Source: an uncultured Gammaproteobacteria bacterium (GTDB lineage: Bacteria > Pseudomonadota > Gammaproteobacteria > Pseudomonadales > Pseudohongiellaceae). From it: a stretch of 64,000 nt of DNA. Of this stretch, positions 1 to 64,000 are shown one piece after another. The notes below the pieces were generated by a model. It searched no databases. It was given only the letters and a program-made list of their open reading frames with translations, and had not been told where the DNA came from. Location of the stretch: the NCBI GenBank assembly GCA_903853385.1, contig CAINTJ010000142.1:1-64000 (forward strand). The letters are read 5' to 3'. How positions within the stretch are numbered: the stretch's first letter is position 1; the number at the start of each line of letters is the position of its first letter. A program made the translations under genes and the position numbers.

Positions 1-1310
1 GGCACATCCGGATTGATCCATTTGACATGGCGAGGGTCCGGATTGAACGGCGTGCGCAGGATGATGCGCTCTTCATTCATGTCGGCATCCCAGTCATCGG
101 CGGGCAATTGCTGGTAGTACCACAACAGTTTGCCGGTATCTGGATCCAGTGCCAAGGTGGAGTTGCTGTACAGGTCAGCCGGCGCGGTGTCAGAAACGGC
201 ATCAGGACTGCCGTGCCGTTCCAGACGCGTGTAAGGCGAGGGATTGGCAACGCTCCAGTACAGGATGTTGGTTTGTTCATCGTAGGAGCCCGGCAAACCC
301 CAGGTGGAAGCCCGGCGCTCATCGAGCGGCTTGCCGCCCCAAGTATCAAAACCCGGCGGGTCAGTGGGTGCCTGGGTAGTCATGAACTTCCATACCAATT
401 TGCCAGTGTGGGCATCATGCGCAGAGATATAGCAGGATTCGCGGCTGCGCATGCAGGTGCCTCCCGACAACACCTTGCCTTTCACCACGATGGCACCACT
501 GGTGTTGCCGCGGCCGGGCGTCGACGCTTCCCAGCGTACCGCGCCGGTACGCGCATCCAGCGCCACAATGGCTTCATCCGGCGCAGTGAAATAGATCATG
601 TCGTCATAGATCGCCATGGTTTTGGAACGGCCGGAGCCACCGGCACCCGCACTCTTGTATTCACGGCGATATTGCCAGATCTGGTCACCGGTAGTTGCAT
701 CGAACGCAGCCACGTTACCCCCCGGCAGCGTCAGATACATCACACCGTTGTACACCGTGGGTATCGTTTCCGTAATGCCAGCCGGCAGCCCGCGTGACCA
801 CGCCAGGCTCAGTTGCTTGACGTTTTCGCGGTTGATCTGATCAAGCGGGCTGAAGCGCTGGGCATCCGGCGTGCGACTGAACCACAGCCAGTCATTGGCA
901 CTGGGATGGTTGAGAATCTGGTCAGTGACCGGCACAAAGTTCTTGATAATCGGCATCGACGCATACTGGTTGCGGGTGTCGTCAGTGGAATAGGTGGCAT
1001 CTGATACCGTGCTGGCCAGAAAGCGCAGATAACTCATCAGCGCAGGGAACTCCGCGAGTGGAACTGGTGCCGGCGGCATGCCTTTGACCGGATTGCCAGT
1101 GCGCAAAAATGCAGTCAATGCCGCATCATCCGAATCCGCCACTTTTTTCAGCAGCGAGGGAGCCAGTTGCCCCCCTTGGCCATTAGCACCGTGACAATTC
1201 GAACAGTTATTATTGAACAACTCAACACCGCTGGCGGCTTCTTGTGCCGCCACACGGGAAACCAACAAAACCGCTGCGATCAAACTGTATAACTTGACTG
1301 ACTTGTTCAT
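1..1310 (-). CDS. PQQ-dependent quinohaemoprotein dehydrogenase, N-terminal cytochrome c (C-terminus beyond window)
   Basis: Periplasmic pyrroloquinoline-quinone enzyme of the methanol/ethanol dehydrogenase family that oxidises an alcohol or aldehyde (substrate unknown) and passes electrons to its own haem c. From the ATG at 1310 there is a signal peptide (about residues 1-23), then the haem-c site CSNCH (C36, C39, H40), then the propeller starting near residue 150 (NDWLWFSRTPDAQRFSP). The stretch GGTCMRSRESCYISAHDA (C286) is typical of the family. The reading frame stays open to base 1, so at least 150 residues are missing at the window edge, not from the gene. An N-terminal cytochrome differs from the C-terminal one in the quinoprotein at 36790-38820. 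Confidence 0.9.
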   Translation of the reverse strand, partial: MNKSVKLYSLIAAVLLVSRVAAQEAASGVELFNNNCSNCHGANGQGGQLAPSLLKKVADSDDAALTAFLRTGNPVKGMPPAPVPLAEFPALMSYLRFLASTVSDATYSTDDTRNQYASMPIIKNFVPVTDQILNHPSANDWLWFSRTPDAQRFSPLDQINRENVKQLSLAWSRGLPAGITETIPTVYNGVMYLTLPGGNVAAFDATTGDQIWQYRREYKSAGAGGSGRSKTMAIYDDMIYFTAPDEAIVALDARTGAVRWEASTPGRGNTSGAIVVKGKVLSGGTCMRSRESCYISAHDAHTGKLVWKFMTTQAPTDPPGFDTWGGKPLDERRASTWGLPGSYDEQTNILYWSVANPSPYTRLERHGSPDAVSDTAPADLYSNSTLALDPDTGKLLWYYQQLPADDWDADMNEERIILRTPFNPDPRHVKWINPDV

Positions 1311-1343
1311 TTGCTCATTCCTGAATGTTTAGTGGGAACCCCC

Positions 1344-1844
1344 TCAAACTTTTTGCGGATCTCCCAGCTGCCAATCGTGGATCATTTTGTAACGCGCACT
1401 TTTTACCCGGCTGAATTTGCGATCCACCACTTTGTAAAAACCAAAACTCACAATGCGCATGACCTGGCCTTTCTTGAGCGGAACGCCCCAGAACGAATCG
1501 GCCCAATCGGCAATGCATTCAAAGCGCGTGGGGATTTCCACTGCGAGGCCACCTTCATCCGAAATGAATTCGGTTACCTCCACAGTTTCCTTGATGTACT
1601 TTTTCACATTGGCATAGAAATCACGAATGCCGGTATTGCCCCTGATCTCTTTGGCTCCCAATTCCAGCACCACATCCGGGTGGTAGAAGTCGATGAAGGT
1701 CATGTCATTGGAGTTGAAGCGTTTCAAATAGACATCGTATTGCTCGCGGCTGATACGATTGGAACCAGCGGCAAGGACAGTACCAGTGGCAGTTGCTGCC
1801 AAAGCCAGGCCGGCTCCGGTCAACAAGAAATCACGTTTGTCCAT
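1344..1844 (-). CDS. exported SnoaL/NTF2-like protein
   Basis: A 166-residue protein with a cleavable N-terminal segment (MDKRDFLLTGAGLALAATA, ending near VLAAG) followed by one NTF2/SnoaL-like alpha+beta domain: helix with YDVYLKRFNSND, FYHPDVVLELG, GNTGIRDFYANV, and a closing strand MRIVSFGFYKVVDRKFSRV. Such folds serve as small ligand-binding proteins or isomerases; no catalytic residues can be assigned. A longer in-frame start at 1910 exists, but the ATG at 1844 has an AGGGGA ribosome site and gives a proper signal peptide. It lies 33 bp upstream of the PQQ dehydrogenase on the same strand, so the two are probably co-transcribed and share the periplasm. Confidence 0.75.
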   Translation of the reverse strand: MDKRDFLLTGAGLALAATATGTVLAAGSNRISREQYDVYLKRFNSNDMTFIDFYHPDVVLELGAKEIRGNTGIRDFYANVKKYIKETVEVTEFISDEGGLAVEIPTRFECIADWADSFWGVPLKKGQVMRIVSFGFYKVVDRKFSRVKSARYKMIHDWQLGDPQKV

Positions 1845-2216
1845 TAGGGGTTCCCCTGTTTGGGTGCAAGGTACACGGCAGGGAACATGACTGCACACCA
1901 CCCGACTCAATCAATCACTGAATTTCCACATTCTACGCGGAAGCTCCCCCTATCCTTTTACCCTTACTGCCACCATAATCGTTAACTGCCAGGAGGGCGG
2001 TGTCAGAAACTTTGAGACAATATTTCCTGGTCTGATGTGGGGGTAATTCACCCTTGGGGCGACTGCTGCTGTTACTAGTATTCTGTTCTAGCTACTAGTG
2101 CTCTTGAAGATCCTGGTGCTGGTAACCACCAGTACTCTTGAGAGTTGGCGCAAATTGCTCACTGAATTTCTATTAACCATAAACTTGCAATATTCAATAA
2201 CCAAAAGGAAACCATC
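1845..2216. other. divergent intergenic region, likely two promoters
   Basis: No gene is seen in these 372 bases, which separate the leftward SnoaL/PQQ pair from the rightward VOC gene. The right half is rich in small symmetries: ACTAGT at 2074-2079 and 2094-2099, and the inverted pair CTGGTG/CACCAG at 2113-2118 and 2127-2132, followed by CAGTACTCTTGAGAG. These may be regulator sites. No regulator can be named. Confidence 0.5.
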
Positions 2217-2603
2217 ATGGCAATATTTACTCATGTAACTGTTGGTACCAACGATCTGGACAAAGCCAACAAGTTCTATACCGCTGCGCTGGGTGCAGTT
2301 GGCATCAATAACCTTGGTGCATTTGGACCAACCGCTACCCTGTACGGCGCCCAAGGCCCGGAATTCATCGTGCTGAAACCAGGCAATGGCCTGCCTTCTA
2401 CCTGGGGCAACGGTGGCACCATCGGCTTTGCAGCCCCGACTCGCGCCGCTGTGCGTGAATTCCACGCCAAAGGTCTGGCCAATGGTGGCAAAGACGAAGG
2501 CCAGCCTGGTCCACGTACTTTCACCCCAACCAGCTATGCTGCCTACCTGCGCGATCCAGACGGCAACAAAATCTGCGCATACTGCTTCAAAGATGGCGAA
2601 TAA
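2217..2603 (+). CDS. VOC-family (glyoxalase/extradiol-dioxygenase fold) protein
   Basis: A 128-residue single-domain protein of the vicinal-oxygen-chelate superfamily. It begins IFTHVTVGTNDLDKANKFYTAAL, the usual first beta-alpha unit with a possible metal-ligand His5/6 position, and ends YLRDPDGNKICAYC, the usual last strand. Members of this subgroup are commonly annotated as glyoxalase-like; the substrate cannot be read from the sequence. The start has a good AAAGGA site, and a strong terminator follows 46 bp after the stop, so this looks like a single-gene transcript. No export signal is present, so it is cytoplasmic. Confidence 0.85.
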   Translation: MAIFTHVTVGTNDLDKANKFYTAALGAVGINNLGAFGPTATLYGAQGPEFIVLKPGNGLPSTWGNGGTIGFAAPTRAAVREFHAKGLANGGKDEGQPGPRTFTPTSYAAYLRDPDGNKICAYCFKDGE

Positions 2604-2649
2604 GCCATTGATTTAAATGAATTAATTATCTTCAATAGATAATGTTCAA

Positions 2650-2681
2650 GGCGAAAGCATCCCGGTGCTTTCGCCTTTTTT
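2650..2681 (+). terminator. rho-independent terminator after the VOC gene
   Basis: Perfect 10-bp stem GGCGAAAGCA/TGCTTTCGCC with a 6-base loop (2660-2665), followed directly by TTTTTT. It lies 46 bp after the stop at 2603. Confidence 0.92.
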
Positions 2682-2885
2682 ATTGCCGATTTACCTCCCT
2701 CTGTATGCTCAGTGCCACGCCAAAAAAACTGCCGGCTTTATCCTGCCCGGGCTGTGCGAAAAAAAGCCAAGTAGCCATATAGCACAACATCTTATTAAAA
2801 TTATTTGCAGCACTACATAAATTTAGTATTATTACCTACTGATTAATAAGTGTTTTTGTCAATTTGACAGGATGCATCCCGCTGC

Positions 2886-4949
2886 ATGAGCACGCCCACA
2901 GCCATTTATCTGAATGTTGGCCCCTACCTGGAAATCACTTCCGGTATCAGCACAATATTCTCTTTCAGCGACGGCGTTGTGAAACTGACCGGACCACTTG
3001 GCGCCGGCAAATCCGCACTTTTGCTGGAACTGGTCAAGGAGCTGCGCGCCGAGAATTTCGAGGTTGTGGAGTTCAAGGTTCCGCCCAAATCCGTTGAAGA
3101 TTTGCAGTCCACCCTCATCAGAAAATTCAAACTGGGCGCCGACCTCAGTTTCAGAAAATCGCTGATCCGCTACCTCACCATCAAACCCAGGGACCTGCAA
3201 AAGCTGATCCTAATCATCGACGATGCCCATCAGATGAACGTCGAAGCCCTGGCCGGTCTGCATGCACTGCGAGATCTCGAAAACAATGGCCAGGCACTGA
3301 TCAGCATCCTGCTTTGTGGTGACAAGACCCTCAATGCCCATCTGGCCCAACCCGAGCTGGCAGCACTGCAGGCCGACATCAGCCTGAATTACTCCCTCAA
3401 TCCTCTGGAAGAAAGAGAACTCAGCGACTTTTGCACTGGCTATCTGCAACAGGCAGGCAAAGGCCGCATCGCGCTCGATGAAAGATATTTGGAAGCTTTG
3501 CAGGAGCGGACGCGCGGCCTGCCGGCAGAAATTCTCGGCGAGCTGGCGGCCATGCTGTCTGATCCCCAGTTGTTGCTGCAGCACAAAGGCTCTGATTTAC
3601 CCCCGGAAAAGGCGGACGCAGAGCCCGCAATGATTGGGCAAATGTTCAGCTCCATTACCACCCAGATCAACAATATCCCGCCGGATACCAAGCGCTGGCT
3701 CAAGCCCACCTTCAATACGATGCTTGCGGTTGCGGCTGCCAGTACCGTCTACATCTACTACCCCAAAATACTGGCGCTCTACGGCGAGTACATGCATGCC
3801 CCCACCACCAATAGCCAGCCTCAAATTGCCGCCACCCCGGCGCCCGTGCCCCAACCCACCAGGGCTACCTCCCAACCGGTAGTTGCCGCCGTCGAGGCAG
3901 TGCCAGCCCCGCCACCAGCTCCAGCGGCGGCACCCGCCCTTGCGCCCGCACGTCCCGCTACTCCGGCGCCAACCCTGGCAGCAACTGCTCCCGTAGCCCC
4001 TGTACAGGCCAACATCGCCACCGCCAACCCAGCAGATCTTGCCGCCGTAGTGAATCGATGGATGACGGCCTGGCAACAACAGGATGCAGATAAATACCTT
4101 GGCTTTTATCACACCGATTTTGCGTCGCTCTATCACGACAACCGTAGCAGCTGGCGCGACGATCGCGTGCGGAGCCTGACCAAACCGGCCCATATCGAAC
4201 TCGCCCTCAGTGATCTGGAAGTGGCGGCAACCGATCCTGCCGGTACCACCGTGCGGTTCCGGTTGAACTATCGGTCCCCTACTTATGCAGACAGCACCTT
4301 GAAAGAGCTGGTGTTAGGGCCGGATCTGGATGGGCAGTGGCGCATCCTGCGTGAATTGAACCTGGGCGTTGAAGTCCAGCCAGGCAGTCGTCTGGCAGCC
4401 GGCCAGAGCGCCTCGACTGCGCTACCCCGCCAGAGCGCCACCTCCAACACCACTGGCACCCGCATTGGCCAGCCCATGGTGATCCAGCCCAATGCCGAGG
4501 TGGCAGCGCTGCCAAACAACCGCAGCAACATCAACCAGTTCATCAGCAGTTGGCTGAACTCATGGCAGCACAAGGATCTCGACGGTTATTTCAGCCACTA
4601 CATTCCACAATTCAAAGCCCCCCTCATGGCGAGTGCGGACGAATGGCGGGATGACCGGACCACCAAAATCATCCGGCCGGCCGTCATCCAGCTGCAATTG
4701 GAAAGCATGGAACTGGTGAATGAGACCAGCGAGGGGGCCGTACTGCGTCTGACCCTGGCTTACCACTCCAGCTATTACGCGGATCGCACCCACAAGGAAT
4801 TGCGACTCCAGCGCGGCAGCAATGGCAATCTGCAGATTGTTGAAGAGAAAAACATCGCGGTAGAAACTTTGCCGCTGTCACGACTGCTGCCATCCAACAG
4901 TATGGCGATGGTTGAGCTGGCCCGCTCCATCACAGCCAACCAGCTCTGA
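2886..4949 (+). CDS. ExeA/MshM-like AAA ATPase with one membrane segment and two NTF2-like (Cds6-type) domains
   Basis: A 687-residue protein. Residues 1-230 are an AAA+ ATPase: Walker A GPLGAGKS (36-43), Walker B LILIIDDAH (107-115), and a C-terminal helical part. A single transmembrane helix follows (about 276-294), then a proline/alanine-rich linker (about 310-380), then two related domains (about 383-490 and 548-660). Each carries W..W, ..KYLGFYH / ..GYFSHY, WRDDR and a closing WRILREL / LQIVEE strand. The ATPase resembles ExeA/MshM/DamX-like envelope factors, and the repeated domain resembles the Cds6 domain of L,D-transpeptidase-type proteins. A role in cell-wall or secretion assembly is inferred, with the ATPase cytoplasmic and the repeats periplasmic. 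Confidence 0.75.
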   Translation: MSTPTAIYLNVGPYLEITSGISTIFSFSDGVVKLTGPLGAGKSALLLELVKELRAENFEVVEFKVPPKSVEDLQSTLIRKFKLGADLSFRKSLIRYLTIKPRDLQKLILIIDDAHQMNVEALAGLHALRDLENNGQALISILLCGDKTLNAHLAQPELAALQADISLNYSLNPLEERELSDFCTGYLQQAGKGRIALDERYLEALQERTRGLPAEILGELAAMLSDPQLLLQHKGSDLPPEKADAEPAMIGQMFSSITTQINNIPPDTKRWLKPTFNTMLAVAAASTVYIYYPKILALYGEYMHAPTTNSQPQIAATPAPVPQPTRATSQPVVAAVEAVPAPPPAPAAAPALAPARPATPAPTLAATAPVAPVQANIATANPADLAAVVNRWMTAWQQQDADKYLGFYHTDFASLYHDNRSSWRDDRVRSLTKPAHIELALSDLEVAATDPAGTTVRFRLNYRSPTYADSTLKELVLGPDLDGQWRILRELNLGVEVQPGSRLAAGQSASTALPRQSATSNTTGTRIGQPMVIQPNAEVAALPNNRSNINQFISSWLNSWQHKDLDGYFSHYIPQFKAPLMASADEWRDDRTTKIIRPAVIQLQLESMELVNETSEGAVLRLTLAYHSSYYADRTHKELRLQRGSNGNLQIVEEKNIAVETLPLSRLLPSNSMAMVELARSITANQL

Positions 4950-4958
4950 ACCCAGCCC

Positions 4959-5948
4959 TTATTTGCTGTCAAACGGTTGCGGAGCTGGAGTATCCGGCCC
5001 TGAGGGTGGTAACTGCGGGAGTGGAAAATCCGGCTGCTTGCCGGTTAAAGTCTTCAGAAAAGCGACTACTTTGTCACGCCCGGCCGGGGTGAAATGACGA
5101 TTCAGCTGCACCCACACCATCGTGTCCACCGCCGCTTCCAGTGTCTTGGCAGCGCCATCGTGAAAATAGGGAGCAGTGAGTTCTATGTTACGCAGGATTG
5201 GCACCTTGAAACGAAAACGGTCGATGCTCTGGCCACTGATTCCTGCCACACCCAGCGAGGGATTGCTGGTATCGTAAGGATTGAACGACCCCATGCGCTG
5301 AAGAGTCCCGCCGCCGACGGCCGGGCCGTTGTGGCAACCCACGCAACCGGTAATCTTGAACAATTGATAGCCGGCAAGCTCTTGCGCATTGATCGCGTTC
5401 TTGTCCCCTTTCAACCACTTGTCGAAGCGCGAATCAGGCGTCACCAGCGTACGCTCAAACTCGGCAATGGCATCAGTGGCATGGTCAATTGTTACCGGAC
5501 CTTTGCCATAGACTTTTTCAAATTCCTGTACATAGCCGGGAATGGTTTGCAGCACTTTCACGGCCAGTTCATGGGTCGACGCCATCTCGCCCGGATTGGC
5601 AATGGGACCACCGGCCTGAGCCTTGAGATCGGCTGCACGGCCATCCCAGAACTGCGCAACGTTGTAACTTGAATTGAGTACGGTGGGCGCATTGATCGGA
5701 CCCTGGGCCCAGCCATGTCCAATCGACGACACCAGATTGTCAGTGCCGCCGCGGCTGAGGTTGTGACAGGAATTGCAGCTGATCCAGCCGGATTTGGACA
5801 GACGCGCATCGAAGAACAACTGCTTGCCCAGCTCCACTTTGCCGGCATCCAGATGCTTGGGGCGTTCAACCGGCTGGATCGGCTCCTCTGCCGCCACTCC
5901 ATTTGCCGACATCAAGGCCATTGCTATCAGTAACAGTGCTTGCTTCAT
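4959..5948 (-). CDS. di-haem cytochrome c peroxidase family protein
   Basis: A 329-residue periplasmic protein of the bacterial cytochrome c peroxidase/MauG superfamily. It has a signal peptide (cleavage near residue 20, NGVAA-EE), a first haem site CNSCH (C58, C61, H62), a second haem site CVGCH (C202, C205, H206) and the conserved LTAPYFHDG segment near 258-265. The length fits CcpA-type peroxidases. The usual role is hydrogen-peroxide reduction with electrons from small cytochromes or azurin; some relatives oxidise other substrates. It converges tail-to-tail with the ATPase gene, 9 bp apart, and has no obvious operon partner. Confidence 0.9.
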   Translation of the reverse strand: MKQALLLIAMALMSANGVAAEEPIQPVERPKHLDAGKVELGKQLFFDARLSKSGWISCNSCHNLSRGGTDNLVSSIGHGWAQGPINAPTVLNSSYNVAQFWDGRAADLKAQAGGPIANPGEMASTHELAVKVLQTIPGYVQEFEKVYGKGPVTIDHATDAIAEFERTLVTPDSRFDKWLKGDKNAINAQELAGYQLFKITGCVGCHNGPAVGGGTLQRMGSFNPYDTSNPSLGVAGISGQSIDRFRFKVPILRNIELTAPYFHDGAAKTLEAAVDTMVWVQLNRHFTPAGRDKVVAFLKTLTGKQPDFPLPQLPPSGPDTPAPQPFDSK

Positions 5949-6098
5949 CGGGTTCTCCTGTACCTGCAGGCACTCTACCCGACCAGCCCCTGCGGTGAAT
6001 TGCCTTCGATCAAGAAATTACTTCTTAAAGATGCAAGAAATATACATGTTTAATGCGCCACCTAGCAGAGGGCGCACTTATTGAGCAAACGGCATTAA

Positions 6099-7172
6099 CT
6101 ATTTCGCAAGATAAAAAACAGTGCCGGCAAACAGCAAGCGCGCAGTCCGCATGATGGACGTGCTTTTGGGTACCTTGTCGTCGGGATCATCGGCCAGCAC
6201 TACTTCCACTCCCATGGTGCCGGTCGGGTGTTCCACTTCACACACCCGGCGCTGGCCAGTGGGCAGATTGGCAAATTCATGCCCGACTGCACCCGGGATG
6301 TTGGCAGCAGTCGCCACACTGGCTGCCGCCAACACACCCACGGCATCATGCACCCGGTGCGGGATAAAGCTGCGGGTATTGAGAATGCCGCCGGCTGTGG
6401 GCGCCGACACGATGGTCATTTTCGGCACAGTCTTGTCCTTCACGTCCCCCAGATTCATCAGCGGACCCACTGCCAGCCGCAAGGCTTCCACCCGTTGCTT
6501 GAGGGCGGTGTTGGCTTCCAGCGCCTCGATGCTCTCATCGCCTTGCAGACCAAGATCCGCAGCTGCAATCATCACCACCGGCATGCCGTTATCGACCATT
6601 GTCACTGTGAGACCATTGACCACATCGGAAAAATTGCCGGTGGGGAACAAGGCCCCACAGCTGGAACCGGCTACCTCCAGAAATTCAATCATGATGGGGG
6701 CGTGGCTGCCGGGCACACCATCAATGCGGGCATCGCCGTGATACTGCACTTTACGGCCCGGCGTCAGAATGCGCTGCTTGGCCACACTGTCAGTGTTTTC
6801 CATATAGACGGTTACCACGGTTTCTCCGTCATTGGCCTGCACCAGTCCATTCTCGATGGCAAACGGACCCACACCTGCCAGGATGTTGCCGCAGTTCTGC
6901 GAAGTCGACACTTTGGCCTCCTCCACCAGTACCTGCACAAACAGGTAGTCCACATCAATGCCCGGTCGCACTGATTTTTTGATAATGGCAACCTTGCTGG
7001 TAAGCGGATGCGCGCCCCCCACCCCGTCAATCTGGCGTTTGTCGGGTGAGCCCATGATGCCAAGCAAGGCCAGGTCGCGGCTGGCAGCATCCTGTGGCAG
7101 ATCACTGGCCAGGAAATAGGCACCTTTGGAGGTGCCGCCGCGCATCAACATACAGGGAATTGCAACTTGCAT
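6099..7172 (-). CDS. ligU: 4-oxalomesaconate tautomerase/isomerase (PrpF family, LigU/GalD-like)
   Basis: A 357-residue protein of the PrpF family, which has the diaminopimelate-epimerase fold. Family landmarks are CMLMRGGTSKGAYF at the start, STSQNCGNILAGVGPFAI (about residues 89-106) and SSCGALFPTGNFSD (about 168-181). GalD of Pseudomonas interconverts keto and enol 4-oxalomesaconate, while LigU of Sphingobium moves its double bond; the sequence alone does not tell which applies. Genome context is decisive for the pathway: it is divergent from the aldolase, LigA, LigB and LigC homologues of protocatechuate 4,5-cleavage. The ATG at 7172 begins the conserved MQVAIPCML strand. PrpF proper (2-methylaconitate isomerase) is an alternative made unlikely by the neighbours. 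Confidence 0.85.
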   Translation of the reverse strand: MQVAIPCMLMRGGTSKGAYFLASDLPQDAASRDLALLGIMGSPDKRQIDGVGGAHPLTSKVAIIKKSVRPGIDVDYLFVQVLVEEAKVSTSQNCGNILAGVGPFAIENGLVQANDGETVVTVYMENTDSVAKQRILTPGRKVQYHGDARIDGVPGSHAPIMIEFLEVAGSSCGALFPTGNFSDVVNGLTVTMVDNGMPVVMIAAADLGLQGDESIEALEANTALKQRVEALRLAVGPLMNLGDVKDKTVPKMTIVSAPTAGGILNTRSFIPHRVHDAVGVLAAASVATAANIPGAVGHEFANLPTGQRRVCEVEHPTGTMGVEVVLADDPDDKVPKSTSIMRTARLLFAGTVFYLAK

Positions 7173-7391
7173 GACCAGCCTCGTGAGCGTCAGAAATTAA
7201 GATGAAAACAATCAGCAGCAGATGAAAGACTACAATTGTGCAAGCAAAAATGCCTTTGAGCCAGCCTTGTGTAAGCATCCATGGGGTCAGCTCGCTGAAA
7301 ATGGAAAAATTGTACCAATGACTTTTTCCAATTGAGCCGGCCTTGTGCAAATGCATATAATGCCGCAGTTTTTTTTTACCGGGAAAGCCCT
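7173..7391 (+). promoter_or_regulatory. divergent lig promoter region with direct-repeat operator candidates
   Basis: This is the intergenic region between the LigU-like gene and the aldolase operon. A sigma-70-type promoter reads rightward: -35 TTGAGC (7332-7337), an 18-bp spacer, and -10 TATAAT (7356-7361), giving a start near 7368. The 16-bp repeat TTGAGCCRGCCTTGTG occurs at 7256-7271 and 7332-7347 with one mismatch, 76 bp apart. The second copy covers the -35 box. A partial third copy (TTGTGCAAGCA) starts at 7237. A LysR- or IclR-type regulator is expected for such pathways, but no regulator gene is adjacent. Confidence 0.6.
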
Positions 7392-8090
7392 ATGTTCAAG
7401 CCAGTCGCTGTCCGCAACATCCAACGAGCCGAAGCCTCCGTTATTGATGATCTCGCCCTACTGGGCGTTGCCACCACCCATGAAGCCCAGGGCCGTATCG
7501 GCCTGATGGCACCCTACATGCATTCCGTTTGGGGCACGCCGCGCATAGCCGGTAGTGCAGTTACCATCCTGGCGCAGCCCGGCGACAACTGGATGATTCA
7601 TGTTGCCATCGAACTCTGCCAGCCTGGCGATATCCTGGTAGTGGGTCTCTCCGCTGACTGTACCGACGGTTTCTTCGGCGATCTGCTGGCTAGCTCCTGC
7701 CTGGCTCACGGTGTGCGTGGCCTCATCATTGATGCCGGCGTGCGCGACATCAAAGATCTGCGTGAATTGAATTTTCCGGTGTGGTCGAAAGCCGTCCACG
7801 CCAAAGGTACCGTCAAGGAAACTCTCGGCTGTGTCAACGTCCCCATCGTTTGCGCCGGCGCTTATGTCATGCCCGGCGATGTCATCGTCGCCGATGAAGA
7901 CGGCGTATGCGTGATCAAACGTCAGGATGCTGTGGTGGTGCGCGATCTCGCCAAAAAACGCGAAGCGGCTGAAGTAGCCAAACGTGAAAAATTGCAGAAA
8001 GGCGAATGCGGCCTTGATATCTATAACATGCGCGAACGGCTGGTGACGGAAGGCCTCGTCTATCTGGATTCGCTCGACGATTTGAAATAG
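7392..8090 (+). CDS. ligK: 4-carboxy-4-hydroxy-2-oxoadipate (HMG/CHA) aldolase, LigK/GalC-like
   Basis: A 232-residue class II (metal-dependent) pyruvate aldolase of the RraA-like family. It splits 4-carboxy-4-hydroxy-2-oxoadipate into pyruvate and oxaloacetate, the last step of protocatechuate 4,5-cleavage. The signature G-D-x20-R-D is exact: D97, then R118-D119 in LIIDAGVRD, which separates true aldolases from the RNase E inhibitor RraA. The ATG at 7392 follows GGGAAAG; an upstream in-frame TTG would fall inside the -35 box and is rejected. It is the first gene of the rightward lig operon, 96 bp before LigA. Confidence 0.9.
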
Positions 8091-8186
8091 CACAAGGCAA
8101 TGCCTGTTTATCATTGCGCACAATAACAACCCATTTCCCACAATCTGTTTTCTATAACCAGTTTCCAACTCCCAAAGGCCATTTCC

Positions 8187-8654
8187 ATGGACTATGCTGA
8201 AATCCAGGCACTCAAAGCCAAGTTTGAACAAGTTCCCGGCACCTATCTGTTCAATGCAGACCGCTGCCGCCAGGGTTATTTTCTCAACATGTTCTGTTCC
8301 TCAATGGCGAAAGACGAAAACCGCAAGGCTTTCCTCGCCGACGAAAGCGGCTATCTCGACAGCCGCTTTCCCAAGCTCACTGCTGACCAGCGTCGTTGCG
8401 TACTCGAGCGCGACTGGCTCGGCATGATCAAGAACGGCGCCAACATCTATTACATGAGCAAATTCGGCGCCACATTGGGCCGCTCGTTCCAGTACATGGC
8501 AGGTGCAATGACCGGCCAGGGCCAGGACAACTATCGCGCGATGATGATGGATGGTGGCCGCGTTGTGAAAGGCAACCAGAACAAGAAGGACAATGGCGGC
8601 AAAGTGCTGTGCATCTCCAACAAATCCCACACAGACTTCAGCGGACAGGCGTAA
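8187..8654 (+). CDS. ligA: protocatechuate 4,5-dioxygenase alpha subunit (LigA)
   Basis: A 155-residue small subunit of the LigAB extradiol dioxygenase. It contains the family segment GTYLFNADRCRQGYFLNMF, then LTADQRRCVLERDW and GANIYYMSKFGATLGRS, as in Sphingobium LigA (139 residues), with a slightly longer tail rich in Lys/Asn (KGNQNKKDNGG). The alpha subunit caps the active site of the beta subunit and holds no iron itself. Only 7 bp separate it from LigB, so the two are translated together. The separate alpha chain argues against a fused gallate dioxygenase. Confidence 0.93.
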   Translation: MDYAEIQALKAKFEQVPGTYLFNADRCRQGYFLNMFCSSMAKDENRKAFLADESGYLDSRFPKLTADQRRCVLERDWLGMIKNGANIYYMSKFGATLGRSFQYMAGAMTGQGQDNYRAMMMDGGRVVKGNQNKKDNGGKVLCISNKSHTDFSGQA

Positions 8655-8661
8655 GACTCAG

Positions 8662-9864
8662 ATGGCAAAAATTACTGCAGGTATTGGTTGTTCCCACGTT
8701 CCCGCCATCGGCGCTGCTTTCGACCAGGGCTTGACCCAGGATCCGTACTGGAAGCCCTTGTTCGACGGCTATCCAGCCGCACAAGAGTGGATGCGCCAAC
8801 ACAAACCCGACGTTGCCATCATCGTCTACAACGACCATGGCAGCGCCATCACCCTGGAAACCATTCCGACTTTCGCCATCGGTGTGGCCGACGAATTCCA
8901 GCCGGCCGATGAAGGCTGGGGCCCGCGCAAAGTGCCGGTAGTCAAAGGTCACTCCGCACTGGCCTGGCATTTGGCAGAAACGCTGATCATCAACGAATTC
9001 GACATGTGTGTGATGAACAAACTGGATGTCGACCACGGTCTGACCATCCCGATGAACATCACTTGCGGTCTGGTTGATGAATGGCCCTTTGCCGTAATCC
9101 CGATTGCGGTGAACGTGGTGATGTTCCCGGTACCGAGCGGCGATCGCTGCTGGCGTCTGGGCGAAACCATTCGCAAAGCCGTGGAATCCTTCCCGGAAGA
9201 TCTGAAAGTAGTGGTGTTCGGCACTGGCGGCATGTCGCACCAGATTCACGGTGAGCGCTCCGGCATGATCAATACCAAGTTCGACACCGCCTTCCTCAAC
9301 GACCTGACGAAGAACCCGCAGCGTCTGCGCAAAATCAAGCATGAAGAATTTGTCACCGACAGCGGCGCCGAAGGCATCGAGATGGTGATGTGGATGGCCA
9401 TGCGCGGCGCGCTCGGCGATAACGTGCATGAAGTCTATCGCCACTACCACGTGCCAGCCTCCAATACGGCGGCTGCCGTGATCGTGCTGGAAACCGACGA
9501 CAAGAAGCCAAAGAGAAAGTCGGCAGCCAAGAAAAAAACCGCTGTGAAGAAGGCTGCAGTCAAGAAAGCTGTTAAGAAGCAAGTGGCGAAAAAAACACCT
9601 GCGACCAAGAAAGCCATAGTGAAGAAGCCGGCGAAGAAAACAGCAGTGAAGAAAAAGGCTGTGACAAAGAAACCAGTTGCCAAGAAGGCAGTTGCTAAGA
9701 AGGCAGTGGCTAAGAAGGCAGTGGCTAAGAAACCAGTTGCTAAGAAAGCAGCTGCTAAGAAAGCAGTGGCGAAGAAACCGGTAGCCAAGAAAGTAGCGGC
9801 AAAGAAAGTCGCGCCGAAAAAATCCGTGAAGAAATCCGCCAAGAAGAAAGCCGCTAAAAAGTAA
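8662..9864 (+). CDS. ligB: protocatechuate 4,5-dioxygenase beta subunit (LigB) with a long Lys/Ala-rich C-terminal tail
   Basis: The catalytic subunit of the extradiol dioxygenase that opens protocatechuate between C4 and C5 with O2 and Fe(II). Residues 1-280 match LigB closely: iron ligands H12 (GCSHVP), H59 (YNDHGS) and E240 (GIEMVMW), and catalytic H193 (GGMSHQ), all two positions off Sphingobium LigB after H12. Residues 281-400 are an added tail of PVAKKAVAKK-type units (53 Lys in 120 residues), like the tails of AlgP or histone-H1-like proteins. The tail is in the same frame with no stop or frameshift. Ordinary LigB ends near residue 300. The start is the ATG at 8662, 7 bp after ligA; the tail's role is unknown. 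Confidence 0.93.
   Translation: MAKITAGIGCSHVPAIGAAFDQGLTQDPYWKPLFDGYPAAQEWMRQHKPDVAIIVYNDHGSAITLETIPTFAIGVADEFQPADEGWGPRKVPVVKGHSALAWHLAETLIINEFDMCVMNKLDVDHGLTIPMNITCGLVDEWPFAVIPIAVNVVMFPVPSGDRCWRLGETIRKAVESFPEDLKVVVFGTGGMSHQIHGERSGMINTKFDTAFLNDLTKNPQRLRKIKHEEFVTDSGAEGIEMVMWMAMRGALGDNVHEVYRHYHVPASNTAAAVIVLETDDKKPKRKSAAKKKTAVKKAAVKKAVKKQVAKKTPATKKAIVKKPAKKTAVKKKAVTKKPVAKKAVAKKAVAKKAVAKKPVAKKAAAKKAVAKKPVAKKVAAKKVAPKKSVKKSAKKKAAKK
9661..9800 (+). repeat. in-frame 15-bp tandem repeats encoding the LigB tail
   Basis: Imperfect 15-bp units such as GTTGCTAAGAAGGCA and GTGGCTAAGAAACCA follow one another, each encoding a five-residue A/P-V-A-K-K block. Neighbouring units differ mainly at third codon positions, which suggests slippage growth followed by selection on the protein. 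The Lys/Ala-rich region as a whole runs from about 9502 to 9861. Confidence 0.85.
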
Positions 9865-9881
9865 CCTGAGGGGAAATTGCA

Positions 9882-10847
9882 ATGACGAAAGTATTGATGG
9901 TTGGCCATGGCGCCTTCGCTGACAAACACATGGATGCGATCAAGCAAATCCCGGGCGTTGAGGTCGTGTCGATTTGCGGCCGTCGTGACGACGCTACCAA
10001 AGCTGCGGCTGACAAGCGCGGCATCAAGCACTGGGGCACTGACCTTGGTGAATGTCTGAAGCAGGACATTGATGCCGTCATCATAACTTCCGCCACGCAA
10101 GTGCATGCCGCGCAGGCGATCCAGTGTCTGCAAGCCGGCAAACATGTGCAGGTGGAAATTCCGATGGCCGACACCGTGGCCGATTCGCGAGCAATTCTGG
10201 CGGCACAGCAGCAAGCCAGCCAGGCTGGCAAGAAGCTGGTAGCGATGGCAGGCCATACTCGCCGTTTCAACCCTTCGCACCAGTGGATCCATAACAGGGT
10301 CAAAGCCGGTGAACTGAAAGTGCTGCAGATGGATGTGCAGACCTATTTCTTCCGCCGCACCAACCTCAATGCCGCCGGCAATGCTCGCAGCTGGACCGAT
10401 CACCTGCTGTGGCATCATGCCTGTCATACCGTTGATCTGTTTTCCTACCAGACCGGCGAGCCGGTGAAGCACTGTCATGCGCTGGCCGGCCCGCATCATC
10501 CGGAACTGAAAATTGCCATGGACATGAGCATCGGCCTGAAAACTGCCAGCGGCGCCATCTGCACACTGTCGCTGTCATTCAACAACGACGGCCCACTGGG
10601 TACCTTCTTCCGTTACATTTGTGACAACGGCACTTATCTGGCCCGTTACGATGATTTGTTCGACGGCAAGGACAACAAGATCGACGTATCGAAAGTGGAT
10701 GTGTCGATGAACGGCATCGAGTTGCAGGATCGTGAGTTCTTTGCTGCCATCCGGGAAGGCCGCGAGCCCAATGCGTCCATTGCCCAGTGTTTGCCAGCGA
10801 TGGAAACCCTGGACAGACTGGAGCAGTCACTCAACAGCACCCAGTAA
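9882..10847 (+). CDS. ligC: 4-carboxy-2-hydroxymuconate-6-semialdehyde dehydrogenase (LigC)
   Basis: A 321-residue Gfo/Idh/MocA-family NADP-dependent dehydrogenase that oxidises the ring-cleavage product of LigAB to 2-pyrone-4,6-dicarboxylate. The N-terminal Rossmann motif is VGHGAFADKHMDAI; later blocks GHTRRFNPSHQWIHN, MDVQTYFFRR, RSWTDHLLWHHACHTVDL and DVSMNGIELQDREF agree with Sphingobium LigC almost residue for residue. It has a strong GAGGGG ribosome site and begins 17 bp after ligB, in the same operon. A hairpin follows the stop. Confidence 0.93.
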   Translation: MTKVLMVGHGAFADKHMDAIKQIPGVEVVSICGRRDDATKAAADKRGIKHWGTDLGECLKQDIDAVIITSATQVHAAQAIQCLQAGKHVQVEIPMADTVADSRAILAAQQQASQAGKKLVAMAGHTRRFNPSHQWIHNRVKAGELKVLQMDVQTYFFRRTNLNAAGNARSWTDHLLWHHACHTVDLFSYQTGEPVKHCHALAGPHHPELKIAMDMSIGLKTASGAICTLSLSFNNDGPLGTFFRYICDNGTYLARYDDLFDGKDNKIDVSKVDVSMNGIELQDREFFAAIREGREPNASIAQCLPAMETLDRLEQSLNSTQ

Positions 10848-10852
10848 ACATC

Positions 10853-10870
10853 CGGGGCCGCAAGGCCCCG
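10853..10870 (+). terminator. hairpin after ligC, weak terminator
   Basis: Seven-bp stem CGGGGCC/GGCCCCG with a GCAA tetraloop, followed by ACTTGTTT. The T-rich tail is poor, so termination may be partial and the aldo/keto reductase downstream may still be read through. Confidence 0.55.
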
Positions 10871-10928
10871 ACTTGTTTCTGGAGCTTTGCTATTATCAGT
10901 GCATTCCTGTTTCCGGAGTCTCCCCACC

Positions 10929-11924
10929 ATGCAAACCCGCAAACTTGGCCCCTTCACGGTCAACGCCATCGGCCTCGGCTGCATGAGCATGTCGCATGCC
11001 TATGGCACGCCTGATCTGGTGGAAGCCGAGCGCACGCTCAATGCCGCGCTTGATATCGGCTACAACTTTCTCGATACCGCCTATCTGTACGGCTTCGGAA
11101 AAAATGAAGAGCTGCTGGGGCGGGTGATGAAAGCGCGCCGCCAGCAATTCGTGCTGGCCAGCAAGTGCGGCATCGTCAAAAGTCCGGAAGGCAAGCGTGT
11201 GATCGACGGCAGCCCGGCCAGCATTCGCGCCACTTGTGAAGGCTCGCTGCAACGCCTGCAAACCGAGGTGATCGACCTCTACTATCTGCATCGCCGCGAT
11301 TTCAAAGTGCCCATCGAAGACAGCGTGGGTGAACTAAGCCGGCTGGTGGAGGAAGGCAAGGTGCGCGCGATCGGCTTGTCGGAAGTGTCCGCCGCGACCC
11401 TGCGCAAGGCGCACAAGGTGCATCCGGTCACCGCACTGCAAACTGAATATTCGCTGTGGAGCCGTAATGCTGAAATCGCGGTGCTGGATACCTGCCAGCA
11501 GCTGGACATCGCGTTCGTCGCGTTCAGTCCGCTGGCACGCGGCTTTCTGACCGGCAAACTCAACGATCCCCAGGCCCAGCTGGAAGCCGGTGACATTCGC
11601 CACAACTTTCCGCGTTTCTATCCGGAAAATTACCCGAAAAACCTGCAGCTGCTGCCCGCTTACCAACAGATCGCCCGGGAAGCCGGCTGTACGCCCGCAC
11701 AACTGGCACTGGCCTGGCTGCTGGCCAAGGCCCCCCACATCATTCCGATACCCGGCACGCGCCATCTTGACTATGCCATCGAGAATTTCGGTGCAATCAA
11801 TGTGAAACTTGCTGCTGCCCAGGTAGCTAAACTCGACGCAATCATTAACCATGAGACTGTGGTCGGCGACCGTTACAACCCGCCCACCCAGACTGAAATA
11901 GATACAGAACAATTCCCGTCCTGA
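10929..11924 (+). CDS. aldo/keto reductase
   Basis: A 331-residue NADPH-dependent (beta/alpha)8-barrel oxidoreductase. Visible landmarks are LGPFTVNAIGLGCMSMS, the catalytic Asp and Tyr region FLDTAYLYGFGKNEELLG, the Lys in FVLASKCG, the His in DLYYLHRRD, and the cofactor loop IPGTRHLDYAIENFGA near the C-terminus. The start is the ATG at 10929. It lies 81 bp after ligC behind a weak hairpin. It may reduce aromatic aldehydes or ketones from the same catabolism, but the substrate cannot be deduced. Confidence 0.87.
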   Translation: MQTRKLGPFTVNAIGLGCMSMSHAYGTPDLVEAERTLNAALDIGYNFLDTAYLYGFGKNEELLGRVMKARRQQFVLASKCGIVKSPEGKRVIDGSPASIRATCEGSLQRLQTEVIDLYYLHRRDFKVPIEDSVGELSRLVEEGKVRAIGLSEVSAATLRKAHKVHPVTALQTEYSLWSRNAEIAVLDTCQQLDIAFVAFSPLARGFLTGKLNDPQAQLEAGDIRHNFPRFYPENYPKNLQLLPAYQQIAREAGCTPAQLALAWLLAKAPHIIPIPGTRHLDYAIENFGAINVKLAAAQVAKLDAIINHETVVGDRYNPPTQTEIDTEQFPS

Positions 11925-11999
11925 AACTGTGAGCTCAGGCGCCTTTCAACCTCTGCACCCGCCGGTGGCGTGGATGCCTACGACTTTTCGGAATTCGTC

Positions 12000-12956
12000 A
12001 TGCGGTTACTGTTTGCGTTAATGCTGGTACTGGGCTCGCTGTCGGCGCTGGCTCAACGGCCTGATCGTCCCTCCATTCCTCTCAACAGTTATTCGCTGCC
12101 CGGCTATCACGCCGTGGATCCTGCCACCGCGCTGCATTTGCCGGCCGGCGTGGTGTTTGGCGCCATTGCGGCCGTGGCCATTACCCCCGACAACCATTTG
12201 CTGGTGCTCAATCGCGGTGATGTGCCGTTTTATGAATTTGCCACCGATGGCACTTTTATCCGGGCCTTTGGCGACAAGGAACTATTCAAGATGGCGCATG
12301 GCCTGCGCTATTCGCCCAAAGGTGAACTGTGGGTCACCGATATCGGCAACCATCTGGTACGCAAATTTGACAACAACGGCAAGGTGCTGATGACCATCGG
12401 TTCCGGTAGCGCCGGCGATTGGGATGAGGCCACAGGCGCGCACAACTTCAATCAACCCAATGAGACTGCGATCGACAGCCACGGCAATATCTATGTGGTT
12501 CAGGGTCACGGCACCGGCGAACCCAAAGTGCTGAAATTTGACAGCAGCGGCAAGTTCATCAAGCAATGGGGCAAGAAAGGCACCGGCCCCGGCGAGTTTT
12601 TTGCAGCCCATTCCATCGAGATCGACAGCAGCGATACGCTCTATGTCGCCGATCGTGAAAACATGCGCATCGAACGCTTTGATACCGACGGCAAGTTGCT
12701 AGGTGAGTGGAAATACAACGCCATGGTTTGCGGACTTTATCTGCACAAGGACGGCTTCATGTACATGACCAGTGGTTTTGACGGCGAATGGGCCAAGCTC
12801 GACCATGACGGCAAACTGCTGGGCTCGCTGGGCAGCCCGGGCAAGGCCAGCGGCCAGTTCGGTGAGGCCCATTATCTCGTGCTTGATCACGACAACGATG
12901 TGTTCATCGCCGACGTCTCCAATCGACGCGTGCAACTTTACCGGCACGATCCGTGA
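12000..12956 (+). CDS. exported NHL-repeat beta-propeller protein
   Basis: A 318-residue protein with a signal peptide (MRLLFALMLVLGSLSALA) and a six-bladed NHL-type propeller. Repeated strand motifs are VTDIGNHLVRKFDNNGKV, YVVQGHGTGEPKVLKF, YVADRENMRIERFDTDGK and FIADVSNRRVQLY. Relatives include peptidyl-alpha-hydroxyglycine alpha-amidating-lyase-like proteins and scaffolds; the enzyme residues cannot be judged here. An in-frame GTG at 11970 exists but would spoil the signal peptide, so the ATG at 12000 is used. Its role next to the NsrR operon is unknown. Confidence 0.75.
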   Translation: MRLLFALMLVLGSLSALAQRPDRPSIPLNSYSLPGYHAVDPATALHLPAGVVFGAIAAVAITPDNHLLVLNRGDVPFYEFATDGTFIRAFGDKELFKMAHGLRYSPKGELWVTDIGNHLVRKFDNNGKVLMTIGSGSAGDWDEATGAHNFNQPNETAIDSHGNIYVVQGHGTGEPKVLKFDSSGKFIKQWGKKGTGPGEFFAAHSIEIDSSDTLYVADRENMRIERFDTDGKLLGEWKYNAMVCGLYLHKDGFMYMTSGFDGEWAKLDHDGKLLGSLGSPGKASGQFGEAHYLVLDHDNDVFIADVSNRRVQLYRHDP

Positions 12957-12989
12957 GCGTAGTCTTGCAGCCAGTGCGGAGGCAAGCTC

Positions 12990-13421
12990 ATGCGTTTGAC
13001 CAGTTACACGGATTACGCCCTGCGGGTATTGCTGTTCGTGGCAGCCACTGATGAGGCCGTCACCATCAATGTGATTTCTGCCGCCTACGGCATTTCCAAG
13101 GAACACCTCCGCAAGGTGGTACACAAGCTTGCCCAACTGGGCTATCTCCACACCACCCAGGGCCGCAACGGTGGCATCCGGCTCGGTATTCCGGCCGAGA
13201 ACATCAACATCCGCGACCTTGTGCTGCAGTTCGAAAGTACCGAACTGGTGGAATGTTTCAACGCGGACACCAATAGCTGCCCCATCCTCGGCATGTGCGG
13301 CCTCAAGGGCGTGCTGCAAAAAGCCCAGAAGAGTTTTCTCGAGGTACTGGGCCAGTATCACTTGAGCGACCTGGTTAAAAATCCCCGCCTGTTGATCTTC
13401 GTCAAGAACGCTGCTGCCTGA
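12990..13421 (+). CDS. nsrR: Rrf2-family nitric-oxide-sensing repressor NsrR
   Basis: A 143-residue iron-sulphur repressor. It starts MRLTSYTDYALRVLLFVA, the Rrf2 winged-helix signature, with the recognition helix in ISKEHLRKVVHKL and the wing GRNGGIRL. The cluster ligands sit in ECFNADTNSCPILGMC (three Cys with NsrR spacing). NO destroys the cluster and lifts repression. The ribosome site is GGAGG. A matching operator lies at 13464-13480 before the globin-reductase genes, which supports the NsrR assignment over IscR. Confidence 0.9.
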   Translation: MRLTSYTDYALRVLLFVAATDEAVTINVISAAYGISKEHLRKVVHKLAQLGYLHTTQGRNGGIRLGIPAENINIRDLVLQFESTELVECFNADTNSCPILGMCGLKGVLQKAQKSFLEVLGQYHLSDLVKNPRLLIFVKNAAA

Positions 13422-13463
13422 GCATTGTTTGCATGGTTGACTTGACCTGCCAACCACAAAATA

Positions 13464-13480
13464 ATGTACTCTTGATACAT
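13464..13480. promoter_or_regulatory. NsrR operator
   Basis: The 17-bp inverted repeat ATGTA-N7-TACAT, with flanks reading AATGTACTCTTGATACATCA. This closely follows the known NsrR site of Escherichia coli hmp (ATGCATTTGAGATACATC). It lies 30 bp before the globin start and just after the nsrR stop, so NsrR likely represses the downstream pair. Confidence 0.8.
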
Positions 13481-13510
13481 CAATTAACTTCCTATCCTCA
13501 GGAGTAATGT

Positions 13511-13867
13511 ATGGCCAGTGTTTTCGAAGCAATCGGCGGTGCCGCCGCCGTCGATGCAGCAGTCGATATCTTTTACCGCAAAGTGCTCGGCGATCCGCTC
13601 ATCAGTAAATTTTTCGATAGCGTCGACATGGATCGGCAGACCGCCAAACAAAAAGCCTTTCTCACCATGGCCTTCGGCGGCCCCAACCACTACACCGGCC
13701 AGGACATGCGCAATGCCCACAAACACATGAAATTGACCGATGTCCATTTCAATGCCGTTGCTGGTCATCTGCAATCCACACTGGCGGAACTCAATGTGCC
13801 TCAGCAACACATCGATACCATCATGGGCATTGCCGCCAGCACACACGATGACGTGCTGAACGTCTGA
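13511..13867 (+). CDS. glbN: group I truncated haemoglobin (trHbN type)
   Basis: A 118-residue 2-on-2 globin. Landmarks of group I are FEAIGGAAAVDAAVDIFY with B10 Tyr22, FFDSVDMDRQTAKQKAFL, AFGGPNHYTGQDMRNAH with proximal His70 (same position as in Synechocystis GlbN), and the HFNAVAGHL helix. Group I members carry out NO dioxygenation to nitrate when re-reduced. The RBS is CAGGAG. It lies behind an NsrR operator and is directly followed by a ferredoxin-type reductase, which would re-reduce the haem. Confidence 0.93.
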   Translation: MASVFEAIGGAAAVDAAVDIFYRKVLGDPLISKFFDSVDMDRQTAKQKAFLTMAFGGPNHYTGQDMRNAHKHMKLTDVHFNAVAGHLQSTLAELNVPQQHIDTIMGIAASTHDDVLNV

Positions 13868-14881
13868 TTGCAGCACCCACTGGTGACTATGCTTGGTTTT
13901 CAGGCGGGGCACTACCCGCTTGCCGACGGCGAAAGCGTGCTGGATTGCCTGCTGCGCCACCAGCAGCCAGTGCCCTACTCCTGCAAAGCCGGCCTGTGCC
14001 AGTCCTGTCTGGTACAGGCGGTGGATTGCCAGCCGCCAGCGCTTGCCACCCGGGGCCTGAAAGCAACATTGCAAAGCAGCGGCCATGCCATGGCGTGCCA
14101 ATGGCATCCCGACAGTGATGTATGTGTACGCTTGCCTGACAACCAGGCACTGTCAGTGCAAGGCCACATCGTTGGCTTGCAGCAGCTCAACGCGGTGGTG
14201 ATGAAACTGGTGGTGCAAGCCGACGACCCCACTGCACTTGCCGAATGCCATCCGGGCCAGTACCTGAATCTGGTAAACAGCGCCGGTACCATCCGCAGCT
14301 ATTCGGTGGCCAATGATTGTCGCCAGCATGGCCGCGCCGAATTTCATATTGCCGCCACCGCCCAGGGACTGTTCAGCCACTGGCTGTTCAATGCCGCCAG
14401 CCTGGGCGACGTGCTGCAAATGCGCGGACCCGCCGGCAGCTGTTTCTACGTGGCCGACGCCGACCAGCAGCAACCTTTGTTGCTGGTCGGCGTCGGCACC
14501 GGTTTGGCCCCGCTTTACGCCATCGTCAATGACGCGCTGGCACAAGGGCATCAAGGCCCGATCCTGCTTGTTCATGGTGCCAGCTCGACAGCCTCGCTTT
14601 ATTACCGTGCAGAACTGCGTGCGCTGGCAGCCTCACACAGCAAGTTCAGTTACAGCGCTTTGGTGCGGGCGGGAGCTGCCGACGCCGACTGCCAGCAAGG
14701 CGATGCAGCCGAATCAGCGCTGGCACTGCTGGCAGCGCTGCCGGTTGCCCAAACGCGGGTGTATTTGTGTGGCAATGCCGCCTTTGTACACAACCTGCGC
14801 AAACTGGTGTTCATGCGAGGGGTCAGGTCAGCCAATATCTTTTGCGATCCGTTTGTGGAACGCGCCACCCAGAGCAACTGA
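13868..14881 (+). CDS. 2Fe-2S ferredoxin-NAD(P)H reductase, partner of the globin
   Basis: A three-domain electron-transfer flavoprotein of about 337 residues. The N-terminal plant-type 2Fe-2S domain has SCKAGLCQSC and a later AC (about residues 38-80). The FAD-binding barrel holds RSYSVAND, the FAD contact motif. The NAD(P)-binding domain holds LLLVGVGTGLAPLY and ends VYLCGNAAFVHNLRK. It starts at or just after the globin stop: the TTG at 13868 abuts TGA, and in-frame GTG 13883 and ATG 13889 are alternatives, the last trimming the first beta strand. With the globin it resembles a split flavohaemoglobin that carries an extra iron-sulphur domain. Confidence 0.88.
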   Translation: MQHPLVTMLGFQAGHYPLADGESVLDCLLRHQQPVPYSCKAGLCQSCLVQAVDCQPPALATRGLKATLQSSGHAMACQWHPDSDVCVRLPDNQALSVQGHIVGLQQLNAVVMKLVVQADDPTALAECHPGQYLNLVNSAGTIRSYSVANDCRQHGRAEFHIAATAQGLFSHWLFNAASLGDVLQMRGPAGSCFYVADADQQQPLLLVGVGTGLAPLYAIVNDALAQGHQGPILLVHGASSTASLYYRAELRALAASHSKFSYSALVRAGAADADCQQGDAAESALALLAALPVAQTRVYLCGNAAFVHNLRKLVFMRGVRSANIFCDPFVERATQSN

Positions 14882-14972
14882 ACCCGGCCAGCACAGCCAC
14901 CTGCAGCCAGGCTTGAGTTTGCAACCCCGCTGATCTACCCTAAATGCGTACTCTCTACCCTGGAGCAGTGCC

Positions 14973-15587
14973 ATGCCAATCCTGAATACGGTGCAACTTT
15001 TTATTTCCCGCAACCTGTGGCTGAACCGACGTGTATGGGGGGCGCTAATAGCCATGCTGTATGCCGCCAACTCCCACGCACAGGCCATTACCACCATCAG
15101 CAATAGCAGCGATGCCAGAGACTGCTATCTGGCGGCCGCTTCTGCAGCCGCCAAATTTTCAGCCAACCAGGAAAACCTCGCCACCTGTACGCGCGCGCTT
15201 GACCACGAAATCCTGACCCGCACCGACAAGGCCCGCACCTTGATCAACCGCGGCATCGTGCTCACCGCACTTGAGAAATACCAGGACGCACTGGCCGACT
15301 ACAATGCTGCCTCGGTGCTGGAACCCGACATGCCGGAAGCTTTCATCAGTCGTGGCAATCTGTGGTACCTGGCCGAGAAATACCAACGCGCGGCCGATGA
15401 ATACAGCAAGTCCATGAAAATGGATTTTTCACGCATGCACATCGCCTTCTACAATCGCGGCATTAGCAACGAAAAGCTCGGCAACAAGGACGCGGCCATT
15501 GCTGACATCAAGGAAGCACTGAAATTGCAGCCCGACTTCAAGCAAGCCCGAGACCGGCTGGAATTTCTTAGCAAGCCAGCAAAGTAA
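14973..15587 (+). CDS. exported TPR-repeat protein
   Basis: A 204-residue protein with a long signal peptide (MPILNTVQLF through NSHAQA, about 37 residues) and three or more tetratricopeptide repeats: ARTLINRGIVLTALEKYQDALADYNAASVLEP, the similar AFISRGNLWYLAEKYQRAADEY, and AFYNRGISNEKLGNKDAA. Two Cys (C50, C69 region) may pair in the periplasm. TPRs bind other proteins; no partner can be named. It stands alone between the reductase and the leftward GGDEF gene. Confidence 0.8.
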   Translation: MPILNTVQLFISRNLWLNRRVWGALIAMLYAANSHAQAITTISNSSDARDCYLAAASAAAKFSANQENLATCTRALDHEILTRTDKARTLINRGIVLTALEKYQDALADYNAASVLEPDMPEAFISRGNLWYLAEKYQRAADEYSKSMKMDFSRMHIAFYNRGISNEKLGNKDAAIADIKEALKLQPDFKQARDRLEFLSKPAK

Positions 15588-15655
15588 ATGAAATACAGCA
15601 ATCCGCATGTCGCTTGGCGTGATGGTCAGCCCGTAGCTGGCGGCAGGCTCGCGGG

Positions 15656-16756
15656 TCAGCTCATTACCACACGGTCACCGCCTTCACGGCGCGCCTGAGA
15701 CAGATTGGCGGCGGCCTGGGCAATGAATTGGTCGGCGCTCGATGCATTGTAGCAAGCCACGCCCACACTGATCGTGAACTTCACTGCCGCGCCCTGATAC
15801 AGGAGGGATTGATTGCGGCATGCGGAAATAACGCGCTGTGCCAGCGCAAAGGCACCAACGGTCATGGTTTGCGGCATCAATACCAGAAAACGTGCGTCAT
15901 CCCAGCAGCCGGCAATGTCGGTTTCCCGCAAATGGGACTGCAGGGTTTTGGCAAGCTGTACATGCATCATGGTGGCGTAGGCGCTGCCATAGCGCGCGGT
16001 CTGCACGTGCAAATAATCCGGCTCGATGAAAAGGATGCAGTAATCGGAGTGATAGCGCTTGATGCGTGCCAGTTCTGCCACCAGCAATTTTTCCAGCAAA
16101 CGGCGATTGGCCATACTGGTGGTGAGATCACCGTAAATCAGCTGGTTGAGGTCATCAATGCTGACCAGCAAGTCGCGTTCAGCCTTGACGCGAAAATATT
16201 CAAACATCACTGCCAGCATCGACACGATGCAATAGACAGCCATGATCCGTTCAAAAATAATGTCGGAGTAACGGTCAATCTGGAAACTGAATGCGCCCGT
16301 ATGCAGAATCAGCGTGATCACCAGCAGTGCGATCACCGAGCCCAGCCCCGTGGCCATGCCCTGCAGGAAAATGGCGACCAGCGGAAACACAAAATAGAAC
16401 AAGGGGCCGGTATTCTCGGTGCCGCCGGTGTAGAACAGATACACGCACAACAAACCCATCAACAGCGTCAGCAGGTGTTTGGTAAAACGGTAGAAATGTG
16501 AATACCAGGCAGTGGAGTACACCAGCAAGGTGACCACGGCAAAACCGAAGATCACTTCCGCAAACTTGATCTCGCCGCGCACCAGCGCCGCCAGGCCGAA
16601 CAACACCAGGAAGCTGATGGCCACCGCACTGTAGAGCCCGCACAACAAAAAGTGCTGGTATTCACGGTCTTTCAGGCTCGCCTTCAGGCGGTCCTGGATG
16701 GGAACCGGAATCGTCCACAGTGGCTCAGTAGAAATTTGCAGATCTCTGTCAGCCAC
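15656..16756 (-). CDS. membrane protein with degenerate GGDEF domain
   Basis: A 366-residue protein with an N-terminal set of about six transmembrane helices (residues 35-185) and a C-terminal domain with the diguanylate-cyclase fold: LTTSMANRRLLEKLLVAE, then the signature position, then FTISVGVACY. Where active enzymes have GGDEF this protein reads CWDDARF, so the two glycines that hold GTP are lost and catalysis is unlikely. The inhibitory RxxD site is also not clear. It may act as a c-di-GMP or GTP sensor, or as a non-enzymatic membrane regulator (inference). Confidence 0.8.
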   Translation of the reverse strand: MADRDLQISTEPLWTIPVPIQDRLKASLKDREYQHFLLCGLYSAVAISFLVLFGLAALVRGEIKFAEVIFGFAVVTLLVYSTAWYSHFYRFTKHLLTLLMGLLCVYLFYTGGTENTGPLFYFVFPLVAIFLQGMATGLGSVIALLVITLILHTGAFSFQIDRYSDIIFERIMAVYCIVSMLAVMFEYFRVKAERDLLVSIDDLNQLIYGDLTTSMANRRLLEKLLVAELARIKRYHSDYCILFIEPDYLHVQTARYGSAYATMMHVQLAKTLQSHLRETDIAGCWDDARFLVLMPQTMTVGAFALAQRVISACRNQSLLYQGAAVKFTISVGVACYNASSADQFIAQAAANLSQARREGGDRVVMS

Positions 16757-16920
16757 GATTGCACTCTTCGGATGACAGCAGAAAAGTCACCATAGGTTTA
16801 TTAGTCAGTACAGGAAATTACGACCACCCTTGTACTGAGCATAAACCAATTTGAGTGAGCCCGGACACAGTTTGGCAAGATAAGGTCCGATATCAGAATA
16901 ATCTCATCATCACCAGAATT

Positions 16921-18288
16921 TTAGCCAACCTGCAAAAGCGGCTTATTTGCGGCAAAAGTGGCATAAAACACCCAGCCACTGGCCAGCACAACCAGCGACA
17001 ACACCGCCAGAATGTCACTGTAGACAAAGCCGTGGGCATTGGCAGAAAACGCAAGCAAGCCGGTATCCAGCCAGTGGCCATCAAGAATGCGACCCACCAG
17101 TGTGGTGCCGAGCGCGCCCGACACAATGCTGATCAGGTTGAAGATGCCCATGCCGATGCCGCTTTGTGCCGGCGCCAGCGTTTGCGACACCGAATTGATC
17201 ATCGCAGTCTGGAACATCGTGAAGCCCACATAATTGCCCAGCATCGCCACCATGATCACCCACGAAGAAATCGCCAGCATGGTCGACATCAGCAGCATGC
17301 TGCCCGCCAGCAGCAACACGCCGATGCTGGCCACATAGGCATTGCCCTTCTTGTCGGCCAGCGCGCCGGCTTTCGGGCCCATGATGACCGCGCTGATTGC
17401 GCCGGGAAACAACAACAGGCCAATCTGCTGGGTGCCGAGCCCGTGCACTTCCGTCAGCATCAGCGGAATCAAAAAGAACACGCCCATCACCACCGAGAAC
17501 ATGGTCATGCCCACAAAGATGCCATTGCAGAATTGGCGATTGCTGAACACCTGCGCATCGATGAACGGCGATTTGGCCGTACGCATCCACACAATCATCA
17601 CCACGGCCGACACCACCAGCGCCACCAGCAACAGCGGCATCGCCAGATTCAGCCACAGCACCAACAAACCCACCGTGAGCGACACCAGCGTGGCACCCAC
17701 TACATCCACCGTGCCGGGCTTGGTGGCTTCGGCCGGGATGTAGCGCCGCAAATACGGCAGCGCTATCAAGGTCGGCAACGGAATCACAAACAGCATGGCC
17801 CAATGCAGATTGGCTGAGACAAAGCCGCCGATCACCGGGCCAATGCCGATGCTCACCGAAATCATCGAGGTGATGAAGCCAAACACCTTGCCGCGCTCCT
17901 GCTCCGGTACATAGCGCGCAACCACCACAAAGATCAGCGCCGGAATCGCCGCTGCGCCCATCGCCTGCAAGCCACGCGCAATCACCACCAGCCAGTAATT
18001 GTTCTGGCCGATAAAACCCAGCACCGACGCCACACAGTAAAACCAGGTGCCGAATTCAATCAGGCGCCGCAGCGAATACAGATCCGCCAGCTTGCCGTAG
18101 ATCACCGAACCGATGCCGAAGAACACCATGAAGATGGTCATCACCCAACTGACGGTGGCGGCATTGAGCGAGAACTGTTCGGCGATTTTCGGAATGGAAA
18201 CGTTGAACACCGTTTCGTTGAGCACCGCGAAAAAGATCAGGTAGGTGAGCCAGAATACCAGCTGCTTGGTTTGGGCCTTGTCTTGCAT
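16921..18288 (-). CDS. MFS drug/metabolite exporter, DHA2-like
   Basis: A membrane transporter of 455 residues with 12-14 predicted helices. The family motifs are NETVFNVSIPKIAEQF in helix 1, GKLADLYSLRRLIEFG (loop 2-3 motif A), ARGLQAMGAAAIPAL, and GFITSMISVSIGIGPVIGG (motif C of drug:H+ antiporters). It resembles TetL/EmrB-type exporters. An in-frame GTG at 18318 lies inside the upstream gene's terminator, so the ATG at 18288 is used. It sits downstream of the dioxygenase gene and could export aromatic compounds; the substrate is unknown. Confidence 0.87.
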   Translation of the reverse strand: MQDKAQTKQLVFWLTYLIFFAVLNETVFNVSIPKIAEQFSLNAATVSWVMTIFMVFFGIGSVIYGKLADLYSLRRLIEFGTWFYCVASVLGFIGQNNYWLVVIARGLQAMGAAAIPALIFVVVARYVPEQERGKVFGFITSMISVSIGIGPVIGGFVSANLHWAMLFVIPLPTLIALPYLRRYIPAEATKPGTVDVVGATLVSLTVGLLVLWLNLAMPLLLVALVVSAVVMIVWMRTAKSPFIDAQVFSNRQFCNGIFVGMTMFSVVMGVFFLIPLMLTEVHGLGTQQIGLLLFPGAISAVIMGPKAGALADKKGNAYVASIGVLLLAGSMLLMSTMLAISSWVIMVAMLGNYVGFTMFQTAMINSVSQTLAPAQSGIGMGIFNLISIVSGALGTTLVGRILDGHWLDTGLLAFSANAHGFVYSDILAVLSLVVLASGWVFYATFAANKPLLQVG

Positions 18289-18299
18289 AAAACGCTTCC

Positions 18300-18338
18300 A
18301 AAAAAAAACAGCCCGCACCTTAGTCAGCTGCGGGCTGT
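18300..18338 (-). terminator. rho-independent terminator after the dioxygenase gene
   Basis: On the minus strand the stem CAGCCCGCA/TGCGGGCTG is followed by nine T residues (plus-strand A run 18300-18308). It begins 15 bp beyond the stop of the 18353-19951 gene and ends 12 bp before the MFS start. Confidence 0.92.
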
Positions 18339-18352
18339 TTGGCTATCACTTT

Positions 18353-19951
18353 TCAGGCTGCTGGCATTTGATCTTCTCTTACCCACCAGCCGTGGATCTG
18401 GCCAGGGTTTTTCACCGGCAGTTTCACCGTGGCGAGCGGGCCGTCGGCCAGGCGCTGTGCATCGAGAATCACGAAATCAGTGCGGCCGCCTTCATTGGTG
18501 CGCGTGACCACGCCCACCAGATAACCTTCACCTTCGGCGGAGTCTTTCGACTTGGGCGCAAAGCAGCACTCGGCCAGGCTGGCACCGGGGCCGGCATCCC
18601 AGAAGTCCTGTTTGCCGGTCTGGTGGTCGAAGCGCACGTAGCAGGCATTGCCACGCTGGCCTGGTGGCGCAGTGAGCGAGTTGGAGCCAAGGAAACCATA
18701 GCGATAATGCTGGGTGTTGTAGCGGTCGTCCTGGCGCGGCAGTGCGCCCACCCACGGTGCCAGCTGCTCGATCTTGTAGTCCTTGACGGTCTTGCTGTTC
18801 ATGTCGGCCGACAAGCGCGTGATATGACTGGTGCCGCGGACCGGATCCCATTTGGAACCGTCTTTCATCGGCATGAACGGGAACGGGTTCGACAGTGACA
18901 TTTCCACATCGACATAGATCTTGCCCTTGTCGTCCCAGGCGCCCATGACGTGGGTGGCGCTGCGATGCGGGCCTTCAAACCAGCGCACATCCTTGCCGTT
19001 GCCATCGCGGCGGAATGCGCCGAAGAAGGTGGTGAGCTTGGGATCCCAGGACCAGTGAATGCCGCCCTTGGCCAACTGTTCCTTGTCCATCGCCATCGGA
19101 ATCACATACAAAATGACGTAATTATCGGTGACCGCGAAATCATGCAGCATGCCGACATAAGGCACTTTCACCTTGGCTTCCCATATTTTCTTGCCGGCCG
19201 GGGTGATTTCAAACGCCGTAACGATGTCGCTGCCGAAACCTTCCGACTCATAACCAAAGGCCACGATGTTGCCGGTTTTCGAATCAATCTTCGGATGTGC
19301 GGTAAAGGTGGCGCTGTTGAGCTGGCCGTCGAATTTGTAGACCGGGTCCATCATCTCCAGTGTGTTGAGGTTGATGGCACTGGGCGGGCTGTCTTCCTTG
19401 AAACACAGCAGCATGTTCTTGTGGTTCATGATGTGGGTGTTGGCGGTGCTGCGGCTGAGGCCCTTGACGCTGGGATCATCGACCGACGGATTGCGATACA
19501 TCGGGAACAGCGCCTTGCCGGCCTTGTCCTGTGCTTCCCAGCGCTGGTTGCGCACAAAGCGGGTCTTGTAATCAACGCGGCCGTTCTTGATGCGGAACAT
19601 GCCGACGTGGCCTTCGCCATCAAACGGGATATTGCCCGGACGCAGCGGGTATTGCGCATCGGGACCAACGCGATAGAAGGCGCCGTTCAGATCGGAGGGG
19701 ATCTTGCCGTCGATTTCGCAGTTGCGCACTTCGATTTCGGCTTTGAACGTGCGTGGGCCGGTGCCAGCAGCCGGCGGACCACCCGGAGGCGGACCTCCAG
19801 CACCAGCAGGTGGACCACCGGCAGGCGGTTGCGCCTGGGCAGGAGCCGTAGCGCCCAGTAGCGAGGCACCTACGCCGGCAGCGGCGACGCCGAGCGCGCC
19901 CCCGAGAAATCTGCGTCTGTCGTTGTTGTTTTCGTTATTGTTGTCGGACAT
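18353..19951 (-). CDS. Tat-exported carotenoid-cleavage/lignostilbene-type dioxygenase
   Basis: A 532-residue Fe(II) dioxygenase of the carotenoid oxygenase family (seven-bladed propeller). Four metal-binding His can be placed: H219 (TFTAHPKID), H270 (MLHDFAVT), H334 (ATHVMGAWD) and H520 (GQIHGWW). A twin-arginine signal (DRRRFLGGALGVAAAG, residues 11-26) predicts export of the folded protein, which is unusual for the family. A Pro/Gly/Ala linker (41-65) follows. Family members split carotenoids or, as in lignostilbene dioxygenase, stilbenes into aromatic aldehydes. The lig genes nearby favour a lignostilbene-like substrate, by context only. Confidence 0.87.
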   Translation of the reverse strand: MSDNNNENNNDRRRFLGGALGVAAAGVGASLLGATAPAQAQPPAGGPPAGAGGPPPGGPPAAGTGPRTFKAEIEVRNCEIDGKIPSDLNGAFYRVGPDAQYPLRPGNIPFDGEGHVGMFRIKNGRVDYKTRFVRNQRWEAQDKAGKALFPMYRNPSVDDPSVKGLSRSTANTHIMNHKNMLLCFKEDSPPSAINLNTLEMMDPVYKFDGQLNSATFTAHPKIDSKTGNIVAFGYESEGFGSDIVTAFEITPAGKKIWEAKVKVPYVGMLHDFAVTDNYVILYVIPMAMDKEQLAKGGIHWSWDPKLTTFFGAFRRDGNGKDVRWFEGPHRSATHVMGAWDDKGKIYVDVEMSLSNPFPFMPMKDGSKWDPVRGTSHITRLSADMNSKTVKDYKIEQLAPWVGALPRQDDRYNTQHYRYGFLGSNSLTAPPGQRGNACYVRFDHQTGKQDFWDAGPGASLAECCFAPKSKDSAEGEGYLVGVVTRTNEGGRTDFVILDAQRLADGPLATVKLPVKNPGQIHGWWVREDQMPAA

Positions 19952-20184
19952 GGGGGAGTTCTCCGCTGATGATTATGAATTGAAACAGGCGCCAATCCGG
20001 TCTGTCCCAGCTTCGCTGGCTAGTCTAGCACCGGCCCGGCCGCTTGCGCTGACCTGGATCATGCAAATAAGCCGCCGAACCCCCCGGACAAATGCAAAAT
20101 TGTGTGGCTATAATCAGGCCAAGCTGGCCTTTACAGCTATCTACAACAAAAACGGCCGCCACGGCCTTCAGAGGAGCTAATACC

Positions 20185-21072
20185 ATGTGTGATCAAGACA
20201 CCCCGCAAGACTTTGCCGACCATGTAAACGCCAACCCGCTCAGCCGCCGTCATTTTGTGGCGCTGTCTGCCGGCTTGAGCATGGCCAACTTGCTGGCGCT
20301 GTTCCCGGCCGTTGCCGATGCCGCCGATGTCACCGAAAGCGAAGTGATGATAAAAACCCCCGATGGCAATGCCGACTGCTACTTCGTGCACCCTGCCCAG
20401 GGCGTCAGCGCCGCCGTAATCGTATGGCCCGACGTGCTCGGCCTGCGCCCGGCCTTCCGCGCAATGGGCAAGCGCCTGGCCGAAAACGGCTATGCCGTGT
20501 TGGTGGTGAATCCCTACTATCGCAAGAACAAAGCACCGGTAGTAGCCGATGGTGCGTCGTTCCAGGATACGAAAGTACGCGACGTAGTAATGCCGCTGCT
20601 GCAAATATTCCTGGGTGATGTACCCGGCATGCAGAGCGATGCCAAGGCTTATGTCGCCTGGCTCGATACACAAGCCGCCGTCGACAAGAAACGCAAGATC
20701 GGCACCACCGGCTACTGCATGGGTGGCCCACCGGTGTTGCGTACTGCCGGCGTGTCGGACCGCATTGGCGCCGGCGCCACCTTCCACGGTGCCGCGCTGG
20801 CCGCAGCCGATGCCAACAGCCCGCATCTGGCCATCGCTAAATCCAAGGCCGGCTTCCTGATCGCCATCGCCGACGGCGACGACAAGCAGGACCCGAAAGC
20901 CAAAGACATGCTGAAAGAAACCTTCGCCAAAAACGGCCAGAAAGCCACCGTCGAGGTTTACACCGGCTGCGCCCATGGCTGGACGGTGCCCGACTTCCCG
21001 GTGTATGACAAAGCCGGCGCCGAGAAAGCGTGGACGGCGATGCTCGACCTGTTTAAAACAAACCTGGCCTGA
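20185..21072 (+). CDS. Tat-exported dienelactone-hydrolase-family protein, copy 1
   Basis: A 295-residue alpha/beta hydrolase with a twin-arginine signal (LSRRHFVALSAGLSMA, cleavage near residue 47). The dienelactone-hydrolase triad is visible: nucleophile Cys in TTGYCMGG, Asp in AIADGDDKQDP, and His in GCAHGW. It shares most of its sequence with the next gene (TESEVMIKTPDG, GLRPAFRAMGKRLA, GYAVLVVNP). The start at 20185 has a GAGGAG site; longer in-frame starts are rejected. A Tat-exported dienelactone hydrolase points to periplasmic hydrolysis of a lactone or ester of unknown identity. Confidence 0.87.
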   Translation: MCDQDTPQDFADHVNANPLSRRHFVALSAGLSMANLLALFPAVADAADVTESEVMIKTPDGNADCYFVHPAQGVSAAVIVWPDVLGLRPAFRAMGKRLAENGYAVLVVNPYYRKNKAPVVADGASFQDTKVRDVVMPLLQIFLGDVPGMQSDAKAYVAWLDTQAAVDKKRKIGTTGYCMGGPPVLRTAGVSDRIGAGATFHGAALAAADANSPHLAIAKSKAGFLIAIADGDDKQDPKAKDMLKETFAKNGQKATVEVYTGCAHGWTVPDFPVYDKAGAEKAWTAMLDLFKTNLA

Positions 21073-21113
21073 TACTTCCTACATAACGAACCAACAACTT
21101 AAGGGGATGAACC

Positions 21114-21992
21114 ATGTGTGATTTTGATACGCAAAAAGATGCCGACCAATTTCTGAAGTCGCAAACGATGAGCCGTCGTCATTTCGGCGCGGTGACTGCC
21201 GGTGTAAGCCTGGCGATGATGCTGCCCGCCGTGGCTAACGCGCAGGACGTAACTGAAAGCGAAGTAATGATCAAAACACCAGACGGCACTGCCGACTGTT
21301 ATTTTGTGCATCCAAGCAAAGGCGCTTCTGCCGCTGTGCTGATCTGGCCCGACATCTTCGGCCTGCGCCCTGCGTTCCGTGCAATGGGCAAACGCCTGGC
21401 GCAAAGTGGCTACGCCGTGTTGGTTGTCAACCCGTTCTACCGTGGCGGCAAGGCGCCAGTGCTTAAAGAAGGTGTTGCCTTCAACGACCCCGACTTCCAG
21501 GCCAAAATCATGCCGCTGGCACAAGCACTCAATGCCACCACGCATGTAACCGATGCCAAAGCCTTTGTAGCCTGGCTGGATTCACAAGCGGCCGTCGATA
21601 CCAAGAAAAAGATCGGCACCACTGGCTACTGCATGGGCGGCCCCATGGTGATGCGCACCGCTGCTGCACTGCCTGACCGCATCGGCGCTGCCGGCATCTT
21701 CCACGGCGGCAACGGTCTTGCCACCAAAGACGCCCTCAGCCCGCATCTGCTGATTCCGCAAATGAAAGCCAGCTTCCTGGTGGCCGTGGCTGACAACGAC
21801 GACAAGCAAGACCCAACCGTGAAGGAAACCCTGAAAGCCGCCTTTGCCAAAGCCGGCCTTAAAAACGAAGTGGAAGTCTATGTAGGTGCACAGCACGGCT
21901 GGTGCCCGCCCGGTGGCGGCGCCTACAACGAAGCACTGGCTGAAAAAGCCTGGGCTCGCATGCTGGATATCTTCAAGCCTGCATTGGCTTGA
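21114..21992 (+). CDS. Tat-exported dienelactone-hydrolase-family protein, copy 2
   Basis: A 292-residue tandem paralogue of the preceding gene, 41 bp downstream, with its own AAGGGG ribosome site. It has a twin-arginine signal (MSRRHFGAVTAGVSLA), nucleophile Cys in TTGYCMGGPMV, Asp in AVADNDDKQDP and His in GAQHGWCPPGG. The start MCDFDTQKDADQF mirrors MCDQDTPQDFADH of copy 1. Divergence is spread along the whole length, so the duplication is not recent. A hairpin follows, closing the two-gene unit. Confidence 0.87.
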   Translation: MCDFDTQKDADQFLKSQTMSRRHFGAVTAGVSLAMMLPAVANAQDVTESEVMIKTPDGTADCYFVHPSKGASAAVLIWPDIFGLRPAFRAMGKRLAQSGYAVLVVNPFYRGGKAPVLKEGVAFNDPDFQAKIMPLAQALNATTHVTDAKAFVAWLDSQAAVDTKKKIGTTGYCMGGPMVMRTAAALPDRIGAAGIFHGGNGLATKDALSPHLLIPQMKASFLVAVADNDDKQDPTVKETLKAAFAKAGLKNEVEVYVGAQHGWCPPGGGAYNEALAEKAWARMLDIFKPALA

Positions 21993-22012
21993 TGCGGTAA
22001 AACTGATCGATC

Positions 22013-22040
22013 AAAGGGGCCGTCTACACAAGGCCCCTTT
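22013..22040 (+). terminator. terminator-like hairpin after the dienelactone hydrolase pair
   Basis: Nine-bp stem AAAGGGGCC/GGCCCCTTT with a 10-base loop, 20 bp after the stop and followed by GTTGTTT. It marks the left border of the AT-richer island. Confidence 0.75.
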
Positions 22041-22083
22041 GTTGTTTGGCCCGCCGCAAGCGGCAGAAACCAATGCCAATGCT

Positions 22084-22977
22084 ATGAAAAAGAATAGATA
22101 CGGATTATCGCGATACATACCCGAAGACATCGCATTAGAAGTGCGCAGACGATCGAAATTCGGCTGTGTTGTTTGTCGGTGTGCTGTGTATCAATACGAG
22201 CATATAGATCCTTCCTTTGCGCATGCGACCAAGCATGACCCAGAGAAAATATGTCTTTTATGTGGGGGATGTCACGACAAGGTAACCCGCAGAAGACTTT
22301 CAAAAGAAAGTGTCCAAGCTAAGTACTTGCAGGTTATGCAATCTAATGAAATACGTAGACCCTTCGAGGAACTCGACCTCGCGACGCAAAACATTAGCGT
22401 GAGCATGAGTACGGCAAAATTCGAGCACACTCAAAACTTAATACAAATTAACGGCCGTAAATTTCTTTCAATTACGCCACCAACTGAAGGCTCATCATTT
22501 CCTACTTTGAGTGGAATCTTTTGTGATCATAACGGTCAGGAAACGTTGAGAATTACTAACAACGTGTGGGAAGGCGCCATCAATGCGTGGGATATTCAAG
22601 TTGTATCAACACAAGTTTCCATTAGAACTGCCAATGGCCGTACTGCCCTTGAGTTTTTAATCGAACCGCCCGATAAAATAAAAATTAAAGAACTCAACAT
22701 GTATTTTGAGAATTGCCATCTTATATGTAACAAAGACGGACTACTTGTTGGGCGAGCACGAGGCAAGCGACGTACATATATAGGCGTCGGCAACTTTGAG
22801 TGCGGCCACGCAAAGATTGGGGTAGATATAGATTCTTCTTTTAAAAATATTATGCCTCGAGGTCTCAAAATAACGGGCGGCGAAGGTGTTTCTCTTGAGG
22901 GTACCGGGATACGAATCGCTGTCGGCGCGGGCATGATGTATGTAAACGATATAAACGTCTGGACTCATCAGGAGTAA
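22084..22977 (+). CDS. HNH-nuclease-like protein with unknown C-terminal domain
   Basis: A 297-residue protein. Residues 22-70 form an HNH/zinc module: C28-x2-C31, EHIDP (39-43, metal and catalytic His40) and C57LLC60GGCH64. The remaining 200 residues are strand-rich and unrecognised. The gene is clearly AT-richer than its surroundings and lies in an island with a protease and a toxin-antitoxin pair, which suggests horizontal transfer and possibly a defence role (inference). A longer in-frame start at 21886 overlaps the hydrolase and is rejected; the ATG at 22084 begins MKKNRYGLSRYIP. Confidence 0.75.
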   Translation: MKKNRYGLSRYIPEDIALEVRRRSKFGCVVCRCAVYQYEHIDPSFAHATKHDPEKICLLCGGCHDKVTRRRLSKESVQAKYLQVMQSNEIRRPFEELDLATQNISVSMSTAKFEHTQNLIQINGRKFLSITPPTEGSSFPTLSGIFCDHNGQETLRITNNVWEGAINAWDIQVVSTQVSIRTANGRTALEFLIEPPDKIKIKELNMYFENCHLICNKDGLLVGRARGKRRTYIGVGNFECGHAKIGVDIDSSFKNIMPRGLKITGGEGVSLEGTGIRIAVGAGMMYVNDINVWTHQE

Positions 22978-22989
22978 GGAATAGAAGGA

Positions 22990-23009
22990 AATGGTGGTCC
23001 GCCCCCATT
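22990..23009 (+). repeat. REP-like short palindromic element, copy 1
   Basis: AATGGTGGTCCGCCCCCATT, with AATGG/CCATT ends. It differs by one base from the copy at 34530-34549 and resembles minus-strand elements at 23902-23924 and 28244-28291. The GTGG tetranucleotide recalls the GTRG foot of known REP families. Confidence 0.5.
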
Positions 23010-23077
23010 ACTCCACATGTGCTAATCGTGATGTTCGGAAGGCCATAGAGGATAATACACAGCAGCTACTATTCCAA

Positions 23078-23866
23078 TCAGTCGAATAAGTCTTTGAGGT
23101 GCTTCCCGAGCGTGGCATAGCCATTCTTCGATTTGTGCCATTCAATAAAGACGCCAGCTAGATAAGGATTCTCAATGACTTCATTAGGGAAGAACCACAG
23201 GCCTCCACCGCTCACTCCTCGCAGACCAACACCGAACTCATGCAACTCCCCCTCTACATAAACCTTCTGATACTTAAAACCTAGGAAGTCAGTCGTATTC
23301 ATGCCGTCAGCCTTGAAGTCCAACGCCTGGTCAATAGAGACAATTACTGAAAGGATGCCGGTACGCTTTGGTTCACCACGAGGGTTTACATCTCGCAGCT
23401 TATTCTGTGACACCGGGTAGCCTGCAAGGAAGTAATGGCCGCGCATCGCAGGGGCATACCCCCTTGAAATTTTTTCAAACGGAAAAAATGTAAGACCATC
23501 AAGCAACTTCGGAATCGGAAGAACCGCAAGGTCTAGCGCCGCAGTTGTATGGAAACGCCAATGCGTATTGTATGCTAGCGGCAGCAGGTACACGCTTCCG
23601 GGTGTATCAATGTCTCCGGTGCCGATAAATATCTCACGGCCCTCATTTCCGAGCAGACGTTTAATCGTGTGCTCTGCGGTGCATAGGTAGTATTTCCCAT
23701 TTTTCTGAACCGCAATGCCTGTTCCCCACAAGTCCAACAGCCCAGGCCTATCGGACTCGGCAAGTATTGGAAACATATAATTACCGACTGATGTCAGGTA
23801 CTCCTGCGCTCGCATGCGCAAATGTTCGTCTCTTGTGATAATCAGTCGTTCATCATCGTCGGTCAT
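23078..23866 (-). CDS. trypsin-like serine protease domain protein
   Basis: A 262-residue protein with a chymotrypsin-like fold. It contains WGTGIAVQKNGKYYLCTAEHT with catalytic His66, DLAVLPI with Asp112, and LRGVSGGGLW with Ser219. There is no signal peptide, so it should act in the cytoplasm, as do the trypsin-like peptidases found beside phage-defence genes. Codon use and base composition are intermediate. It lies between the HNH gene (convergent) and the toxin-antitoxin genes (same strand, 58 bp upstream). Its target is unknown; degeneration is not evident because all three triad residues are present. Confidence 0.75.
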   Translation of the reverse strand: MTDDDERLIITRDEHLRMRAQEYLTSVGNYMFPILAESDRPGLLDLWGTGIAVQKNGKYYLCTAEHTIKRLLGNEGREIFIGTGDIDTPGSVYLLPLAYNTHWRFHTTAALDLAVLPIPKLLDGLTFFPFEKISRGYAPAMRGHYFLAGYPVSQNKLRDVNPRGEPKRTGILSVIVSIDQALDFKADGMNTTDFLGFKYQKVYVEGELHEFGVGLRGVSGGGLWFFPNEVIENPYLAGVFIEWHKSKNGYATLGKHLKDLFD

Positions 23867-23901
23867 TTCCCGGCTTCCTAGGTTTCAAACTTCCAAAAAA
23901 T

Positions 23902-23924
23902 AATTTGGGACCTACCACACTTTT
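23902..23924 (-). repeat. REP-like short element, copy 2
   Basis: On the minus strand it reads AAAAGTGTGGTAGGTCCC then AAATT, sharing GTGGTA.GTCCC with the other copies. It abuts the stop of the antitoxin gene. Confidence 0.4.
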
Positions 23925-24236
23925 CTAAGCTACTCTGGAAGTCAATCCTCTAGCGGGCGCCTTTGTTGTAAGCTCAATTCCCAGCGCCTTCATTACAGCC
24001 AAAGTCGTTTTCAATGTGGGGTTGCCGTTCTCGCTGAAGGAGCGGTAAAGCTGTTCCCGGGAAAGACCAGTTTGACCAGCAATCTGCGCCATACCCTTTG
24101 CACGAGCTACCACACCAAGCGCGTGCGCGATGTAGGCGGCATCGCTCGTTTTAAATGCTTCAGCCATGAAGATCGCAATGGCTTTGTGGGTGGTTAAATC
24201 CTCGGCAGGATCGTAAGCCGTCAGTTTTTTAGCCAT
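23925..24236 (-). CDS. HigA-type antitoxin (XRE-like DNA-binding protein)
   Basis: A 103-residue antitoxin with a helix-turn-helix: LGVVARAKGMAQIAGQTG, SREQLYRSFS and PTLKTTLAVMKALGIEL. The start MAKKLTAYDPAEDL is typical of the addiction-module antidote family that follows Gp49/HigB-type toxins. It should neutralise the toxin and repress the operon through the palindrome at 24580-24601. Its own ATG at 24236 is kept, so free antitoxin can be made even though the upstream frame now reads straight into it. Confidence 0.83.
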   Translation of the reverse strand: MAKKLTAYDPAEDLTTHKAIAIFMAEAFKTSDAAYIAHALGVVARAKGMAQIAGQTGLSREQLYRSFSENGNPTLKTTLAVMKALGIELTTKAPARGLTSRVA

Positions 24237-24536
24237 GTCATTCACTCCATTCTTCAGCCAGCCGCAAGGCGGTTTTGTTTTGATGCCCTTCTTTTGCGAG
24301 CTTTTATCGCCACCACACAGCAGCACGATGATCGCGTCGCCTTTCTTCTGAAAGTAAACGCGGTATCCAGAACCATAGTGAATGCGTAACTCGCTAATCC
24401 CCTTGCCTACTGGCTCTACATCACCCGCCAATCCAAAAGCCAAGCGGTCGAGACGTGAGGCGATCAACGCGCGGGCGCGCTCGTCCTTGAGTCGATGCCT
24501 CCATTTCCTGAAGGTCTCGGTTTGCCTTAGTTCCAT
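23925..24536 (-). CDS. fused toxin-antitoxin ORF: RelE/HigB-like toxin frameshifted into the antitoxin
   Basis: Residues 1-88 are a RelE/ParE-superfamily (Gp49-like, HigB) mRNA-cleaving toxin: FRKWRHRLKDERARALIASR, then VGKGISELRIHYGSGYRVYF and VLLCGGDKSSQKKGIK. After IK the family expects a tail like TALRLAEEW and a stop. That tail exists in another frame (ALRLAEEWSE and TGA at 24238-24240) but is missed because of a tandem AAAAC-AAAAC duplication (24272-24281). The frame instead stays open through a 12-residue junction (PPCGWLKNGVND) into the antitoxin ATG. The start is taken as ATG 24536 because the promoter places the transcript start near 24543; ATG 24545 and GTG 24551 are in frame. Confidence 0.75.
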   Translation of the reverse strand: MELRQTETFRKWRHRLKDERARALIASRLDRLAFGLAGDVEPVGKGISELRIHYGSGYRVYFQKKGDAIIVLLCGGDKSSQKKGIKTKPPCGWLKNGVNDMAKKLTAYDPAEDLTTHKAIAIFMAEAFKTSDAAYIAHALGVVARAKGMAQIAGQTGLSREQLYRSFSENGNPTLKTTLAVMKALGIELTTKAPARGLTSRVA

Positions 24537-24549
24537 CCCGGACATGGCC

Positions 24550-24601
24550 ACTGTAGTTTAAAGACTACTTTCAGTCAATATTGTGGCGAATTCGCCACAA
24601 T
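24550..24601 (-). promoter_or_regulatory. toxin-antitoxin promoter and autoregulatory palindrome
   Basis: The leftward promoter has -35 TTGACT (24573-24578), a 17-bp spacer and -10 TACAGT (24550-24555). Directly upstream is a perfect 22-bp palindrome (24580-24601), halves ATTGTGGCGAA and TTCGCCACAAT, a likely antitoxin operator. A second small symmetry, GTAGT/ACTAC, lies in the spacer. The predicted transcript is nearly leaderless. Confidence 0.75.
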
Positions 24602-24819
24602 TAAAACCGGGGCTGTAGACGGATTCCGTGGAATTGACGGGCTCCTGAATAATCTCAATTTGCATTGATTGCCTCCTCCTTGAATGGCAATCGCCAACAT
24701 AGTACAGAAATCAGAATCTCGCAGTGTTAGTCTATTTGACACAATCAAGTGGTTAAGCGTGTGAATACGCATCTTCTTGATCCCGCTTGGTTACTTGTAA
24801 ATTAAAAGGAGAGGAAGGG

Positions 24820-25761
24820 ATGTTAAAATTGGTGATGGTTGTTTCAGGCATGATGCTGGCACTTATGTTGTCAGGCAAAGCCACGGCGGCAGCGTGTGAC
24901 CGCACCTGTCTCTACGGATTCCTCGACGCCTATCTGGCGGCGATCGATGCGCGCAATCCCGCCAAACTGCCACTGGCGAAGGGAGTGCGCTTTACCGAAA
25001 ACGGTGTCGAAATGAAATTTCCGGACGGTATGTGGAATTCAGTGGACGGGCGCGGCGATTACGACCTGCGCTTTGCCGATGAGAAAGAGGGCCAGGTGGG
25101 CATATACACCGTGGTCACGGAAAATGGCAACCCGTCCATCCTGGCCTTGCGCATGAAAGTGGTCGACGCCAGGATCACCGAGATCGAAACCATCATGGGC
25201 CGCTACGAAGAAGGTCGGGACTTTCCCAGCCCGTCTCCGCAAAAGCTCTATGTCCGGCCCATCCTCCATGACAAGGTGCCAGTAGAAATGCGCACCTCAC
25301 GTGCCGCGATGATTGCGGCAGCCAACGGCTATTTCGATTCATTGCAACTCAATGACGGCACGCTGCATACCGTGTTTGACCCACGCTGCGACAGGATTGA
25401 GAACGGCGTTGAAACCACCAACAACCCGGAGCGCGCCAAAACAGTCAGCGCTTTCTATGCGCTGGGCTGCGAGCAACAGTTCAAACTGGGGCTGTATCGC
25501 TATGATGATCGTCTGCGGGCGCGGCGCTTCACGCTGGTGGATGAAGAACGCGGCTTGGTATTGACCTCCGGTTTCATCGACCATATCGGCAAGTTGCTGG
25601 AATTCAAACTGACCGACGGCACCACGCGCAAGACCAACTACCGCACGCCCCACACCTATGAGTTGATGGAACTGTTCAAAATCATAAACGGCAAAATTGC
25701 CCAGGTGGAGGCGGTATTCATCACCGTTCCCTACAACATGCAATCGCCCTGGGACAAGTAA
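24820..25761 (+). CDS. exported protein with two SnoaL-like domains
   Basis: A 313-residue protein with a signal peptide (MLKLVMVVSGMMLALML, cleavage near KATA-AAC). Two NTF2/SnoaL-like halves follow: CDRTCLYGFLDAYLAAIDARNP to about residue 150, and RAAMIAAANGYFDSLQLNDG to about 305. The second half ends HTYELMELFKIINGKIAQVEAVF. CDRTCL and FDPRCDRIENGVE may bear a disulphide. The start ATG 24820 has GGAGAGGAAGG. The function is unknown; exported SnoaL-like proteins recur near quinoprotein genes in this window. Confidence 0.75.
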   Translation: MLKLVMVVSGMMLALMLSGKATAAACDRTCLYGFLDAYLAAIDARNPAKLPLAKGVRFTENGVEMKFPDGMWNSVDGRGDYDLRFADEKEGQVGIYTVVTENGNPSILALRMKVVDARITEIETIMGRYEEGRDFPSPSPQKLYVRPILHDKVPVEMRTSRAAMIAAANGYFDSLQLNDGTLHTVFDPRCDRIENGVETTNNPERAKTVSAFYALGCEQQFKLGLYRYDDRLRARRFTLVDEERGLVLTSGFIDHIGKLLEFKLTDGTTRKTNYRTPHTYELMELFKIINGKIAQVEAVFITVPYNMQSPWDK

Positions 25762-25808
25762 TGGGGAGGGGAGCGGACGGCAGGATGTGTTGATTACATC
25801 GAGCTGTT

Positions 25809-27314
25809 CTAGAACGGAAAGCCGCGCGGTTCCCGTTGAATTGAAATCCATTTCACTGTCGTGAACTCCTCAAACACCCAGTCGCCGCCAAAGCGGCCAC
25901 TGCCTGAGCATTTCTCACCACCGAAGGGCATGTGGGGTTCTTCGTTTACTGACTGATCGTTGACATGGATCATGCCAGTGTGGATCTGATGGGCCACAGC
26001 AAGGCCATGGTCGATGGAGCCGGAGAATACCGAACCACTCAAACCAAACGGCGTGCTGTTGGCAATGTCGATGGCTTGCTGCTCACTGTCGAAAGCTAAT
26101 ACCGGTGCTACCGGGCCGAAGATTTCGTTTTTCGCCACCGCCATGTCCTGGGTCACATTGGTGAGGATGTAGGGGTACACCAGATTCCCTTCGATCTTGC
26201 CTTGCAGTTCAATGGTGGCGCCTTCTTTAACACTCTGTTCGATCAGGGCCTTCACTTTTTCTGCCTGGACATGATTGATCAGTGGTCCGATAAAGGTATC
26301 GGGTTTCGCCGGATTGCCCACTTTCATCAGCTGCACCTTGGCTTTCAGCAAACGCACAAATTCCGGGTAAATTTTGCGATCCACTACCATGCGGTTTACC
26401 GACAGGCAGATTTGCCCCTGATGCAGGAAGCGACCAAAGGCCGCCGCAGAAGCGGCCTGATTTACATCGGCATCTCCCAGCACGATCATCACGTTGTTGC
26501 CACCCAGTTCCAGAATGGTTTTTTTCATGTGCTCGCTGGCGACCCTGCCCACATGCTGGCCGGCGCGCGTGGAACCGGTAAAAGAAATCAGGCGCGGGAT
26601 GGGGTGCTCGATAAAGGCATCGCCCACCTCATTCAGATCGGCTACCACCATGTTCAATACGCCGGCGGGCAGACCGGCAGCGGCAAAGGCTGCCACCAGT
26701 ATTGAGCCACCTGACAGCAGGCTCTGGCTGTCGGGTTTCAATACCACGGCATTGCCGGTGGCAATGGCAGCCGCCACTGAACGGGCCGACAGTACCAACG
26801 GAAAATTCCAGGGAGACACAACCCCCACTACACCGAGCGGCAGGTGCACTACGGTATTTTCCTTGCCCGGCAGGAAGGAAGCATGGGTGGTGGTGGCCAT
26901 TTTGTCGGGAAACGACAGGCTGTGCGCCAGTGTGCCAATGGTGGCCATTACTTCAACCTGCGCCTTGGGGAAGGTGCTGCCGGTTTCGGCAATCAGCAAC
27001 TGGATAAAAGCTTCCTGATTGGCGGCCAGATAGTCCATGGCTTTCTGGATAATGGCCCGCTTTTCTGCGGCAGGCACTTTAGCCCAGGCTGGCTGGGCTT
27101 TGCTGGCCGCTACATAAGCGGCATCAATGTCAGACTTGTCGGCCAGCCGGATCTGCGCCAGCACTTGCTGGTTGTAGGGGTTCACATCCTGGTAGACAGT
27201 TTTGCTGTGCCCTTCCACCCAGGCGCCATTGATATATTGCTTGCTCAGTTCTGAGTATTTCATGGGAGTGCTCGCTTCGTTAGTGAGTTTGGTTTTGCCG
27301 ATGGATGCATCCAT
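25809..27314 (-). CDS. NAD(P)-dependent aldehyde dehydrogenase (vanillin/benzaldehyde dehydrogenase-like)
   Basis: An aldehyde dehydrogenase superfamily enzyme of about 500 residues. It has the cofactor loop SPWNFPLVLS, FTGSTRAGQHVG, general base Glu in ILELGGNN, nucleophile Cys in HQGQICLSVNRM, and the closing PFGGEKCSGSGRFGG. Overall it resembles the benzaldehyde/vanillin dehydrogenase group, which would fit the aromatic setting; this is inference. ATG 27314 has an AGGAG site and is preferred, although the conserved part starts at MKYSELSKQYINGAWVEG (ATG 27263). It lies 12 bp after the NmrA-type gene in one operon. Confidence 0.9.
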   Translation of the reverse strand: MDASIGKTKLTNEASTPMKYSELSKQYINGAWVEGHSKTVYQDVNPYNQQVLAQIRLADKSDIDAAYVAASKAQPAWAKVPAAEKRAIIQKAMDYLAANQEAFIQLLIAETGSTFPKAQVEVMATIGTLAHSLSFPDKMATTTHASFLPGKENTVVHLPLGVVGVVSPWNFPLVLSARSVAAAIATGNAVVLKPDSQSLLSGGSILVAAFAAAGLPAGVLNMVVADLNEVGDAFIEHPIPRLISFTGSTRAGQHVGRVASEHMKKTILELGGNNVMIVLGDADVNQAASAAAFGRFLHQGQICLSVNRMVVDRKIYPEFVRLLKAKVQLMKVGNPAKPDTFIGPLINHVQAEKVKALIEQSVKEGATIELQGKIEGNLVYPYILTNVTQDMAVAKNEIFGPVAPVLAFDSEQQAIDIANSTPFGLSGSVFSGSIDHGLAVAHQIHTGMIHVNDQSVNEEPHMPFGGEKCSGSGRFGGDWVFEEFTTVKWISIQREPRGFPF

Positions 27315-27326
27315 GTCACCGGCTCC

Positions 27327-28202
27327 TCAGGCGCTGCCGTCGCGCACCGATTCCAGGAATTCCCGCATCGTGCGGGCTGGCCGCCCGGTAATCTCGCGGT
27401 AATCGGCAGTCACGCGGTCGAATTCGCCAGCCTCGATTGCCAGCATTGTTCCCACCATGCTCATCGAAAGCTCCAGCGGCATGCCCCACTTCTTGTTGAC
27501 GTAGTACGGCCAGTCGGCAGCCGCGACGGCCTGGTAGCGCACCGGCTTGCCGAATACCTCAGACATAAGTGCCGCGATCTCACCCATCGAGTAGGTGCGC
27601 TCCATGGTCTCGGAATACGTCCGCCCGGATGGCTCATCGCGCATCAAAACCTGCGCCGCCGAGATGCCGAGATCCGCCCGCGCCACGTAGGCGCAGCGGG
27701 CTTCACCGCCTGCTCTGGTCAAAACGCCGGTGGCGAGGGTTTCTTCTAGGTCGCCGATCAGCACATCGGCATAGAGGGCGTGTCGCAGAATGGTGAAGCC
27801 CAGACCGGAGGCGCGGATCGCCTGCTCAGTGGGCAAGTGCACGAGGCGGCTGTGCTCCACCTGCGGCGATTCCGCATTGAGGAAGCTGGGGTAGACAACA
27901 TGGCGCACGCCCGCCGCGCGGGCTGCTTCCAGCGCAGTGGTATTTTGCCGCAGGCGCACGTCGTTGGTGTCGTAGGTGGGAATGAACAGCGCCTTGGCAA
28001 TGCCCTGCAGTGCGCCACGCATCGATGCCGGATCGCCGAAATCGGCGTGACGCACGCTGACACCCTGTGCAGCCAGCTCGCGCGCGAAGTCAGAGTCCAC
28101 GTTGCGTGTGCCGACCGCCAGCGAACCGGCCTGCCCTGCCGCCAGAATGGACTTGATGACCGCGCGGCCAAACTGCCCGTTTGCTCCAGATACGAAAATC
28201 AT
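27327..28202 (-). CDS. NmrA-like NAD(P)-binding reductase
   Basis: A 291-residue atypical short-chain dehydrogenase (NmrA/quinone-oxidoreductase 2 type). The nucleotide-binding motif GANGQFGRAV is at residues 6-15, followed by VSVRHADFGDPASM, HVVYPSFLN and FTILRHALYADV. There is no classical YxxxK catalytic pair; NmrA relatives act as quinone reductases or redox sensors. It is transcribed with the aldehyde dehydrogenase 12 bp downstream. A second member of the family is at 48672-49592. Confidence 0.85.
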   Translation of the reverse strand: MIFVSGANGQFGRAVIKSILAAGQAGSLAVGTRNVDSDFARELAAQGVSVRHADFGDPASMRGALQGIAKALFIPTYDTNDVRLRQNTTALEAARAAGVRHVVYPSFLNAESPQVEHSRLVHLPTEQAIRASGLGFTILRHALYADVLIGDLEETLATGVLTRAGGEARCAYVARADLGISAAQVLMRDEPSGRTYSETMERTYSMGEIAALMSEVFGKPVRYQAVAAADWPYYVNKKWGMPLELSMSMVGTMLAIEAGEFDRVTADYREITGRPARTMREFLESVRDGSA

Positions 28203-28243
28203 TGCGACTCCTCATTTTTTTCCGATTCTAGCACCCAAGTAAC

Positions 28244-28291
28244 AATCAGGGACGTACCACAATTCGTAATAACGTGGACGTACCACCTTTT
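28244..28291 (-). repeat. two REP-like elements in tandem
   Basis: Two adjacent minus-strand elements, AATTGTGGTACGTCCCTGAT (28245-28264) and AAAAGGTGGTACGTCCACGT (28272-28291), both with GTGGTACGTCC. They lie in the AT-rich gap between divergent genes and match the motif at 22990, 23902 and 34530. Confidence 0.5.
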
Positions 28292-28363
28292 ATATTAACA
28301 AGGACTTCCTGTCTTTTATGGCAAAATGAACTGCGCTCTGCCCATCACTGAGAATAATCAGCA

Positions 28364-29770
28364 ATGCACGAAATCATCTGCCCCCACTGCAGCAAAGCCT
28401 TCAAGATCGACGAGGCCGGTTACGCCGACATTCTGAAACAGGTGCGCAACAGCGAGTTTGACCAGGCCTTGCACGAGCGGCTGGAACTGGCCGAGCAAGA
28501 CAAGCGCAACGCCGTTGAGCTGGCGCAAACCCGGCTGGCCAGCGAAATACAGAAAACGGCCACTGCCAAGGATGTCGAGATACAGGCGCTGAAGGCCAAA
28601 CTCGACGCAGCCGAGCTCGCGCGCACGCATGCGGTGACCGAGGCGCTGAACACGGTGGAAAAACAGCGTGACACGCTCGCGCATGAACTTGAACAGACCA
28701 AGCAAGACAAACAAGCTACTGCCCGGCTGGCCGAGGCAAAGCTCGAGAACGAACTGCACAAGGCAGCAGCGGCGAAGGAAGCAGATGTGCGCGCGCTGCA
28801 GTCCAAACTCGACGCCATTGAGCTGGCGCAGAAGCTCGCCATTACCGAGGCAGTCAGTGCAGTTGAGAAGGAGCGCGACGCCATGAAAAATGGCCTTGAG
28901 CGAGTAGAACTTGAGAAGCAACTGGCCGAGCAGTCGCTCAAGGACAAGTACGAGACCCAGCTCAAGGATCGCGATGACGCCATCGAGCGCCTGCGCGACA
29001 TGAAGGCGCGCCTGTCAACCAAGATGGTGGGCGAAACCCTGGAGCAGCACTGCGAGATCGAGTTCAACCGCATCCGCGCCATGGCGTTTCCAAAGGCCTA
29101 TTTCGAGAAGGACAACGACGCACGCAGCGGCAGCAAGGGCGACTACATCTTTCGCGACATGGATGACGCTGGCACCGAGATCGTGTCGATCATGTTCGAA
29201 ATGAAGAACGAGAATGACCGCACTGCCACCAAGAACCGCAACGAGGATTTCCTGAAAGAGCTCGACAAGGATCGCAGCGAGAAAGGCTGCGAGTATGCGG
29301 TGCTGGTGTCGCTGCTGGAGCCCGACCATGAGCTTTACAACACTGGCATCGTCGACGTGTTCCACCGCTACCCGAAGATGTACGTGGTGCGGCCGCAGTT
29401 CTTTCTGCCCCTTATCACGCTGCTTCGCAATGCAGCGCTGAACTCGCTCAAATACAAGTCGGAGCTGGCGCTGGTCAGAGCGCAGAACATCGACATCACC
29501 CACTTCGAGACCGATCTCGACACCTTCAAAACCGCGTTCGCGCGAAACTATGACCTTGCTTCCAGGAACTTTGATACGGCAATAGTCGAGATCGACAAGT
29601 CGATTCTTCACCTGCAAAAGACCAAGGAGGCGCTGCTGGGCGCTGATCGCAACCTGCGGCTCGCCAACGACAAGGCGCAGGACGTGACGATCAAGAAGCT
29701 GACCAAGGGCAACCCGACCATGGCGACGAAGTTTGCCGAGCTTGAGAGCCAGGACCCTCGCGACGAGTGA
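28364..29770 (+). CDS. DUF2130 coiled-coil protein
   Basis: A 468-residue cytoplasmic protein. It begins [16 protein letters not shown], a half zinc ribbon (C6, C9), followed by a long coiled coil (about residues 20-215, heptads rich in Ala, Glu, Lys). Then comes the DUF2130 domain: [69 protein letters not shown]. The D and E-x-K residues in the latter resemble a PD-(D/E)xK nuclease core, so a DNA-related role is possible but unproven. The ATG at 28364 is the only sensible start. It is a single gene, divergent from the NmrA operon. Confidence 0.9.
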
Positions 29771-29808
29771 AACAGGTGTAGGATTGCCGGATAACCGGAG
29801 CTCACACC

Positions 29809-30666
29809 ATGACCGACTCATCAGCCTACACTCCACCCAAAGTCTGGAGCTGGGACCAACCCAGCGGCGGCACCTTCGCCAACATCAATCGTCCGGTGGC
29901 CAGCCCTACCCATGACAAGGAGTTGCCGGTGGGTCGCCACCCCCTGCAACTTTATTCACTGGGTACGCCCAATGGCGTGAAGGTCACCATCATGCTGGAG
30001 GAGTTGCTGGCGCTGGGCCATAGCGGCGCGGAATACGACGCGTGGTTTATCAACATTGGCAAAGGTGATCAGTTTGGCAGCGGCTTTGTTGACATCAATC
30101 CCAATGCCAAGATTCCGGCCATGCTCGATCGCAGCGGTGCAACCCCGATTCGTATTTTTGAATCCGGCGCCATCCTCATGCACCTCGCTGAAAAGTTCGG
30201 CGAGTTGCTGCCGCGCGAGGCGGGTGCGCGCGCCGAGTGTTTGAGTTGGCTGTTTTGGCAAATGGGCTCAGCACCGTTTGTTGGCGGCGGCTTTGGCCAC
30301 TTCTATGCCTATGCGCCCACCAAAATCGAATACGCCATCAATCGCTATGCCATGGAAACCAAACGCCAGCTGGATGTACTCGATCGCCGCCTGGCAGAAT
30401 CCGAATATGTGGCAGGCGATACCTACACACTCGCCGACATCGCCATATGGCCCTGGTACGGCATCGTCGCACAAGGCAAAGCCTATAATGCCGGCGAGTT
30501 TCTCAATGTGCAGGAATACACGCATCTGCAACGCTGGACGGCGATGATCGCGGCCAGGCCGGCAGTCAAACGTGGACGCATCGTCAACACCTCGCAAGGC
30601 GATGCGGCCACCGTATTGATCGAGCGGCATGCTGCGAGTGATTTCAATGGCAAGATTCTGGGATAA
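29809..30666 (+). CDS. yghU: glutathione S-transferase-like disulphide-bond reductase YghU
   Basis: A 285-residue nu-class glutathione transferase, matching the 288-residue Escherichia coli YghU in layout. The N-terminal extension YTPPKVWSWDQPSGGTFANI and NRPVA are specific to this class. The thioredoxin domain (GRHPLQLYSLGTPNGVKVTIMLEE) is followed by NPNAKIPAMLD and FESGAILMHLAEKFG and the helical domain with YTLADIAIWPWYG. These enzymes bind two glutathiones and reduce disulphides or peroxides. It starts 38 bp after the DUF2130 gene. Confidence 0.92.
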   Translation: MTDSSAYTPPKVWSWDQPSGGTFANINRPVASPTHDKELPVGRHPLQLYSLGTPNGVKVTIMLEELLALGHSGAEYDAWFINIGKGDQFGSGFVDINPNAKIPAMLDRSGATPIRIFESGAILMHLAEKFGELLPREAGARAECLSWLFWQMGSAPFVGGGFGHFYAYAPTKIEYAINRYAMETKRQLDVLDRRLAESEYVAGDTYTLADIAIWPWYGIVAQGKAYNAGEFLNVQEYTHLQRWTAMIAARPAVKRGRIVNTSQGDAATVLIERHAASDFNGKILG

Positions 30667-30720
30667 GCTTGCCAGCACGCATCAACAAGCCCCCCCATCC
30701 TGCCGCCCCACGGAGACCCT

Positions 30721-31326
30721 ATGAATACGCAAGTCCTCGATCGCCTGGCCATCCGCGATCTCATTGAAAACTGGGCCCTGTGGCGCGATGCCGGTGACTG
30801 GGAACGCTTCGCCACGGTCTGGCACGATGACGGTGTGATGATGGCCACCTGGTTTCAGGGGCCGGCCACAGACTTCATCCGGGTAACGCAAGAGGGCTGG
30901 GCCAAGGGCGTCAGCATCCTGCATTTTCTGGGTGGCATGTCGATTGACCTCGCCGGCGATCGCGCCATCGTGCAAACCAAGATGACCATCTCGCAACGCG
31001 GCAATGTGCAGGAGGTGCCGTGCGACGTGGTTTGCACCGGGCGCTTCTATGACTTCGTCGAGAAGCGCGCAGGACGCTGGGGCGTGGTACTGCGCCAGCC
31101 CATCTATGAGAAGGATCGCATCGATCCCATTGATCCGGCGGCGCAACTGCAGCTGGATCAGGCGGCGCTGGCCAAATTCCCGACCGGCTACCGGCATCTG
31201 GCCTATATCCAGACCTTGATCGGCTACACGGTGAAGCTCGACATGCCGCAGTTAACCGGTGCTGAAGTGAACCGGCTCTATGCGCGTGGCCAAGCCTGGC
31301 TGGCTGGCGGCGCGCTGGACAAATAG
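30721..31326 (+). CDS. SnoaL-like (NTF2 fold) cytoplasmic protein
   Basis: A 201-residue protein whose first 130 residues form a SnoaL_4-type domain: LDRLAIRDLIENWALWRDAGDWERFATVWHD, then ILHFLGGMSIDLAG, GRFYDFVEKRAGRWGVVLRQPIYEKDRIDP. There is no signal peptide. The C-terminal 60 residues are helical. Such folds appear as isomerases, dehydratases or dioxygenase small subunits; the catalytic role is not evident. It follows yghU by 54 bp with CGGAGA before the start and may be co-transcribed. Confidence 0.75.
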   Translation: MNTQVLDRLAIRDLIENWALWRDAGDWERFATVWHDDGVMMATWFQGPATDFIRVTQEGWAKGVSILHFLGGMSIDLAGDRAIVQTKMTISQRGNVQEVPCDVVCTGRFYDFVEKRAGRWGVVLRQPIYEKDRIDPIDPAAQLQLDQAALAKFPTGYRHLAYIQTLIGYTVKLDMPQLTGAEVNRLYARGQAWLAGGALDK

Positions 31327-31333
31327 ATTGGCC

Positions 31334-31360
31334 GGTGCTGGTCGCCCCTTTGCCAGCACC
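31334..31360 (+). terminator. hairpin after the SnoaL-like gene
   Basis: Eight-bp stem GGTGCTGG/CCAGCACC with an 11-base loop, 8 bp after the stop. No T run follows, so it may protect the transcript end or act with Rho. Confidence 0.4.
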
Positions 31361-31432
31361 GCCGAACTGGGCAGCATTCCGGACGGCAGCGTGATGGGGC
31401 TCAACCTGGCGCCCAATACGCTGGGCTTAGCC

Positions 31433-32434
31433 CTATTCTTCCAGAAACCTGTGGGCAACTTTGGCATCGCAGGCTTCGTCGGGGCCCGAAAGTTTCAGAT
31501 CGGGGCGATGATCCCACAACATCGTGAAGGTAGCTGGCTTGTCTAGATACGTGGGGTCTTCCACGGTGGATTCGTAACTCAAGTGCAGGCGATCATCGGC
31601 AAGCTTCACACGTTCCACCGTGTGCTTGCTGGCGCTGGAGGGCATATTGGCGGCAAGGCCGGACGGATCGGGCGCATAGCCGATGGTGTCGATCACCAGC
31701 GTGTCGCCTTCCCACTTGCCGATGGCATGCCCGAACAGCGACGGCTTCACATTGGCAGGATGCGCGGCATTGATGTGCACCACACGCACGCCGATGTCAC
31801 CCGAGTTGTCGAAGCGGAACACTACTTCTTTGTCGCTGACCTCGATGGCGCGCACTTCGTTGAGTATGGCCTGGAACGGGATCGGTTCAACGTAGCAGAT
31901 GCCGTCGGCCGGCTTGCCTTTGGCCTGTGCAGCGCGCCCTGCGGCTGAGTACTGCCATTGCGCCATTTCCCTGAACATTCTATTCGTTGTTGCCAGCGAA
32001 GGCGCCCAATTGCCAGCCAGGCTCTTGGCTGGCGTCAGCGTGGGCGGGCGCTTGTTCTCGGCATAGATGGGATGCACCACCCCGTCGGCGGTCGTCACAT
32101 CAAGACCACGCACGGTCTTGCCCGGCTCGCGATTGGGATTGGCACGTACCACCACCGGCTTGCCAACCTGCAAGTCCTCGCGCTGCAAACCATCTACTTG
32201 TGCCTGCTGAATCGAAAGCCCCTCCACCTGCACCATTTGCGACTTGCCGTCGGCGCCGGTGGTGTCCACGATCAGATACATGTGCGGGTTCTTCCAGTCG
32301 AGCCTTGCCAACTTGCCTTTGATCAGCACTTCTTGCGAGAGATCATAGGGTGCCTGGCTGTGGTGGGCAAAGGCAGAAGAACAGAGCAGTGCCGGGGCGG
32401 CAACGGCGAACAGGGCTACAGGCAGACGAATCAT
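31433..32434 (-). CDS. exported DUF6152 protein fused to a GxWxGDTLVID-motif domain
   Basis: A 333-residue protein with signal peptide (MIRLPVALFAVAAPALLCSS, cleavage at AFA-HHS). Residues 22-125 are a DUF6152 domain (AHHSQAPYDLSQEVLIKGKL, LDWKNPHMYLIV). Residues 150-333 are a second domain with IGKWEGDTLVIDTIGYAPDP and RVKLADDRLHLSYESTVEDP, the same motif that occurs in the proteins at 54211-55794 and twice in 57581-59083. Elsewhere in the window the two domains are separate adjacent genes, so this fusion suggests they work together. The start ATG 32434 has a GGAGG site. The function is unknown. Confidence 0.78.
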   Translation of the reverse strand: MIRLPVALFAVAAPALLCSSAFAHHSQAPYDLSQEVLIKGKLARLDWKNPHMYLIVDTTGADGKSQMVQVEGLSIQQAQVDGLQREDLQVGKPVVVRANPNREPGKTVRGLDVTTADGVVHPIYAENKRPPTLTPAKSLAGNWAPSLATTNRMFREMAQWQYSAAGRAAQAKGKPADGICYVEPIPFQAILNEVRAIEVSDKEVVFRFDNSGDIGVRVVHINAAHPANVKPSLFGHAIGKWEGDTLVIDTIGYAPDPSGLAANMPSSASKHTVERVKLADDRLHLSYESTVEDPTYLDKPATFTMLWDHRPDLKLSGPDEACDAKVAHRFLEE

Positions 32435-32574
32435 GATGGAGCCTCCGATGGGTGAGGAAAGCCAAGAATAGCCTATAACCAGTTGTTGGAGCCGCATTTT
32501 TTTGTTGGCTCGCAGCTGACTTTCCCTCAGATCAATGAAGGTGCGGATCTGATGTCGTTACTGTGGTTCTTTTC

Positions 32575-33507
32575 TCAGTCGAACGCCATGACAGTGTCCT
32601 GCTCACCAGGCTCGCAGTTGTCAGCCAGCGCGTCCCAGCCGTGGTGTATCACCATGTGTTGTTGGTTGTGGCAAAACTCCATGCGGGTGGCGTCGGGGAA
32701 TGTGGTGTGAATGAAGGTTTCGATCGAAGCCGGCATGCTCACGCGGTAGCGCGCCTGCTTTACTGCTTCTTGTGGATGGTCATCACTGTGCACCCACTTC
32801 ACGAAATGACTCGCCAGCATCAGCAAGGGGTTATGCACGCTGAATTCGCTGGGGCGGTAGCGCTGGTCCAGCAGCCAGCGCTGGGCTGAGGCGCGCGGGT
32901 CGGCGCTGTCGGCGGGGTCCGGCAACCTGCCCCACGCCGCGGCCAGCAGCTCGATCACCCACTGATTGCAGTTTTGGTAACGCACACTGAATGCATAGGC
33001 ATTGGCACTGTACACCGGTGCCAGCAGGCTCAGCGCCTGCTGGTTGTCGAGCGCGGCTTGCTCGAGCTGGTCGGCCGCGGCCGCCGGCAAGAACACCACT
33101 GACACATAGCCCAGCTGCGGGTTGTCGGTGCCGAACACAAAGCCGGCCACGCCCTGGTCATACAGGCGCGGCCGCTGCTCGTCACAGGCGTAGTACAGCT
33201 GTCGCACTGCCCAGCGCGAAGCAGTATTGGCTTGCAGGCTGACGCCAGCGTGTGAATAGCGCTGACCGAAGCGGCGCAGGTCGAGGCCTGAACGCGACAT
33301 AACCGCCACGCGTTGCCCGCTGTGCTCGAGCTCGGCCTTGACGAGCTCGGTCATGCGCAGCAACTGGCCATAAGGCTCCGCACTCGCCGGCTGCGGCTGG
33401 TCACAATAGCGCAGGCTGGCAGCGTGGGCGCAGGTTGCCACCCACAGGCTTGCCAGCACGGCCCAACACAACCTGTGGACAGTGAGCTTGCACACCAGGC
33501 CACGCAT
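32575..33507 (-). CDS. DUF2145 exported protein
   Basis: A 310-residue protein with a signal peptide (residues 1-27, WVATCAHAA). The rest fits DUF2145: LRYCDQPQPASAEPYGQLLR, MSRSGLDLRRFGQRYSHAGV, YQNCNQWVIELLAAAWG, and HWVHSDDHP-like KWVHSDDHPQEAVKQARY. NCN and the RYSHAG histidine recall NlpC/P60-type Cys-His peptidases, which would fit an envelope hydrolase, but this is only a resemblance. Longer in-frame starts upstream overlap the next gene and are rejected; ATG 33507 gives the signal peptide. It is in an operon with the gene 11 bp upstream. Confidence 0.82.
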   Translation of the reverse strand: MRGLVCKLTVHRLCWAVLASLWVATCAHAASLRYCDQPQPASAEPYGQLLRMTELVKAELEHSGQRVAVMSRSGLDLRRFGQRYSHAGVSLQANTASRWAVRQLYYACDEQRPRLYDQGVAGFVFGTDNPQLGYVSVVFLPAAAADQLEQAALDNQQALSLLAPVYSANAYAFSVRYQNCNQWVIELLAAAWGRLPDPADSADPRASAQRWLLDQRYRPSEFSVHNPLLMLASHFVKWVHSDDHPQEAVKQARYRVSMPASIETFIHTTFPDATRMEFCHNQQHMVIHHGWDALADNCEPGEQDTVMAFD

Positions 33508-33518
33508 GCCAGCCTGCC

Positions 33519-33980
33519 TCACAGCGTGACCAGGTTGGTTTGCAATTCGCGGTACCAGTTGTCTGCCAGCACCAGAAAGAAAGCCTTGCCGGTATCGGCG
33601 TAGGCGAACTCGGTGCCATAGGGGCGGGCGCGCGCCGTGATTATCTGCCCGGCATGAAGCGGGTGCCTGGCCAGCGTGGGTGCCGGCACATAAAGCCACA
33701 CCGTACTGTCGGCGCTGTTGTCGGCCACTGGTTGCAAGGTCATGCGCAGCAGGCCGGGACGTCCCGCGGCTTTGGCCACTTCAACGACTTTGTAGTCGCC
33801 CGCCGTGACGGTCTTGACCATGCTGTTGCTGGATTTGTCGATAGAACCGGACACGCTGCCCACCGATGCGGACAAGCCATCGACGGAAGTCGTTGACGCG
33901 GTCGAGCTGGCCAGCAGCGGCAACGACCAGGCACCAAATACAGCAGCCAGCACGATCCCACGAGAGTTGAAGGGATTCAT
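33519..33980 (-). CDS. small exported protein, operon partner of DUF2145
   Basis: A 153-residue protein of unknown family. The signal peptide (MNPFNSRGIVLAAVFGAWSLPLLA) is followed by a Ser/Thr/Val-rich stretch (STASTTSVDGLSASVGSVSG) and a strand-rich domain with DYKVVEVAKAAGRPGLLRMTL and DSTVWLYVPAPTLARHPL. The GAGGAGG ribosome site before ATG 33980 decides the start. The 11-bp gap to the DUF2145 gene implies co-translation and a shared periplasmic task. Confidence 0.78.
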   Translation of the reverse strand: MNPFNSRGIVLAAVFGAWSLPLLASSTASTTSVDGLSASVGSVSGSIDKSSNSMVKTVTAGDYKVVEVAKAAGRPGLLRMTLQPVADNSADSTVWLYVPAPTLARHPLHAGQIITARARPYGTEFAYADTGKAFFLVLADNWYRELQTNLVTL

Positions 33981-34131
33981 TAAAGCCTCCTCGCTTTGGA
34001 TGTCAGGTTGTAGCATAGCCACTGGCTGGCAAGGCGACAACCGTACAAGCCATTTGGCAAGTTTGCGTTGATTAGTACTTCATGCAATGGCAACTTGCCG
34101 CTGTGAGATGGCTCTACCCGCAGGCACCCCG

Positions 34132-34488
34132 ATGATCCTCGTAGCAATTTTGTTGTTTATGCTGGCAGCAGCACTGGGGATCGCACTCGTGGTGCTGGGC
34201 CTGCATTACCGGCGCGGCTCGCTATTGCTGGCGGCCACCCATGCCGGCTGCGCCGTGCTGGGGCTGGTGGTGCTGTTGTGGCAGATAGTCCACGCCGCTA
34301 CGCACAAGTTGTACAACCTGGCGGCCTTGCTGTTGGTGCTGGCGCTGCTGGGCGGGGCGGTGTTGCTGGCGCTGCGCATCAGCAAACGTGAATACCGTAC
34401 GCCACCGCCGCTGCTTGTCGTCATTCTGCATGCCGCCATGGGTGTGTGCGCACTTTTGCTGCTGGTGGTGGGTTATTCGCAGGCCTGA
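34132..34488 (+). CDS. small four-helix membrane protein
   Basis: About 118 residues, nearly all in four hydrophobic helices: MILVAILLFMLAAALGIALV, LLLAATHAGCAVLGLVVLLW, LAALLLVLALLGGAVLLALR and LLVVILHAAMGVCALLLLVV. Conserved-looking His in helices 2-4 (ATHAGC, VHAATH, LHAAMG) could bind haem or metal, but no family is recognised. The start is uncertain: ATGs at 34087 and 34108 are in frame, none with a convincing ribosome site; 34132 starts directly with the first helix. Confidence 0.6.
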   Translation: MILVAILLFMLAAALGIALVVLGLHYRRGSLLLAATHAGCAVLGLVVLLWQIVHAATHKLYNLAALLLVLALLGGAVLLALRISKREYRTPPPLLVVILHAAMGVCALLLLVVGYSQA

Positions 34489-34529
34489 ATAATCGGGCTC
34501 GTCCCCGGCTCGTCGCATCCACCCAGCAA

Positions 34530-34549
34530 AATGGTGGTCCGTCCCCATT
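34530..34549 (+). repeat. REP-like short palindromic element, copy 5
   Basis: AATGGTGGTCCGTCCCCATT, with AATGG/CCATT ends. Nineteen of 20 bases match the copy at 22990-23009. It lies between the small membrane protein and the SRAP gene. Confidence 0.5.
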
Positions 34550-34593
34550 TCCCGGGTATGATCTGAACTCTGCTGACCACCACCACTACTCCC

Positions 34594-35295
34594 ATGTGCG
34601 GCCGTTACGTCCCCCCTCCTCCCCGTGCCATGGATCGTATTTGGCACTTCGACCGCAAGCTGGATCGCGGCAGCTCGACGCCGTTGTACAACGTCGCGCC
34701 CACACGGCCGGTGCCGATCGTGCGGCGTGCCGACGATGGCGCGCTGGAATTGTGTAGCGCGCGCTGGGGCCTGATTCCACCGTGGTGGAAACTGCCATCG
34801 CCACCGTCGCTCACCTTCAATGCCCGCTCCGAAGAAGCGCGCAGCAAGCCCACCTGGCGCCAGAGTCTGCGCACACAACGCTGCCTGATGCCGGCGCAGG
34901 GCTGGTACGAATGGAACGAACACGAGCAGGTGCGCAACGAGCGTGGTCGCGAGGTGCACCAGCCCTACTACATTCAGTCCATCGACAGCGACCTCATCGC
35001 CTTCGCCGCGCTGTGGGCCGTGTGGCAGCCGCCAGAGGGCGAGCCGGTGCTGTCGTGTGCCTTGCTGTCAAAGCAAGCAGCACCGCTGATTGCCGGCATT
35101 CACCATCGCATGCCGGTGGTGCTGCAAGCGCGCGACTATGAACACTGGCTGGCCGCCGCCACACCACCGGCGGAGGTCGATGCGATGATCGCAGCTGCCT
35201 GCACCGGCTTTGCCGGGCATCGTGTCAGCACGCGCGTCAACAATGCCCGCAATGACGGGCCGGAATTGATCAAAGCAATTGCAGCAACTGCATAA
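34594..35295 (+). CDS. yedK: SRAP/HMCES-family DNA-protein crosslinking protein (YedK-like)
   Basis: A 233-residue SOS-response-associated peptidase-fold protein that traps abasic sites in single-stranded DNA by covalent linkage through Cys2. It begins MCGRYVPPPP, with Cys2 exposed after Met removal, then NVAPTRPVPIVRR, SARWGLIPPWW, FNARSEEARSKPTWR, RCLMPAQGWYEWNEHE and HHRMPVVL, covering all family blocks in order. The acidic E in GWYEW and the His in HHRMP are the other active-site residues. It is a single gene with no LexA box recognised upstream. Confidence 0.93.
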   Translation: MCGRYVPPPPRAMDRIWHFDRKLDRGSSTPLYNVAPTRPVPIVRRADDGALELCSARWGLIPPWWKLPSPPSLTFNARSEEARSKPTWRQSLRTQRCLMPAQGWYEWNEHEQVRNERGREVHQPYYIQSIDSDLIAFAALWAVWQPPEGEPVLSCALLSKQAAPLIAGIHHRMPVVLQARDYEHWLAAATPPAEVDAMIAAACTGFAGHRVSTRVNNARNDGPELIKAIAATA

Positions 35296-35384
35296 AGCAG
35301 GATGTTCCGCAGTTTTCCGCTACACTGACACACCGGGACCTCACGCAATTCCCCTGCAACAATTCATGACATCACACAACGCTT

Positions 35385-35750
35385 ATGCAATTTTTAATCA
35401 ATAGCATTGCCCTCATTGCCCAGACGCTGTTAAGGCTCGTGCTGTTTGCGATGGCCGCCATATTTGCGCTGGTGTTGATGTGCTTCGCGTTGCTGGGTCT
35501 GGTGTTTGTATTCATCAAGGCAGTACTCACTGGCCGCAAACCCGAGCTGCTCACCACCTTTATACGATTCCGGCAAGCTTCGCAGCAGTTCAAACGCGGC
35601 GACATGCGCAACCGGCACTCAATGGGTAACGACTTCACTGCCACCGGCACAGTAATTGATGTGCAGGCCTTCGAAGTGCATGACGATCCAGCCTTGCCGC
35701 ACAAGCCGGAAGACAAGGAGTCTGACAAGCAGAAGTCAGAGTCACCTTAA
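35385..35750 (+). CDS. small membrane-anchored protein
   Basis: A 121-residue protein with two close transmembrane helices (about residues 7-30 and 31-50, ALVLMCFALLGLVFVFIKAVL) and a charged cytoplasmic tail ending in Asp/Glu/Lys-rich sequence (HKPEDKESDKQKSESP). No family is recognised. Its last 9 bases overlap the end of the leftward DUF6152 remnant. Confidence 0.6.
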   Translation: MQFLINSIALIAQTLLRLVLFAMAAIFALVLMCFALLGLVFVFIKAVLTGRKPELLTTFIRFRQASQQFKRGDMRNRHSMGNDFTATGTVIDVQAFEVHDDPALPHKPEDKESDKQKSESP

Positions 35751-35897
35751 AACGGTGTAGATTGTTACCGCCGTGCCTTTTACCCAGATGGGAGTAGTGG
35801 TATCAAATACCAGGGTTGAATGGTGGGCCGACAGCGAACCGGAAACTGCCAGCAGGCAAAGTGCAAGCGGCCAGACTGTGATGCTCATGCGTTGCAT
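35742..35897 (-). pseudogene. truncated DUF6152 gene remnant
   Basis: A 51-residue minus-strand ORF reading MQRMSITVWPLALCLLAV, then SGSLSAHHSTLVFDTTTPI, then WVKGTAVTIYTVLR and a stop. The signal peptide followed by AHHS..FD....I..KGT is the N-terminal signature of DUF6152, but the protein ends before the conserved NPH block and the rest of the domain. It has a GGAG site and lies 14 bp after the GDSL gene, so a short exported peptide could still be made. Confidence 0.65.
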
Positions 35898-35911
35898 CCG
35901 ACTGCTCCGGC

Positions 35912-36766
35912 TCAGTTGGCTACGCCCAGTGCAGCCAGCACCAGCCGCGCCATTTCACTGTGTCCGTTGGCGGTGGGATGAAACGATGCACCTGAGCCGG
36001 CGGGTTTGGCGCCATTGACCCAGCGATTGACCGCATCCGCACAGGGGCCATGCCCGCTACTGCGCACATAGGGATCGGCAACCAGCACCGGCTGGCTGTT
36101 GGCAGCATTCACCAGGGCATTCTCCAGCTGCTGTCCCAGCGCAGCAAAATAGTTGGCATCGTCTGCAACAAGCCCCAGTTCCATGCAGCGTTGATCCTGC
36201 AGCGGGACGACCCGCGGATAAGGCACCAGCACAATGATCGCCTGTGGCGCCTTGGCCCGGATGGCTGCGAGCATGGCATCCAGTCTGGCCGGGAGCCGGC
36301 TGACCGCTTCGGCGATCCTGGCCTGGTCCAGTGTGCCCGCGCAGTGATCTGCCACTGCGGCCCCACCGCACTTGATCGTGGATGCGCTATAACTGATGTC
36401 ATTGCCACCGATCGTGACAGTGACGAGCATGGTGTCACGGGTGAGCACCGCCATCTGTGGTGCGGCCTCTCCTTGCGGTGTATCGAGAATGTTGGCGGTA
36501 GTGGCACCGCTGCAACTCACATCAACAAGCTTGAGTCCCAGCGCAGCAGCGACAAGGTGGGGATAATTATGGTCCGAGCGTCCACAGCTTGGTTGTTGCG
36601 CAGGAATGCCGGGGCCGGCTGCAAACGAGCTGCCCAGCGAGACGTATTTGGCTCCATTGGTCAATGCCGCCGGCGTAGCGGCCAGCGCAATAGTCGCAGC
36701 TGCGATCCCGATCACAAAAACCCATGCGCCATGGACGCTGGCTGAGACCAATTTGCTTGTGCGCAT
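35912..36766 (-). CDS. exported SGNH/GDSL-type lipase or esterase
   Basis: A 284-residue serine hydrolase with a signal peptide (residues 1-30). The SGNH blocks are in order: YVSLGSSFAAGPG (nucleophile Ser, block I), a GATTANIL region (block II), VTIGGNDISY (Gly-Asn, block III) and FHPTANGHSEMARL (Asp-x-x-His position, here HPTANGH, block V). The pattern GSSFAAGPG and NYPHLVAAAL resembles the SEST-like actinobacterial lipase group. Several Cys (CGRSDH, DVSC, IKCGGAAVADHCAG) suggest disulphides, consistent with export. The substrate is unknown. Confidence 0.85.
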   Translation of the reverse strand: MRTSKLVSASVHGAWVFVIGIAAATIALAATPAALTNGAKYVSLGSSFAAGPGIPAQQPSCGRSDHNYPHLVAAALGLKLVDVSCSGATTANILDTPQGEAAPQMAVLTRDTMLVTVTIGGNDISYSASTIKCGGAAVADHCAGTLDQARIAEAVSRLPARLDAMLAAIRAKAPQAIIVLVPYPRVVPLQDQRCMELGLVADDANYFAALGQQLENALVNAANSQPVLVADPYVRSSGHGPCADAVNRWVNGAKPAGSGASFHPTANGHSEMARLVLAALGVAN

Positions 36767-36789
36767 GAATCCGCTCCTGTCGTACTTGC

Positions 36790-38820
36790 CTACTTCGCCA
36801 GCTGCTGCGTCACATACGCGGTAATGTCACGCAATTGCTCCGGGGTCAGACTCGCCGCCAGTGCCGGCATCTTGTTGCGGCCCTGATTGAGAATGGCCAG
36901 TACAAAATCCGCCGCTTTGGCTTTCTCCAGTGAAATGCCTCCGCCATGGCCGCCGCGGCCATCGTCGCCGTGACAGGAGGTGCAGATGCTGACATAACCA
37001 GCCTTGCCATCGACCAGATTGGCCGCGCCGGTCGCGGCGGCTTTACCGGGTGAGGCATTGGCACCGGGTGGCAGCGCCTCTCCCAGCTTGCCGTCCAGCG
37101 AGAACAACCACAGGCCGTCGCCACGCGGGCTTGGTTCGTGGCCACTGCCGCCGGAATAGGCCAGCACATATTGTTTGCCTTTGCTCTCAAACACAGTGAC
37201 CGGTGCGGTCATGCCGGCACCTGTCTGAAACTGCCACAGGATTTCGCCGTCGTCACTGTTGAGCGCCACGAGGCGGCCATCATTGCGGCCCACAAATACC
37301 AGCCCGCCCGCCGTCACTGCCACGCCGCTGTTGCAGGTATCTTTCCAGTGTTTCTGCCACACCAGCTTGTTGGTGCGCAGATCCATCGCGGCGAAGATGC
37401 CCATGGTCTGCAACGGAAAGCCCAGATAGCCGCCACCCGTGTACAAGCCGCCGGGCTTGGGCCGCTCCTCACTGATGTCGTCAGCCTTGTAGACGAACGG
37501 TTTATCCTGGCCACAGATGTACATCACGCCCTTGGTAGGGTCGACGGCGCTGGGTGGCCAGTTGGCACCGCCACCAATGCCGGGCGTGATAACCACGGGC
37601 TCGGTCCAGAACGGCGTAAAGATGCGACCTTGATTCACCAGCTTGTGGCCTTCCGGCGCAATGGCGATTGCGTGCGGTACGAATGCATCGCCCACCGGAA
37701 ACGGCTGGGTAGCAGCAGTAGCCTGACGCGGCTCCTGCATCACCGCTTTTTCGTCGATGCCGATCAGGGGTGTGCCGGTGACTCTATCCAGAATGTAAAC
37801 GAAACCGGTTTTGCCGGCCTGCGCAATGCCTTTGCGCAGCACGCCATCTTTCTGGATGTCAAACAGGATGACCGGATTGGAAGCGTCGTAGTCCCACAGG
37901 TCGTGATGCACTTCCTGGAAGTGCCACTTGTACTTGCCGGTCTTCACATCCAGCGCAATGATCGACGACGTGAACAGGTTGTTGCCCGGCCGCACGTGGC
38001 CGTTTTCATCGGGGCCGGCGTTGCCGGTGGAGAAATACAGCAAGCCCAGCGCGGGATCGACTGCTGGCGTTTGCCAGACTGCGGCGCCGCCGTGCTGCCA
38101 CAGCTCGTTGGCGGCAGTCCAGCTGTCGTGGCCCAATTCACCGGGACCGGGAATCGTGTAGAACGTCCACTTCAAGGCCCCATCGCTGGCACTGTAGGCC
38201 TTGATGCGACCGCGTATGCCCATCTCGCCACCGGCAAAGCCGATGATGACGAGGCCGTCGTAATACAGGGGTGCAGCCGTGATGGTATAGCCCTGCTGCC
38301 ACTGCTCGGCTTGTATCGACCAGCGCGGCTTGCCGCTGTTGCGATCGAGCGCCACCAGTTTGCCGTCGAGCTGACCGACAAACACCGTGTCGGCACTCAG
38401 GCCGACGCCGCGGCTGGTCCAGCTGCAACAGATGGTGGTGATGCCGGGATCGAGCCTGGCCTGGTAGGTCCACAACATTTTGCCGCTGGCGAGCTCGATG
38501 GCAAACACATCGTCGTCACCCGACACCAGATAGGCCACGCCGTTGTCTACCAGTGGCTGCGCTTCGCCGGAATTTCGGGCGGCAGCACCGGAATTGAGGT
38601 GTATGCTCCACTCGGCCTTGAGCGTGGCAACATTGCCGCGATTGATCTGCTGCAGCGGTGAATAGCGCTGGTTGAAGAGATTGCCGCCGTTGGTGCGCCA
38701 CGCGGTGGTGGGCAACGCAGTCAAGGCTGCGGGAGCGTAGGCCTCAGTTTGTGCAGATACCGGCAATGCAGCCGGCAACAGACAGGCAAGCGCAACAGAC
38801 AGCAGCAGGCCGATTTTCAT
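36790..38820 (-). CDS. PQQ-dependent quinohaemoprotein alcohol dehydrogenase with C-terminal cytochrome c
   Basis: A 676-residue type II quinohaemoprotein. After a signal peptide (cleavage near VSAQ, residue 24) comes the eight-bladed PQQ propeller with WRTNGGNLFNQRYSPLQQIN, the vicinal disulphide C121-C122 (TTICCSWTSRG) that stacks on PQQ, and HHDLWDYDASNP with the catalytic Asp. The C-terminal haem domain has CTSCHGDDGRGGHG (near residue 600) and a possible Met ligand in NKMPALAASL. It oxidises alcohols (perhaps aromatic) in the periplasm. ATG 38820 has GGAGGGG; a longer frame is rejected. Confidence 0.92.
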   Translation of the reverse strand: MKIGLLLSVALACLLPAALPVSAQTEAYAPAALTALPTTAWRTNGGNLFNQRYSPLQQINRGNVATLKAEWSIHLNSGAAARNSGEAQPLVDNGVAYLVSGDDDVFAIELASGKMLWTYQARLDPGITTICCSWTSRGVGLSADTVFVGQLDGKLVALDRNSGKPRWSIQAEQWQQGYTITAAPLYYDGLVIIGFAGGEMGIRGRIKAYSASDGALKWTFYTIPGPGELGHDSWTAANELWQHGGAAVWQTPAVDPALGLLYFSTGNAGPDENGHVRPGNNLFTSSIIALDVKTGKYKWHFQEVHHDLWDYDASNPVILFDIQKDGVLRKGIAQAGKTGFVYILDRVTGTPLIGIDEKAVMQEPRQATAATQPFPVGDAFVPHAIAIAPEGHKLVNQGRIFTPFWTEPVVITPGIGGGANWPPSAVDPTKGVMYICGQDKPFVYKADDISEERPKPGGLYTGGGYLGFPLQTMGIFAAMDLRTNKLVWQKHWKDTCNSGVAVTAGGLVFVGRNDGRLVALNSDDGEILWQFQTGAGMTAPVTVFESKGKQYVLAYSGGSGHEPSPRGDGLWLFSLDGKLGEALPPGANASPGKAAATGAANLVDGKAGYVSICTSCHGDDGRGGHGGGISLEKAKAADFVLAILNQGRNKMPALAASLTPEQLRDITAYVTQQLAK

Positions 38821-39078
38821 GTTCCCCTCCAGGCGATGGCCGCCCGGGCGACCGTTGTGTGGTGCGTTGCTTGTATTCTGCCTCATCAAGCTCACGGATG
38901 CAGGGAGCATAAAGCCACAGCCTGGTTAAGTCAGCCCAAAACTATTGAAGACAGCGCTTATTTATCCGGCTCCACAGGGTCGCACCCTCCATTTCGGATG
39001 CAAACTTCCAGATAAAGCTCAACCTTGCCGCATGGCTGCCGATACTGACAGTTGGAGGCACAATAAAAGAGTCATCCC

Positions 39079-39603
39079 ATGCAACTGCAGCGAGCTATCA
39101 CGATCATTGCCGCCGTCTGGTTCGCCCTGGCGGGTGAGCAGCACGCGCAGGCACAGACGCAAGCGGCAGCCACACCAGCGTCCGCCGGTTTTATCCAAAG
39201 GTCCAGCAAGTCTAGTGCCTTCATCAGAGCCGAACGTCGTGATGGCAAGGAGCTAATCAGTTTCAACGTGCGGCAGATGTCACTGCTGGCGGTACTCAAA
39301 CCCCTGGCTGACCTGCTGGGCAATAATGCCAATGTTAAATTGTTGCAGATTTCTGCTGATCCCGATGGCGGGCTGCCGCAGCCGGCCCATCATCGGGCGA
39401 AATCCATCAGCGTGGGGGCTGATGACTTAGATGGAGCAGTGTCGGATCAATTGCGGATTGAGGATGACAGCGCACGTAACCGCCTGGTGAGTGCCAGGGC
39501 GGATGAACTCACCCTCACTGACGCACTGGCCGTGCTGGCCAAGGCCGCCCATTGCAGCATCGTCCGCCAGACTGACATTATTGTCATCACCAGGTGCGAA
39601 TAG
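39079..39603 (+). CDS. exported protein with STN-like fold
   Basis: A 174-residue protein with a signal peptide (MQLQRAITIIAAVWFALAGE to AQAQ). The mature part has LISFNVRQMSLLAVLKPLADLLG and a second half NRLVSARADELTLTDALAVLAKAAHCSIVRQTDIIVI. The pattern of short beta-alpha-beta repeats (..S..LTDALAVLAK....I) resembles the STN/secretin N-domain fold of TonB-receptor and secretin proteins. Whether it partners a secretin is unknown. A CATGCA start with no strong ribosome site. Confidence 0.65.
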   Translation: MQLQRAITIIAAVWFALAGEQHAQAQTQAAATPASAGFIQRSSKSSAFIRAERRDGKELISFNVRQMSLLAVLKPLADLLGNNANVKLLQISADPDGGLPQPAHHRAKSISVGADDLDGAVSDQLRIEDDSARNRLVSARADELTLTDALAVLAKAAHCSIVRQTDIIVITRCE

Positions 39604-39725
39604 TCAGGACCGAACCCGGGGTTTGCGGTTCTTGCTAACATCGAGCTGTCTTACAAACCGGCGCAGCAACACGAGCACAACCAAATAACCCGATGAGCGG
39701 TTATATGTGCAGTCAAAGGAGAACT

Positions 39726-39920
39726 ATGGCTAAACGGATTTCCCAGACTAAATGGCGCGTTATATGCTCGCTCACAGTCTCCGGCTTGCTGGGTGCCTGC
39801 ACTACGACGCCACCCACCACTTGGTCCAAGCCGGGCGCCACGATTACCGTTTGGCAAGGACGGCAAGGTAGTAGTTTCGCATCGATGCTCCAGACATGCT
39901 CAGGCATGGATCCCGGATAA
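39726..39920 (+). CDS. small lipoprotein
   Basis: A 64-residue ORF with a clear lipobox: MAKRISQTKWRVICSLTV then SGLLGAC, lipid-modified Cys near residue 23, then TTTPPTTWSKPGATITVWQG. The AAGGAGA ribosome site is good. The mature part is only about 40 residues; a neighbouring frame stays open to 40044, so a frameshift that shortened a longer lipoprotein is possible but not provable. Confidence 0.55.
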   Translation: MAKRISQTKWRVICSLTVSGLLGACTTTPPTTWSKPGATITVWQGRQGSSFASMLQTCSGMDPG

Positions 39921-40091
39921 AGCATGGCTGGAAATATCGGCAATGCACAATAGCAAGCGGGTGCGGTTGAGACTGGTTCAGACTAACATTGGCTACATAC
40001 TTTTTGGTATGGAAAAAAAACCGGGTTCAACCCGATATTCATGACGAGGGGGGGGATTGTGCTCCGCCCCCGAAATTGCGCGAGGATAACG

Positions 40092-40361
40092 ATGTTGAAG
40101 TTGATGAAAGCATATTTACCGATGTGCATGTTGTTGGCTGCCGTTGCCGGCTGTCAGTCCATGCAGTGGAGTCGTGCCGACACAAGTGAGGCGCAACTGC
40201 AGGCGGACAGTCAAAACTGCCAGAACAAGGCCATGAGCACCAATCAGACTGCACGTCTGCAACCAAATACGCCTGATGGTGCAAAAAGCTCCATTGCGGC
40301 ACAAACCGAATGGCAATCCTGCATGCGGCTGCTGGGTTATAGCGCCAAGGCCCGCAAATAA
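40092..40361 (+). CDS. small lipoprotein
   Basis: An 89-residue protein with lipobox LLAAVAGC (Cys near residue 21). The mature part is polar and has four Cys including C43 (SQNCQNK) and C77 (QSCMRLLGY). It resembles many small proteobacterial outer-membrane lipoproteins of unknown role. The start ATG 40092 has an AGGATA site. The two adjacent lipoprotein genes may form a unit. Confidence 0.7.
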   Translation: MLKLMKAYLPMCMLLAAVAGCQSMQWSRADTSEAQLQADSQNCQNKAMSTNQTARLQPNTPDGAKSSIAAQTEWQSCMRLLGYSAKARK

Positions 40362-40461
40362 TAAAACCAGACCGAGGCATTCATGCAGGACTGGATACCG
40401 GCACTGTTTCGGCATTGCATTAGCCTATAATCAGCAACCTTCTTTTCGATACCACAATGCC

Positions 40462-41400
40462 ATGCGGATAGTACTTGCCCCAATGGAGGGGCTCGCCGAC
40501 GTTCATCTTCGCCGCCTGCTCACTGTGCAGGGGGGATTCGACTGGGTGGTCTCGGAATTTTTACGGGTGGTAGATCGCCCCTATCCTGATCATGTGTTTC
40601 ATACGCTGTGTCCTGAGCTGATGCAGGGCGGCCGCACCGCAGCGGGTACTCCGGTGCGCGTGCAGCTGCTGGGCAACCACCTGGAGTCGATGGCGATCAA
40701 CGCCCAACGTGCCGTTGCCCTGGGGTCTTACGGCATTGACATCAATTTCGGCTGCCCCAGCAAGACGGTAAACCGCAGCATGGGCGGCGCGGTATTGCTG
40801 AAAGAGCCTGACACCTTGTATCGCGTGGTCAGCGCGGTACGCGCCGCCTTGCCCAAAACCGTGGTGGTATCAGCCAAGATGCGACTGGGCTTTGATGACA
40901 CCGGACTCATGCTGGCAAACGCTGCTGCCATCGAAGCCGCCGGCGCCGACGAGCTTACTGTGCATGCCCGCACCCGGTTGCAGGGCTATGCTCCGCCGGC
41001 CCACTGGCATGAGCTGGGCAGGATTCGGGCTCACATCAGGATTCCGCTGATCGCCAACGGCGATATCTGTTCGATTGACGACTATCACCGTTGTGTTGCT
41101 GCTGCCGGCACCGTGGATGTGATGCTGGGGCGAGGCGCCATCAAGCTGCCAACGCTTGCCAACCAGATCCGCGCCAATCAGTCGACAGTCATGCCTTGGT
41201 CCACCATCACTGCCATGCTCAACAGTTTCTGGCATGAAATCAGCCAGGTGCTGCCGCCCAGGGATTGTGTGGGGCGCGTCAAGCAATGGGTAAACTATCT
41301 GCGCCAGCAGCACCCGGAAGCTGAAATGCTGTGGCGCACCATTCGCGAAGAAAAAAACTCGCACACCATGCAGGCGCTGCTGGCGGCGTCCATTCAATGA
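40462..41400 (+). CDS. dusC: tRNA-dihydrouridine(16) synthase DusC
   Basis: A 312-residue FMN enzyme that reduces U16 of tRNA with NADPH. The TIM-barrel landmarks are MRIVLAPMEGLADVHLRRLL, VRVQLLGN, DINFGCPSKTVNRSMGG with catalytic Cys98 (same position as in Escherichia coli DusC), TVHARTRLQGY and IANGDICSIDD, then the helical recognition domain. The WVVSEFLRVVDR loop marks the DusC subgroup against DusA/DusB. ATG 40462 is chosen because it opens directly with the first strand. The stop overlaps the next start by 4 bases. Confidence 0.94.
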   Translation: MRIVLAPMEGLADVHLRRLLTVQGGFDWVVSEFLRVVDRPYPDHVFHTLCPELMQGGRTAAGTPVRVQLLGNHLESMAINAQRAVALGSYGIDINFGCPSKTVNRSMGGAVLLKEPDTLYRVVSAVRAALPKTVVVSAKMRLGFDDTGLMLANAAAIEAAGADELTVHARTRLQGYAPPAHWHELGRIRAHIRIPLIANGDICSIDDYHRCVAAAGTVDVMLGRGAIKLPTLANQIRANQSTVMPWSTITAMLNSFWHEISQVLPPRDCVGRVKQWVNYLRQQHPEAEMLWRTIREEKNSHTMQALLAASIQ

Positions 41401-41948
41401 AGTCGCCTGAGTCGTTGTTAGCAGATACACAAATTGTTGCTGCCACTGTGCAATGGCTGGAGCGGGCTGTCATCGGCCTTAATCTGTGTCCGTTTGCGAA
41501 AGCGGTGCATGTAAAAAAGCAAATCCGTTACGTGGTGAGTGCTGCCACCAGTGCCGGGGAGTTGCGGGCTGATTTGCAGCGCGAACTGGAATTGCTGGCG
41601 CAAACACCTGCAGCGGAAATAGAGACCACACTGCTGATCCATCCCCGGGTATTTGACGATTTTCTCGACTACAACGATTTTCTGGCAGAAGCCGATGCAG
41701 TGCTGGCGGCACTGGAGCTGGTGCAGCAATTCCAGATTGCCAGCTTTCATCCGCGCTATCAATTTGCCGGAACGCAACCGGATGACATCGACAACTATAC
41801 CAATCGCTCACCCTTCCCCATGCTGCATGTATTGCGTGAAGCCAGTGTGACGCAGGCCGTGCAGGCCTTCCCGGATGCGGCAAAGATATTTACCAAAAAC
41901 ATCGAAACCCTGCGTCGCCTCGGCCATGCCGGCTGGAAACTGCTGTAA
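41397..41948 (+). CDS. DUF1415 protein
   Basis: A 183-residue cytoplasmic protein of the DUF1415 family. Signature blocks are WLERAVIGLNLCPFAKAV, TTLLIHPRVFDDFLDYNDFL, FQIASFHPRYQFAG and DIDNYTNRSPFPMLHVLREASV, followed by the terminal NIETLRRLGHAGWK. The invariant NLCPFAK Cys and the HPRYQF His suggest an active site, but no reaction is established. It starts in an ATGA overlap with dusC, so the two are translationally coupled and a link to RNA metabolism is possible. Confidence 0.92.
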   Translation: MKSPESLLADTQIVAATVQWLERAVIGLNLCPFAKAVHVKKQIRYVVSAATSAGELRADLQRELELLAQTPAAEIETTLLIHPRVFDDFLDYNDFLAEADAVLAALELVQQFQIASFHPRYQFAGTQPDDIDNYTNRSPFPMLHVLREASVTQAVQAFPDAAKIFTKNIETLRRLGHAGWKLL

Positions 41949-41957
41949 TCACTCGTT

Positions 41958-42209
41958 CAGCTCCGCTTCATCGGCTACGGCCATACCGGAGCTGTGTCGG
42001 CCGGCGCAACCTGCACGGAAGCACAGGCAACCGCATGGCTGCTGGCCCAGGGCAAGATAGATGCCCTCACCGATTTCATCTTCAATGCAGGAGTAAGCAA
42101 GTTCAGCACTGCAACCTTGCTGCGTCTGCTCAACCAGGGCGATTATGATGGGGCCGCCGCTGTTGTGTGCAGTGCGGCAAGCATGGCGCCGGTATCAGTT
42201 CCTGCTTAG
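41958..42209 (+). pseudogene. remnant of a GH24 (phage-type) lysozyme
   Basis: Read from 41958 in the frame of the upstream DUF1415 stop, the translation is QLRFIGYGHTGAVSAG, then CTEAQATAWLL, then KIDALTDFIFNAGVSKFSTA and TLLRLLNQGDYDGAA. These are GH24 landmarks: GYGHTG with the catalytic Thr, the Q.DAL..F.FNAG helix and STLLR.LN.GDY. The N-terminal part with the catalytic Glu is missing and there is no start codon before GYGH. It is therefore a 5'-truncated gene, perhaps of prophage origin. Confidence 0.75.
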
Positions 42210-42836
42210 CGGCTTGCCGTAAACCTCAATCCAGCCGATATCCGAAAAGCCGCCCTGCCCGTGACCACTGCCGGAGGTGAGGTCGACAAAGCCAACCTCG
42301 TCGACTTTGCTTAAATCAACCGCCGGCAGCAACAAGCCTTTGGTTGCTACAGTCCCGGCATCCAGCACCATCCAGCGCAGTTCGGCCAGGTAGAACTCAG
42401 TGGTGCGGTATTCATACGTGTAAGCATCAGCAAAATCGCCTACCAGCAATCTGCCGTCGGCCAGTTTCACCACCGGACGGATCGCGTGGAAGCCAGAGGT
42501 CTTGGCAAACCACTTGATGCGAGCCTTGCCGCTCAGGTCAGCAAAGCTGCTCTTGAGTTTCAGCGTCACTGCGCAAGCCGGAATGCACAGGCCAGTCCAT
42601 ACATGCGGCGTACCACCTTCGTTGTTCACTTCCGGCGTCTTGCCATAGACATTGAGTTCGAGGTCGGCATTGGTCACCACCGCCGCCGTCAACGGCACCG
42701 CGGGCGTGTCCTTCCAGGCTTCCTTGAACAAGAGTGGCAGCGGTGCAGGCGGTACTGGACGTGCAGGGGGCTGCGCCTGCACTACCGAAGCAAATACAAC
42801 AGCTGCAATCAACCCGGACATAATACGATTCTTCAC
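42195..42836 (-). CDS. exported protein of unknown family
   Basis: A 213-residue protein with a signal peptide (MKNRIMSGLIAAVVFASVVQA) and a Pro-rich start of the mature chain (QPPARPVPPAPLP). The rest looks beta-rich with a jelly-roll character: LFKEAWKDTPAVPLTAAVVTN, LKLKSSFADLSGKARIKWFAKTS, TTEFYLAELRWMVLDAG and GGFSDIGWIEVYGKPL. A galactose-binding-like or carbohydrate-binding fold is possible; no family is recognised. Its last bases overlap the GH24 remnant on the other strand. Confidence 0.75.
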   Translation of the reverse strand: MKNRIMSGLIAAVVFASVVQAQPPARPVPPAPLPLLFKEAWKDTPAVPLTAAVVTNADLELNVYGKTPEVNNEGGTPHVWTGLCIPACAVTLKLKSSFADLSGKARIKWFAKTSGFHAIRPVVKLADGRLLVGDFADAYTYEYRTTEFYLAELRWMVLDAGTVATKGLLLPAVDLSKVDEVGFVDLTSGSGHGQGGFSDIGWIEVYGKPLSRN

Positions 42837-43152
42837 TGGCGTCTCCTTGAAGGCAAAGCTGGATGCTATTGGATGGCTTGCAAGTTATAAAGCACAAAGT
42901 TACAGCAAGCCCCTTATAAGTGCCCACTGAAAAATGTTCTGACCCTAGGCGGCAACAACACGGCGATTCCGCTTGGCTCACGCTACGCTTGGTTTGAACA
43001 TTTGTTGCTTGATAAAGGCCCGCAGTGGGATGCAAGGCAAGGCCTGGCCAGGACTGACAACACAACTGCTCTGGTCTGGCGGGTCATATCATCCATTTGC
43101 TGTACGGCAGTTTGGCATCGACTACACTCACCGGCTTTGGCGGAGCAAGGTT
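42837..43152. other. intergenic region without recognised genes
   Basis: These 316 bases separate two divergent genes. The + strand frame of the next gene stays open from 42973 but gives an unlikely N-terminus, and the first ribosome site (CAAGG) precedes 43153. No repeat, hairpin or known operator is evident. Confidence 0.4.
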
Positions 43153-43884
43153 ATGGCAGTAGTTTTTTCCCGAAAGATCGATGGTGTGCGCTACGAAATC
43201 CGTAATGCCGGTCGCAGCTTGCGCTTGTACACCAATCGCGTTATGCACACCCAGTATCATCCCGAACACAAACTGACCCGCGGCGTATGGGACTTGCTGG
43301 CATTGCCGGCCCTGGCCTTGCCCCAGGCTAAGCGGGTGCTGCTGCTGGGTGTCGGGGGTGGTGCGGCCATTCACCTGTTGCGCCACTGGTGCCCGGGCGT
43401 CCACATCACTGGCGTGGAACTGAATCCGGTGCACCTGCAACTGGCCAAGCGTTTCTTTAGCCTCAAAGGTCGCGACCTCAAACTGGTGGAAGGCGATGCC
43501 CGCATCTATGTTGAACACTACCAGGACCCGCCGTTTGACCTGGTGATTGAAGACCTGTTTGGCGGTGACGGCGCCCCAGATCGCTCATTCGCCGCCGATC
43601 GTACCTGGTGCAATGCGCTCGGACGCCTGGTGAATGACCACGGCGCCCTCGTGATCAACACCTTGTCCCGCAAGCAATTGCGCGAAACCGCCTTTGTCAG
43701 CGACAAGAGTGTACGCAAACAGTGGGCTGCCAATTTCTGTTTGACCTTGCCGGCCTATGCCAACGCCGTAGGTGTCTATTATCGCCAGCCGGTGAGTTCG
43801 GCCCAATTACGCAGTGCGATCCGGGCAGACCCATCACGTCTGCGTCAAGAACGCTCCGGCCAATTGCGTTTCAAGGTAGAGTAG
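43153..43884 (+). CDS. spermidine-synthase-like methyltransferase-fold protein
   Basis: A 243-residue protein with the Rossmann-type fold of polyamine aminopropyltransferases. It has VLLLGVGGGAAIHLLRHW (glycine-rich nucleotide loop), ITGVELNPVHLQLAKRFF (acidic ribose-binding Glu), LVEGDARIYVE and FDLVIEDLFGGDGAP. The N-terminal tetramer-forming domain of true spermidine synthase is short, and the substrate gate differs, so a non-polyamine role is likely. Start ATG 43153 is chosen over a long N-terminal extension from 42973. Confidence 0.8.
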   Translation: MAVVFSRKIDGVRYEIRNAGRSLRLYTNRVMHTQYHPEHKLTRGVWDLLALPALALPQAKRVLLLGVGGGAAIHLLRHWCPGVHITGVELNPVHLQLAKRFFSLKGRDLKLVEGDARIYVEHYQDPPFDLVIEDLFGGDGAPDRSFAADRTWCNALGRLVNDHGALVINTLSRKQLRETAFVSDKSVRKQWAANFCLTLPAYANAVGVYYRQPVSSAQLRSAIRADPSRLRQERSGQLRFKVE

Positions 43885-43929
43885 AAATTTAATAGCGGAT
43901 TGCGTGATTGATGCTTGAGGAGAACTTGT

Positions 43930-44466
43930 ATGGCCCAAGAAGGCAAAGAACCCTGGATGGACTATCTGGCACTGACCACAGTCATATTTGCGGTGTGTGC
44001 AACCTTGTCAACTTTCAAGGGCGGCGGCTATTCCACCAAAAGCGTGATCAGCCAGGAACAGGCCTCTGATCAATGGAATTTCTTCCAGGCCAAAAGCATC
44101 CGGGAAAGCCTGTATGTGATCCAGAAGGAAAATATCGAACTGCAGATCAACTCCATGGGCAAACCGGTTGATGAAGCACTGCTGGAAAAATACAAAGGTT
44201 CGCTGGAGCTTACCCAGAAAAATATCGACAAATACATAAGTCAAAAAGCCGAAATCGAAAAAGTGGCGAAGGCATTCGAACAAACCCGTGATGAAGCGCA
44301 AAAACACGGGCAACCCTTTGGCGTGGCGGTGATTTTCATGCAAATTTCCATTTTGTTGTCGTCAATTGCCGGTTTGTTCAAAAGCAAGAAAATCTGGCTG
44401 CTGGCTGTGCCGGTGGGCGGCATAGGTCTGGTGTATTTTGCCAACGGGTTTTTGCTGTTTATGTGA
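43930..44466 (+). CDS. DUF4337 membrane protein
   Basis: A 178-residue protein with an N-terminal helix (YLALTTVIFAVCATLSTF), a cytoplasmic or periplasmic coiled coil (about residues 40-120, SVISQEQASDQWNFFQAKSI, LELTQKNIDKYISQKAEIEK) and two C-terminal helices (VAVIFMQISILLSSIAGLF and LLAVPVGGIGLVYFANGFLLF). This layout and the QASDQWNFFQAKSIRE motif define DUF4337. No function is known. The ribosome site is TGAGGAG. Confidence 0.9.
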   Translation: MAQEGKEPWMDYLALTTVIFAVCATLSTFKGGGYSTKSVISQEQASDQWNFFQAKSIRESLYVIQKENIELQINSMGKPVDEALLEKYKGSLELTQKNIDKYISQKAEIEKVAKAFEQTRDEAQKHGQPFGVAVIFMQISILLSSIAGLFKSKKIWLLAVPVGGIGLVYFANGFLLFM

Positions 44467-44509
44467 TTGAATCAGCGCCTCCGGTCATCACCAGCGAGCA
44501 GCCCCGGCA

Positions 44510-45289
44510 ATGAGCACAACCACCTACCCGCGTAGCCGTCATCATCTATTCTTCCTTGCCTATGCCTGGGTGCTGTTGCTCATCGTGCTGGCAGGCTTTG
44601 CTCCGTCCCTGTATTTGCGCTTTGCGTTTGACCAGCCGCCGCTGCTGCCTTATCTCTATCTGCACGGGGCATTTATCACCGGCTGGTTTGTATGGCTGCT
44701 AGTGCAGGCTGCGCTGATCAATAGCTGCAAGCCCTTGCTGCATCGACAACTGGGTTATGCAGGTGCCGCATATGGTGTGCTGGTGGTGATCGGCGGCTTG
44801 ATGGCGAGTCTGGGACAGGTTTCCCATGACCTCAGCCAGGGCCTCACCTTTGACACCACCATTGAAGCCGCAGATCCGGATCTGGGCTCAGGCATCACCT
44901 ATCTGGCCTTCATCAGCCACGAAGTGTGGATCAGTATTGCCGACCTGCTCTCATTTGCAATGCTGCTGGGCGCAGCGGTTTGGCTGCGCAGCCGCTTTGA
45001 TATTCACAAACGGCTGATGTTGCTGGCCGCGCTGGTCATCGTCAATCCAGCTTTGGGGCGGCTGGCGCGACTGGAATTTTTTGGCGGCGAAGGTGGACCC
45101 TTTGTAAATTGCGCATTATTGGCGCTGCTGGCCGCCCTCCTGCTTTATGATTGGCTGACCTTGAAAAAGATTCACACAGCCACGCTGGCAGCCATCATCG
45201 TTTATGCACTGCTGCATATTGCAGCATCCTGGATTGGCGACAGCGACCTGGGCCTGCACTTTACCCACAGCCTGGGTCATGGAATATAA
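44510..45289 (+). CDS. seven-helix membrane protein of unknown function
   Basis: A 259-residue integral membrane protein with about seven helices, starting AYAWVLLLIVLAGFAPSLYL and ending LAAIIVYALLHIAASWIG. His residues cluster at helix ends: LYLHGAFITGWFVW, LLHRQLGYAG, ISHEVWISIADLL, DIHKRLMLLAALV. The LHG.F..W.....Q and HR.LG patterns resemble haem-binding or cytochrome-b561-like membrane proteins found in similar genomes; this is tentative. It lies 43 bp after the DUF4337 gene. Confidence 0.75.
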   Translation: MSTTTYPRSRHHLFFLAYAWVLLLIVLAGFAPSLYLRFAFDQPPLLPYLYLHGAFITGWFVWLLVQAALINSCKPLLHRQLGYAGAAYGVLVVIGGLMASLGQVSHDLSQGLTFDTTIEAADPDLGSGITYLAFISHEVWISIADLLSFAMLLGAAVWLRSRFDIHKRLMLLAALVIVNPALGRLARLEFFGGEGGPFVNCALLALLAALLLYDWLTLKKIHTATLAAIIVYALLHIAASWIGDSDLGLHFTHSLGHGI

Positions 45290-45348
45290 TTTTACAAACG
45301 TGTGCAGGCGCAGCCATCTGTAGCTATCAATGGCAGGGAGAACAAGTT

Positions 45349-46305
45349 GTGGGTTTGAACAACAAATACATAAGCATTGCATTGACAACTATCATCGCCA
45401 GCCTGGTGATTTACCAGCTCCAGGCCCGAAACACTTATGAAGATGAAATTATCGCCCTCAAGCAATCGCAGACAACCGCACTGCAACTAAGCCAGGACAC
45501 CATAGCGCAATTACAACTTACCATTGCCACTCTCAACCAGCAGTTGACTGCAGCCCGCAAGCAGCCAGCCGACAGCAATCACACCGCCGATGTGGCCGCT
45601 GCCAGTCCACCTGCCTCTGCCAACTCTCCTGTGCAAACTTTCCAGGACAGAATCAGAAACATGATGAACACCCCGGCCATTCAGCAGGCTACTTCAAAAA
45701 TGATGGTCAACAACCTTTATGGTGATTTCATCAGAGGCTTGCATCTATCCGCTGCCGAAAAAGAATCACTGTCGCAAATACTGGCCAGTTCAATGAGCAA
45801 GAAAACCGATCTGGCCCTGCAATTGTCTGCCGGCAAGATCAACAAGGCCGACTATGACACAGCCATAAAAGAGGTGGATGGCAAACTGCGTGATTCACTG
45901 TCCGGCTATCTTTATCAGCAAGAGCTGATCGCGTTCGATCAATACGAAGCCACCCGGGAAATTCGCACCGCCACCAAAGCCCGGCAAGCCCAGGAATTGG
46001 CGCTGGAACGAGGCGCACCGGAACTCAACAAGGATTCCAGAAGTTACGTGGCCAGGGTGCTGCTGGAAGAAGCCAGAAAATCAGCGCAGACCAGCGGTGG
46101 AGCTGCCACCCCTCCGCAATCCATCCAAGATCTGTCCGGCATGATGGACGCCCGCAACCAGCAAATGGACACCGCCCTGCAACGAATAAAAACCGCAGGT
46201 GGTCTCGACAAGAATCAAATGTCAGCCGTTGAAGAATATATTAATCAACAAAAATCCATGGGTGACATGGCTGGTCAAATGATGACAACCCTTTTGAAGA
46301 AATAG
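45349..46305 (+). CDS. membrane-anchored coiled-coil protein
   Basis: A 318-residue protein of unknown family with an N-terminal membrane helix (YISIALTTIIASLVIYQL), a coiled coil (residues 25-75, Gln-rich), a short linker (AASPPASANSP) and a helical C-terminal domain (LHLSAAEKESLSQILASSMS, INKADYDTAIKEVDGKLRDSL). The GTG at 45349 with GGGAGAA before it is chosen; upstream frame extension overlaps the previous gene. It is probably periplasmic or membrane-proximal. Confidence 0.7.
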   Translation: MGLNNKYISIALTTIIASLVIYQLQARNTYEDEIIALKQSQTTALQLSQDTIAQLQLTIATLNQQLTAARKQPADSNHTADVAAASPPASANSPVQTFQDRIRNMMNTPAIQQATSKMMVNNLYGDFIRGLHLSAAEKESLSQILASSMSKKTDLALQLSAGKINKADYDTAIKEVDGKLRDSLSGYLYQQELIAFDQYEATREIRTATKARQAQELALERGAPELNKDSRSYVARVLLEEARKSAQTSGGAATPPQSIQDLSGMMDARNQQMDTALQRIKTAGGLDKNQMSAVEEYINQQKSMGDMAGQMMTTLLKK

Positions 46306-46774
46306 ATGAATTTCGCCGTAATCATGCAGGCCTGGGCACAGACCCTTGCCTGGACAAGCTCCCACCTGTTAGTGCCGGTATTAGCTGCAATGCAGGTGCT
46401 GGATGCCGTGGTTCTGGGTGCTGCACAGCGTGCTCCACAGCCAGTGTCATGTCAGTTGCCGGGCCGGCTGGCGGCCAGGCGATGTGGCTTTTGGCCCCGA
46501 TTACGTGCCCATCCGGTCCGGGCAGGTGGATTTGTTTGCCATGGCATAGTCCAACCGTCATATTGCCGGCATGACTAGCCCCGCAGATTGAACCAGATGG
46601 CCGCTTGCAAACCCGTGTTCGAATCCATCAGCCTCTCATCAAATCCCGCTATGCGACTCCACAGCCAATATCCAAGCTGCCAGTTTGAAAGCCGGCGCAC
46701 AACCAACGCAGTGTAAGCTTGCCTCGCACGCCCTTCACTGGCTAAATCAGGCAACATTAAAGAGGGGAAATGCC
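46306..46774. other. intergenic region with weak ORFs only
   Basis: These 469 bases contain no gene that can be supported. A + strand ORF (46306-46578) and a - strand ORF (46322-46561) have no ribosome site or family match. A minus-strand ORF at 46575-46757 reads RRLSNWQLGYWLWSRIAG and ends GLQAAIWFNLRG, which looks like the last strands of an outer-membrane barrel and may be a decayed fragment. The right end holds the promoter of the quinoprotein gene. Confidence 0.4.
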
Positions 46775-48640
46775 ATGCTCAAATCCATAGTAAAAATATC
46801 GTTCATCATGATACTGGCAGCACCCCTGGCACTGGGCCAGCAACCGGTGCGCAGTGCCGATGCCAACAAGGCCGGCCAAAGCGTCTATGACACTGTGTGT
46901 GCCACCTGCCACGCCAAGCCGGCCGAGACCAAGGCGCCACCGATCGAGACCCTCAAAAAAATGGGGCCGCGTTCGATTTCCTATGCGCTCACCAATGGCA
47001 AGATGAAAGCGCAGGCTTCCCCGCTGAGTGCGAAAGACATCGATAATGTGGTGTCGTATCTGTCAGCCACGGCCGATGTCGACAACAGCTGGATCGCCTC
47101 CCACGCGTGCGCCGCCGATCACATGAAGGTCGACAGCGGCACCCCCACCATCGGCCAGTGGGGATTTGACTCGCACAACAACCGCCACCTGACTGCCAAG
47201 CAGGCCGGCCTCACCACCGCCAACATGGGCAAGCTGCAACTGGCGTGGGTGATGGCGTTTCCGCAAACCGCCAACATGCGCGCACAGCCGGTGGTGGTGG
47301 GCAACACCATGTATCTGTCCATCGTGGATTCCGGGCAGCTGTTTGCGCTCGACGTCGGTGGCGCTGCCCCCTGCGTGAAATGGGTTTATCAACATGATGT
47401 GCCGCTGCGTACCGCGCTCGGTTATCACACGCTGCCCAACGGTCGCCATGTATTGTTGTTTGCAGATGCTGCCATGCACGTGATGATGATGGATGCGGTG
47501 ACTACTGAAGTGCTGTGGAGTGCCAACGTGAAAGTCACCAGCGTGTCGAACGTCACTGCCATGCCGGTGCTGTTCGAAAACAAGGTGTTTGTGCCGATTT
47601 CGTCGGGCGAGCTCAACATGGGTGCGGTGCCCGATTACGAATGCTGCAGCAGTCACGGTGCAGTGGTTGCTCTCAATGCCACAACTGGTGAGCGGCTGTG
47701 GGTTTATCACACCATGGAAGATGCGAAGAAGACCACGGTCAGCAAGGTCGGCACCCAGCAATACGGACCTTCCGGCGCACCGATCTGGACTGCCGCCGCC
47801 ATCGATGAAAAACGCCATCTTATTTACGTGGGCACCGGTGAAAACACTTCTGCACCCGCCACCGATACCAGCGATGCAATTCTGGCGATCCACATGGAAG
47901 ACGGCAAACTGGCGTGGAAATACCAGACCACTCCCAATGATATTTTCCTGACCGGCTGCATGAACCAGCCCGATGGCCCCAACTGCCCACCCCCCAGCAG
48001 TGTCAATAAGGATTGGGATTTCGGTGCCGGCATCATGCTGGCGAAGAAACCCGATGGCACTGAACTGGTACTGGGCGGCCAGAAAAACGGCGTGGTGTGG
48101 GCACTTAACCCCGACAACGGCAAACTGGTGTGGAACACCAAAGTCGGTGGCGGCGGCGCCATGGGCGGCATCCACTGGGGCATGGCCTATGACGGCCAGC
48201 GCGTGTTTGCCGCCAATAACATGTCGACTGGCCCCACTTCTGATGAAGTATCGCCAGGGCTCTATGCCCTCGACATCAACACCGGCAACATCGCGTGGAA
48301 ATATTTGCACAAACCTGATTGCACTGGCACGCGTCAGCAGGAAATCAAAAGCTGCAACAGCAACTACGGCATGTCCGCCGCCACCTTGCTGGTGGATGGC
48401 GCGGTGGTGCAAGGCGCCACCGATGGCTTCCTCAAAGTGTTCGACAGCAAGAGCGGAGAACCGATTTTCACGTTTGATACCGCGCGTTCATTCCCGACCA
48501 TCAACGGTGTGAAAGGTCATGGTGGTGCCATCGACAATGCCACGGTGGTCGCTGCCAACGGCATGCTGTTTGTGCAATCCGGCTATGGCTTGATGGGCGT
48601 GCCAGGCAATCTGCTGCTGGCCTTCAAACCGGCACCCTGA
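46775..48640 (+). CDS. quinohaemoprotein with N-terminal cytochrome c, polyvinyl-alcohol-dehydrogenase-like
   Basis: A 621-residue periplasmic protein. The signal peptide (residues 1-20) is followed by a haem domain with CATCH (C42, C45, H46) and a PQQ propeller: HNNRHLTAKQAGLTTANMGKL, ALDVGG, GTGENTSAPATDTSDAILAI, NGVVWALNPDNGKLVWNT and GGIHWGMAYDGQRVFAANN. Cytochrome first and a DSHNNRH start resemble polyvinyl alcohol dehydrogenase, which oxidises secondary alcohols. A vicinal Cys pair (YECCSSHG) sits near residue 290. ATG 46775 follows AGAGGGGAAA. It is followed 31 bp later by an NmrA-type reductase, perhaps an electron-handling partner. Confidence 0.88.
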   Translation: MLKSIVKISFIMILAAPLALGQQPVRSADANKAGQSVYDTVCATCHAKPAETKAPPIETLKKMGPRSISYALTNGKMKAQASPLSAKDIDNVVSYLSATADVDNSWIASHACAADHMKVDSGTPTIGQWGFDSHNNRHLTAKQAGLTTANMGKLQLAWVMAFPQTANMRAQPVVVGNTMYLSIVDSGQLFALDVGGAAPCVKWVYQHDVPLRTALGYHTLPNGRHVLLFADAAMHVMMMDAVTTEVLWSANVKVTSVSNVTAMPVLFENKVFVPISSGELNMGAVPDYECCSSHGAVVALNATTGERLWVYHTMEDAKKTTVSKVGTQQYGPSGAPIWTAAAIDEKRHLIYVGTGENTSAPATDTSDAILAIHMEDGKLAWKYQTTPNDIFLTGCMNQPDGPNCPPPSSVNKDWDFGAGIMLAKKPDGTELVLGGQKNGVVWALNPDNGKLVWNTKVGGGGAMGGIHWGMAYDGQRVFAANNMSTGPTSDEVSPGLYALDINTGNIAWKYLHKPDCTGTRQQEIKSCNSNYGMSAATLLVDGAVVQGATDGFLKVFDSKSGEPIFTFDTARSFPTINGVKGHGGAIDNATVVAANGMLFVQSGYGLMGVPGNLLLAFKPAP

Positions 48641-48671
48641 CAACCGGCCCGATAACAGGAACTTCCAGCTC

Positions 48672-49592
48672 ATGAAAATTGTAATCAGCGGCGCCTCCGG
48701 CGATCTTGGCCGCAAAATCACCGCGCTGCTTTTGCAACAAGTACCGGCCTCCGAACTGATTCTGCTTACCCGCCATCCCGCCAAACTGGCGGCAGCAACG
48801 GCTTTGGGGGCCGAAGTGCGCAAGGCTGACTTCGACGATGCGCCCGGACTTGAGCGTGCGCTGCGCGGCGGCGATGTAATGCTGCTGATCAGCACTCTGA
48901 GCATCGGCAAGCGCGTGCAGCAGCACACCACTGCCATCCATGCGGCCAAAGCAGCCGGCATCAAACATGTTGTTTACACCTCCAGCTGCGGCATCCAGCC
49001 GCAAACGCCGTCCATCTCGGGCAAAGAGCACTATGCCACTGAACATGTGCTGCAAAAAAGCGGTTTGCATTTCACTATCTTGCGCAATTCCTGGTATGCC
49101 GATGTGATTCCGCAACTGTTGATGCCGGCCGCCATCGCAATGGGCACCATCGGCTTCAGTACCGGCAATGGCATGGTGGCACCGGTAGCGAAAGCAGATT
49201 GCGCGCGCGCCGCTGCCAGTGTGCTCGCCAATTACCGGACCCACACCAACGCCATCTATGAAATCACCGGCCCGCAACTGTTCACTCTGGCCGACATGAT
49301 TGCGCATTGCAGCACCGTGAGTCGCAAGCCCATCGTCTATCAAAACCTCAGCCACGCCGACAAACAGGCGATCTTCGATGCCATGGGCATCAGCCGTGAT
49401 TACCAGGAAGGCATGATGAACGACACTACCAATGCCTGGGCCAGCGACGAAATGATCACCTACGAAATGGCAATCAAACAGGGCTTTTTCTCTATCTGCA
49501 GCCGTCATATCGAGATGATCACCGGCCAACCAGCGCTAAGCTTTGCCAAAGTGGTACAGCTGCACAGGGCCAGTTGGGACCAGCAGGAATAA
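48672..49592 (+). CDS. NmrA-like NAD(P)H:quinone oxidoreductase
   Basis: A 306-residue protein of the quinone oxidoreductase 2/NmrA group: nucleotide loop SGASGDLGRKITALLLQ, VRKADFDDAPGLERAL, HVVYTSSCGI, FTILRNSWYADVI and YEITGPQLFTLADMIA. The order matches QorB-type enzymes, which reduce quinones with NADPH. It is co-transcribed with the quinoprotein upstream (31 bp). The last 60 residues, with NAWASDEMITYEMAIKQG, extend beyond the usual domain. Confidence 0.85.
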   Translation: MKIVISGASGDLGRKITALLLQQVPASELILLTRHPAKLAAATALGAEVRKADFDDAPGLERALRGGDVMLLISTLSIGKRVQQHTTAIHAAKAAGIKHVVYTSSCGIQPQTPSISGKEHYATEHVLQKSGLHFTILRNSWYADVIPQLLMPAAIAMGTIGFSTGNGMVAPVAKADCARAAASVLANYRTHTNAIYEITGPQLFTLADMIAHCSTVSRKPIVYQNLSHADKQAIFDAMGISRDYQEGMMNDTTNAWASDEMITYEMAIKQGFFSICSRHIEMITGQPALSFAKVVQLHRASWDQQE

Positions 49593-49679
49593 AGACGACC
49601 AACGCAGGCAAGGGGGTGTGAGCTGCTTCAGGGGGAATGCCAATCTCCTGAAATCGTTGAGATATCAATAAAGTATTTT

Positions 49680-49724
49680 TTCTGTGAACTGGCTCACAGA
49701 ATGACGCCTGTGAAAGCGCTCATG
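49680..49724. promoter_or_regulatory. CRP/Vfr-type site plus weaker second site
   Basis: TTCTGTGA-N6-TCACAGAA (49680-49701) is a perfect palindrome with the CRP core TGTGA-N6-TCACA at 49683-49698. Twenty-six bp downstream (centre to centre) is a weaker match, TGTGA-N6-TCATG (49709-49724). They lie 188 and 165 bp before the start of the exported haem protein gene. Confidence 0.65.
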
Positions 49725-49888
49725 ATTGAAAAATGTTAACTGTGTTTGCTGGAAAGCCGTACTCGGAGTGCAAATTAAAGATCCACAGGCATTGAAAGAA
49801 TAATAGTCCAAGCCGGTCTGTTACCAACAGACGTGAGAAAAATTGGACCAAGCTAATTCGCCAGTTTCCGAGCAAAAGGAGCGCAGCC

Positions 49889-50788
49889 ATGAGAACCACC
49901 ACTCTTGGATTGATCGTATCTGGTTTGTTGCTAGCGGCATCCGCGACAGCACAAATCAATGCACCAAGCGAACTGCCGGCTGTGCGCTACGCTGCCAACA
50001 CCGTCACTACTGCCAGCTTTGCCGTGGGGTTGACCCTCGACAGCGGCCTTACTTACACCGGCACCGCACAGGTTTCCGACAAGATTTCCATTATTGGCAA
50101 AGTGCGGCCGGAAGCAGCTCATGTGGGCCAGCTCGGCGATTTGTTTGTGGTGGATTTTGTCAACGGGACGTGGACGATGCGCAACCGCGATGGTATCTAT
50201 GTACCCTGGAGCTTCCAGATTCCAGACTTGGTGCCATACAAGGAACAGGTGAGGCTGACCACAGACAACCAGGTGGATGTCTATACCGGCTCGCTGGGGA
50301 TCAGTGGCAGTCACCGGATATATATCGGCTACAAACCGCAAGGCGGTCTTTTGTACTATACCCCCGCGCCAAAACTGCTCACCTTTACGCAAGTGAGCGC
50401 CACTGACCAGGCCTATAGTGCGTTCGTTTCCTCCATATCACCCAATATTGTGCAGAGCCGCTGTGTGCTGTGCCATGTGAAAGGCGGAGCGGCAGAGGCA
50501 GCCGGCGCTTATCATATTTTTCAAATACCACTGGCTACGTCACTGGAAACCAACTTCAAGATTTTCCAGAATCTGGTCTCCCTGCGTGGAGTCAACTACA
50601 TTCTGACCAAAGTCAGCGGAGGCAACAGTCATGGTGGTGGCGTGCAGTTGACTGCCAACAGTGTTGACTACAAAGAGTTTCAGAATTTCCTGACCATGGT
50701 GGCACAGGACCAGCCTGCGATGGCGAACACTTCCAGCACTGGCATGTCGGATCCTTACGAGTCCAACCCCTACGGTTACGCGTATTAG
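49889..50788 (+). CDS. exported single-haem c-type protein of unknown family
   Basis: A 299-residue protein with a signal peptide (MRTTTLGLIVSGLLLAASATA). The first 160 residues are strand-rich (SFAVGLTLDSGLTYTGTAQV, VQVRLTTDN-like repeats, YIGYKPQGGLLYYTP). The C-terminal third has a single CVLCH site (C192, C195, H196) followed by GGAAEAAGAYHIFQI and ends in a Gly/Tyr-rich tail (YESNPYGYAY). The haem domain resembles planctomycete-type or DUF1588-like attachments seen in extracellular electron chains; the N-terminal domain is unrecognised. It has an AAAAGGAG ribosome site. Confidence 0.78.
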   Translation: MRTTTLGLIVSGLLLAASATAQINAPSELPAVRYAANTVTTASFAVGLTLDSGLTYTGTAQVSDKISIIGKVRPEAAHVGQLGDLFVVDFVNGTWTMRNRDGIYVPWSFQIPDLVPYKEQVRLTTDNQVDVYTGSLGISGSHRIYIGYKPQGGLLYYTPAPKLLTFTQVSATDQAYSAFVSSISPNIVQSRCVLCHVKGGAAEAAGAYHIFQIPLATSLETNFKIFQNLVSLRGVNYILTKVSGGNSHGGGVQLTANSVDYKEFQNFLTMVAQDQPAMANTSSTGMSDPYESNPYGYAY

Positions 50789-50920
50789 CAAAAAGTTTTC
50801 CCGCACAAAACCATTGGGTCGCCACTACTGTGGATCAGAATGGAAAGCACGGCAGCCTGTTTCGCCAGCATGCTGAAACTGGATGCGGTGTTGACCAAGA
50901 CGCAGGCAGCCCCTGACCCG

Positions 50921-50994
50921 TCAGGGGACAATAAAATCGAAATCGATATGGTGTGGCGCGGCGGCGTCGAAACCCGTGGTGAAACCAGTCACAG
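50921..50994 (-). pseudogene. 3' remnant of a DUF6644-like membrane protein gene
   Basis: The minus strand reads VTGFTTGFDAAAPHHIDF then DFIVP and a stop. This matches the C-terminus of the 52615-53160 protein (LIGFTKGFDVAVPDNIDF then DFGAP). The coding frame has no start and abuts the 3' end of the amidase gene, whose stop lies inside it. It is the tail of a third DUF6644 copy left by a deletion or recombination. Confidence 0.7.
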
Positions 50995-52458
50995 GTTTGG
51001 CGGCCGGCGTATATGCCAATCAGTTGCCCGTTGCCAGGCAGCGCCCAGCGCGAACATTGACGCCTCATCCAGGCGTGCACTGCTCAGCTGCAGACCAATC
51101 GGCAGTCCGGAAGCACTGAAGCCACACGGCAGCGAAATGGTCGGTATGCCATAGAGATTGAACGGCGCCGTGTTGCGGGTTGATTCTTCGGCAGTGTTGG
51201 CTTCCGCCAGTTGCGCGCCAGAGATCAGTTCCGGCAGGCCGGGGGCGGTAGGCGTTACCAGTACGTCGACATCCCTGAACACGGCGGCAATCTGGTTGCG
51301 CCCCACCTGCATGGCCTGCCGGGCGCGAATGTACTCTTCCACCGGCGTCTTGCCGGCTGCAAGAATGCGCTCGAGTGTGGATGCATGGTAGAAGTGGTGA
51401 TTGGCCGGATCATCCAGCCAGGGCTTGTGCCACGCGTAGCTTTCGGCGAGCAGCGGCACGAAATTGCCGGGGTCAGGCAACTCCACATCGCGCATGGATC
51501 CAGTCAACTGTTGCAGCACGCGCAGCGCTTCCTGCATCGCATGATCGATGTCAGGTTGCAGGCGTTGGTAATAAGGGGTACGCGGTATGCCGATGCGCAG
51601 GCCGCGTACCGGTCGCTGCAGCATCTCGGCATAGCTAACCGCAGGCGCTTCGATGCTGGCGGGGTCGAGCGGATCGTAAGCGGCCATCTCGCGCAGCAAT
51701 ATCGCGCAATCGTCAATACCGCGCCCCAGCGGGCCGACATGATCGAGGGATTCCGCCACCGGGATGATGCCGCGGATGCTGCACAGCCCATGCGTGGCTT
51801 TGAGGCCGGACACGCCGCAATAAGCAGCCGGCAAGCGAATCGATGCCAGCGTGTCGGTACCCAGCGCCGCGCAGCACAGGCGCGCAGCGACCGCAGCAGC
51901 GGAGCCGCCGGAAGAACCGCCAGGAATGCGCGCGAGATTCCATGGATTGTGCACCGGCCCGGCACTCGAGATCGACGAAGTGCCACCGTAGGCGAATTCA
52001 TGCATATTGAGTTTGCCGAGCAGGATTGCACCGCTGGCGGCCAGACGCGCCCACACCGGAGCATCATGCAACGGGACGCGCTGTGCCAGCATGGCGTTGG
52101 CGGCCGTGGTGGGAATGCCGGCGGTATCGATGTTGTCCTTGAGGCCGAGCGGAATGCCATGCAAGGGCCCGCGCCATTTGCCGCGGGCAAGTTCGTCGGT
52201 CAGTATGCGCGCCTGCTTCAGCGCGACTTCCGGCGTGACACGGATATAGGCATTAATGCTGTCCTGGTAGTGCCCGATGCGCTGCAGGTAAGCTTCGGTC
52301 AGTTCCAGTGGCGACAGTTCTCCTTTGCGTATCAGCGCCGAGGCTTGGGCCAGCCCTAGCGAGGTAGCATCGGTGCCAGGTTGCGCCAGCAACCGCCGCG
52401 CTTGCCACAAGAGCGGGCTGGCAGCGACCAGTCTGAGCATACTGCGGCGCGAATACAT
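50989..52458 (-). CDS. Tat- or Sec-exported amidase (amidase signature family)
   Basis: A 489-residue amidase. The N-terminus (MYSRRSMLRLVAASPLLWQARRLLA) is a twin-arginine-like signal. The Ser-cisSer-Lys triad is present: Lys in LGLKDNIDTAG, cis-Ser in SIRLPAAYCGVSG, and the nucleophile Ser in RIPGGSSGGSAAAVA. The loop DTLASIRLP differs from the usual DTGGSIRIP. It hydrolyses carboxamides; the substrate is unknown. ATG 52458 is used since upstream sequence gives no sensible N-terminus. The C-terminus ends within a DUF6644 remnant, so the last residues may be non-native. Confidence 0.87.
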   Translation of the reverse strand: MYSRRSMLRLVAASPLLWQARRLLAQPGTDATSLGLAQASALIRKGELSPLELTEAYLQRIGHYQDSINAYIRVTPEVALKQARILTDELARGKWRGPLHGIPLGLKDNIDTAGIPTTAANAMLAQRVPLHDAPVWARLAASGAILLGKLNMHEFAYGGTSSISSAGPVHNPWNLARIPGGSSGGSAAAVAARLCCAALGTDTLASIRLPAAYCGVSGLKATHGLCSIRGIIPVAESLDHVGPLGRGIDDCAILLREMAAYDPLDPASIEAPAVSYAEMLQRPVRGLRIGIPRTPYYQRLQPDIDHAMQEALRVLQQLTGSMRDVELPDPGNFVPLLAESYAWHKPWLDDPANHHFYHASTLERILAAGKTPVEEYIRARQAMQVGRNQIAAVFRDVDVLVTPTAPGLPELISGAQLAEANTAEESTRNTAPFNLYGIPTISLPCGFSASGLPIGLQLSSARLDEASMFALGAAWQRATDWHIRRPPNL

Positions 52459-52614
52459 GGGAACAAGCCTCCGGATCGGGATCGGCACAGTGGAGAATAG
52501 GCTCTTGCCTGCTGATTTGTCACGCGGTCCCGGCTGGCACCGGCAATCTTGGCTGTCTGGTTCCGCGTGCCCATCCATATGTCGGAGCGGGCGTCATTCG
52601 GAGGGATTCGAACA

Positions 52615-53160
52615 TCAGGGAGCGCCAAAATCGAAATCGATGTTGTCAGGGACGGCAACATCGAAACCCTTGGTGAAGCCAATCAGGCGGCCCAGCACCA
52701 GCACGGTGACCCAGAGCAGTATTGAAAGCCCAGCGGCCAGTTGCGCGGCGCGCGGTGGCGGTTCATTGCGATCCCAGCGCGCCACTCCGCGGTAAGTAAC
52801 AAACTGGAACACTGCCATGTTAAGACCCGCCAGCACTATCGCCAGCATCTTGAAGCGGAAGGCGGTGTTGAACCAGTAGGTGGTGGCATTGGCCGAGAAA
52901 AACAGCGCACCGGATATTGCAGCACCGGCAAAGGCAGCCCAGGTCAGGTGCAGCAGCTCATCGGCAGTTCTGGTGACAGAGCGATGGCGGTCAAGCAGGC
53001 CCAGCAGGCGCAGATCGACCACCAGGATGGTGCCGAACACCAGGATGACACACAGCACATGCGCGGCATTGACCCAGGGCATCGCCAGCACGTTGGAGCG
53101 CATCCATTCGCCGAAGGCAGAGAATTCAATGGCGTGAATAAAGGACGGAGGCGTTCTCAT
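52615..53160 (-). CDS. DUF6644-like four-helix membrane protein A
   Basis: A 181-residue membrane protein with four helices: VNAAHVLCVILVFGTILVVD, LLHLTWAAFAGAAISGALFF, FRFKMLAIVLAGLNMAVFQF and LAAGLSILLWVTVLVLGRL. His31 (AAHVL) and LLHLTW lie inside helices and could bind a b-type haem. It ends DNIDFDFGAP. The start ATG 53160 overlaps the stop of the upstream gene by 4 bases (ATGA), the last gene of a four-gene operon. Its paralogue is the next gene up. Confidence 0.8.
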   Translation of the reverse strand: MRTPPSFIHAIEFSAFGEWMRSNVLAMPWVNAAHVLCVILVFGTILVVDLRLLGLLDRHRSVTRTADELLHLTWAAFAGAAISGALFFSANATTYWFNTAFRFKMLAIVLAGLNMAVFQFVTYRGVARWDRNEPPPRAAQLAAGLSILLWVTVLVLGRLIGFTKGFDVAVPDNIDFDFGAP

Positions 53161-53699
53161 AGTGCGCCGCCCCGCTGCAAAACAGCCGGCGACCAGCTGC
53201 CCCAAACCGAATCATCATAGGCAATGGTACGACCGAGAATGATGATGGCAACCCACAGCACCAGGGTGGCAACCGACGCCATGCGCATGCCACCTGACAC
53301 CAGTGGCTCGCTGCCTGCCACGGCAACTTCGGCCCGCACACGGCGACCAAAGACTGCTGCACTGACGATGCCAATGGCCAACAGCAGCATCTTGAGCCGG
53401 AACGACAGTGCCATGAGTTCACGCACGGGCTCGCTGATGACCAGCAGCACGCCGGTTATTATCAGCACCACAATCCCGCCCCACAGGAACGGTGCGAAAC
53501 GGCTCCAGGTCATTGCCAGCGGCTCATCGGTACGCGCACGACCCAGCACCCTGAGCGAGAGCATGAGAATGGAGACGAACACCACACCCACCATCAGAAT
53601 GTGAAAACACTGCACCAGCGGTACTATCCAGCTGATGGTTTTAATGGATGTGCTTAATGACGTCGAGTCAATCGCTTTGGCGATTTCCAGCAGACTCAT
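53157..53699 (-). CDS. DUF6644-like four-helix membrane protein B
   Basis: A 180-residue paralogue of the previous protein. It shares FHILMVGVVFVSILMLSLRVLG (with in-membrane His33), FLWGGIVVLIITGVLLVIS and FRLKMLLLAIGIVSAAVFG, the same FR.KML......A.F helix. Two related four-helix subunits translated from overlapping genes suggest a heterodimer. A possible role is quinone- or haem-linked membrane electron transfer, inferred from the buried His only. It starts 8 bp after the DUF6152 gene. Confidence 0.8.
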   Translation of the reverse strand: MSLLEIAKAIDSTSLSTSIKTISWIVPLVQCFHILMVGVVFVSILMLSLRVLGRARTDEPLAMTWSRFAPFLWGGIVVLIITGVLLVISEPVRELMALSFRLKMLLLAIGIVSAAVFGRRVRAEVAVAGSEPLVSGGMRMASVATLVLWVAIIILGRTIAYDDSVWGSWSPAVLQRGGAL

Positions 53700-53707
53700 C
53701 CTTTACC

Positions 53708-54214
53708 TCATTTGGTTGGTGTGGGCAGCGTGCCCTGACCAAAAGCGGTACGGCCTTCCACTGCATCGCAGTGCTCACCCGGTTTGGGCGGCGTGGCCTT
53801 GCCATTGGCGCCAACCGGACACTTGAACAGCGGACCTTCCCGGAAACCGGAAGGGTCGCCGCTACGTTGCGGATGCACACCCACACTGAACACCGTACCC
53901 GGCTGGAAGGTGGACACGGAGATACCATCCTGGGCAGCGGCGGCGGAGCCGGCCATTTCCACGGCCCAGATCACCGGCTTGCCATCTTTGTCACGCTCGA
54001 CGTTCTTGCGATCCGTGTTCATCGGCGCAAAGAAAATCTGCAGGTGGTTGGCATCGGGATTCACGCGTGTGACCACCCCGGTCAGTATCTGGGTCTTGGT
54101 CATGTCGTATGCGGCGAACGAATGATGTGCGTGCAGCAGCGGCGACGCGGCCAGGCCCACGATCAGCGCGGCTGCGCTGCCAATAGTCTTCAACATCAGT
54201 TTATTCTTGCTCAT
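53708..54214 (-). CDS. exported DUF6152 protein
   Basis: A 168-residue protein with a signal peptide ([20 protein letters not shown] to LLHA). The DUF6152 start is [20 protein letters not shown], followed by [17 protein letters not shown] in place of the usual NPH, then [16 protein letters not shown] and [19 protein letters not shown] with two Cys (FKCP, HCDA). The histidine pair at the mature N-terminus (HH) is suited to metal binding. It begins in an ATGA overlap with the large exported protein upstream. Confidence 0.87.
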
Positions 54215-55794
54215 TTTTTGTCACCCTTCTTCGCAACTGGCTCGTCGAAATTGAACATATCTTCTTCTTTGGCAGTGTCGGGATCTTTCATCCCCTGCTC
54301 GAAATATTTTGCCCACGTCTTTGCCCATGGACGGCCGTACATGTCAGGCACTTCAAATTCAATCACCTGGCCGGGCGTGACCGGCGTCGCCTTGCCTTTG
54401 ACTGCATAGATGTTCGGCACGCATTCAATGAACGCGTACGGATTGCCCTGGTCCATGCCGCCCAGGCGCGTCAGTGTACGCACGATGCGAATCGGTTCCA
54501 CCAGCGATTCCGGATCATAGAAGATCGCCTCGTGGTTGAGCCCGGTCAGTTTGCCTTGGGCATCACGGTTCGGCGAATAGATCTCGAGGGTTTGCAGCTT
54601 GCTGGAAAACTCGAACTTGCCATGCACCATCCAGCCCTGCACGTTCGAGGTCCAGGTAATCAGCGTGTCCTTGTCCCAGAAACCGACGGTTTCGCCGTAC
54701 CAGCGTGGCACGTCGGTGCCCAGACGCGGGGTCGCGCCGCTCATGTTGAACGTGCGGCCAACGTTGATGTTGGTGACAAAATTGCGCGCCACACCCGTGG
54801 AAATCTGCACCAGCTCGGGCGTCACAAGAATGTAGTGGGGATTGATGCCGGGCTGGATTGCCACCGGATCAAAACGACGCATGAAGCCTTCCGGCCAGCA
54901 ATATTGCGAAGGCCATTGCGAGGCAGCATTGACGCCCTCCTGATACAGCAGCTCCACCATGCGTTTCTGGTACTCGGGTGTCAGCAGCGACAGGATGGTC
55001 GGGATCTGGTTGACGCGCATGCTGCCATACCAGTTCTGTCCGCCGAGTCCATAGCGGCCAGTCCAGTCGCCAGGCACGGTCGCATAGGTGTGCTGGGTGG
55101 GACCGCCGTGGGCTTTGGTCTCAGCCATCAGTGCTTCGTAATGGGCCTGTGCAGTTTTGAACGGATAGGGGCTCACGATGGCAGCACGCGGATAGTCACG
55201 ATCGCAGAATCCCCAAGGTGCGTTCTTAGGATTGTCGCCAGCCAGTGCCGCGCCGTTGGCACCCCGCTGCGATTCAGCCGCATAGGGGCTGTTGCAACGG
55301 AAATAGCGCGGATCACTCCACAGTGCACGGTCCTGATAGAAATCCTTGGTGGTGAACAGATCAACCGGCAGCGGCTTGACGCCCGGAGGTGCCGCGCCAT
55401 CATAGGAGCTGGCTGCGATTGCGGTGGCAACTCCCTGGGAACCCGCTACTGGCGGTTGTCCAGCCACTGGCGGCCGGCCCGCAGCCGGAGCTGCACCGGC
55501 GGCAGGTGGAGGTCCACCGGCACCAGGAGGACCGCCAGCACCCGGCGGTGGTCCTGCGAACAAACCCCGCATAGGCGCCGGACCAATCTGCCACAGGTCA
55601 CGATCCATGAATTGTTTGACCGCTTCATCCTTCACCTGGGCAGGCTTGGCATTGGCTGGTGGCTGATTAAGGTCGGCGGCCAGCGGCCAGCCGCGCCCCA
55701 CGCTCTGGGGTGCGGGATCAGCAGCCTGCAGGCCTGCTATTCCGGCGATGAGCAAGAGCCCAGAAGCCACTACCAGTTTCTTCGCAATTCGCAT
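54211..55794 (-). CDS. large exported protein with PPGGAGG linker and GxWxGDTLIxW motif
   Basis: A 527-residue protein with a signal peptide (residues 1-24). A Pro/Gly/Ala-rich linker (about 78-121) separates a short N-terminal helix from a large domain. The domain has [75 protein letters not shown] and [18 protein letters not shown]. The [12 protein letters not shown] block matches GKWEGDTLVIDT and related blocks at 31433, 57581. Function unknown. It is the first gene of a four-gene operon with DUF6152 and two DUF6644 proteins. Confidence 0.8.
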
Positions 55795-56031
55795 TTTCTG
55801 TCCCCTTGCACGGGTTTGTGCACCAGTCGCCTGGCACTCCCGTTGTTAACCAATCTTTACGATCTGTGTATATCGAATTAATGATGGTAGCCGCCACCCG
55901 TACCCAGTGCAACCGGCACCTGTATAACACAATCAACCGGCGTCACCACTGTTAGCGGCGCCCGTGAAGACCGGTGCAGGCGAAGCCACCATCAATATTA
56001 TTTGCGCATTTCGCTGGTGTTGCTGCACAGG

Positions 56032-56049
56032 CATTGCGCTAGCGCAATG
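56032..56049. promoter_or_regulatory. 18-bp perfect palindrome, likely operator
   Basis: CATTGCGCTAGCGCAATG is fully symmetric. It lies in the 300-bp gap (55795-56094) between the large exported protein gene and the rightward short ORF/membrane protein gene, 46 bp before the short ORF start. A TTGCGCA half-copy lies at 56002-56008. The binding regulator (TetR- or GntR-like) is unknown; the rest of the gap shows no gene. Confidence 0.55.
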
Positions 56050-56094
56050 AGTCGAACCGGCTTTCCATGATAACTAGCTCACAGGGGAGGGAGC

Positions 56095-56154
56095 ATGCGA
56101 TTCACTATCAAAGGCATTGTTACGGGCCTGCTGTCCGGTACTGAGCGCCAATGA
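56095..56154 (+). CDS. 19-residue upstream ORF (possible leader peptide or truncated gene start)
   Basis: ATG 56095 follows GGGGAGGGAGC, the strongest ribosome site in the area, and encodes MRFTIKGIVTGLLSGTERQ, ending at TGA 56152-56154, one base before the ATG of the next gene. It may be a coupling leader. It may instead be the start of a signal-peptide gene broken by a frameshift, since MRFTIKGIVTGLL looks like a signal start. Confidence 0.45.
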   Translation: MRFTIKGIVTGLLSGTERQ

Positions 56155-56155
56155 C

Positions 56156-57154
56156 ATGAGCATGGTGCCCGGAATCCGCACCGTTTCAAGGGCCAGCTAC
56201 ATGCTGGCCTTTTTAGTATCGGTATTGCCGGCGTCCGCTGCTGCCCACGTCAAATGGTTCGTGCCGTTGACCGAGCACATGCCGGCCGGCTTCCAGTGGT
56301 ATGGCTGGACTGATCCGGCGGTGCTGGTGTGGTTGGCAATTGCTGCCGGCATGATCGCGACCTCGCTCTGCCTAGACCTGCGCCTGCCTGCGCCCCAGCT
56401 TGCCTCGCCACGCCTCCTGCATGCTCTGCAATGGGTGTTGCGCATCTTCACCGGGGGGTCCTTGCTGATGAGTGCACACAACGGGGTGATCATTGCTCCG
56501 CACTATCACTGGACTGGCTGGAGCGCCCCGCTGCTGGTGGTATTGGAAAACGCCGCCGGTTTACTGCTGATGACGTCGTGGGTGTTTGCCGCCAGCCTCA
56601 TACTGCTGCTGCTGTATTGTGGCTGCGCGTTGCTGGTCGGTGCCGAGATCATCGAGTATCTCAACGTGGCGGGGGTTGCCGTCTACCTACTATGCCTGCA
56701 CTACCCCACAGCCGCCATGCGCGCCCGCTTGCAGGCCAGCGCACTGCCACTGCTGCGCATCATGACCGGCCTGGCGCTGGTCACGCTCGGTTTCACCGAA
56801 AAACTGCTCAGGCCTGACTATGCAGAAACTTTCGTGCAAACCTATATGTGGAATTTCATGCAGACTCTGGGCTTCACCAACTACAGCGACCGCCTGTTTG
56901 TGTTGTCGGCCGGCACCATGGAAGTGGTATTCGGCATTATCTTGGTAATTGGCAGTACCACCCGCCTCAACATTCTGGTGGTCTCGCTGTTCATGCTGAC
57001 TTCCAACCTCACCTTTCTGGTACAGGGCAATTATCACGAAGCGCTGACTGAAATCATCGGCCACTTGCCGATCATTGCGATTGCCATCGTGTGCCTGTTT
57101 CTGGGGGGCGGCCAGCGCTGGCAACTAAGCGCGCTGCTGCGGCGCCAGCCGTAA
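56156..57154 (+). CDS. polytopic membrane protein, DoxX-like C-terminal half
   Basis: A 332-residue membrane protein with about nine helices. The N-terminal part may be a signal or helix (SYMLAFLVSVLPASAAAHVKW). The C-terminal half has LLRIMTGLALVTLGFTEKLL, FGIILVIGSTTRLNILVVSL and LVQGNYHEALTEIIGHLPIIA, resembling DoxX/DoxD-type subunits, with GFTEKL in place of GxxKL. DoxX-like proteins work in thiosulphate:quinone oxidation or thiol redox balance. ATG 56156 is likely coupled to the upstream short ORF. Neighbours: a DUF6152 operon on each side. Confidence 0.72.
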   Translation: MSMVPGIRTVSRASYMLAFLVSVLPASAAAHVKWFVPLTEHMPAGFQWYGWTDPAVLVWLAIAAGMIATSLCLDLRLPAPQLASPRLLHALQWVLRIFTGGSLLMSAHNGVIIAPHYHWTGWSAPLLVVLENAAGLLLMTSWVFAASLILLLLYCGCALLVGAEIIEYLNVAGVAVYLLCLHYPTAAMRARLQASALPLLRIMTGLALVTLGFTEKLLRPDYAETFVQTYMWNFMQTLGFTNYSDRLFVLSAGTMEVVFGIILVIGSTTRLNILVVSLFMLTSNLTFLVQGNYHEALTEIIGHLPIIAIAIVCLFLGGGQRWQLSALLRRQP

Positions 57155-57157
57155 TGG

Positions 57158-57562
57158 TTATTTCTCTTCCGGTGCGTTCTGGTTGGAAGTGCCGGCAAAC
57201 AAGCGGCGACCATCACTGAGCGTCACTGCGCGGATGTTGCCGGTGGTACTGCCATTGCGCGCCTGCCAGCCATCCACCTTCAGCACCGTGCCGGCCGGCA
57301 AATCCTCTTTGCGCCAGCCACGACGGATCAAGCCGTTGGCAGCGCTGGTTTCCAGCGCCCAGTTGACGGTTTTGCCGGTGGCGTCGGTGACATCCAGATA
57401 AATCCAGCCGTGCGGATTCGACCACTTCATCTCCGTGACCTTGCCGGTGAGCGAGATCGGTTTGTCACCATCGTACTCGGCGGAAAAGGAGTGATGGGCC
57501 AATGTCACACCGCTGCTCAACAGGGTGGCAATAGTCAGCAATGACTTAAAGTAGGTATTCAT
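57158..57562 (-). CDS. exported DUF6152 protein, short canonical form
   Basis: A 134-residue protein with signal peptide (MNTYFKSLLTIATLLSSGVTLA) and a full DUF6152 domain: HHSFSAEYDGDKPISLTGKV, MKWSNPHGWIYLDVTDATGK and GWRKEDLPAGTVLKVDGWQARNG. It shows the HH at the mature start and the NPHGW block that define the family. It lies 18 bp after the 500-residue exported protein gene in one operon. Start ATG 57562 has CGGAG. Confidence 0.9.
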   Translation of the reverse strand: MNTYFKSLLTIATLLSSGVTLAHHSFSAEYDGDKPISLTGKVTEMKWSNPHGWIYLDVTDATGKTVNWALETSAANGLIRRGWRKEDLPAGTVLKVDGWQARNGSTTGNIRAVTLSDGRRLFAGTSNQNAPEEK

Positions 57563-57580
57563 AAATTCTGCTCCGGACAA

Positions 57581-59083
57581 TTACTGTTTCGCATGTGCCC
57601 CACGATATTCATCACGCACATCCTTGAGATGCTGTAAATCATTGTTGTCTTCCAGACATGCCACTTCCAGCAATTCATCATCCATGCGATTGAGCGGCAA
57701 CTCTATCGTCCATGGCCGTTTATAGGGAATCGGATCGCTGACGGTAGCACGGTAAATGATGCGGTCAGCACTCACCGGAGTAAATGTTTCCACGATGGTC
57801 TGCATGTGACTGAGCACATCGCCCACTTCATTGTGCCAGGCCTTGCCGTTGAAGTTGCGGCTATCGACTACCAGCGTATCACCCTCGAAATGACCGATGG
57901 AATCACCCTGCCACAGACGCAGGTTGTCAGGCAGGTGTTCACGCCGGTTGAGTGCAACCTCGCGCCAGGCCATGCGTTCATGCAAAAACACCAGCCGGTC
58001 CCGGGTCTGCACGATGTGGAAGGGAGACGGCACATAGAAAGAACGCGGAACGCCAGCGACAAAACAGTGGGCAGTGGGATCATCATAGCCCCGCTGCGGT
58101 TGCTCACGATTGGTGCGTTCCGCGCGCGCCCATTGCTGGTAAGGCAACATATGGTCGGCCGGATCTATCACCACACCGCGTGAATTCGGCGTCAGAAACC
58201 CACCCTTGGTACCCTCCAGTCCGTAGTTGGCACCGCCGCCATCAGTCAGAAAATAACCGTTCAAATCCGGGGTTCCGTCCGGCAGGCGCTTGATATCAGC
58301 CCCCACCTTGGGCAGTGGTGGCACTGCACTGGCCCTGGCATCAAAGGGTTCATTGCCGGCAGGGATTTTGGCCGGATACCAGTTGCGGTCGTCGCGCTCG
58401 AAGTCGCCATTGGCCTCTTCCTTTTCCGCCTGGCACTGGTTTTCCAGCAAGCGTGGTTGCTGATGCTGGCGCTTGAATTCGGCCTTGAGCAGCCAGGGCT
58501 TGCTGAACACTGCGGGATCAGTGACGGTGGCCTGATAAACTAGGGTATCGGCATCCCGCAATTGATAACGTTCGGTGATCTTCATGGCAGCGCTATGAAA
58601 ATTGCCGGTACTGTCCAGCCAGCTGCGGTTGTTGAAATCCTTCACATCCACCACTAGGGCATCGCCTTGCCAATGGCCACGCGCATGCCCCATCCACGAT
58701 TCAACCCCTTCATAACGCGACTTGCTGCCGCTGGTATAAATCAGCCGATAGACCTGCTGCCACTGGAAAGTAAGGGCCACTGCGGCATCGGTCTGGGTAA
58801 TTTCAAAAGGCGAGTCCAGCAGCATCACGCGCGGAGTGCCGGGCAGCCAGCAGCGGCTCATCGGATCCATGCTGGCACGTGCGGCGAAATTGGCCTGCTG
58901 CTGCGCCAGCGCAGCCGGCAGATACGGCAGCGTACCCGCCAGCTTTGCAAGATCGGCACCGGCGCCGGCACTGACCTGCCAGATGCCTTGCAGATCCGGC
59001 TGGCCGGCGGCAGTACGCGGCAGGTTTTGCGCCTGCACTGTGCAGGCCAGACTTACAAAAAGCACCAACCAATAACGCAACAT
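57581..59083 (-). CDS. exported protein with two copies of the GxWxGDTLVVD domain
   Basis: A 500-residue protein with a signal peptide (MLRYWLVLFVSLACTVQA). Two homologous halves each contain a block W.QGDALVVDVKDFNNRSW (about residues 140-165) and FEGDTLVVDSRNFNGKAWH (about 395-420), then a strand with RATVSDP/QATVTDP. The same block occurs once in 31433-32434 and 54211-55794. The protein is therefore a tandem form of a domain that travels with DUF6152. Its function is unknown; a binding or lyase role for hydrophobic ligands is speculation. Confidence 0.8.
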   Translation of the reverse strand: MLRYWLVLFVSLACTVQAQNLPRTAAGQPDLQGIWQVSAGAGADLAKLAGTLPYLPAALAQQQANFAARASMDPMSRCWLPGTPRVMLLDSPFEITQTDAAVALTFQWQQVYRLIYTSGSKSRYEGVESWMGHARGHWQGDALVVDVKDFNNRSWLDSTGNFHSAAMKITERYQLRDADTLVYQATVTDPAVFSKPWLLKAEFKRQHQQPRLLENQCQAEKEEANGDFERDDRNWYPAKIPAGNEPFDARASAVPPLPKVGADIKRLPDGTPDLNGYFLTDGGGANYGLEGTKGGFLTPNSRGVVIDPADHMLPYQQWARAERTNREQPQRGYDDPTAHCFVAGVPRSFYVPSPFHIVQTRDRLVFLHERMAWREVALNRREHLPDNLRLWQGDSIGHFEGDTLVVDSRNFNGKAWHNEVGDVLSHMQTIVETFTPVSADRIIYRATVSDPIPYKRPWTIELPLNRMDDELLEVACLEDNNDLQHLKDVRDEYRGAHAKQ

Positions 59084-59349
59084 GGATTCACCTCAGCAAC
59101 ACTACCCTGAGCATATAGAGCGGGGCTGCGGGGGGCAACCACAGTGCGAGTGTTGAAAATTGTTTACACTTTTCAGACTGTTGCCACCGCGACCGGACAA
59201 GCCGCATGCAAGCAAGTCGTGCTCGCGGCGGCCCGAAGGCTGACAGCTGGAGAATGACCGATTTTTGTTTCTTATCAATCCCGCTCCACCCATTGAGTTT
59301 ATGCTGTAAAAACTGTCAGTCCTCGTTCCCAACCACAATGGAGGTAGTC

Positions 59350-59793
59350 ATGAAATTGCCAGCCATACTTTTTGCTATCGCAGCCATAGTCTCCACCCAG
59401 GCTTGTGTTGCTGCTGATGAACATGTGCATGGCGCTGCCGAGCAGGGCAAGGCCACAACCATGGCGCCCACCACCATGATGGGATTCATGGACCATGAAC
59501 AGATGACAAAAATGCATGAACACATGGAACAAATGCAGGCCATGATGCAGGCAATAAAAAAAGAGAAGGATCCCGCCAAACGCAAGCAGCTGATGCAGAA
59601 GCATATGGACAACATGCAGGACAGCATGAAAATGATGGGAGGCGCCATGATGGGCACAACCAGCAAAGGCAACATGTCCACCATGTCGATGGATGAAAAA
59701 ATGAATATGATGCAAAACCAGATGGATATGATGGGCATGATGATGCAGCAAATGCTGGAACATCATTCGCAGGATACTGAAACACACAAATAA
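59350..59793 (+). CDS. Met- and His-rich periplasmic protein (possible copper-binding)
   Basis: A 147-residue protein with a signal peptide (MKLPAILFAIAAIVSTQA, ending near CVAADEHVHG). The mature chain holds 32 Met and 9 His in motifs such as TTMMGFMDHEQMTKMHEHM, KMMGGAMMGT and MDMMGMMMQQMLEHH, with a helical, amphipathic look. Such Met/His patterns bind Cu(I) in copper-handling proteins; this is inference. GGAGG precedes ATG 59350. Its stop TAA overlaps the next start (TAATG), coupling it to a phosphorylase. Confidence 0.72.
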   Translation: MKLPAILFAIAAIVSTQACVAADEHVHGAAEQGKATTMAPTTMMGFMDHEQMTKMHEHMEQMQAMMQAIKKEKDPAKRKQLMQKHMDNMQDSMKMMGGAMMGTTSKGNMSTMSMDEKMNMMQNQMDMMGMMMQQMLEHHSQDTETHK

Positions 59794-61304
59794 TGCCGGA
59801 AGCCAACAGCCTGATCGTGGTCGCCATGGGCATCAGCACCCATCAGGAGCCCGTGGTCTACATGCACAAGGATTGTCATATCTGCCGTTCGGAAGGTTTC
59901 AGCACCAATGCCCGCGTGCTGCTGGAGTCCAATACGGCCGAGCTGGTGGCAACGCTGAACATTGTCGAAAACAGCCTGTTGATGCACGGTTATATCGGGC
60001 TTTCCAATATAGCGCTGCATCAACTCGGCGTCAGCGCGGGGCAACTGGTCACCGTCAAACATGCGCCGGTGTTGACCTCGATGAGCCTGGTCAGAAAAAA
60101 AATCCACGGGCAACGCCTGACTGAACAGGAGCTTGACCTGGTCATGCAAGATGTCAGTTCGCATAAGTTCCGCGACATTGAAATTGCTGCTTTTCTGAGT
60201 GCCTGTGCCGGCAGCCGTCTCGACGTGGATGAAATCATCGGCCTCACCCGCGCCATGGTGGCCTGCGGCAAGCGGCTGCACTGGCCCGGGCATGAGCGCA
60301 TCTTCGACAAGCATTGCATAGGCGGCCTGCCCGGCAATCGCACCACGCCGCTGGTGGTGGCCATCGCCAGTGCCGCCGGACTGGTCATACCCAAGACCTC
60401 GTCGCGCGCCATCACCTCACCCGCCGGCACCGCCGATACGCTGGAAACCCTGTTCCAGGTCGATTATTCACTGGCGGACATGGAGCGCATCGTGAATGCG
60501 GCTGGCGCCTGTCTGGTGTGGGGCGGCGCAGTTAGTCTGAGTCCGGCCGATGATCTGATGATCCGCATTGAGCGCGAGCTGGATCTTGATGGTGAGGGAC
60601 AGCTGATCGCCTCGGTGCTGTCGAAAAAAATTGCTGCCGGCTCGACCCACGTCATCATTGATATTCCGGTGGGTGACACTGCCAAGATCCGCACGCATGC
60701 CGATGCAGATCGTCTGGAGCAATTATTCGTCAAAGTAGCCACTGCCTGCGGACTGCAAATACGCTGTCTGATTACTGATGGAAGCCGACCGGTTGGCAAG
60801 GGCATAGGCCCGGTGGAAGAAGCCAAGGATTTACTCGCGGTGCTGCACTGTGCCAGTGATGCACCGCCGGATTTGCGCGTAAAATCCTTGATGCTGGCCG
60901 CCAATCTGATCGACATGGCCGAGGCCTGCGGCCTGGACAGCGCCTTGGACAAAGCCACCCAAATTCTCGAAAGCGGCAAAGCCTGGCTGCAGTTTCAGCA
61001 TATTGCTACTGCCCAGGGTGGCTTGCGAGAACTGCCTGAGGCACCTTATGCCGAAGTGGTGAAAGCCGGCCGCAGTGGCGTCATCACCGCCATTGATAAT
61101 CGCCGCCTGGCCCGGCTCGCCAAACTCGCTGGCGCCCCCTTTGATGTCACTGCCGGGCTGCGCTTGCACGCCAATGTGGGCAGCAGGATTACAGCTGCTG
61201 ACACACTGTTCACGCTGTACAGCGAAACCACCGGCGAACGCGACTATGCGCTGGAGTTTTATCGCAACAACACCAGCATGTTCACCATCGTGGCAACGCA
61301 ATGA
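59793..61304 (+). CDS. AMP/thymidine phosphorylase family protein
   Basis: A 503-residue nucleoside/nucleotide phosphorylase of the archaeal-type (AMP phosphorylase-like) branch. It has an extra N-terminal domain of about 85 residues, then the alpha/beta phosphorylase core with DKHCIGGLPGNRTTPLVVAI (phosphate loop), KTSSRAITSPAGTADTLETL and the C-terminal RL.RLAKLAGAP.D region. TSSRAITSPAGTADT is diagnostic for this group. It cleaves nucleoside monophosphates or nucleosides to a ribose phosphate. It is coupled by TAATG to the Met-rich gene and by ATGA to PRPP synthetase, suggesting ribose-phosphate recycling. Confidence 0.88.
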   Translation: MPEANSLIVVAMGISTHQEPVVYMHKDCHICRSEGFSTNARVLLESNTAELVATLNIVENSLLMHGYIGLSNIALHQLGVSAGQLVTVKHAPVLTSMSLVRKKIHGQRLTEQELDLVMQDVSSHKFRDIEIAAFLSACAGSRLDVDEIIGLTRAMVACGKRLHWPGHERIFDKHCIGGLPGNRTTPLVVAIASAAGLVIPKTSSRAITSPAGTADTLETLFQVDYSLADMERIVNAAGACLVWGGAVSLSPADDLMIRIERELDLDGEGQLIASVLSKKIAAGSTHVIIDIPVGDTAKIRTHADADRLEQLFVKVATACGLQIRCLITDGSRPVGKGIGPVEEAKDLLAVLHCASDAPPDLRVKSLMLAANLIDMAEACGLDSALDKATQILESGKAWLQFQHIATAQGGLRELPEAPYAEVVKAGRSGVITAIDNRRLARLAKLAGAPFDVTAGLRLHANVGSRITAADTLFTLYSETTGERDYALEFYRNNTSMFTIVATQ

Positions 61305-62218
61305 GCACGCAGTCAGCGCCAGTGCCGCTGCTGTTTTGCCTTGATGCACATCCGTTGCAGGCCACTCTGTGTGCCGGCCTGTGTGCTGAAACCGGCCTGG
61401 TGGAAACCCGCAAGTTTCCCGATGGCGAAAGCTGGTTGCGCATTGGGAGCGAAGTGGCCGGCCGCCAGTGCATTATCCTCGCCAACCTGGTGGACCCTGA
61501 CGCCAGCTACCTGCCCTTGTGCTTCCTGAGCGCTACACTGCGGGAACTACAGGCCTACAGCGTAGGGTTGGTAGCGCCCTATCTGTGTTACATGCGTCAG
61601 GATAAACGTTTTGTCACCGGTGAAGCAGTCACCTCGCGCATTTTTGCGCAGCTGCTGTCACAGCAGGCGGACTGGCTGGTTACCGTCGATCCGCATTTGC
61701 ATCGCTATCATGCACTGTCTGAAATTTATTCGATCCCCACCCGGGTTGTGCAGGCCGCACCGGCGTTGGCGCACTGGCTGCAAACCCAAACCAATCTATT
61801 GCTGGTTGGCCCAGATGCTGAGAGTGAACAATGGGTAGCAGCCATCGCCCAACACAGCGGCCATCCCTATGTAGTGGGCACAAAGCAGCGGCTGGGTGAT
61901 CGTAAGGTAGTAGTGACTTTGCCGGAGTTAACGGCTTACCAACACTGCACCGCCGTCATTCTCGACGATGTGATTGCCAGCGGTCACACTGTGCTGCAGT
62001 GCATGCAGGCTTTGCAAGCCAGGGGCATTGAGCGCATCAGCTGCGGTTGCATACACGGTATTTTTGCCGACGCGATCGACCAAAGCTTGCTGGCGGGCGG
62101 CCTGCAGCAACTGGTTTCCACCAACACCGTTAGGCATGCCACCAACCAACTGGACGTAGCCGGCTTGCTGGTACCAGCCATCCGCGAATTTTTACCAAAA
62201 GCGCCAACGCAGGTCTGA
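61301..62218 (+). CDS. prs: ribose-phosphate pyrophosphokinase (PRPP synthetase) paralogue
   Basis: A 305-residue enzyme making PRPP from ribose-5-phosphate and ATP. Landmarks are FPDGESWLRIGSEVAG (ribose-phosphate), PYLCYMRQDKRF (ATP region), VDPHLHRYHALS (Mg/catalytic His) and the PRPP loop AVILDDVIASGHTVLQ. The RYMRQDK-type Arg and the KQRLGDR loop fit the family. It is shorter than housekeeping Prs (about 315), so it is probably a secondary copy dedicated to the pathway with the phosphorylase. Its ATGA overlaps the upstream stop. Confidence 0.88.
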   Translation: MSTQSAPVPLLFCLDAHPLQATLCAGLCAETGLVETRKFPDGESWLRIGSEVAGRQCIILANLVDPDASYLPLCFLSATLRELQAYSVGLVAPYLCYMRQDKRFVTGEAVTSRIFAQLLSQQADWLVTVDPHLHRYHALSEIYSIPTRVVQAAPALAHWLQTQTNLLLVGPDAESEQWVAAIAQHSGHPYVVGTKQRLGDRKVVVTLPELTAYQHCTAVILDDVIASGHTVLQCMQALQARGIERISCGCIHGIFADAIDQSLLAGGLQQLVSTNTVRHATNQLDVAGLLVPAIREFLPKAPTQV

Positions 62219-62219
62219 A

Positions 62220-62354
62220 CCACAAATCCCTGTCATTGCGTATTTTTCCGATGTGTTGTGCTTGTGGGCATATATAGCGCAAATCAAGCTGGATGAATTG
62301 CGCCGCCATTTTGGGGACGGGATCCGCATTGAATATCACTTCCTGCCCTGGTCG
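62220..62354 (+). pseudogene. N-terminal remnant of a DsbA-like (2-hydroxychromene isomerase type) protein
   Basis: Translated from 62220 the frame reads PQIPVIAYFSDVLCLWAY, then IAQIKLDELRRHFGDGIRI, then EYHFLPW. This is the start of a DsbA/HCCA-isomerase thioredoxin domain (YFSDVLCxWAY.xQ..LDEL...F). No start codon precedes it and the similarity ends after FLPW, where the DUF1003 gene begins on the other strand. It is a decayed fragment. Confidence 0.7.
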
Positions 62355-62395
62355 GATGCGCGCCCCAGCTGGTGTCAGGCCGCGCCACTCATGAC

Positions 62396-62911
62396 TTACC
62401 GGGTTTCGTTAACCAATTTGATATGGATTTCCCTGGTAAGCGCTTCAATGCGCTCACTCAGAGTCTTGGTGATTTCGGTGAGCCTGGTATTTTGCTGCAT
62501 CAGCTCCAACAATTGTGCCGTTTGCTGACTGGCAAACAACTCGCGCTGCTCACTGGCCGCGGCCAGGGCTTCCCGATGCAGAGCATCCGCTTCCGCATGC
62601 GCCTTGTCGCGATCCGCCTGTCGCGTTTGCGCCAGCAATATCAACGGCGCTGCATAAGCTGCCTGCAGACTGAACGCCAAATTCAGCAGAATGAACGGGT
62701 ACAAGTCGAAACCGGCATAACCGAGCACGTTGATGGCTATCCAGACCACCACAATGACGGTTTGTGAGATCAGAAAAAACGGGGTGCCAAAGAATCTGGC
62801 AAAGGCTTCCGCCTTCAATGCAAACCAGTCATCACCAAATACCGAGAACATGTGGGTAAACGGCAGATGAAATCTGAAATGGTTACTATTATTTTCCGGT
62901 TCATTCTTCAT
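62396..62911 (-). CDS. DUF1003 membrane protein
   Basis: A 171-residue protein. DUF1003 landmarks are DDWFALKAEAFARFFGTPFFL, VVVWIAINVLGYAGFDLYPF and ILLNLAFSLQAAYAAPLILLAQTRQADRDK, two transmembrane helices, followed by a coiled coil (HAEADALHREALAAASEQ, LTEITKTLSERIEAL). Found widely and sometimes linked to cyclic-nucleotide or magnesium stress; function unknown. Start ATG 62911 has AGGG upstream. Confidence 0.9.
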   Translation of the reverse strand: MKNEPENNSNHFRFHLPFTHMFSVFGDDWFALKAEAFARFFGTPFFLISQTVIVVVWIAINVLGYAGFDLYPFILLNLAFSLQAAYAAPLILLAQTRQADRDKAHAEADALHREALAAASEQRELFASQQTAQLLELMQQNTRLTEITKTLSERIEALTREIHIKLVNETR

Positions 62912-62968
62912 GGTGATGCCCTGGAGCTCTACTCGATCAGTGAATCAGGTATTTCTGCAAAAATCGCG

Positions 62969-63111
62969 GCATGCAATGAGCAAAACCCTGCACTATCATT
63001 GCGGATCCACTCACCTTGGCATAGCCGGCGGCCAGATAACCGAGCGCCACCACTATGGTTAAGGCCCAGGTTATCCAGGTTATCTAGTTGCGGGTTTTGC
63101 TCATTGCATGC
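62969..63111. repeat. 20-bp perfect inverted repeat with 103-bp spacer holding a DoxX-like fragment
   Basis: Arms GCATGCAATGAGCAAAACCC (62969-62988) and its exact reverse complement (63092-63111). The spacer holds nested symmetry (AGATAACC and GGTTATCT) and, on the minus strand, ITWALTIVVALGYLAAGYA then KVSG, which resembles the first helix of DoxX-type proteins (L..LAAGYAKL.G). No transposase is nearby. The rest of the 403-bp gap (62912-63314) shows no gene. It could be a non-autonomous mobile element (MITE-like) or the trace of a deletion. Confidence 0.6.
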
Positions 63112-63314
63112 GTCTATTTTTTTGTTGGTGATGCACAAGGCAGTAGTGTATAGCTATTCCACCCAATCCTGGAATGATGAAACGATCCACCAGTCAATGA
63201 ACTGCAACCCCGTGGTTTCCAGGTTACCGAATAATCGACTCTGACTCTAATATTCAGGTAGGATCAAATGCAGGATTACTGTCTCGATTGAGATTTGTTA
63301 ACAGGAGAACTTGC

Positions 63315-63923
63315 ATGAAACTACGTTTACTTTTGACTTTGGTCATGACGCTGGCGGTAAGTAGCTGCGGATACAACGATTTGCAAAGCCAGGATGAGGC
63401 GATCAATGCAACGTGGTCGGAAGTGCTAAACCAATACCAGCGCCGGGCAGATCTGGTGCCGAATCTGGTGGCAACGGTAAAAGGCTATGCCGAGCATGAA
63501 GCCGAAGTGCTGGAAGCAGTCACCAATGCCCGCGCCTCGGTGGGTGGCATCAAGGCCACGCCGGAACTGTTGAATGATCCCAAGGCCTTTGCAGAGTTCC
63601 AGCAAGCGCAGGCCGGTATGACCAGCGCGTTGTCGCGCTTGCTGGTGATATCCGAAAATTATCCGCAATTGAAAGCCGACCGCAACTTCCAGGATCTGTC
63701 GGCGCAACTGGAAGGTACCGAAAACCGCATCACAGTGGCACGCAAGCGTTATATCGAAGCCGTGCAAACCTACAACACCACGATACGCTCGTTCCCAAGC
63801 AATCTGACGGCCAAATATCTTGATATGAAAACCAAACCCAACTTCGCGGTGGAAAACGAAAAAGCCATCAGTGCTCCGCCCAAAGTGGATTTTTCCAAAC
63901 CTGCACCAGCACCACAGCAGTAG
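63315..63923 (+). CDS. lemA: LemA-family lipoprotein
   Basis: A 202-residue protein with a lipobox (LAVSSCGY, Cys near residue 19). The LemA four-helix core is clear: LQSQDEAINATWSEVLNQYQ, RRADLVPNLVATVKGYAEHE, VTNARASVGG, LLVISENYPQLKADRNFQDL, LEGTENRITVARKRYIEAVQTYN, and FPSNLTAKYLDMKTKPNF. It ends in a Pro/Ala tail. LemA proteins accompany TPM-domain proteins at the envelope; the exact task is unknown. ACAGGAG precedes ATG 63315, and the next ORF begins 15 bp after its stop. Confidence 0.93.
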   Translation: MKLRLLLTLVMTLAVSSCGYNDLQSQDEAINATWSEVLNQYQRRADLVPNLVATVKGYAEHEAEVLEAVTNARASVGGIKATPELLNDPKAFAEFQQAQAGMTSALSRLLVISENYPQLKADRNFQDLSAQLEGTENRITVARKRYIEAVQTYNTTIRSFPSNLTAKYLDMKTKPNFAVENEKAISAPPKVDFSKPAPAPQQ

Positions 63924-63938
63924 TTTATCCACACTGTG

Positions 63939-64000
63939 ATGCCAAACCTGCACCGCTGGACCCGTTATCTCCTGCTCTGCCTGATGCAGCTGGTGGCGGC
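63939..64000 (+). CDS. start of an exported protein, probably TPM-domain (partial)
   Basis: The first 20 residues (MPNLHRWTRYLLLCLMQLVA) form a signal peptide and the frame is open to the window end. The gene after lemA is usually a TPM-domain (YgcG-like) protein, so this is the expected partner; the domain itself is outside the window. GTG at 63936 is also in frame. Confidence 0.5.
   Translation, partial: MPNLHRWTRYLLLCLMQLVA

Follow-up and report, generated by a model that had tools for sequence, protein, structure and literature searches.

Why should the beta subunit of a ring-cleaving dioxygenase end in a long run of lysines? The question is raised by a ligB gene in the 64,000-nucleotide stretch of DNA analysed here (the window; contig CAINTJ010000142.1, assembly GCA_903853385.1), which comes from an uncultured member of the Pseudohongiellaceae. 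A first-pass annotation made from the DNA letters had described its product as a LigB with a normal catalytic core and four normal active-site residues, followed in frame by a lysine-rich tail that ordinary LigB proteins lack.

The ligB gene, its core and its tail

The gene and its parts are as follows:
8662-9864, + strand: ligB, protocatechuate 4,5-dioxygenase beta subunit of 400 aa with a C-terminal basic tail
8662-9501, + strand: LigB catalytic core, residues 1-280, with invariant residues and folded in the AlphaFold2 model
9502-9861, + strand: polycationic tail, residues 281-400, with 53 Lys, 1 Arg and 0 Asp/Glu in 120 residues; predicted disordered
9667-9808, + strand: 15-bp tandem repeat (KK-A/P-V-A units) with a 45-bp higher period, found by TRF

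The frame is uninterrupted up to the TAA at 9862-9864. Translation almost certainly begins at the ATG at 8662, which lies 10 nt past the ligA stop and matches the start in relatives; the first ATG, at 8593, was rejected, as it falls inside ligA and relatives begin elsewhere. The product scores 231.9 bits against the Pfam LigB profile (cut-off 26.3) and 418.7 bits against NCBIfam PRK13366 (cut-off 317), and the LigB chain of SYK-6 (1b4u_B) matches residues 1-280 with an E value of 3.8e-110. H12, H59, H193 and E240 are unchanged across 23 LigB sequences and align with H12, H61, H195 and E242 of 1b4u_B. We take their catalytic roles to be those of the active-site His/His/Glu (H12, H59 and E240) and a second-sphere His (H193). 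With PRK13366 exceeded and these residues invariant, the description of the core and its four residues as normal stands. The core is also well modelled, with AlphaFold2 (23 sequences) giving pLDDT above 80 in 22 of its 28 ten-residue blocks. By profile, residues and gene context the window protein is LigB, and 4,5-cleavage of protocatechuate, a compound released when lignin is degraded, is its predicted reaction.

Re-reading the tail returned the same 120 in-frame residues and 53 Lys that had first been counted. TRF finds 9.5 copies of the 15-bp period with 82% matches, and the self-similarity of the tail DNA lies above that of all 200 of 200 codon-shuffled copies. From residue 281 onward the AlphaFold2 model (again 23 sequences) has block pLDDT of 42-47 and zero secondary structure, and the tail is predicted to be disordered. 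The regular five-residue spacing of the A/P-V-A-K-K units reported at first pass is kept in the window species and partly in three related species (G001, G005 and G009), and is missing from two others (G003 and G004). Judged from these sequences, the feature conserved through the clade is a basic, acid-free composition and not the A/P-V-A-K-K unit. The sole matches of the tail among solved structures are basic stretches in sigma factors of actinobacteria (E about 2e-5), which we take as compositional.

The neighbouring pathway genes are:
6099-7172, - strand: 4-oxalomesaconate tautomerase (NF033377, 505.3 bits; cut-off 440)
7332-8090, + strand: ligK, 4-carboxy-4-hydroxy-2-oxoadipate aldolase (TIGR02798, 340.6 bits; cut-off 304.5)
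8187-8654, + strand: ligA, alpha subunit of 155 aa (TIGR02792, 142 bits; cut-off 108.6)
9882-10847, + strand: ligC-like dehydrogenase (Pfam GFO_IDH_MocA and OxRdtase_C), starting 17 nt past the ligB stop

LigA, LigK and the oxalomesaconate tautomerase thus all score above their profile cut-offs beside ligB. The product of 9882-10847 is presumably LigC, named from its gene position and called LigC-like by its Pfam domains. Translation of ligK may begin further downstream than the listed TTG. We further note that LigA has an extra C-terminal stretch, NGGKVxCxSN... (8590-8651 in the window), which is found in eight of eight genus members, tailed or not (besides the window, at loci L009, L035, L036, L037, L038, L039 and L043), and is absent in the outgroup G019. 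Elsewhere in the window, at 55481-55542, lie short overlapping tandem repeats of 18-21 bp with GGAGCTCCACCGG-like units.

Distribution and origin of the tail

All 11 genomes searched in the genus gave some match, and eight of them, the window's included, have a true LigB orthologue, with core identities of 83-100%. Six of the eight orthologues carry the tail, namely that of the window (G000) and those of G001, G003, G004, G005 and G009. Five of these tails are complete, and the G005 contig ends after 49 tail residues. A doubt raised at first pass, that close relatives might all end near residue 290, is thereby removed, as the tail is found in five of the seven other orthologues. The LigB proteins of G007 (281 aa) and G008 (280 aa) stop directly past the core and have no tail. 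No lysine-rich remnant follows either gene in the visible DNA; in G007 ligC begins 79 nt downstream of the ligB stop, and in G008 the contig ends 65 nt past the stop codon. A true LigB orthologue was not found in the assemblies of G002, G006 and G010, of which G002 and G006 are incomplete.

A tail of this kind could in principle be an artefact in which an assembly join has fused ligB to a histone-like gene. An equivalent arrangement is present in the assemblies of other species in the genus, the ligC start lies 16-20 nt past the ligB stop in all five complete tailed loci, and the separate H1-like gene of the window genome sits on a different contig. Indeed, a frameshift or join at about position 9500, suggested as a point to check, was looked for and none was found, and a comparable tail occupies the same place in the assemblies of other species. 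These observations leave the artefact with next to no probability. Of the five tailed copies besides the window's, four also appear under CAILUG010000031.1, CAMDML010000052.1, CANGUU010000012.1 and CANCGR010000076.1. The second of these (locus L036) is titled Klebsiella pneumoniae; it matches genome G003 of the genus and shares 95% identity with the window in the LigB core, and is probably a misnamed metagenome bin.

Beyond the genus, we searched with the full protein in overlapping samples of genomes from the order (390 genomes, 67 with a match at E 1e-20), the class (369 genomes, 12 with a match at E 1e-60) and the phylum (398 genomes, 39 with a match at E 1e-60), genus members being counted in each. 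Among the matches listed outside the genus, none extends beyond query residue 309 except that in G124. The G124 alignment reaches residue 342 but contains internal stops, and its ORF ends at residue 283; it was rejected as a tailed LigB. Reading the 109 loci that the searches returned gave 101 distinct LigB-like ORFs, with the genus orthologues left aside and 12 genus paralogues included, and ten of the 109 loci gave no row, being repeats of counted ORFs or divergent or partial. Stops at 278-297 residues account for 94 of the 101, and six are longer than 400 residues and have a LigA-like domain there instead. The remaining one, L047, leaves its contig at residue 266, so that its C-terminal end lies outside the contig. 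None of the other 100 has a basic tail, and net charge past residue 280 is at most +3. These 101 ORFs (one contig-cut) bear out the statement that ordinary LigB proteins lack such a tail, and they rule out the tail as a general LigB feature. Among the papers listed by searches of an open-access library, which lacks most subscription papers, none reported a tail of this kind on LigB or on an extradiol dioxygenase.

Mapping the tail on homologue trees, as had been proposed, places the tailed species in one clade for both subunits. The tailed rows group together in the LigB core trees of 9 rows (97/96) and 14 rows (91/96) and in the LigA tree (97/94); the LigC tree of 9 rows fails to recover the tailed clade, which appears in 26% of bootstrap trees. 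Since the tailed species form one clade in the LigA and LigB trees, a single gain is the simplest account, and the tail was probably gained once within the genus. An older gain followed by losses in G007 and G008 may also have occurred, and is less simple than a single gain.

The genus itself holds possible source material. Separate H1-like frames (beginning MKKA... and containing APAKK or AVAKK units) are present in 10 of the 11 genus genomes, some of them running in frame from an upstream basic ORF, and in G007 neither a KK-repeat pattern nor the HC2 profile finds a separate H1-like frame. The tail DNA scores 0.695 against the window genome's own H1-like gene, with a codon-shuffled mean of 0.678 and 4 of 200 shuffles reaching the observed value, which hints weakly at descent from that gene. 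The G003 tail opens with an in-frame ATG (MKKAAAKKK; L036:3841-3852) that resembles the starts of separate H1-like proteins, and an internal translation start at this ATG is possible in G003.

Charge, turnover and the proposed role of the tail

The cores of the six tailed species are well separated at synonymous sites, with Nei-Gojobori dS of 0.65-2.06 (about 2.1 at most) and dN of 0.02-0.12. Their tails have diverged so far that some are almost unalignable: the G003 tail consists partly of AGKMKNIAGRLNAAKNK, and the G004 tail is rich in Arg and Pro, with 12 Arg and 28 Lys, the residue having changed and the charge having been kept. The synonymous versus nonsynonymous comparison suggested at first pass, made here among genus species, gave pS 0.629 and pN 0.115 over 83 aligned tail codons of the closest pair, G000 and G001, where alignment of repeats biases pN downwards; in other tail pairs pN is as high as 0.48. 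Across this divergence the six tails contain no Asp or Glu in 545 residues, and net charge in the five complete tails is +53, +43, +34, +44 and +40 (+24 for the contig-cut one).

These data bear on the possibility that the tail is a near-neutral repeat expansion, in which loss or displacement of the ligB stop was followed by slippage, building a tail that is tolerated with no selected role. The 15-bp tandem units and a self-similarity reached by none of the 200 codon shuffles are what such an origin would leave, as are the strong differences in tail length and sequence among species. Against it stand the absence of acidic residues from all 545 positions and the open frames of six species despite the core dS of 0.65-2.06, together with the excess of pS over pN in the closest pair, for which the alignment favours low pN. 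We compared the tails with a simple neutral simulation (2000 runs from the G000 tail, ignoring slippage and homogenisation). By 0.1 changes per site, drift had introduced about three acidic residues; the share of runs that ended with an open frame and zero acidic residues was 0.9% at this level and 0.1% at 0.2, and it was 0 of 2000 at 0.33, 0.5 and 0.6. We therefore consider near-neutral expansion unlikely, although it keeps some weight. The retention of zero acidic residues and of net charges of +34 to +53 despite sequence turnover points to selection on charge and composition. It suggests that tail composition and charge are under selection while DNA slippage supplies variation, and TRF, codon shuffles, charge counts and simulation agree on the slippage-type repeats and protein-level constraint originally claimed.

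What, then, might be selected? With so little conservation of the tail sequence (pN up to 0.48), recognition of one specific partner site is unlikely, and since the same set of pathway genes occurs in G007 and G008, whose LigB has no tail, the tail appears dispensable for the reaction itself. The protein is an otherwise ordinary beta subunit of a class III ring-cleavage dioxygenase, bearing a predicted disordered polycationic tail of the histone-H1/AlgP type that most likely acts by charge. With middling confidence, and by analogy, we propose that its main role is to serve as a polyanion-binding anchor for DNA, RNA or polyphosphate. In crystals LigAB forms a dimer of alpha/beta pairs, and in native gels it may run as a trimer of such pairs (PMC10094722). 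An oligomer of this kind would carry two or three tails per particle and could thus bind polyanions avidly. Such binding would concentrate the ring-cleaving enzyme at nucleoid DNA, RNA or polyphosphate, presumably to the benefit of the cell. DNA, RNA and polyphosphate are indistinguishable as partners from sequence; polyphosphate kinase (ppk) is encoded in all 11 genus genomes.

The same charge could serve other ends. As an electrostatic aid, the tail would draw in the anionic substrate or product, or bind partner enzymes through their acidic surfaces, with no polyanionic scaffold involved. Both protocatechuate and the product of its ring opening are anionic, LigC catalyses the next step, and ligA, ligB and the ligC-like gene lie side by side, all of which fits this role; but 90-120 acid-free residues would far exceed the length needed for local steering, and we regard the role as plainly unlikely. 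Polybasic stretches also bind anionic lipids, so the tail might anchor the enzyme to membrane lipids or to the inner face of the envelope. By eye, the mix of basic and hydrophobic residues in the G003 tail could form an amphipathic helix, yet the tails of G000, G001, G004, G005 and G009 have no aromatic residues bar one His and few bulky hydrophobics besides Val, which makes a membrane anchor quite improbable.

If the proposed polyanion anchor is right, a histone-H1-like tail would hold a soluble catabolic enzyme in place at the nucleoid, at RNA or at polyphosphate granules, a fuller picture that we offer tentatively and consider possible. Bacterial H1-like tails are known mainly from nucleoid and storage-granule proteins. 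Here one is found on a textbook enzyme, gained inside one genus that includes sister species lacking it. Tailed and tailless sisters form a natural pair for asking how a charge-only tail affects the location and performance of an enzyme, and whether polyanionic scaffolds serve bacteria as sites for metabolic enzymes.

Basic repeats on other proteins and known systems

Basic extensions recur on other proteins of these bacteria. DksA has a long Lys-rich N-terminal extension in four genomes (L050, L177, L178 and L193; Pfam was run on L050), and PhaE (PF09712) of a relative in the same family has a Lys-rich C-terminal tail (L179, G018:C10). At L187 (G089:C246) a WS/DGAT acyltransferase C-terminal domain (PF06974) precedes a long, basic tail of the H1-like kind, making it a second tailed enzyme in the order. 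Basic repeats are also found, within the genus and order, on a SWIM protein (by Pfam), an FKBP-like protein and a trigger-factor-like protein (the last two by eye). The likeness of the DksA, PhaE, WS/DGAT and SWIM cases to the window protein is that of a basic repeat on an unrelated folded domain; none of them is an aromatic-ring dioxygenase, and the DksA extension is N-terminal. As like repeats occur on several unrelated proteins, the tail seems to be a module of a portable type. If the anchoring role is true, charge-only tails would be a general portable localisation device for storage (PhaE, WS/DGAT), regulatory (DksA) and catabolic (LigB) proteins.

The C-terminus of PhaM is rich in Lys and Ala. 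In Ralstonia eutropha this protein links PHB granules to the nucleoid (PMC3556143). Its likeness to the proposed anchor is the attachment of a metabolic body to the nucleoid; it differs in acting on a PHB granule. An anchor to polyhydroxyalkanoate granules in the style of PhaF or PhaM could be imagined here too, as PhaF, PhaM and the relative's PhaE carry or work with such tails. However, PhaC_N, a profile that may miss some synthase classes, has no match in the 11 genus genomes (some incomplete), with Caulobacter positive as a control. A PHA granule is thus an unlikely partner, and we consider this anchor highly improbable.

Two named classes of polyphosphate- or nucleic-acid-associated sequence were considered as the identity of the tail. 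The PASK motif is polyacidic as well as Ser- and Lys-rich and binds polyphosphate (PMC12345225), and was rejected given 0 Asp/Glu in 545 residues. According to the same source, YihI and RNase R bind polyphosphate through Lys-rich regions that are not PASK motifs (PMC12345225). The Hc2 protein of Chlamydia (Pfam HC2, PF07382) also has Lys-rich pentamers, and the window tail scores 43.5-45.5 bits against a cut-off of 40, but Hc2 is a whole small nucleoprotein whereas the feature here is the tail of an enzyme. Of four other tails run against the profile, two score 24.4 (G001) and 13.6 bits (G009) and two have no match (G003 and G004). HC2 is over its cut-off in one of 11 genus genomes, and membership was rejected. 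None of four residue shuffles matches HC2, and the window match therefore rests on a pentamer order absent from the sister tails. The NCBIfam models hist_H1_lk_Burk (37.7 of 80) and histone_lik_HC2 (35.6 of 135) are both below cut-off on the window protein.

The core belongs with SYK-6 LigAB from Sphingobium sp. (PDB 1b4u and 1bou), which is of the same family and aligns over the core and its four His/Glu residues. The SYK-6 beta chain has 302 residues, with nothing aligned past residue 282, and lacks the 120-residue basic tail. For the tail, the closest systems are AlgP and PhaF of Pseudomonas, which share with it a disordered Lys/Ala/Pro-rich C-terminal repeat with KPVA-type variants (PMC9239181). 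In P. aeruginosa, AlgP localises to polyphosphate granules and has a disordered KPAA-repeat C-terminal domain that is required for granule spacing, a fragment of which binds DNA; its net charge is +55 and that of PhaF, whose domain is homologous to that of AlgP, is +35 (PMC9239181). The window tail resembles these in being predicted disordered, rich in Lys, Ala, Pro and Val, acid-free and similar in charge range. It differs in that AlgP and PhaF carry a four-residue KPAA unit on a helical or phasin domain and the window protein a mostly five-residue unit on an iron dioxygenase. The folded parts have no homology, and Pfam finds LigB and no AlgP or phasin domain in the N-terminal part of the window protein. 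By this analogy, the tail most likely works like the H1-like tails of AlgP and PhaF while being a member of neither family.

Follow-up and report, generated by a model that had tools for sequence, protein, structure and literature searches.

A HI1419/HI1420-type toxin-antitoxin locus with a toxin probably inactivated by a 5-bp tandem duplication and a retained antitoxin

One open reading frame at this locus joins a RelE/HigB-like toxin to its antitoxin, which raises the question of whether it encodes a new single-chain protein or is what remains of an ordinary two-gene operon. The locus was analysed within a stretch of 64,000 nucleotides (the window, to which all positions below refer; features are listed in Table 1). 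It is proposed that the locus is a type II operon of the HI1419/HI1420 kind, in which the toxin was inactivated through a 5-bp tandem duplication and the antitoxin was kept, an event of a known kind; we give this reading a probability of roughly 0.82.

The preliminary description had named the locus a toxin-antitoxin pair, and the family assignments bear this out. In the fused protein TIGR02683 matches residues 7-92 (E 2.6e-35) and TIGR02684 matches residues 109-196 (E 1.6e-35); the Pfam family dnstrm_HI1420 also matches, and Gp49 falls just below its cut-off. The toxin scores 120.7 bits against TIGR02683 (cut-off 62.85), covering profile positions 2-87 of 95 with the end absent, and the antitoxin scores 121.2 bits against TIGR02684 (cut-off 53.7). 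Instead of two separate genes with a stop codon ending the toxin, there is a single open frame encoding the toxin core, KPPCGWLKNGVND and the antitoxin, the linker running from the core into the antitoxin being PPCGWLKNGVND. The module is present as a single copy in its 2.95-Mb genome, and the locus was not found in any other genome of that species.

Table 1. Features of the toxin-antitoxin locus (window positions).
Feature	Position	Strand	Evidence
Fused ORF (toxin core, linker and antitoxin), 208 codons from GTG	23925..24551	minus	TIGR02683 and TIGR02684 matches
Antitoxin, HI1420-type helix-turn-helix, own ATG intact	23925..24236	minus	TIGR02684, E 2.6e-36; all 45 invariant columns unchanged
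Toxin tail ALRLAEEWSE-TGA left in the -1 frame, normally the conserved last part of the C-terminal helix	24238..24270	minus	Conserved family tail
GGAG, Shine-Dalgarno-like, 8 nt ahead of the antitoxin ATG	24245..24248	minus	Read from the sequence
AAAAC-AAAAC tandem duplication, +5 frame shift	24272..24281	minus	Sequence; spacing versus relatives
Toxin core (MELRQTETF...GGDKSSQKKGIKTK), RelE/HigB, HI1419/Gp49-like	24273..24536	minus	TIGR02683, E 3.8e-36; fold comparison with the closest intact relative as query
Sigma-70-like promoter TTGACT-17-TACAGT, overlapping the operator	24550..24578	minus	Consensus match only; 0.8 by chance in shuffles
Operator-like palindrome GTAGTCTTTAAACTAC, upstream of the toxin	24553..24568	minus	Counterpart GTAGTYTATAAACTAC in relatives

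On the minus strand the two AAAAC units stand in tandem (AAAACAAAAC), and the sequence across them reads GGC ATC AAA ACA AAA CCG CCT. Between the conserved GGDK lysine codon and the antitoxin ATG lie 66 nt, whereas 38 of 55 two-gene relatives have exactly 61 nt, indicating that the duplication is a +5 change; comparison with these sequences makes it well supported as the derived state. Just past the duplication the -1 frame reads ...KTALRLAEEWSE and then stops, its TGA (24240-24238) lying one base ahead of the antitoxin ATG at 24236; in relatives the usual toxin tail ...DIKTAKRLAEEWSE is followed by TGA-N-ATG. Both the duplication and the toxin tail that is whole in another frame, as first noticed in the preliminary description, are therefore confirmed. 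Perfect 2x5-base tandem pairs number 73 in the window against 64.5 expected, and such pairs are also present at the junctions of four intact relatives. Judged by these comparisons, the AAAAC duplication is unremarkable per se, and what goes beyond chance is the combination of an exact +5 spacing with an intact, family-matching tail in a different frame.

Through the frameshift the last 10 residues of the toxin (residues 88-97) are replaced, leaving its C-terminal helix incomplete. Ala88, the residue at the frameshift, is invariant in all 65 aligned relatives, among which the Leu, Ala and Trp of the tail are conserved in 59, 55 and 50, respectively. In the AlphaFold2 model of the intact L100 toxin (about 82% identical; mean pLDDT 88.5 overall), residues 78-96 form one confident helix. 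The model of the fused protein, which is a guide only (mean 73.6, built on only 27 sequences), retains the toxin core and the helix-turn-helix part; the helix is gone, and residues 76-100 have pLDDT values below 50. With the closest intact relative as the query, the closest solved folds are Mycobacterium tuberculosis HigB1/HigB-TAC (7nbu, 7awk) and Escherichia coli RelE (4fxe); sequence comparison with the PDB gave weak matches to HigB1 only, and the HigB1/RelE relationship was confirmed by fold comparison. The long C-terminal helix of HigB-TAC, which is found in Gp49-like toxins, touches the P-site tRNA; the helix changes K113A and R117A lower toxicity, and K113A abolishes inhibition in vitro (PMC9098466). 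Since half of the C-terminal helix is lost here, and the HigB-TAC helix is needed for toxicity, the toxin should, by analogy, be inactive. Some residual activity is conceivable because the RelE fold exists without a long C-terminal helix, as in E. coli RelE, and the core sequence remains intact, catalytic-type basic residues included.

The toxin core carries the substitutions P56S and D84G at otherwise invariant sites, as found by a leave-one-out count of positions invariant among intact relatives (27 invariant columns; the numbers are small). In the same count 35 of 39 relatives have no deviation and only one has two or more. The toxin thus appears to have been released from constraint and the antitoxin not. 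Of the recent inactivation that was suggested earlier, the inactivation stands and its being recent is at best tentative: the tail is still readable, yet the core already has two changes at invariant sites. The same changes bear on whether the duplication is an error of sequencing or assembly, in which case the true sequence would hold one AAAAC and two genes in the usual arrangement. The assembly is a draft in 143 contigs and the -1 frame tail carries no further damage, as such an error would allow; two core changes at invariant sites versus none in the antitoxin are instead what would be seen if the toxin were already free of selection, and an error is considered unlikely. A clean 5-bp duplication outside a homopolymer would also be unusual as an error of short reads or of the consensus.

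The locus keeps its putative control elements. The palindrome GTAGTYTATAAACTAC is found shortly upstream of the toxin start in relatives, 19 of 55 fitting the strict pattern and nearly all close relatives having variants, and its operator-like counterpart here sits between the -35- and -10-like hexamers. Because the ATG, the GGAG and this palindrome are kept, expression of the antitoxin and its autorepression are plausibly retained. A second, perfect 22-bp palindrome (ATTGTGGCGAATTCGCCACAAT; 24580-24601), unique in the window, lies upstream of the module and is absent from 56 related genomes; as a family operator it was rejected, being absent upstream of all 55 module relatives. Directly upstream of the toxin there is also a small ORF (24557-24665, minus strand; MQIEIIQEPVNSTESVYSPGFNCGEFATILTESSL) with a strong AGGAGGAGG ribosome-binding sequence, for which no convincing relative was found in 57 genomes.

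That the fused frame is open at all can be traced to the relatives. The upstream openness of the antitoxin's own frame, counted from its ATG, was measured in every fetched relative; in 27 of the 41 close, intact two-gene pairs that have the common frame arrangement it extends 51-95 codons, inside the toxin gene. This alternative frame ends in a recurring peptide, for example AWLKHGANE directly before the antitoxin Met, and in L048-L051 LQSAWLKHGANE precedes MAEKL. The linker here is a peptide of this kind and, on this comparison, is what the toxin's last codons encode in the alternative frame. Since the antitoxin frame is already open upstream in relatives, a fused frame is the expected outcome of a frameshift in the right phase, and the fusion is best seen as a chance consequence of how the frames lie rather than as a new protein favoured by selection. 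Fused frames broken at other toxin positions occur in L034, L037, L038, L039 and L150, the last coming from a search unbiased toward fusions and having the N-terminal part of the toxin in the antitoxin frame; L042 and L044 are more heavily damaged. The junction seen here is not conserved across relatives, which are two-gene loci or, where fused, break elsewhere.

The first list of relatives was ranked toward fused loci, the query having been the fused protein, and antitoxin-only searches were made as a correction. These drew on genome samples taken at the levels of class, order and phylum and yielded 38 loci with an identity of about 60% or above. The toxin is intact in 27 of them, absent from 7 and broken or partial in 4, and none of the 38 has a near-complete toxin core in fusion with its antitoxin. 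On these counts toxin loss is common here, and the present layout is rare and mechanical. A selected fusion was rejected on the grounds that the breaks vary by locus, the frame was open beforehand and no near-complete fused core occurs among the 38 antitoxin loci. Close antitoxins without a recognisable adjoining toxin gene were seen at L062, L085, L088, L089, L121, L127-L131 and L148, and solitary antitoxins of the HI1420 type seem to be frequent. In Xanthomonas, the toxin was lost in at least 7 of 26 systems versus one antitoxin loss (PMC4861877).

A functional single chain, in which the antitoxin acts in cis on the tethered toxin as proposed for EzeT/CapRel, would make the product a working HigB-HigA-type protein with the antitoxin tied to a weakened toxin, and L031 an independent case of the same trend. 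The frame is open throughout, both domains match their families, AlphaFold2 models the toxin core and the helix-turn-helix part, and L031 has a full-length toxin in frame with the antitoxin. The toxin domain here is nevertheless not intact, the conserved second half of its helix being replaced by a low-confidence linker with Pro-Pro; the fused loci break at different places and share no junction, the upstream open frame pre-existed, and the L031 toxin itself deviates at P56 and Y58. The proposal of a working chain, here and with L031 as its parallel, is accordingly judged improbable. L031 (positions 2998-3579, Solimicrobium silvestre S20-91), which has lost the toxin stop and gained one extra residue, departs from otherwise invariant sites by P56L and Y58F and has an antitoxin without deviation; from its sequence it is the better candidate for a working single-chain pair, despite the two toxin deviations.

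Two further mechanisms would make use of the repeat itself. The phase-variable switch by slippage that the preliminary description entertained is very hard to credit, for although losing one AAAAC would restore the frame relation of the relatives, there are two units only, 2x5 pairs are about as frequent in the window as chance predicts and no relative has a variable number of units. Hardly any more credible is ribosomal -1 frameshifting on A-AAA inside the repeat to give low-level toxin with its proper tail: the tail does lie in the -1 frame, an A precedes the Lys codon AAA so that re-pairing is possible, and a short CCGC-CTT-GCGG hairpin follows, but there is no canonical X-XXY-YYZ heptamer, the hairpin is almost directly on the slip site and no conservation supports it.

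The surroundings of the module are variable. Homology to the close genome G001 ends at 24723 and at 22050, the latter at a contig end of G001; DNA identity is 92-95% on one flank and about 82% on the opposite one. Since the homology ends on both sides and no copy of the module was found in G001, the module sits within a variable segment of at most 2.7 kb. The region 22050-24723 holds the module, a trypsin-like ORF (23078-23866) with a weak PADLOC match to LmuA (E 6.5e-5) and a long 363-aa ORF (21886-22977), and is possibly a small defence or mobile islet. The adjacent blocks 24723-25769 and 25779-28235 are exchanged in order in G001, a local rearrangement. Elsewhere in the window, at 9667-9808, a 15-base tandem repeat (AAGAAAGCAGTTGCT) lies within a gene and codes for a Lys/Ala-rich repeat of the histone H1-like kind.

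The 5-bp duplication shifts the frame and removes the second half of the toxin's C-terminal helix. Under the preferred reading of an inactivated toxin beside a kept antitoxin, the fused product, consisting of a truncated core, a flexible linker and the antitoxin, would be non-toxic. Free antitoxin would still be made from its own start and would probably still repress the promoter, and it might neutralise incoming homologous toxins. Chromosomal anti-addiction of this sort and the decay of toxin-antitoxin loci have been described (PMC2654758), and the state of the locus, with a disrupted toxin and an open and conserved antitoxin, is that of such decay. It would offer a clear example of toxin loss from a module that keeps its antitoxin. 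In this family, where much of the toxin gene is also open in the antitoxin frame, automated annotation can call "fused toxin-antitoxin proteins" from frameshifts, and claimed natural toxin-antitoxin fusions should be checked for an origin by a right-phase frameshift.

Among known systems, the locus is most directly compared with the HI1419/HI1420 module (TIGR02683 and TIGR02684), which it resembles in both domains, in the toxin-first order and in the position and sequence type of the operator; it differs in having a toxin without its final 10 residues that reads in frame into the antitoxin. It shares a broken toxin and an intact antitoxin with the decaying loci of Xanthomonas (PMC4861877) and with the ccdO157 and hok-sok copies cited in PMC2654758, from which it is distinguished by its lesion, a 5-bp tandem duplication resolved to single bases; one such case, in X. 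oryzae pv. oryzicola, is likewise a fused toxin-antitoxin gene (PMC4861877). The Phd-RelE fusion yb_293189 of Ralstonia eutropha, believed to be inactive because it is truncated (PMC4826407), also has a RelE-type toxin and an antitoxin in one chain, with an antitoxin of another family, Phd. EzeT, a functional zeta-type toxin with a cis-acting antitoxin domain (PMC4826407), again combines toxin and antitoxin in one polypeptide; its families are unrelated to those here, and it is functional, whereas the present locus is without a conserved element of its toxin.

Follow-up and report, generated by a model that had tools for sequence, protein, structure and literature searches.

The window analysed here, a 64,000-nucleotide stretch of contig CAINTJ010000142.1 from an uncultured gammaproteobacterium (assembly GCA_903853385.1), carries on its minus strand four closely packed genes which a preliminary description, made from the sequence alone, had taken for a single unit of periplasm and membrane (Table 1); all four open reading frames were confirmed at that position. 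The gene for a 527-residue exported protein overlaps the following DUF6152 gene at an ATGA junction, 8 bp separate the latter from the first of two DUF6644 membrane protein genes (DUF6644-A), and the ATG of DUF6644-B at 53160 overlaps the upstream TGA, again as ATGA. Because of this overlap with the preceding stop, the TTG at 53205 given as the DUF6644-B start in the open reading frame list was rejected. The amidase gene was rejected as a fifth member, since L047 and L048, both close relatives, do not have it beside the quartet.

Table 1. Genes of the quartet, of the larger unit and of their surroundings; positions are those of the window.
Gene	Position	Strand	Remarks
Natural DUF6152-LW fusion	31433..32497	-	used to model the structure of the pair
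Exported protein with one CxxCH motif	49889-50788	+	weak match to rubber dioxygenase RoxC model, E 3e-4, far under cut-off
Amidase	50989-52578	-	PF01425, E 4e-110; same strand as quartet and downstream of it; twin-arginine-like signal after an internal Met
DUF6644-B membrane protein	52615..53160	-	PF20349, E 3.9e-10; ATG start seen in sequence
DUF6644-A membrane protein, 180 aa	53157..53699	-	PF20349, E 6.5e-5; paralogue of B
DUF6152, 168 aa	53708..54214	-	PF19649, E 1e-12
527-aa exported protein	54211..55794	-	no Pfam or NCBIfam family
DoxX-like membrane protein	56117-57154	+	splits the six-gene unit in two
Second, canonical DUF6152	57158..57580	-	PF19649, E 4.2e-29; paired with 500-aa LW protein
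500-aa LW protein	57581..59083	-	two LW repeats; upstream member of the unit in relatives
Small exported protein, extremely Met/His-rich	59206-59793	+	possibly metal-binding; opposite strand to the LW/DUF6152 pair, ~120 bp away

A scan of one-genome-per-species contigs for the 527-aa family gave 79 loci, mostly from metagenome-assembled Gammaproteobacteria, and the order 527-DUF6152-DUF6644-DUF6644 was complete in nine other contigs (L047, L048, L052, L057, L060, L064, L068, L074 and L093), including L057 and L064, where one quartet gene missed by the simple gene caller is present in the family match lists; a tenth quartet (L053) is interrupted by its contig end. Since this order is kept in nine other contigs while the genes on either side differ among them, the quartet is not a chance arrangement: the four neighbouring genes are a conserved bacterial operon, as their tight coupling had been taken to mean. 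Two of the quartets come from records with the titles Rhodospirillales (L060) and Euryhalocaulis (L093); the 527-aa protein also has relatives that are not accompanied by the quartet, in records titled Acidobacteria and in two named strains (Rubellimicrobium, Pseudoroseicyclus). In L048, a close relative, six genes stand in one row (LW-DUF6152-527-DUF6152-DUF6644-DUF6644), LW being the label given here to an unnamed second domain that is fused to DUF6152 or encoded next to it. The same six genes are carried by the window, split by the opposite-strand DoxX-like gene, which is not at the corresponding place in L047 or L048. Thus, the unit in the window reaches 59083; the four genes first described do belong to it, but the 500-aa LW gene and the DUF6152 gene paired with it (59083-57158) had been missed. 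No constant extra neighbour gene was found across the 79 loci.

The association of DUF6152 with DUF6644 extends well beyond the quartet. Among 194 genomes of the same order, DUF6152 is present in 26 and DUF6644 in 21, with both in 21 of the 21 DUF6644 genomes; in a sample of 398 genomes of the phylum the corresponding figures are 42, 29 and 29 of 29, and the two genes lie within 3 kb of each other in 25 of these 29. The hypergeometric P values of 9e-24 (order) and 3e-34 (phylum) ignore genome relatedness. DUF6152 and DUF6644 are near-obligate partners, and the failure of the families to co-occur, named beforehand as what would speak against the module, is not what was found. Other arrangements include an operon DUF6152-DUF6644-LW-glyoxalase-PQQ dehydrogenase (L131), the order LW-DUF6152-DUF6644-DUF6644 (L132), two DUF6644 genes after a DUF6152-LW fusion (L140, L141) and yet another order in L142. 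The barrel described below is not obligatory, since bare DUF6152-DUF6644 operons without a barrel gene occur in L126-L130. Tandem DUF6644 pairs also occur without an adjoining DUF6152 gene (L134-L139, L143, L145), some of them adjoined by apparent cyclic-nucleotide-binding and thiolase-like genes.

The two separate DUF6152 copies of the window score 48.4 and 100.9 bits against a Pfam cut-off of 27. The mature part of the quartet copy, coded by 54127-53711, begins HHSF, which bears out the exported protein with a mature His-His start that had been read from the sequence. Automatic scoring of 91 DUF6152 matches found a signal-like stretch directly before His-His in 84, of which 79 have Ala at position -1 and 70 have Ala or Val at position -3; two more, the canonical window copy and L102, failed the scoring through the hydrophobicity filter only and have Ala-His-His by eye, and the remaining five are one contig-cut open reading frame and four apparently wrong-frame ones. 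H1, H2, G17, H28 and G68 (mature numbering) are invariant in 35 diverse DUF6152 rows, and H2 and H28 are invariant in alignments A3 and A4; the rows that keep His1, His2 and His28 are only 16-30% identical to the window copy. At the level of sequence, DUF6152 thus bears the signature of N-terminal-histidine (histidine-brace-type) metal proteins, with His1, His2 and His28 as the predicted metal ligands. An N-terminal His after signal cleavage is the very signature that has been used to find N-terminal-histidine metalloproteins (PMC12537917), a paper in whose main text DUF6152 is not named. In essentially every member His occupies position +1 relative to the cleavage site, which speaks for a role of the free N-terminal amine like that in histidine braces (PMC10952591). 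The most informative feature of the module is this exact N-terminal His-His with a third invariant His in DUF6152, not the membrane His.

In the AF2 model of the natural DUF6152-LW fusion (pLDDT 84.4, pTM 0.82), residues 1-100 adopt the OB topology b1-b2-b3-helix-b4-b5, with His28 just ahead of b2, and residues 114-288 form a calycin (VIA Z 10.3 to 3ppt). The OB fold predicted for DUF6152 rests on the strand order and a few Foldseek rows of OB proteins (PriB, SSB, LysRS), because the VIA tables are filled by barrels; a PDB sequence search with DUF6152 gave only an unconvincing match, and no CopC or DUF1775 Pfam match was found in the DUF6152 proteins of the window. The 527-aa protein has a signal peptide, a disordered Pro/Gly linker (~79-120) and then a conserved region, the C-terminal half of which (~238-450) is a predicted barrel of the same FABP-like calycin type (model pLDDT 84.6, pTM 0.83; VIA Z 8.9 to CRBP1 5h9a, 3.3 Å over 125 residues). 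The linker after which this protein had been named is present, and the three other rows of alignment A1 lack it, but the predicted lipid-binding-type barrel behind it had gone unnoticed. Profile comparison with the LW family (hhalign prob 96.4, E 1.3e-9) identifies the 527-aa protein as a divergent LW family member; the 500-aa protein shows conserved W, C, R, G, D and E columns in its repeats. Neither protein has a Pfam or NCBIfam match, hence no match to a known calycin family, and a PDB sequence search for the 527-aa family turned up no relative of solved structure.

LW and the 527-aa protein are thus predicted to be antiparallel barrels closest to fatty-acid- and retinol-binding proteins (VIA Z 8.9 to 10.3), from which they differ in that LW is exported, bacterial, outside any Pfam family and fused to or paired with DUF6152, and in having an invariant Cys pair, Arg and Trp of its own. 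LW is fused to DUF6152 in nine and encoded by the adjacent gene in 19 of the 28 DUF6152 genes examined in the window's own genome. The 527 family also occurs alone, as a DUF6152 gene lies within 200 bp on the same strand for 26 of the 69 family genes with enough flanking DNA. The shared fold, itself modelled, would be no proof of ligand binding by the barrel. Proteins with FABP-like folds mostly act as carriers without catalysis, and ligand binding is common among OB folds. Both points favour a non-redox carrier or sensing system, in which the barrel would ferry a lipid or phenolic towards the membrane pair or away from it, and structural zinc or nothing would be bound by the histidines; the placement of His exactly at +1 in essentially every DUF6152 member, as in histidine braces (PMC10952591), speaks against such a system, and we consider it improbable.

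Turning to the membrane pair, DUF6644-B scores 40.5 bits and DUF6644-A 23.6 bits against the Pfam cut-off of 27; the two are paralogues (26% identity, E 7e-9), and the hydropathy is consistent with about four membrane helices with the His at the first one, in agreement with the initial view of two paralogous four-helix proteins. His31, Gly81, Lys101 and Trp147 are invariant in the family alignment, and Arg48, Phe98, Gly154 and Arg155 nearly so. With only one His invariant, a bis-His haem site inside a single DUF6644 chain finds no support. Of 39 DUF6644 members, 12 match the DUF2214 model (best 1.4e-6), four the CopD model (best 2.7e-5) and four the UPF0093/HemJ model (best 0.0015), and hhalign, run without a negative control, gave a low probability of 46 against CopD and 46 (E 2e-4) against HemJ. 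The CopD model also matches HemJ genes (e.g. G020:C6), which suggests that CopD and HemJ form one superfamily, and DUF6644 appears distantly related to the CopD/HemJ/DUF2214 membrane proteins. Like HemJ, it is a small membrane protein whose first helix has an invariant His, and the profile alignment pairs this His, as well as Gly and Lys, in register; unlike HemJ, it falls under the UPF0093 cut-off, comes in tandem pairs and has other operon partners. According to work cited in PMC11662147 and PMC6878006, HemJ is a haem protein of the b type that probably works with plastoquinone. Through this distant kinship the initial suggestion of b-haem or quinone work by the membrane pair has gained an indirect pointer.

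These features invite comparison with known metal systems. CopC and DUF1775 proteins go with CopD (PMC12362106), and anglerases with HupE/UreJ (PMC12537917). As in CopC/CopD and YcnI(DUF1775)/YcnJ, a periplasmic protein with an N-terminal His ligand is encoded beside a multi-helix membrane protein like those of the CopD superfamily; DUF6152, however, is predicted to have an OB fold and matches neither the CopC nor the DUF1775 model, DUF6644 has no more than a remote link to CopD, and the FABP-like barrel partners and the large copy number are features of the module and not of CopC/CopD. DUF4198, DUF6702 and the anglerases (signal strapping, PMC12537917) are likewise uncharacterised exported families with His1 after signal cleavage, some of them joined to membrane permeases; DUF6152 differs from them in fold, in having two adjacent His and a third, and in a stricter His1, kept in essentially all members as against the 79% and 65% quoted in that paper. 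With LPMOs and other histidine-brace copper enzymes DUF6152 shares the N-terminal His and a second, internal His, without any sequence or detected fold relation, and the substrate pocket of the module, unlike that of LPMOs, would lie in a separate FABP-like barrel. An N-terminal-His metalloprotein with a membrane partner is thus already known as a kind; new relative to the literature searched, in which DUF6152 and DUF6644 are unnamed and no published description of the module was found, are the DUF6152, LW and DUF6644 families themselves, as well as the fold, the set of partners and the scale.

The main rival to the reading we favour follows from this comparison. DUF6152 might scavenge periplasmic copper (or nickel) and pass it to DUF6644, across or into the membrane, in metal capture or delivery of the CopC/CopD, YcnI/YcnJ or anglerase kind, the barrels being recipients of the metal or binders of a metal-carrying small molecule. 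Such delivery is favoured by the bare two-gene operons and by the resemblance to CopC/CopD, namely the same plan of a periplasmic N-terminal-His protein and a CopD-related membrane protein encoded side by side or in one operon (PMC12362106, PMC12537917). Against it stand the remoteness of the CopD link, the fusion to an FABP-like barrel and the catabolic neighbours, which are unlike metal homeostasis, and the number of copies: the own genome (G000; 2.95 Mb) holds 37 DUF6152 matches, and three genomes of only 2.0-2.3 Mb from another family of the order (G024, G064, G124) at least 20-24 copies each. On balance, metal delivery seems to us unlikely, while deserving serious attention.

We note that this paralogous expansion of DUF6152 is extreme, many of the copies being fusions of 330-450 aa. 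With five DUF6644 genes against the 37 DUF6152 matches, most DUF6152 copies in the own genome have no DUF6644 gene of their own nearby. The same genome has ~25 PQQ-type dehydrogenase genes, 8 of 25 of which lie within 3 kb of a DUF6152 gene where 2.3 would be expected (P ~0.001, tested on search-match coordinates). A GSDH gene is directly downstream of the quartet in L074 and also present in L068, and tannase/feruloyl esterases (L059, L061) and amidohydrolases are among the neighbours of related loci, PQQ or esterase neighbours being found at a minority of loci. By eye, recurring pairs of Tat-type exported or cytochrome/ankyrin-like proteins that adjoin DUF6152/LW genes of the own genome (L031, L034, L038) resemble periplasmic redox gene sets, and genes of ~1010-1025 aa that look like TonB-dependent receptors adjoin others (L033, L035, L041).

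The preliminary description had pointed towards quinoproteins, and one could consider the module as an accessory electron-transfer unit for periplasmic PQQ dehydrogenases and related quinoproteins, in which DUF6152 would carry electrons and DUF6644 would hand them to quinone. The enrichment of DUF6152 near PQQ genes, the L131 operon with its PQQ dehydrogenase and the GSDH genes of L074 and L068 are in line with this, and a link to quinoproteins stands to that extent; most copies, however, have no such neighbour, 17 of the 25 PQQ genes of the own genome have no DUF6152 gene within 3 kb, and the nine quartets are mostly without PQQ neighbours. We therefore see only a slim chance that serving PQQ dehydrogenases is the role of the module.

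The reading we favour, tentatively and at somewhat less than an even chance, is a metal-dependent periplasmic system that acts on a hydrophobic substrate and is linked to the membrane via DUF6644. The four genes would encode one periplasm-membrane system, in which His1-His2 and His28 of secreted DUF6152 would form a transition-metal site, probably for copper and perhaps of histidine-brace-like geometry, and the calycin barrel of the 527-aa or LW protein might hold a hydrophobic small molecule in its pocket. Because DUF6152 and LW are often one polypeptide, the metal site and the pocket probably share a single target molecule. The two DUF6644 proteins, perhaps a CopD/HemJ-like membrane heterodimer, might then connect the DUF6152 site with the quinone pool by electron exchange, and the system would use its metal to oxidise a hydrophobic catabolic substrate, or would capture that substrate for oxidation. 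The 37 matches, the PQQ clustering and the esterase and amidohydrolase neighbours lead us to expect substrate-specific catabolism rather than metal homeostasis, and the DUF6152-LW fusion, the expansion and the catabolic neighbours likewise point to catalysis on organic substrates. Against this reading weigh the operons that lack a barrel gene, the many DUF6152 copies with no DUF6644 gene of their own nearby and the small share of loci with PQQ or esterase neighbours. The most specific form of this proposal is a class of metal (probably copper) oxygenases or oxidases that would combine an OB histidine-brace domain with a paired or fused FABP-type barrel for the substrate and, in the full operon, with a HemJ/CopD-like haem pair leading to quinone, and that would have multiplied in small gammaproteobacterial genomes to dozens of copies with separate substrates; in this full form we hold it to be rather doubtful. 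We are confident of the anatomy, that is the operon, the N-terminal His, the predicted folds and the partnership, which is much firmer than any mechanism.

LPMOs and the copper proteins of copper-uptake systems are among the N-terminal-histidine proteins, and each addition of families to this group has tended to bring new chemistry or metal handling. With this study DUF6152 gains a concrete prediction, a native His1 metal site, together with constant partners and predicted folds, and DUF6644 acquires a partner and can be placed near the CopD/HemJ superfamily. That a single 2.95-Mb genome holds 37 matches suggests a large and unexplored periplasmic repertoire, and the module could represent a novel kind of metal enzyme or a metal-delivery system.
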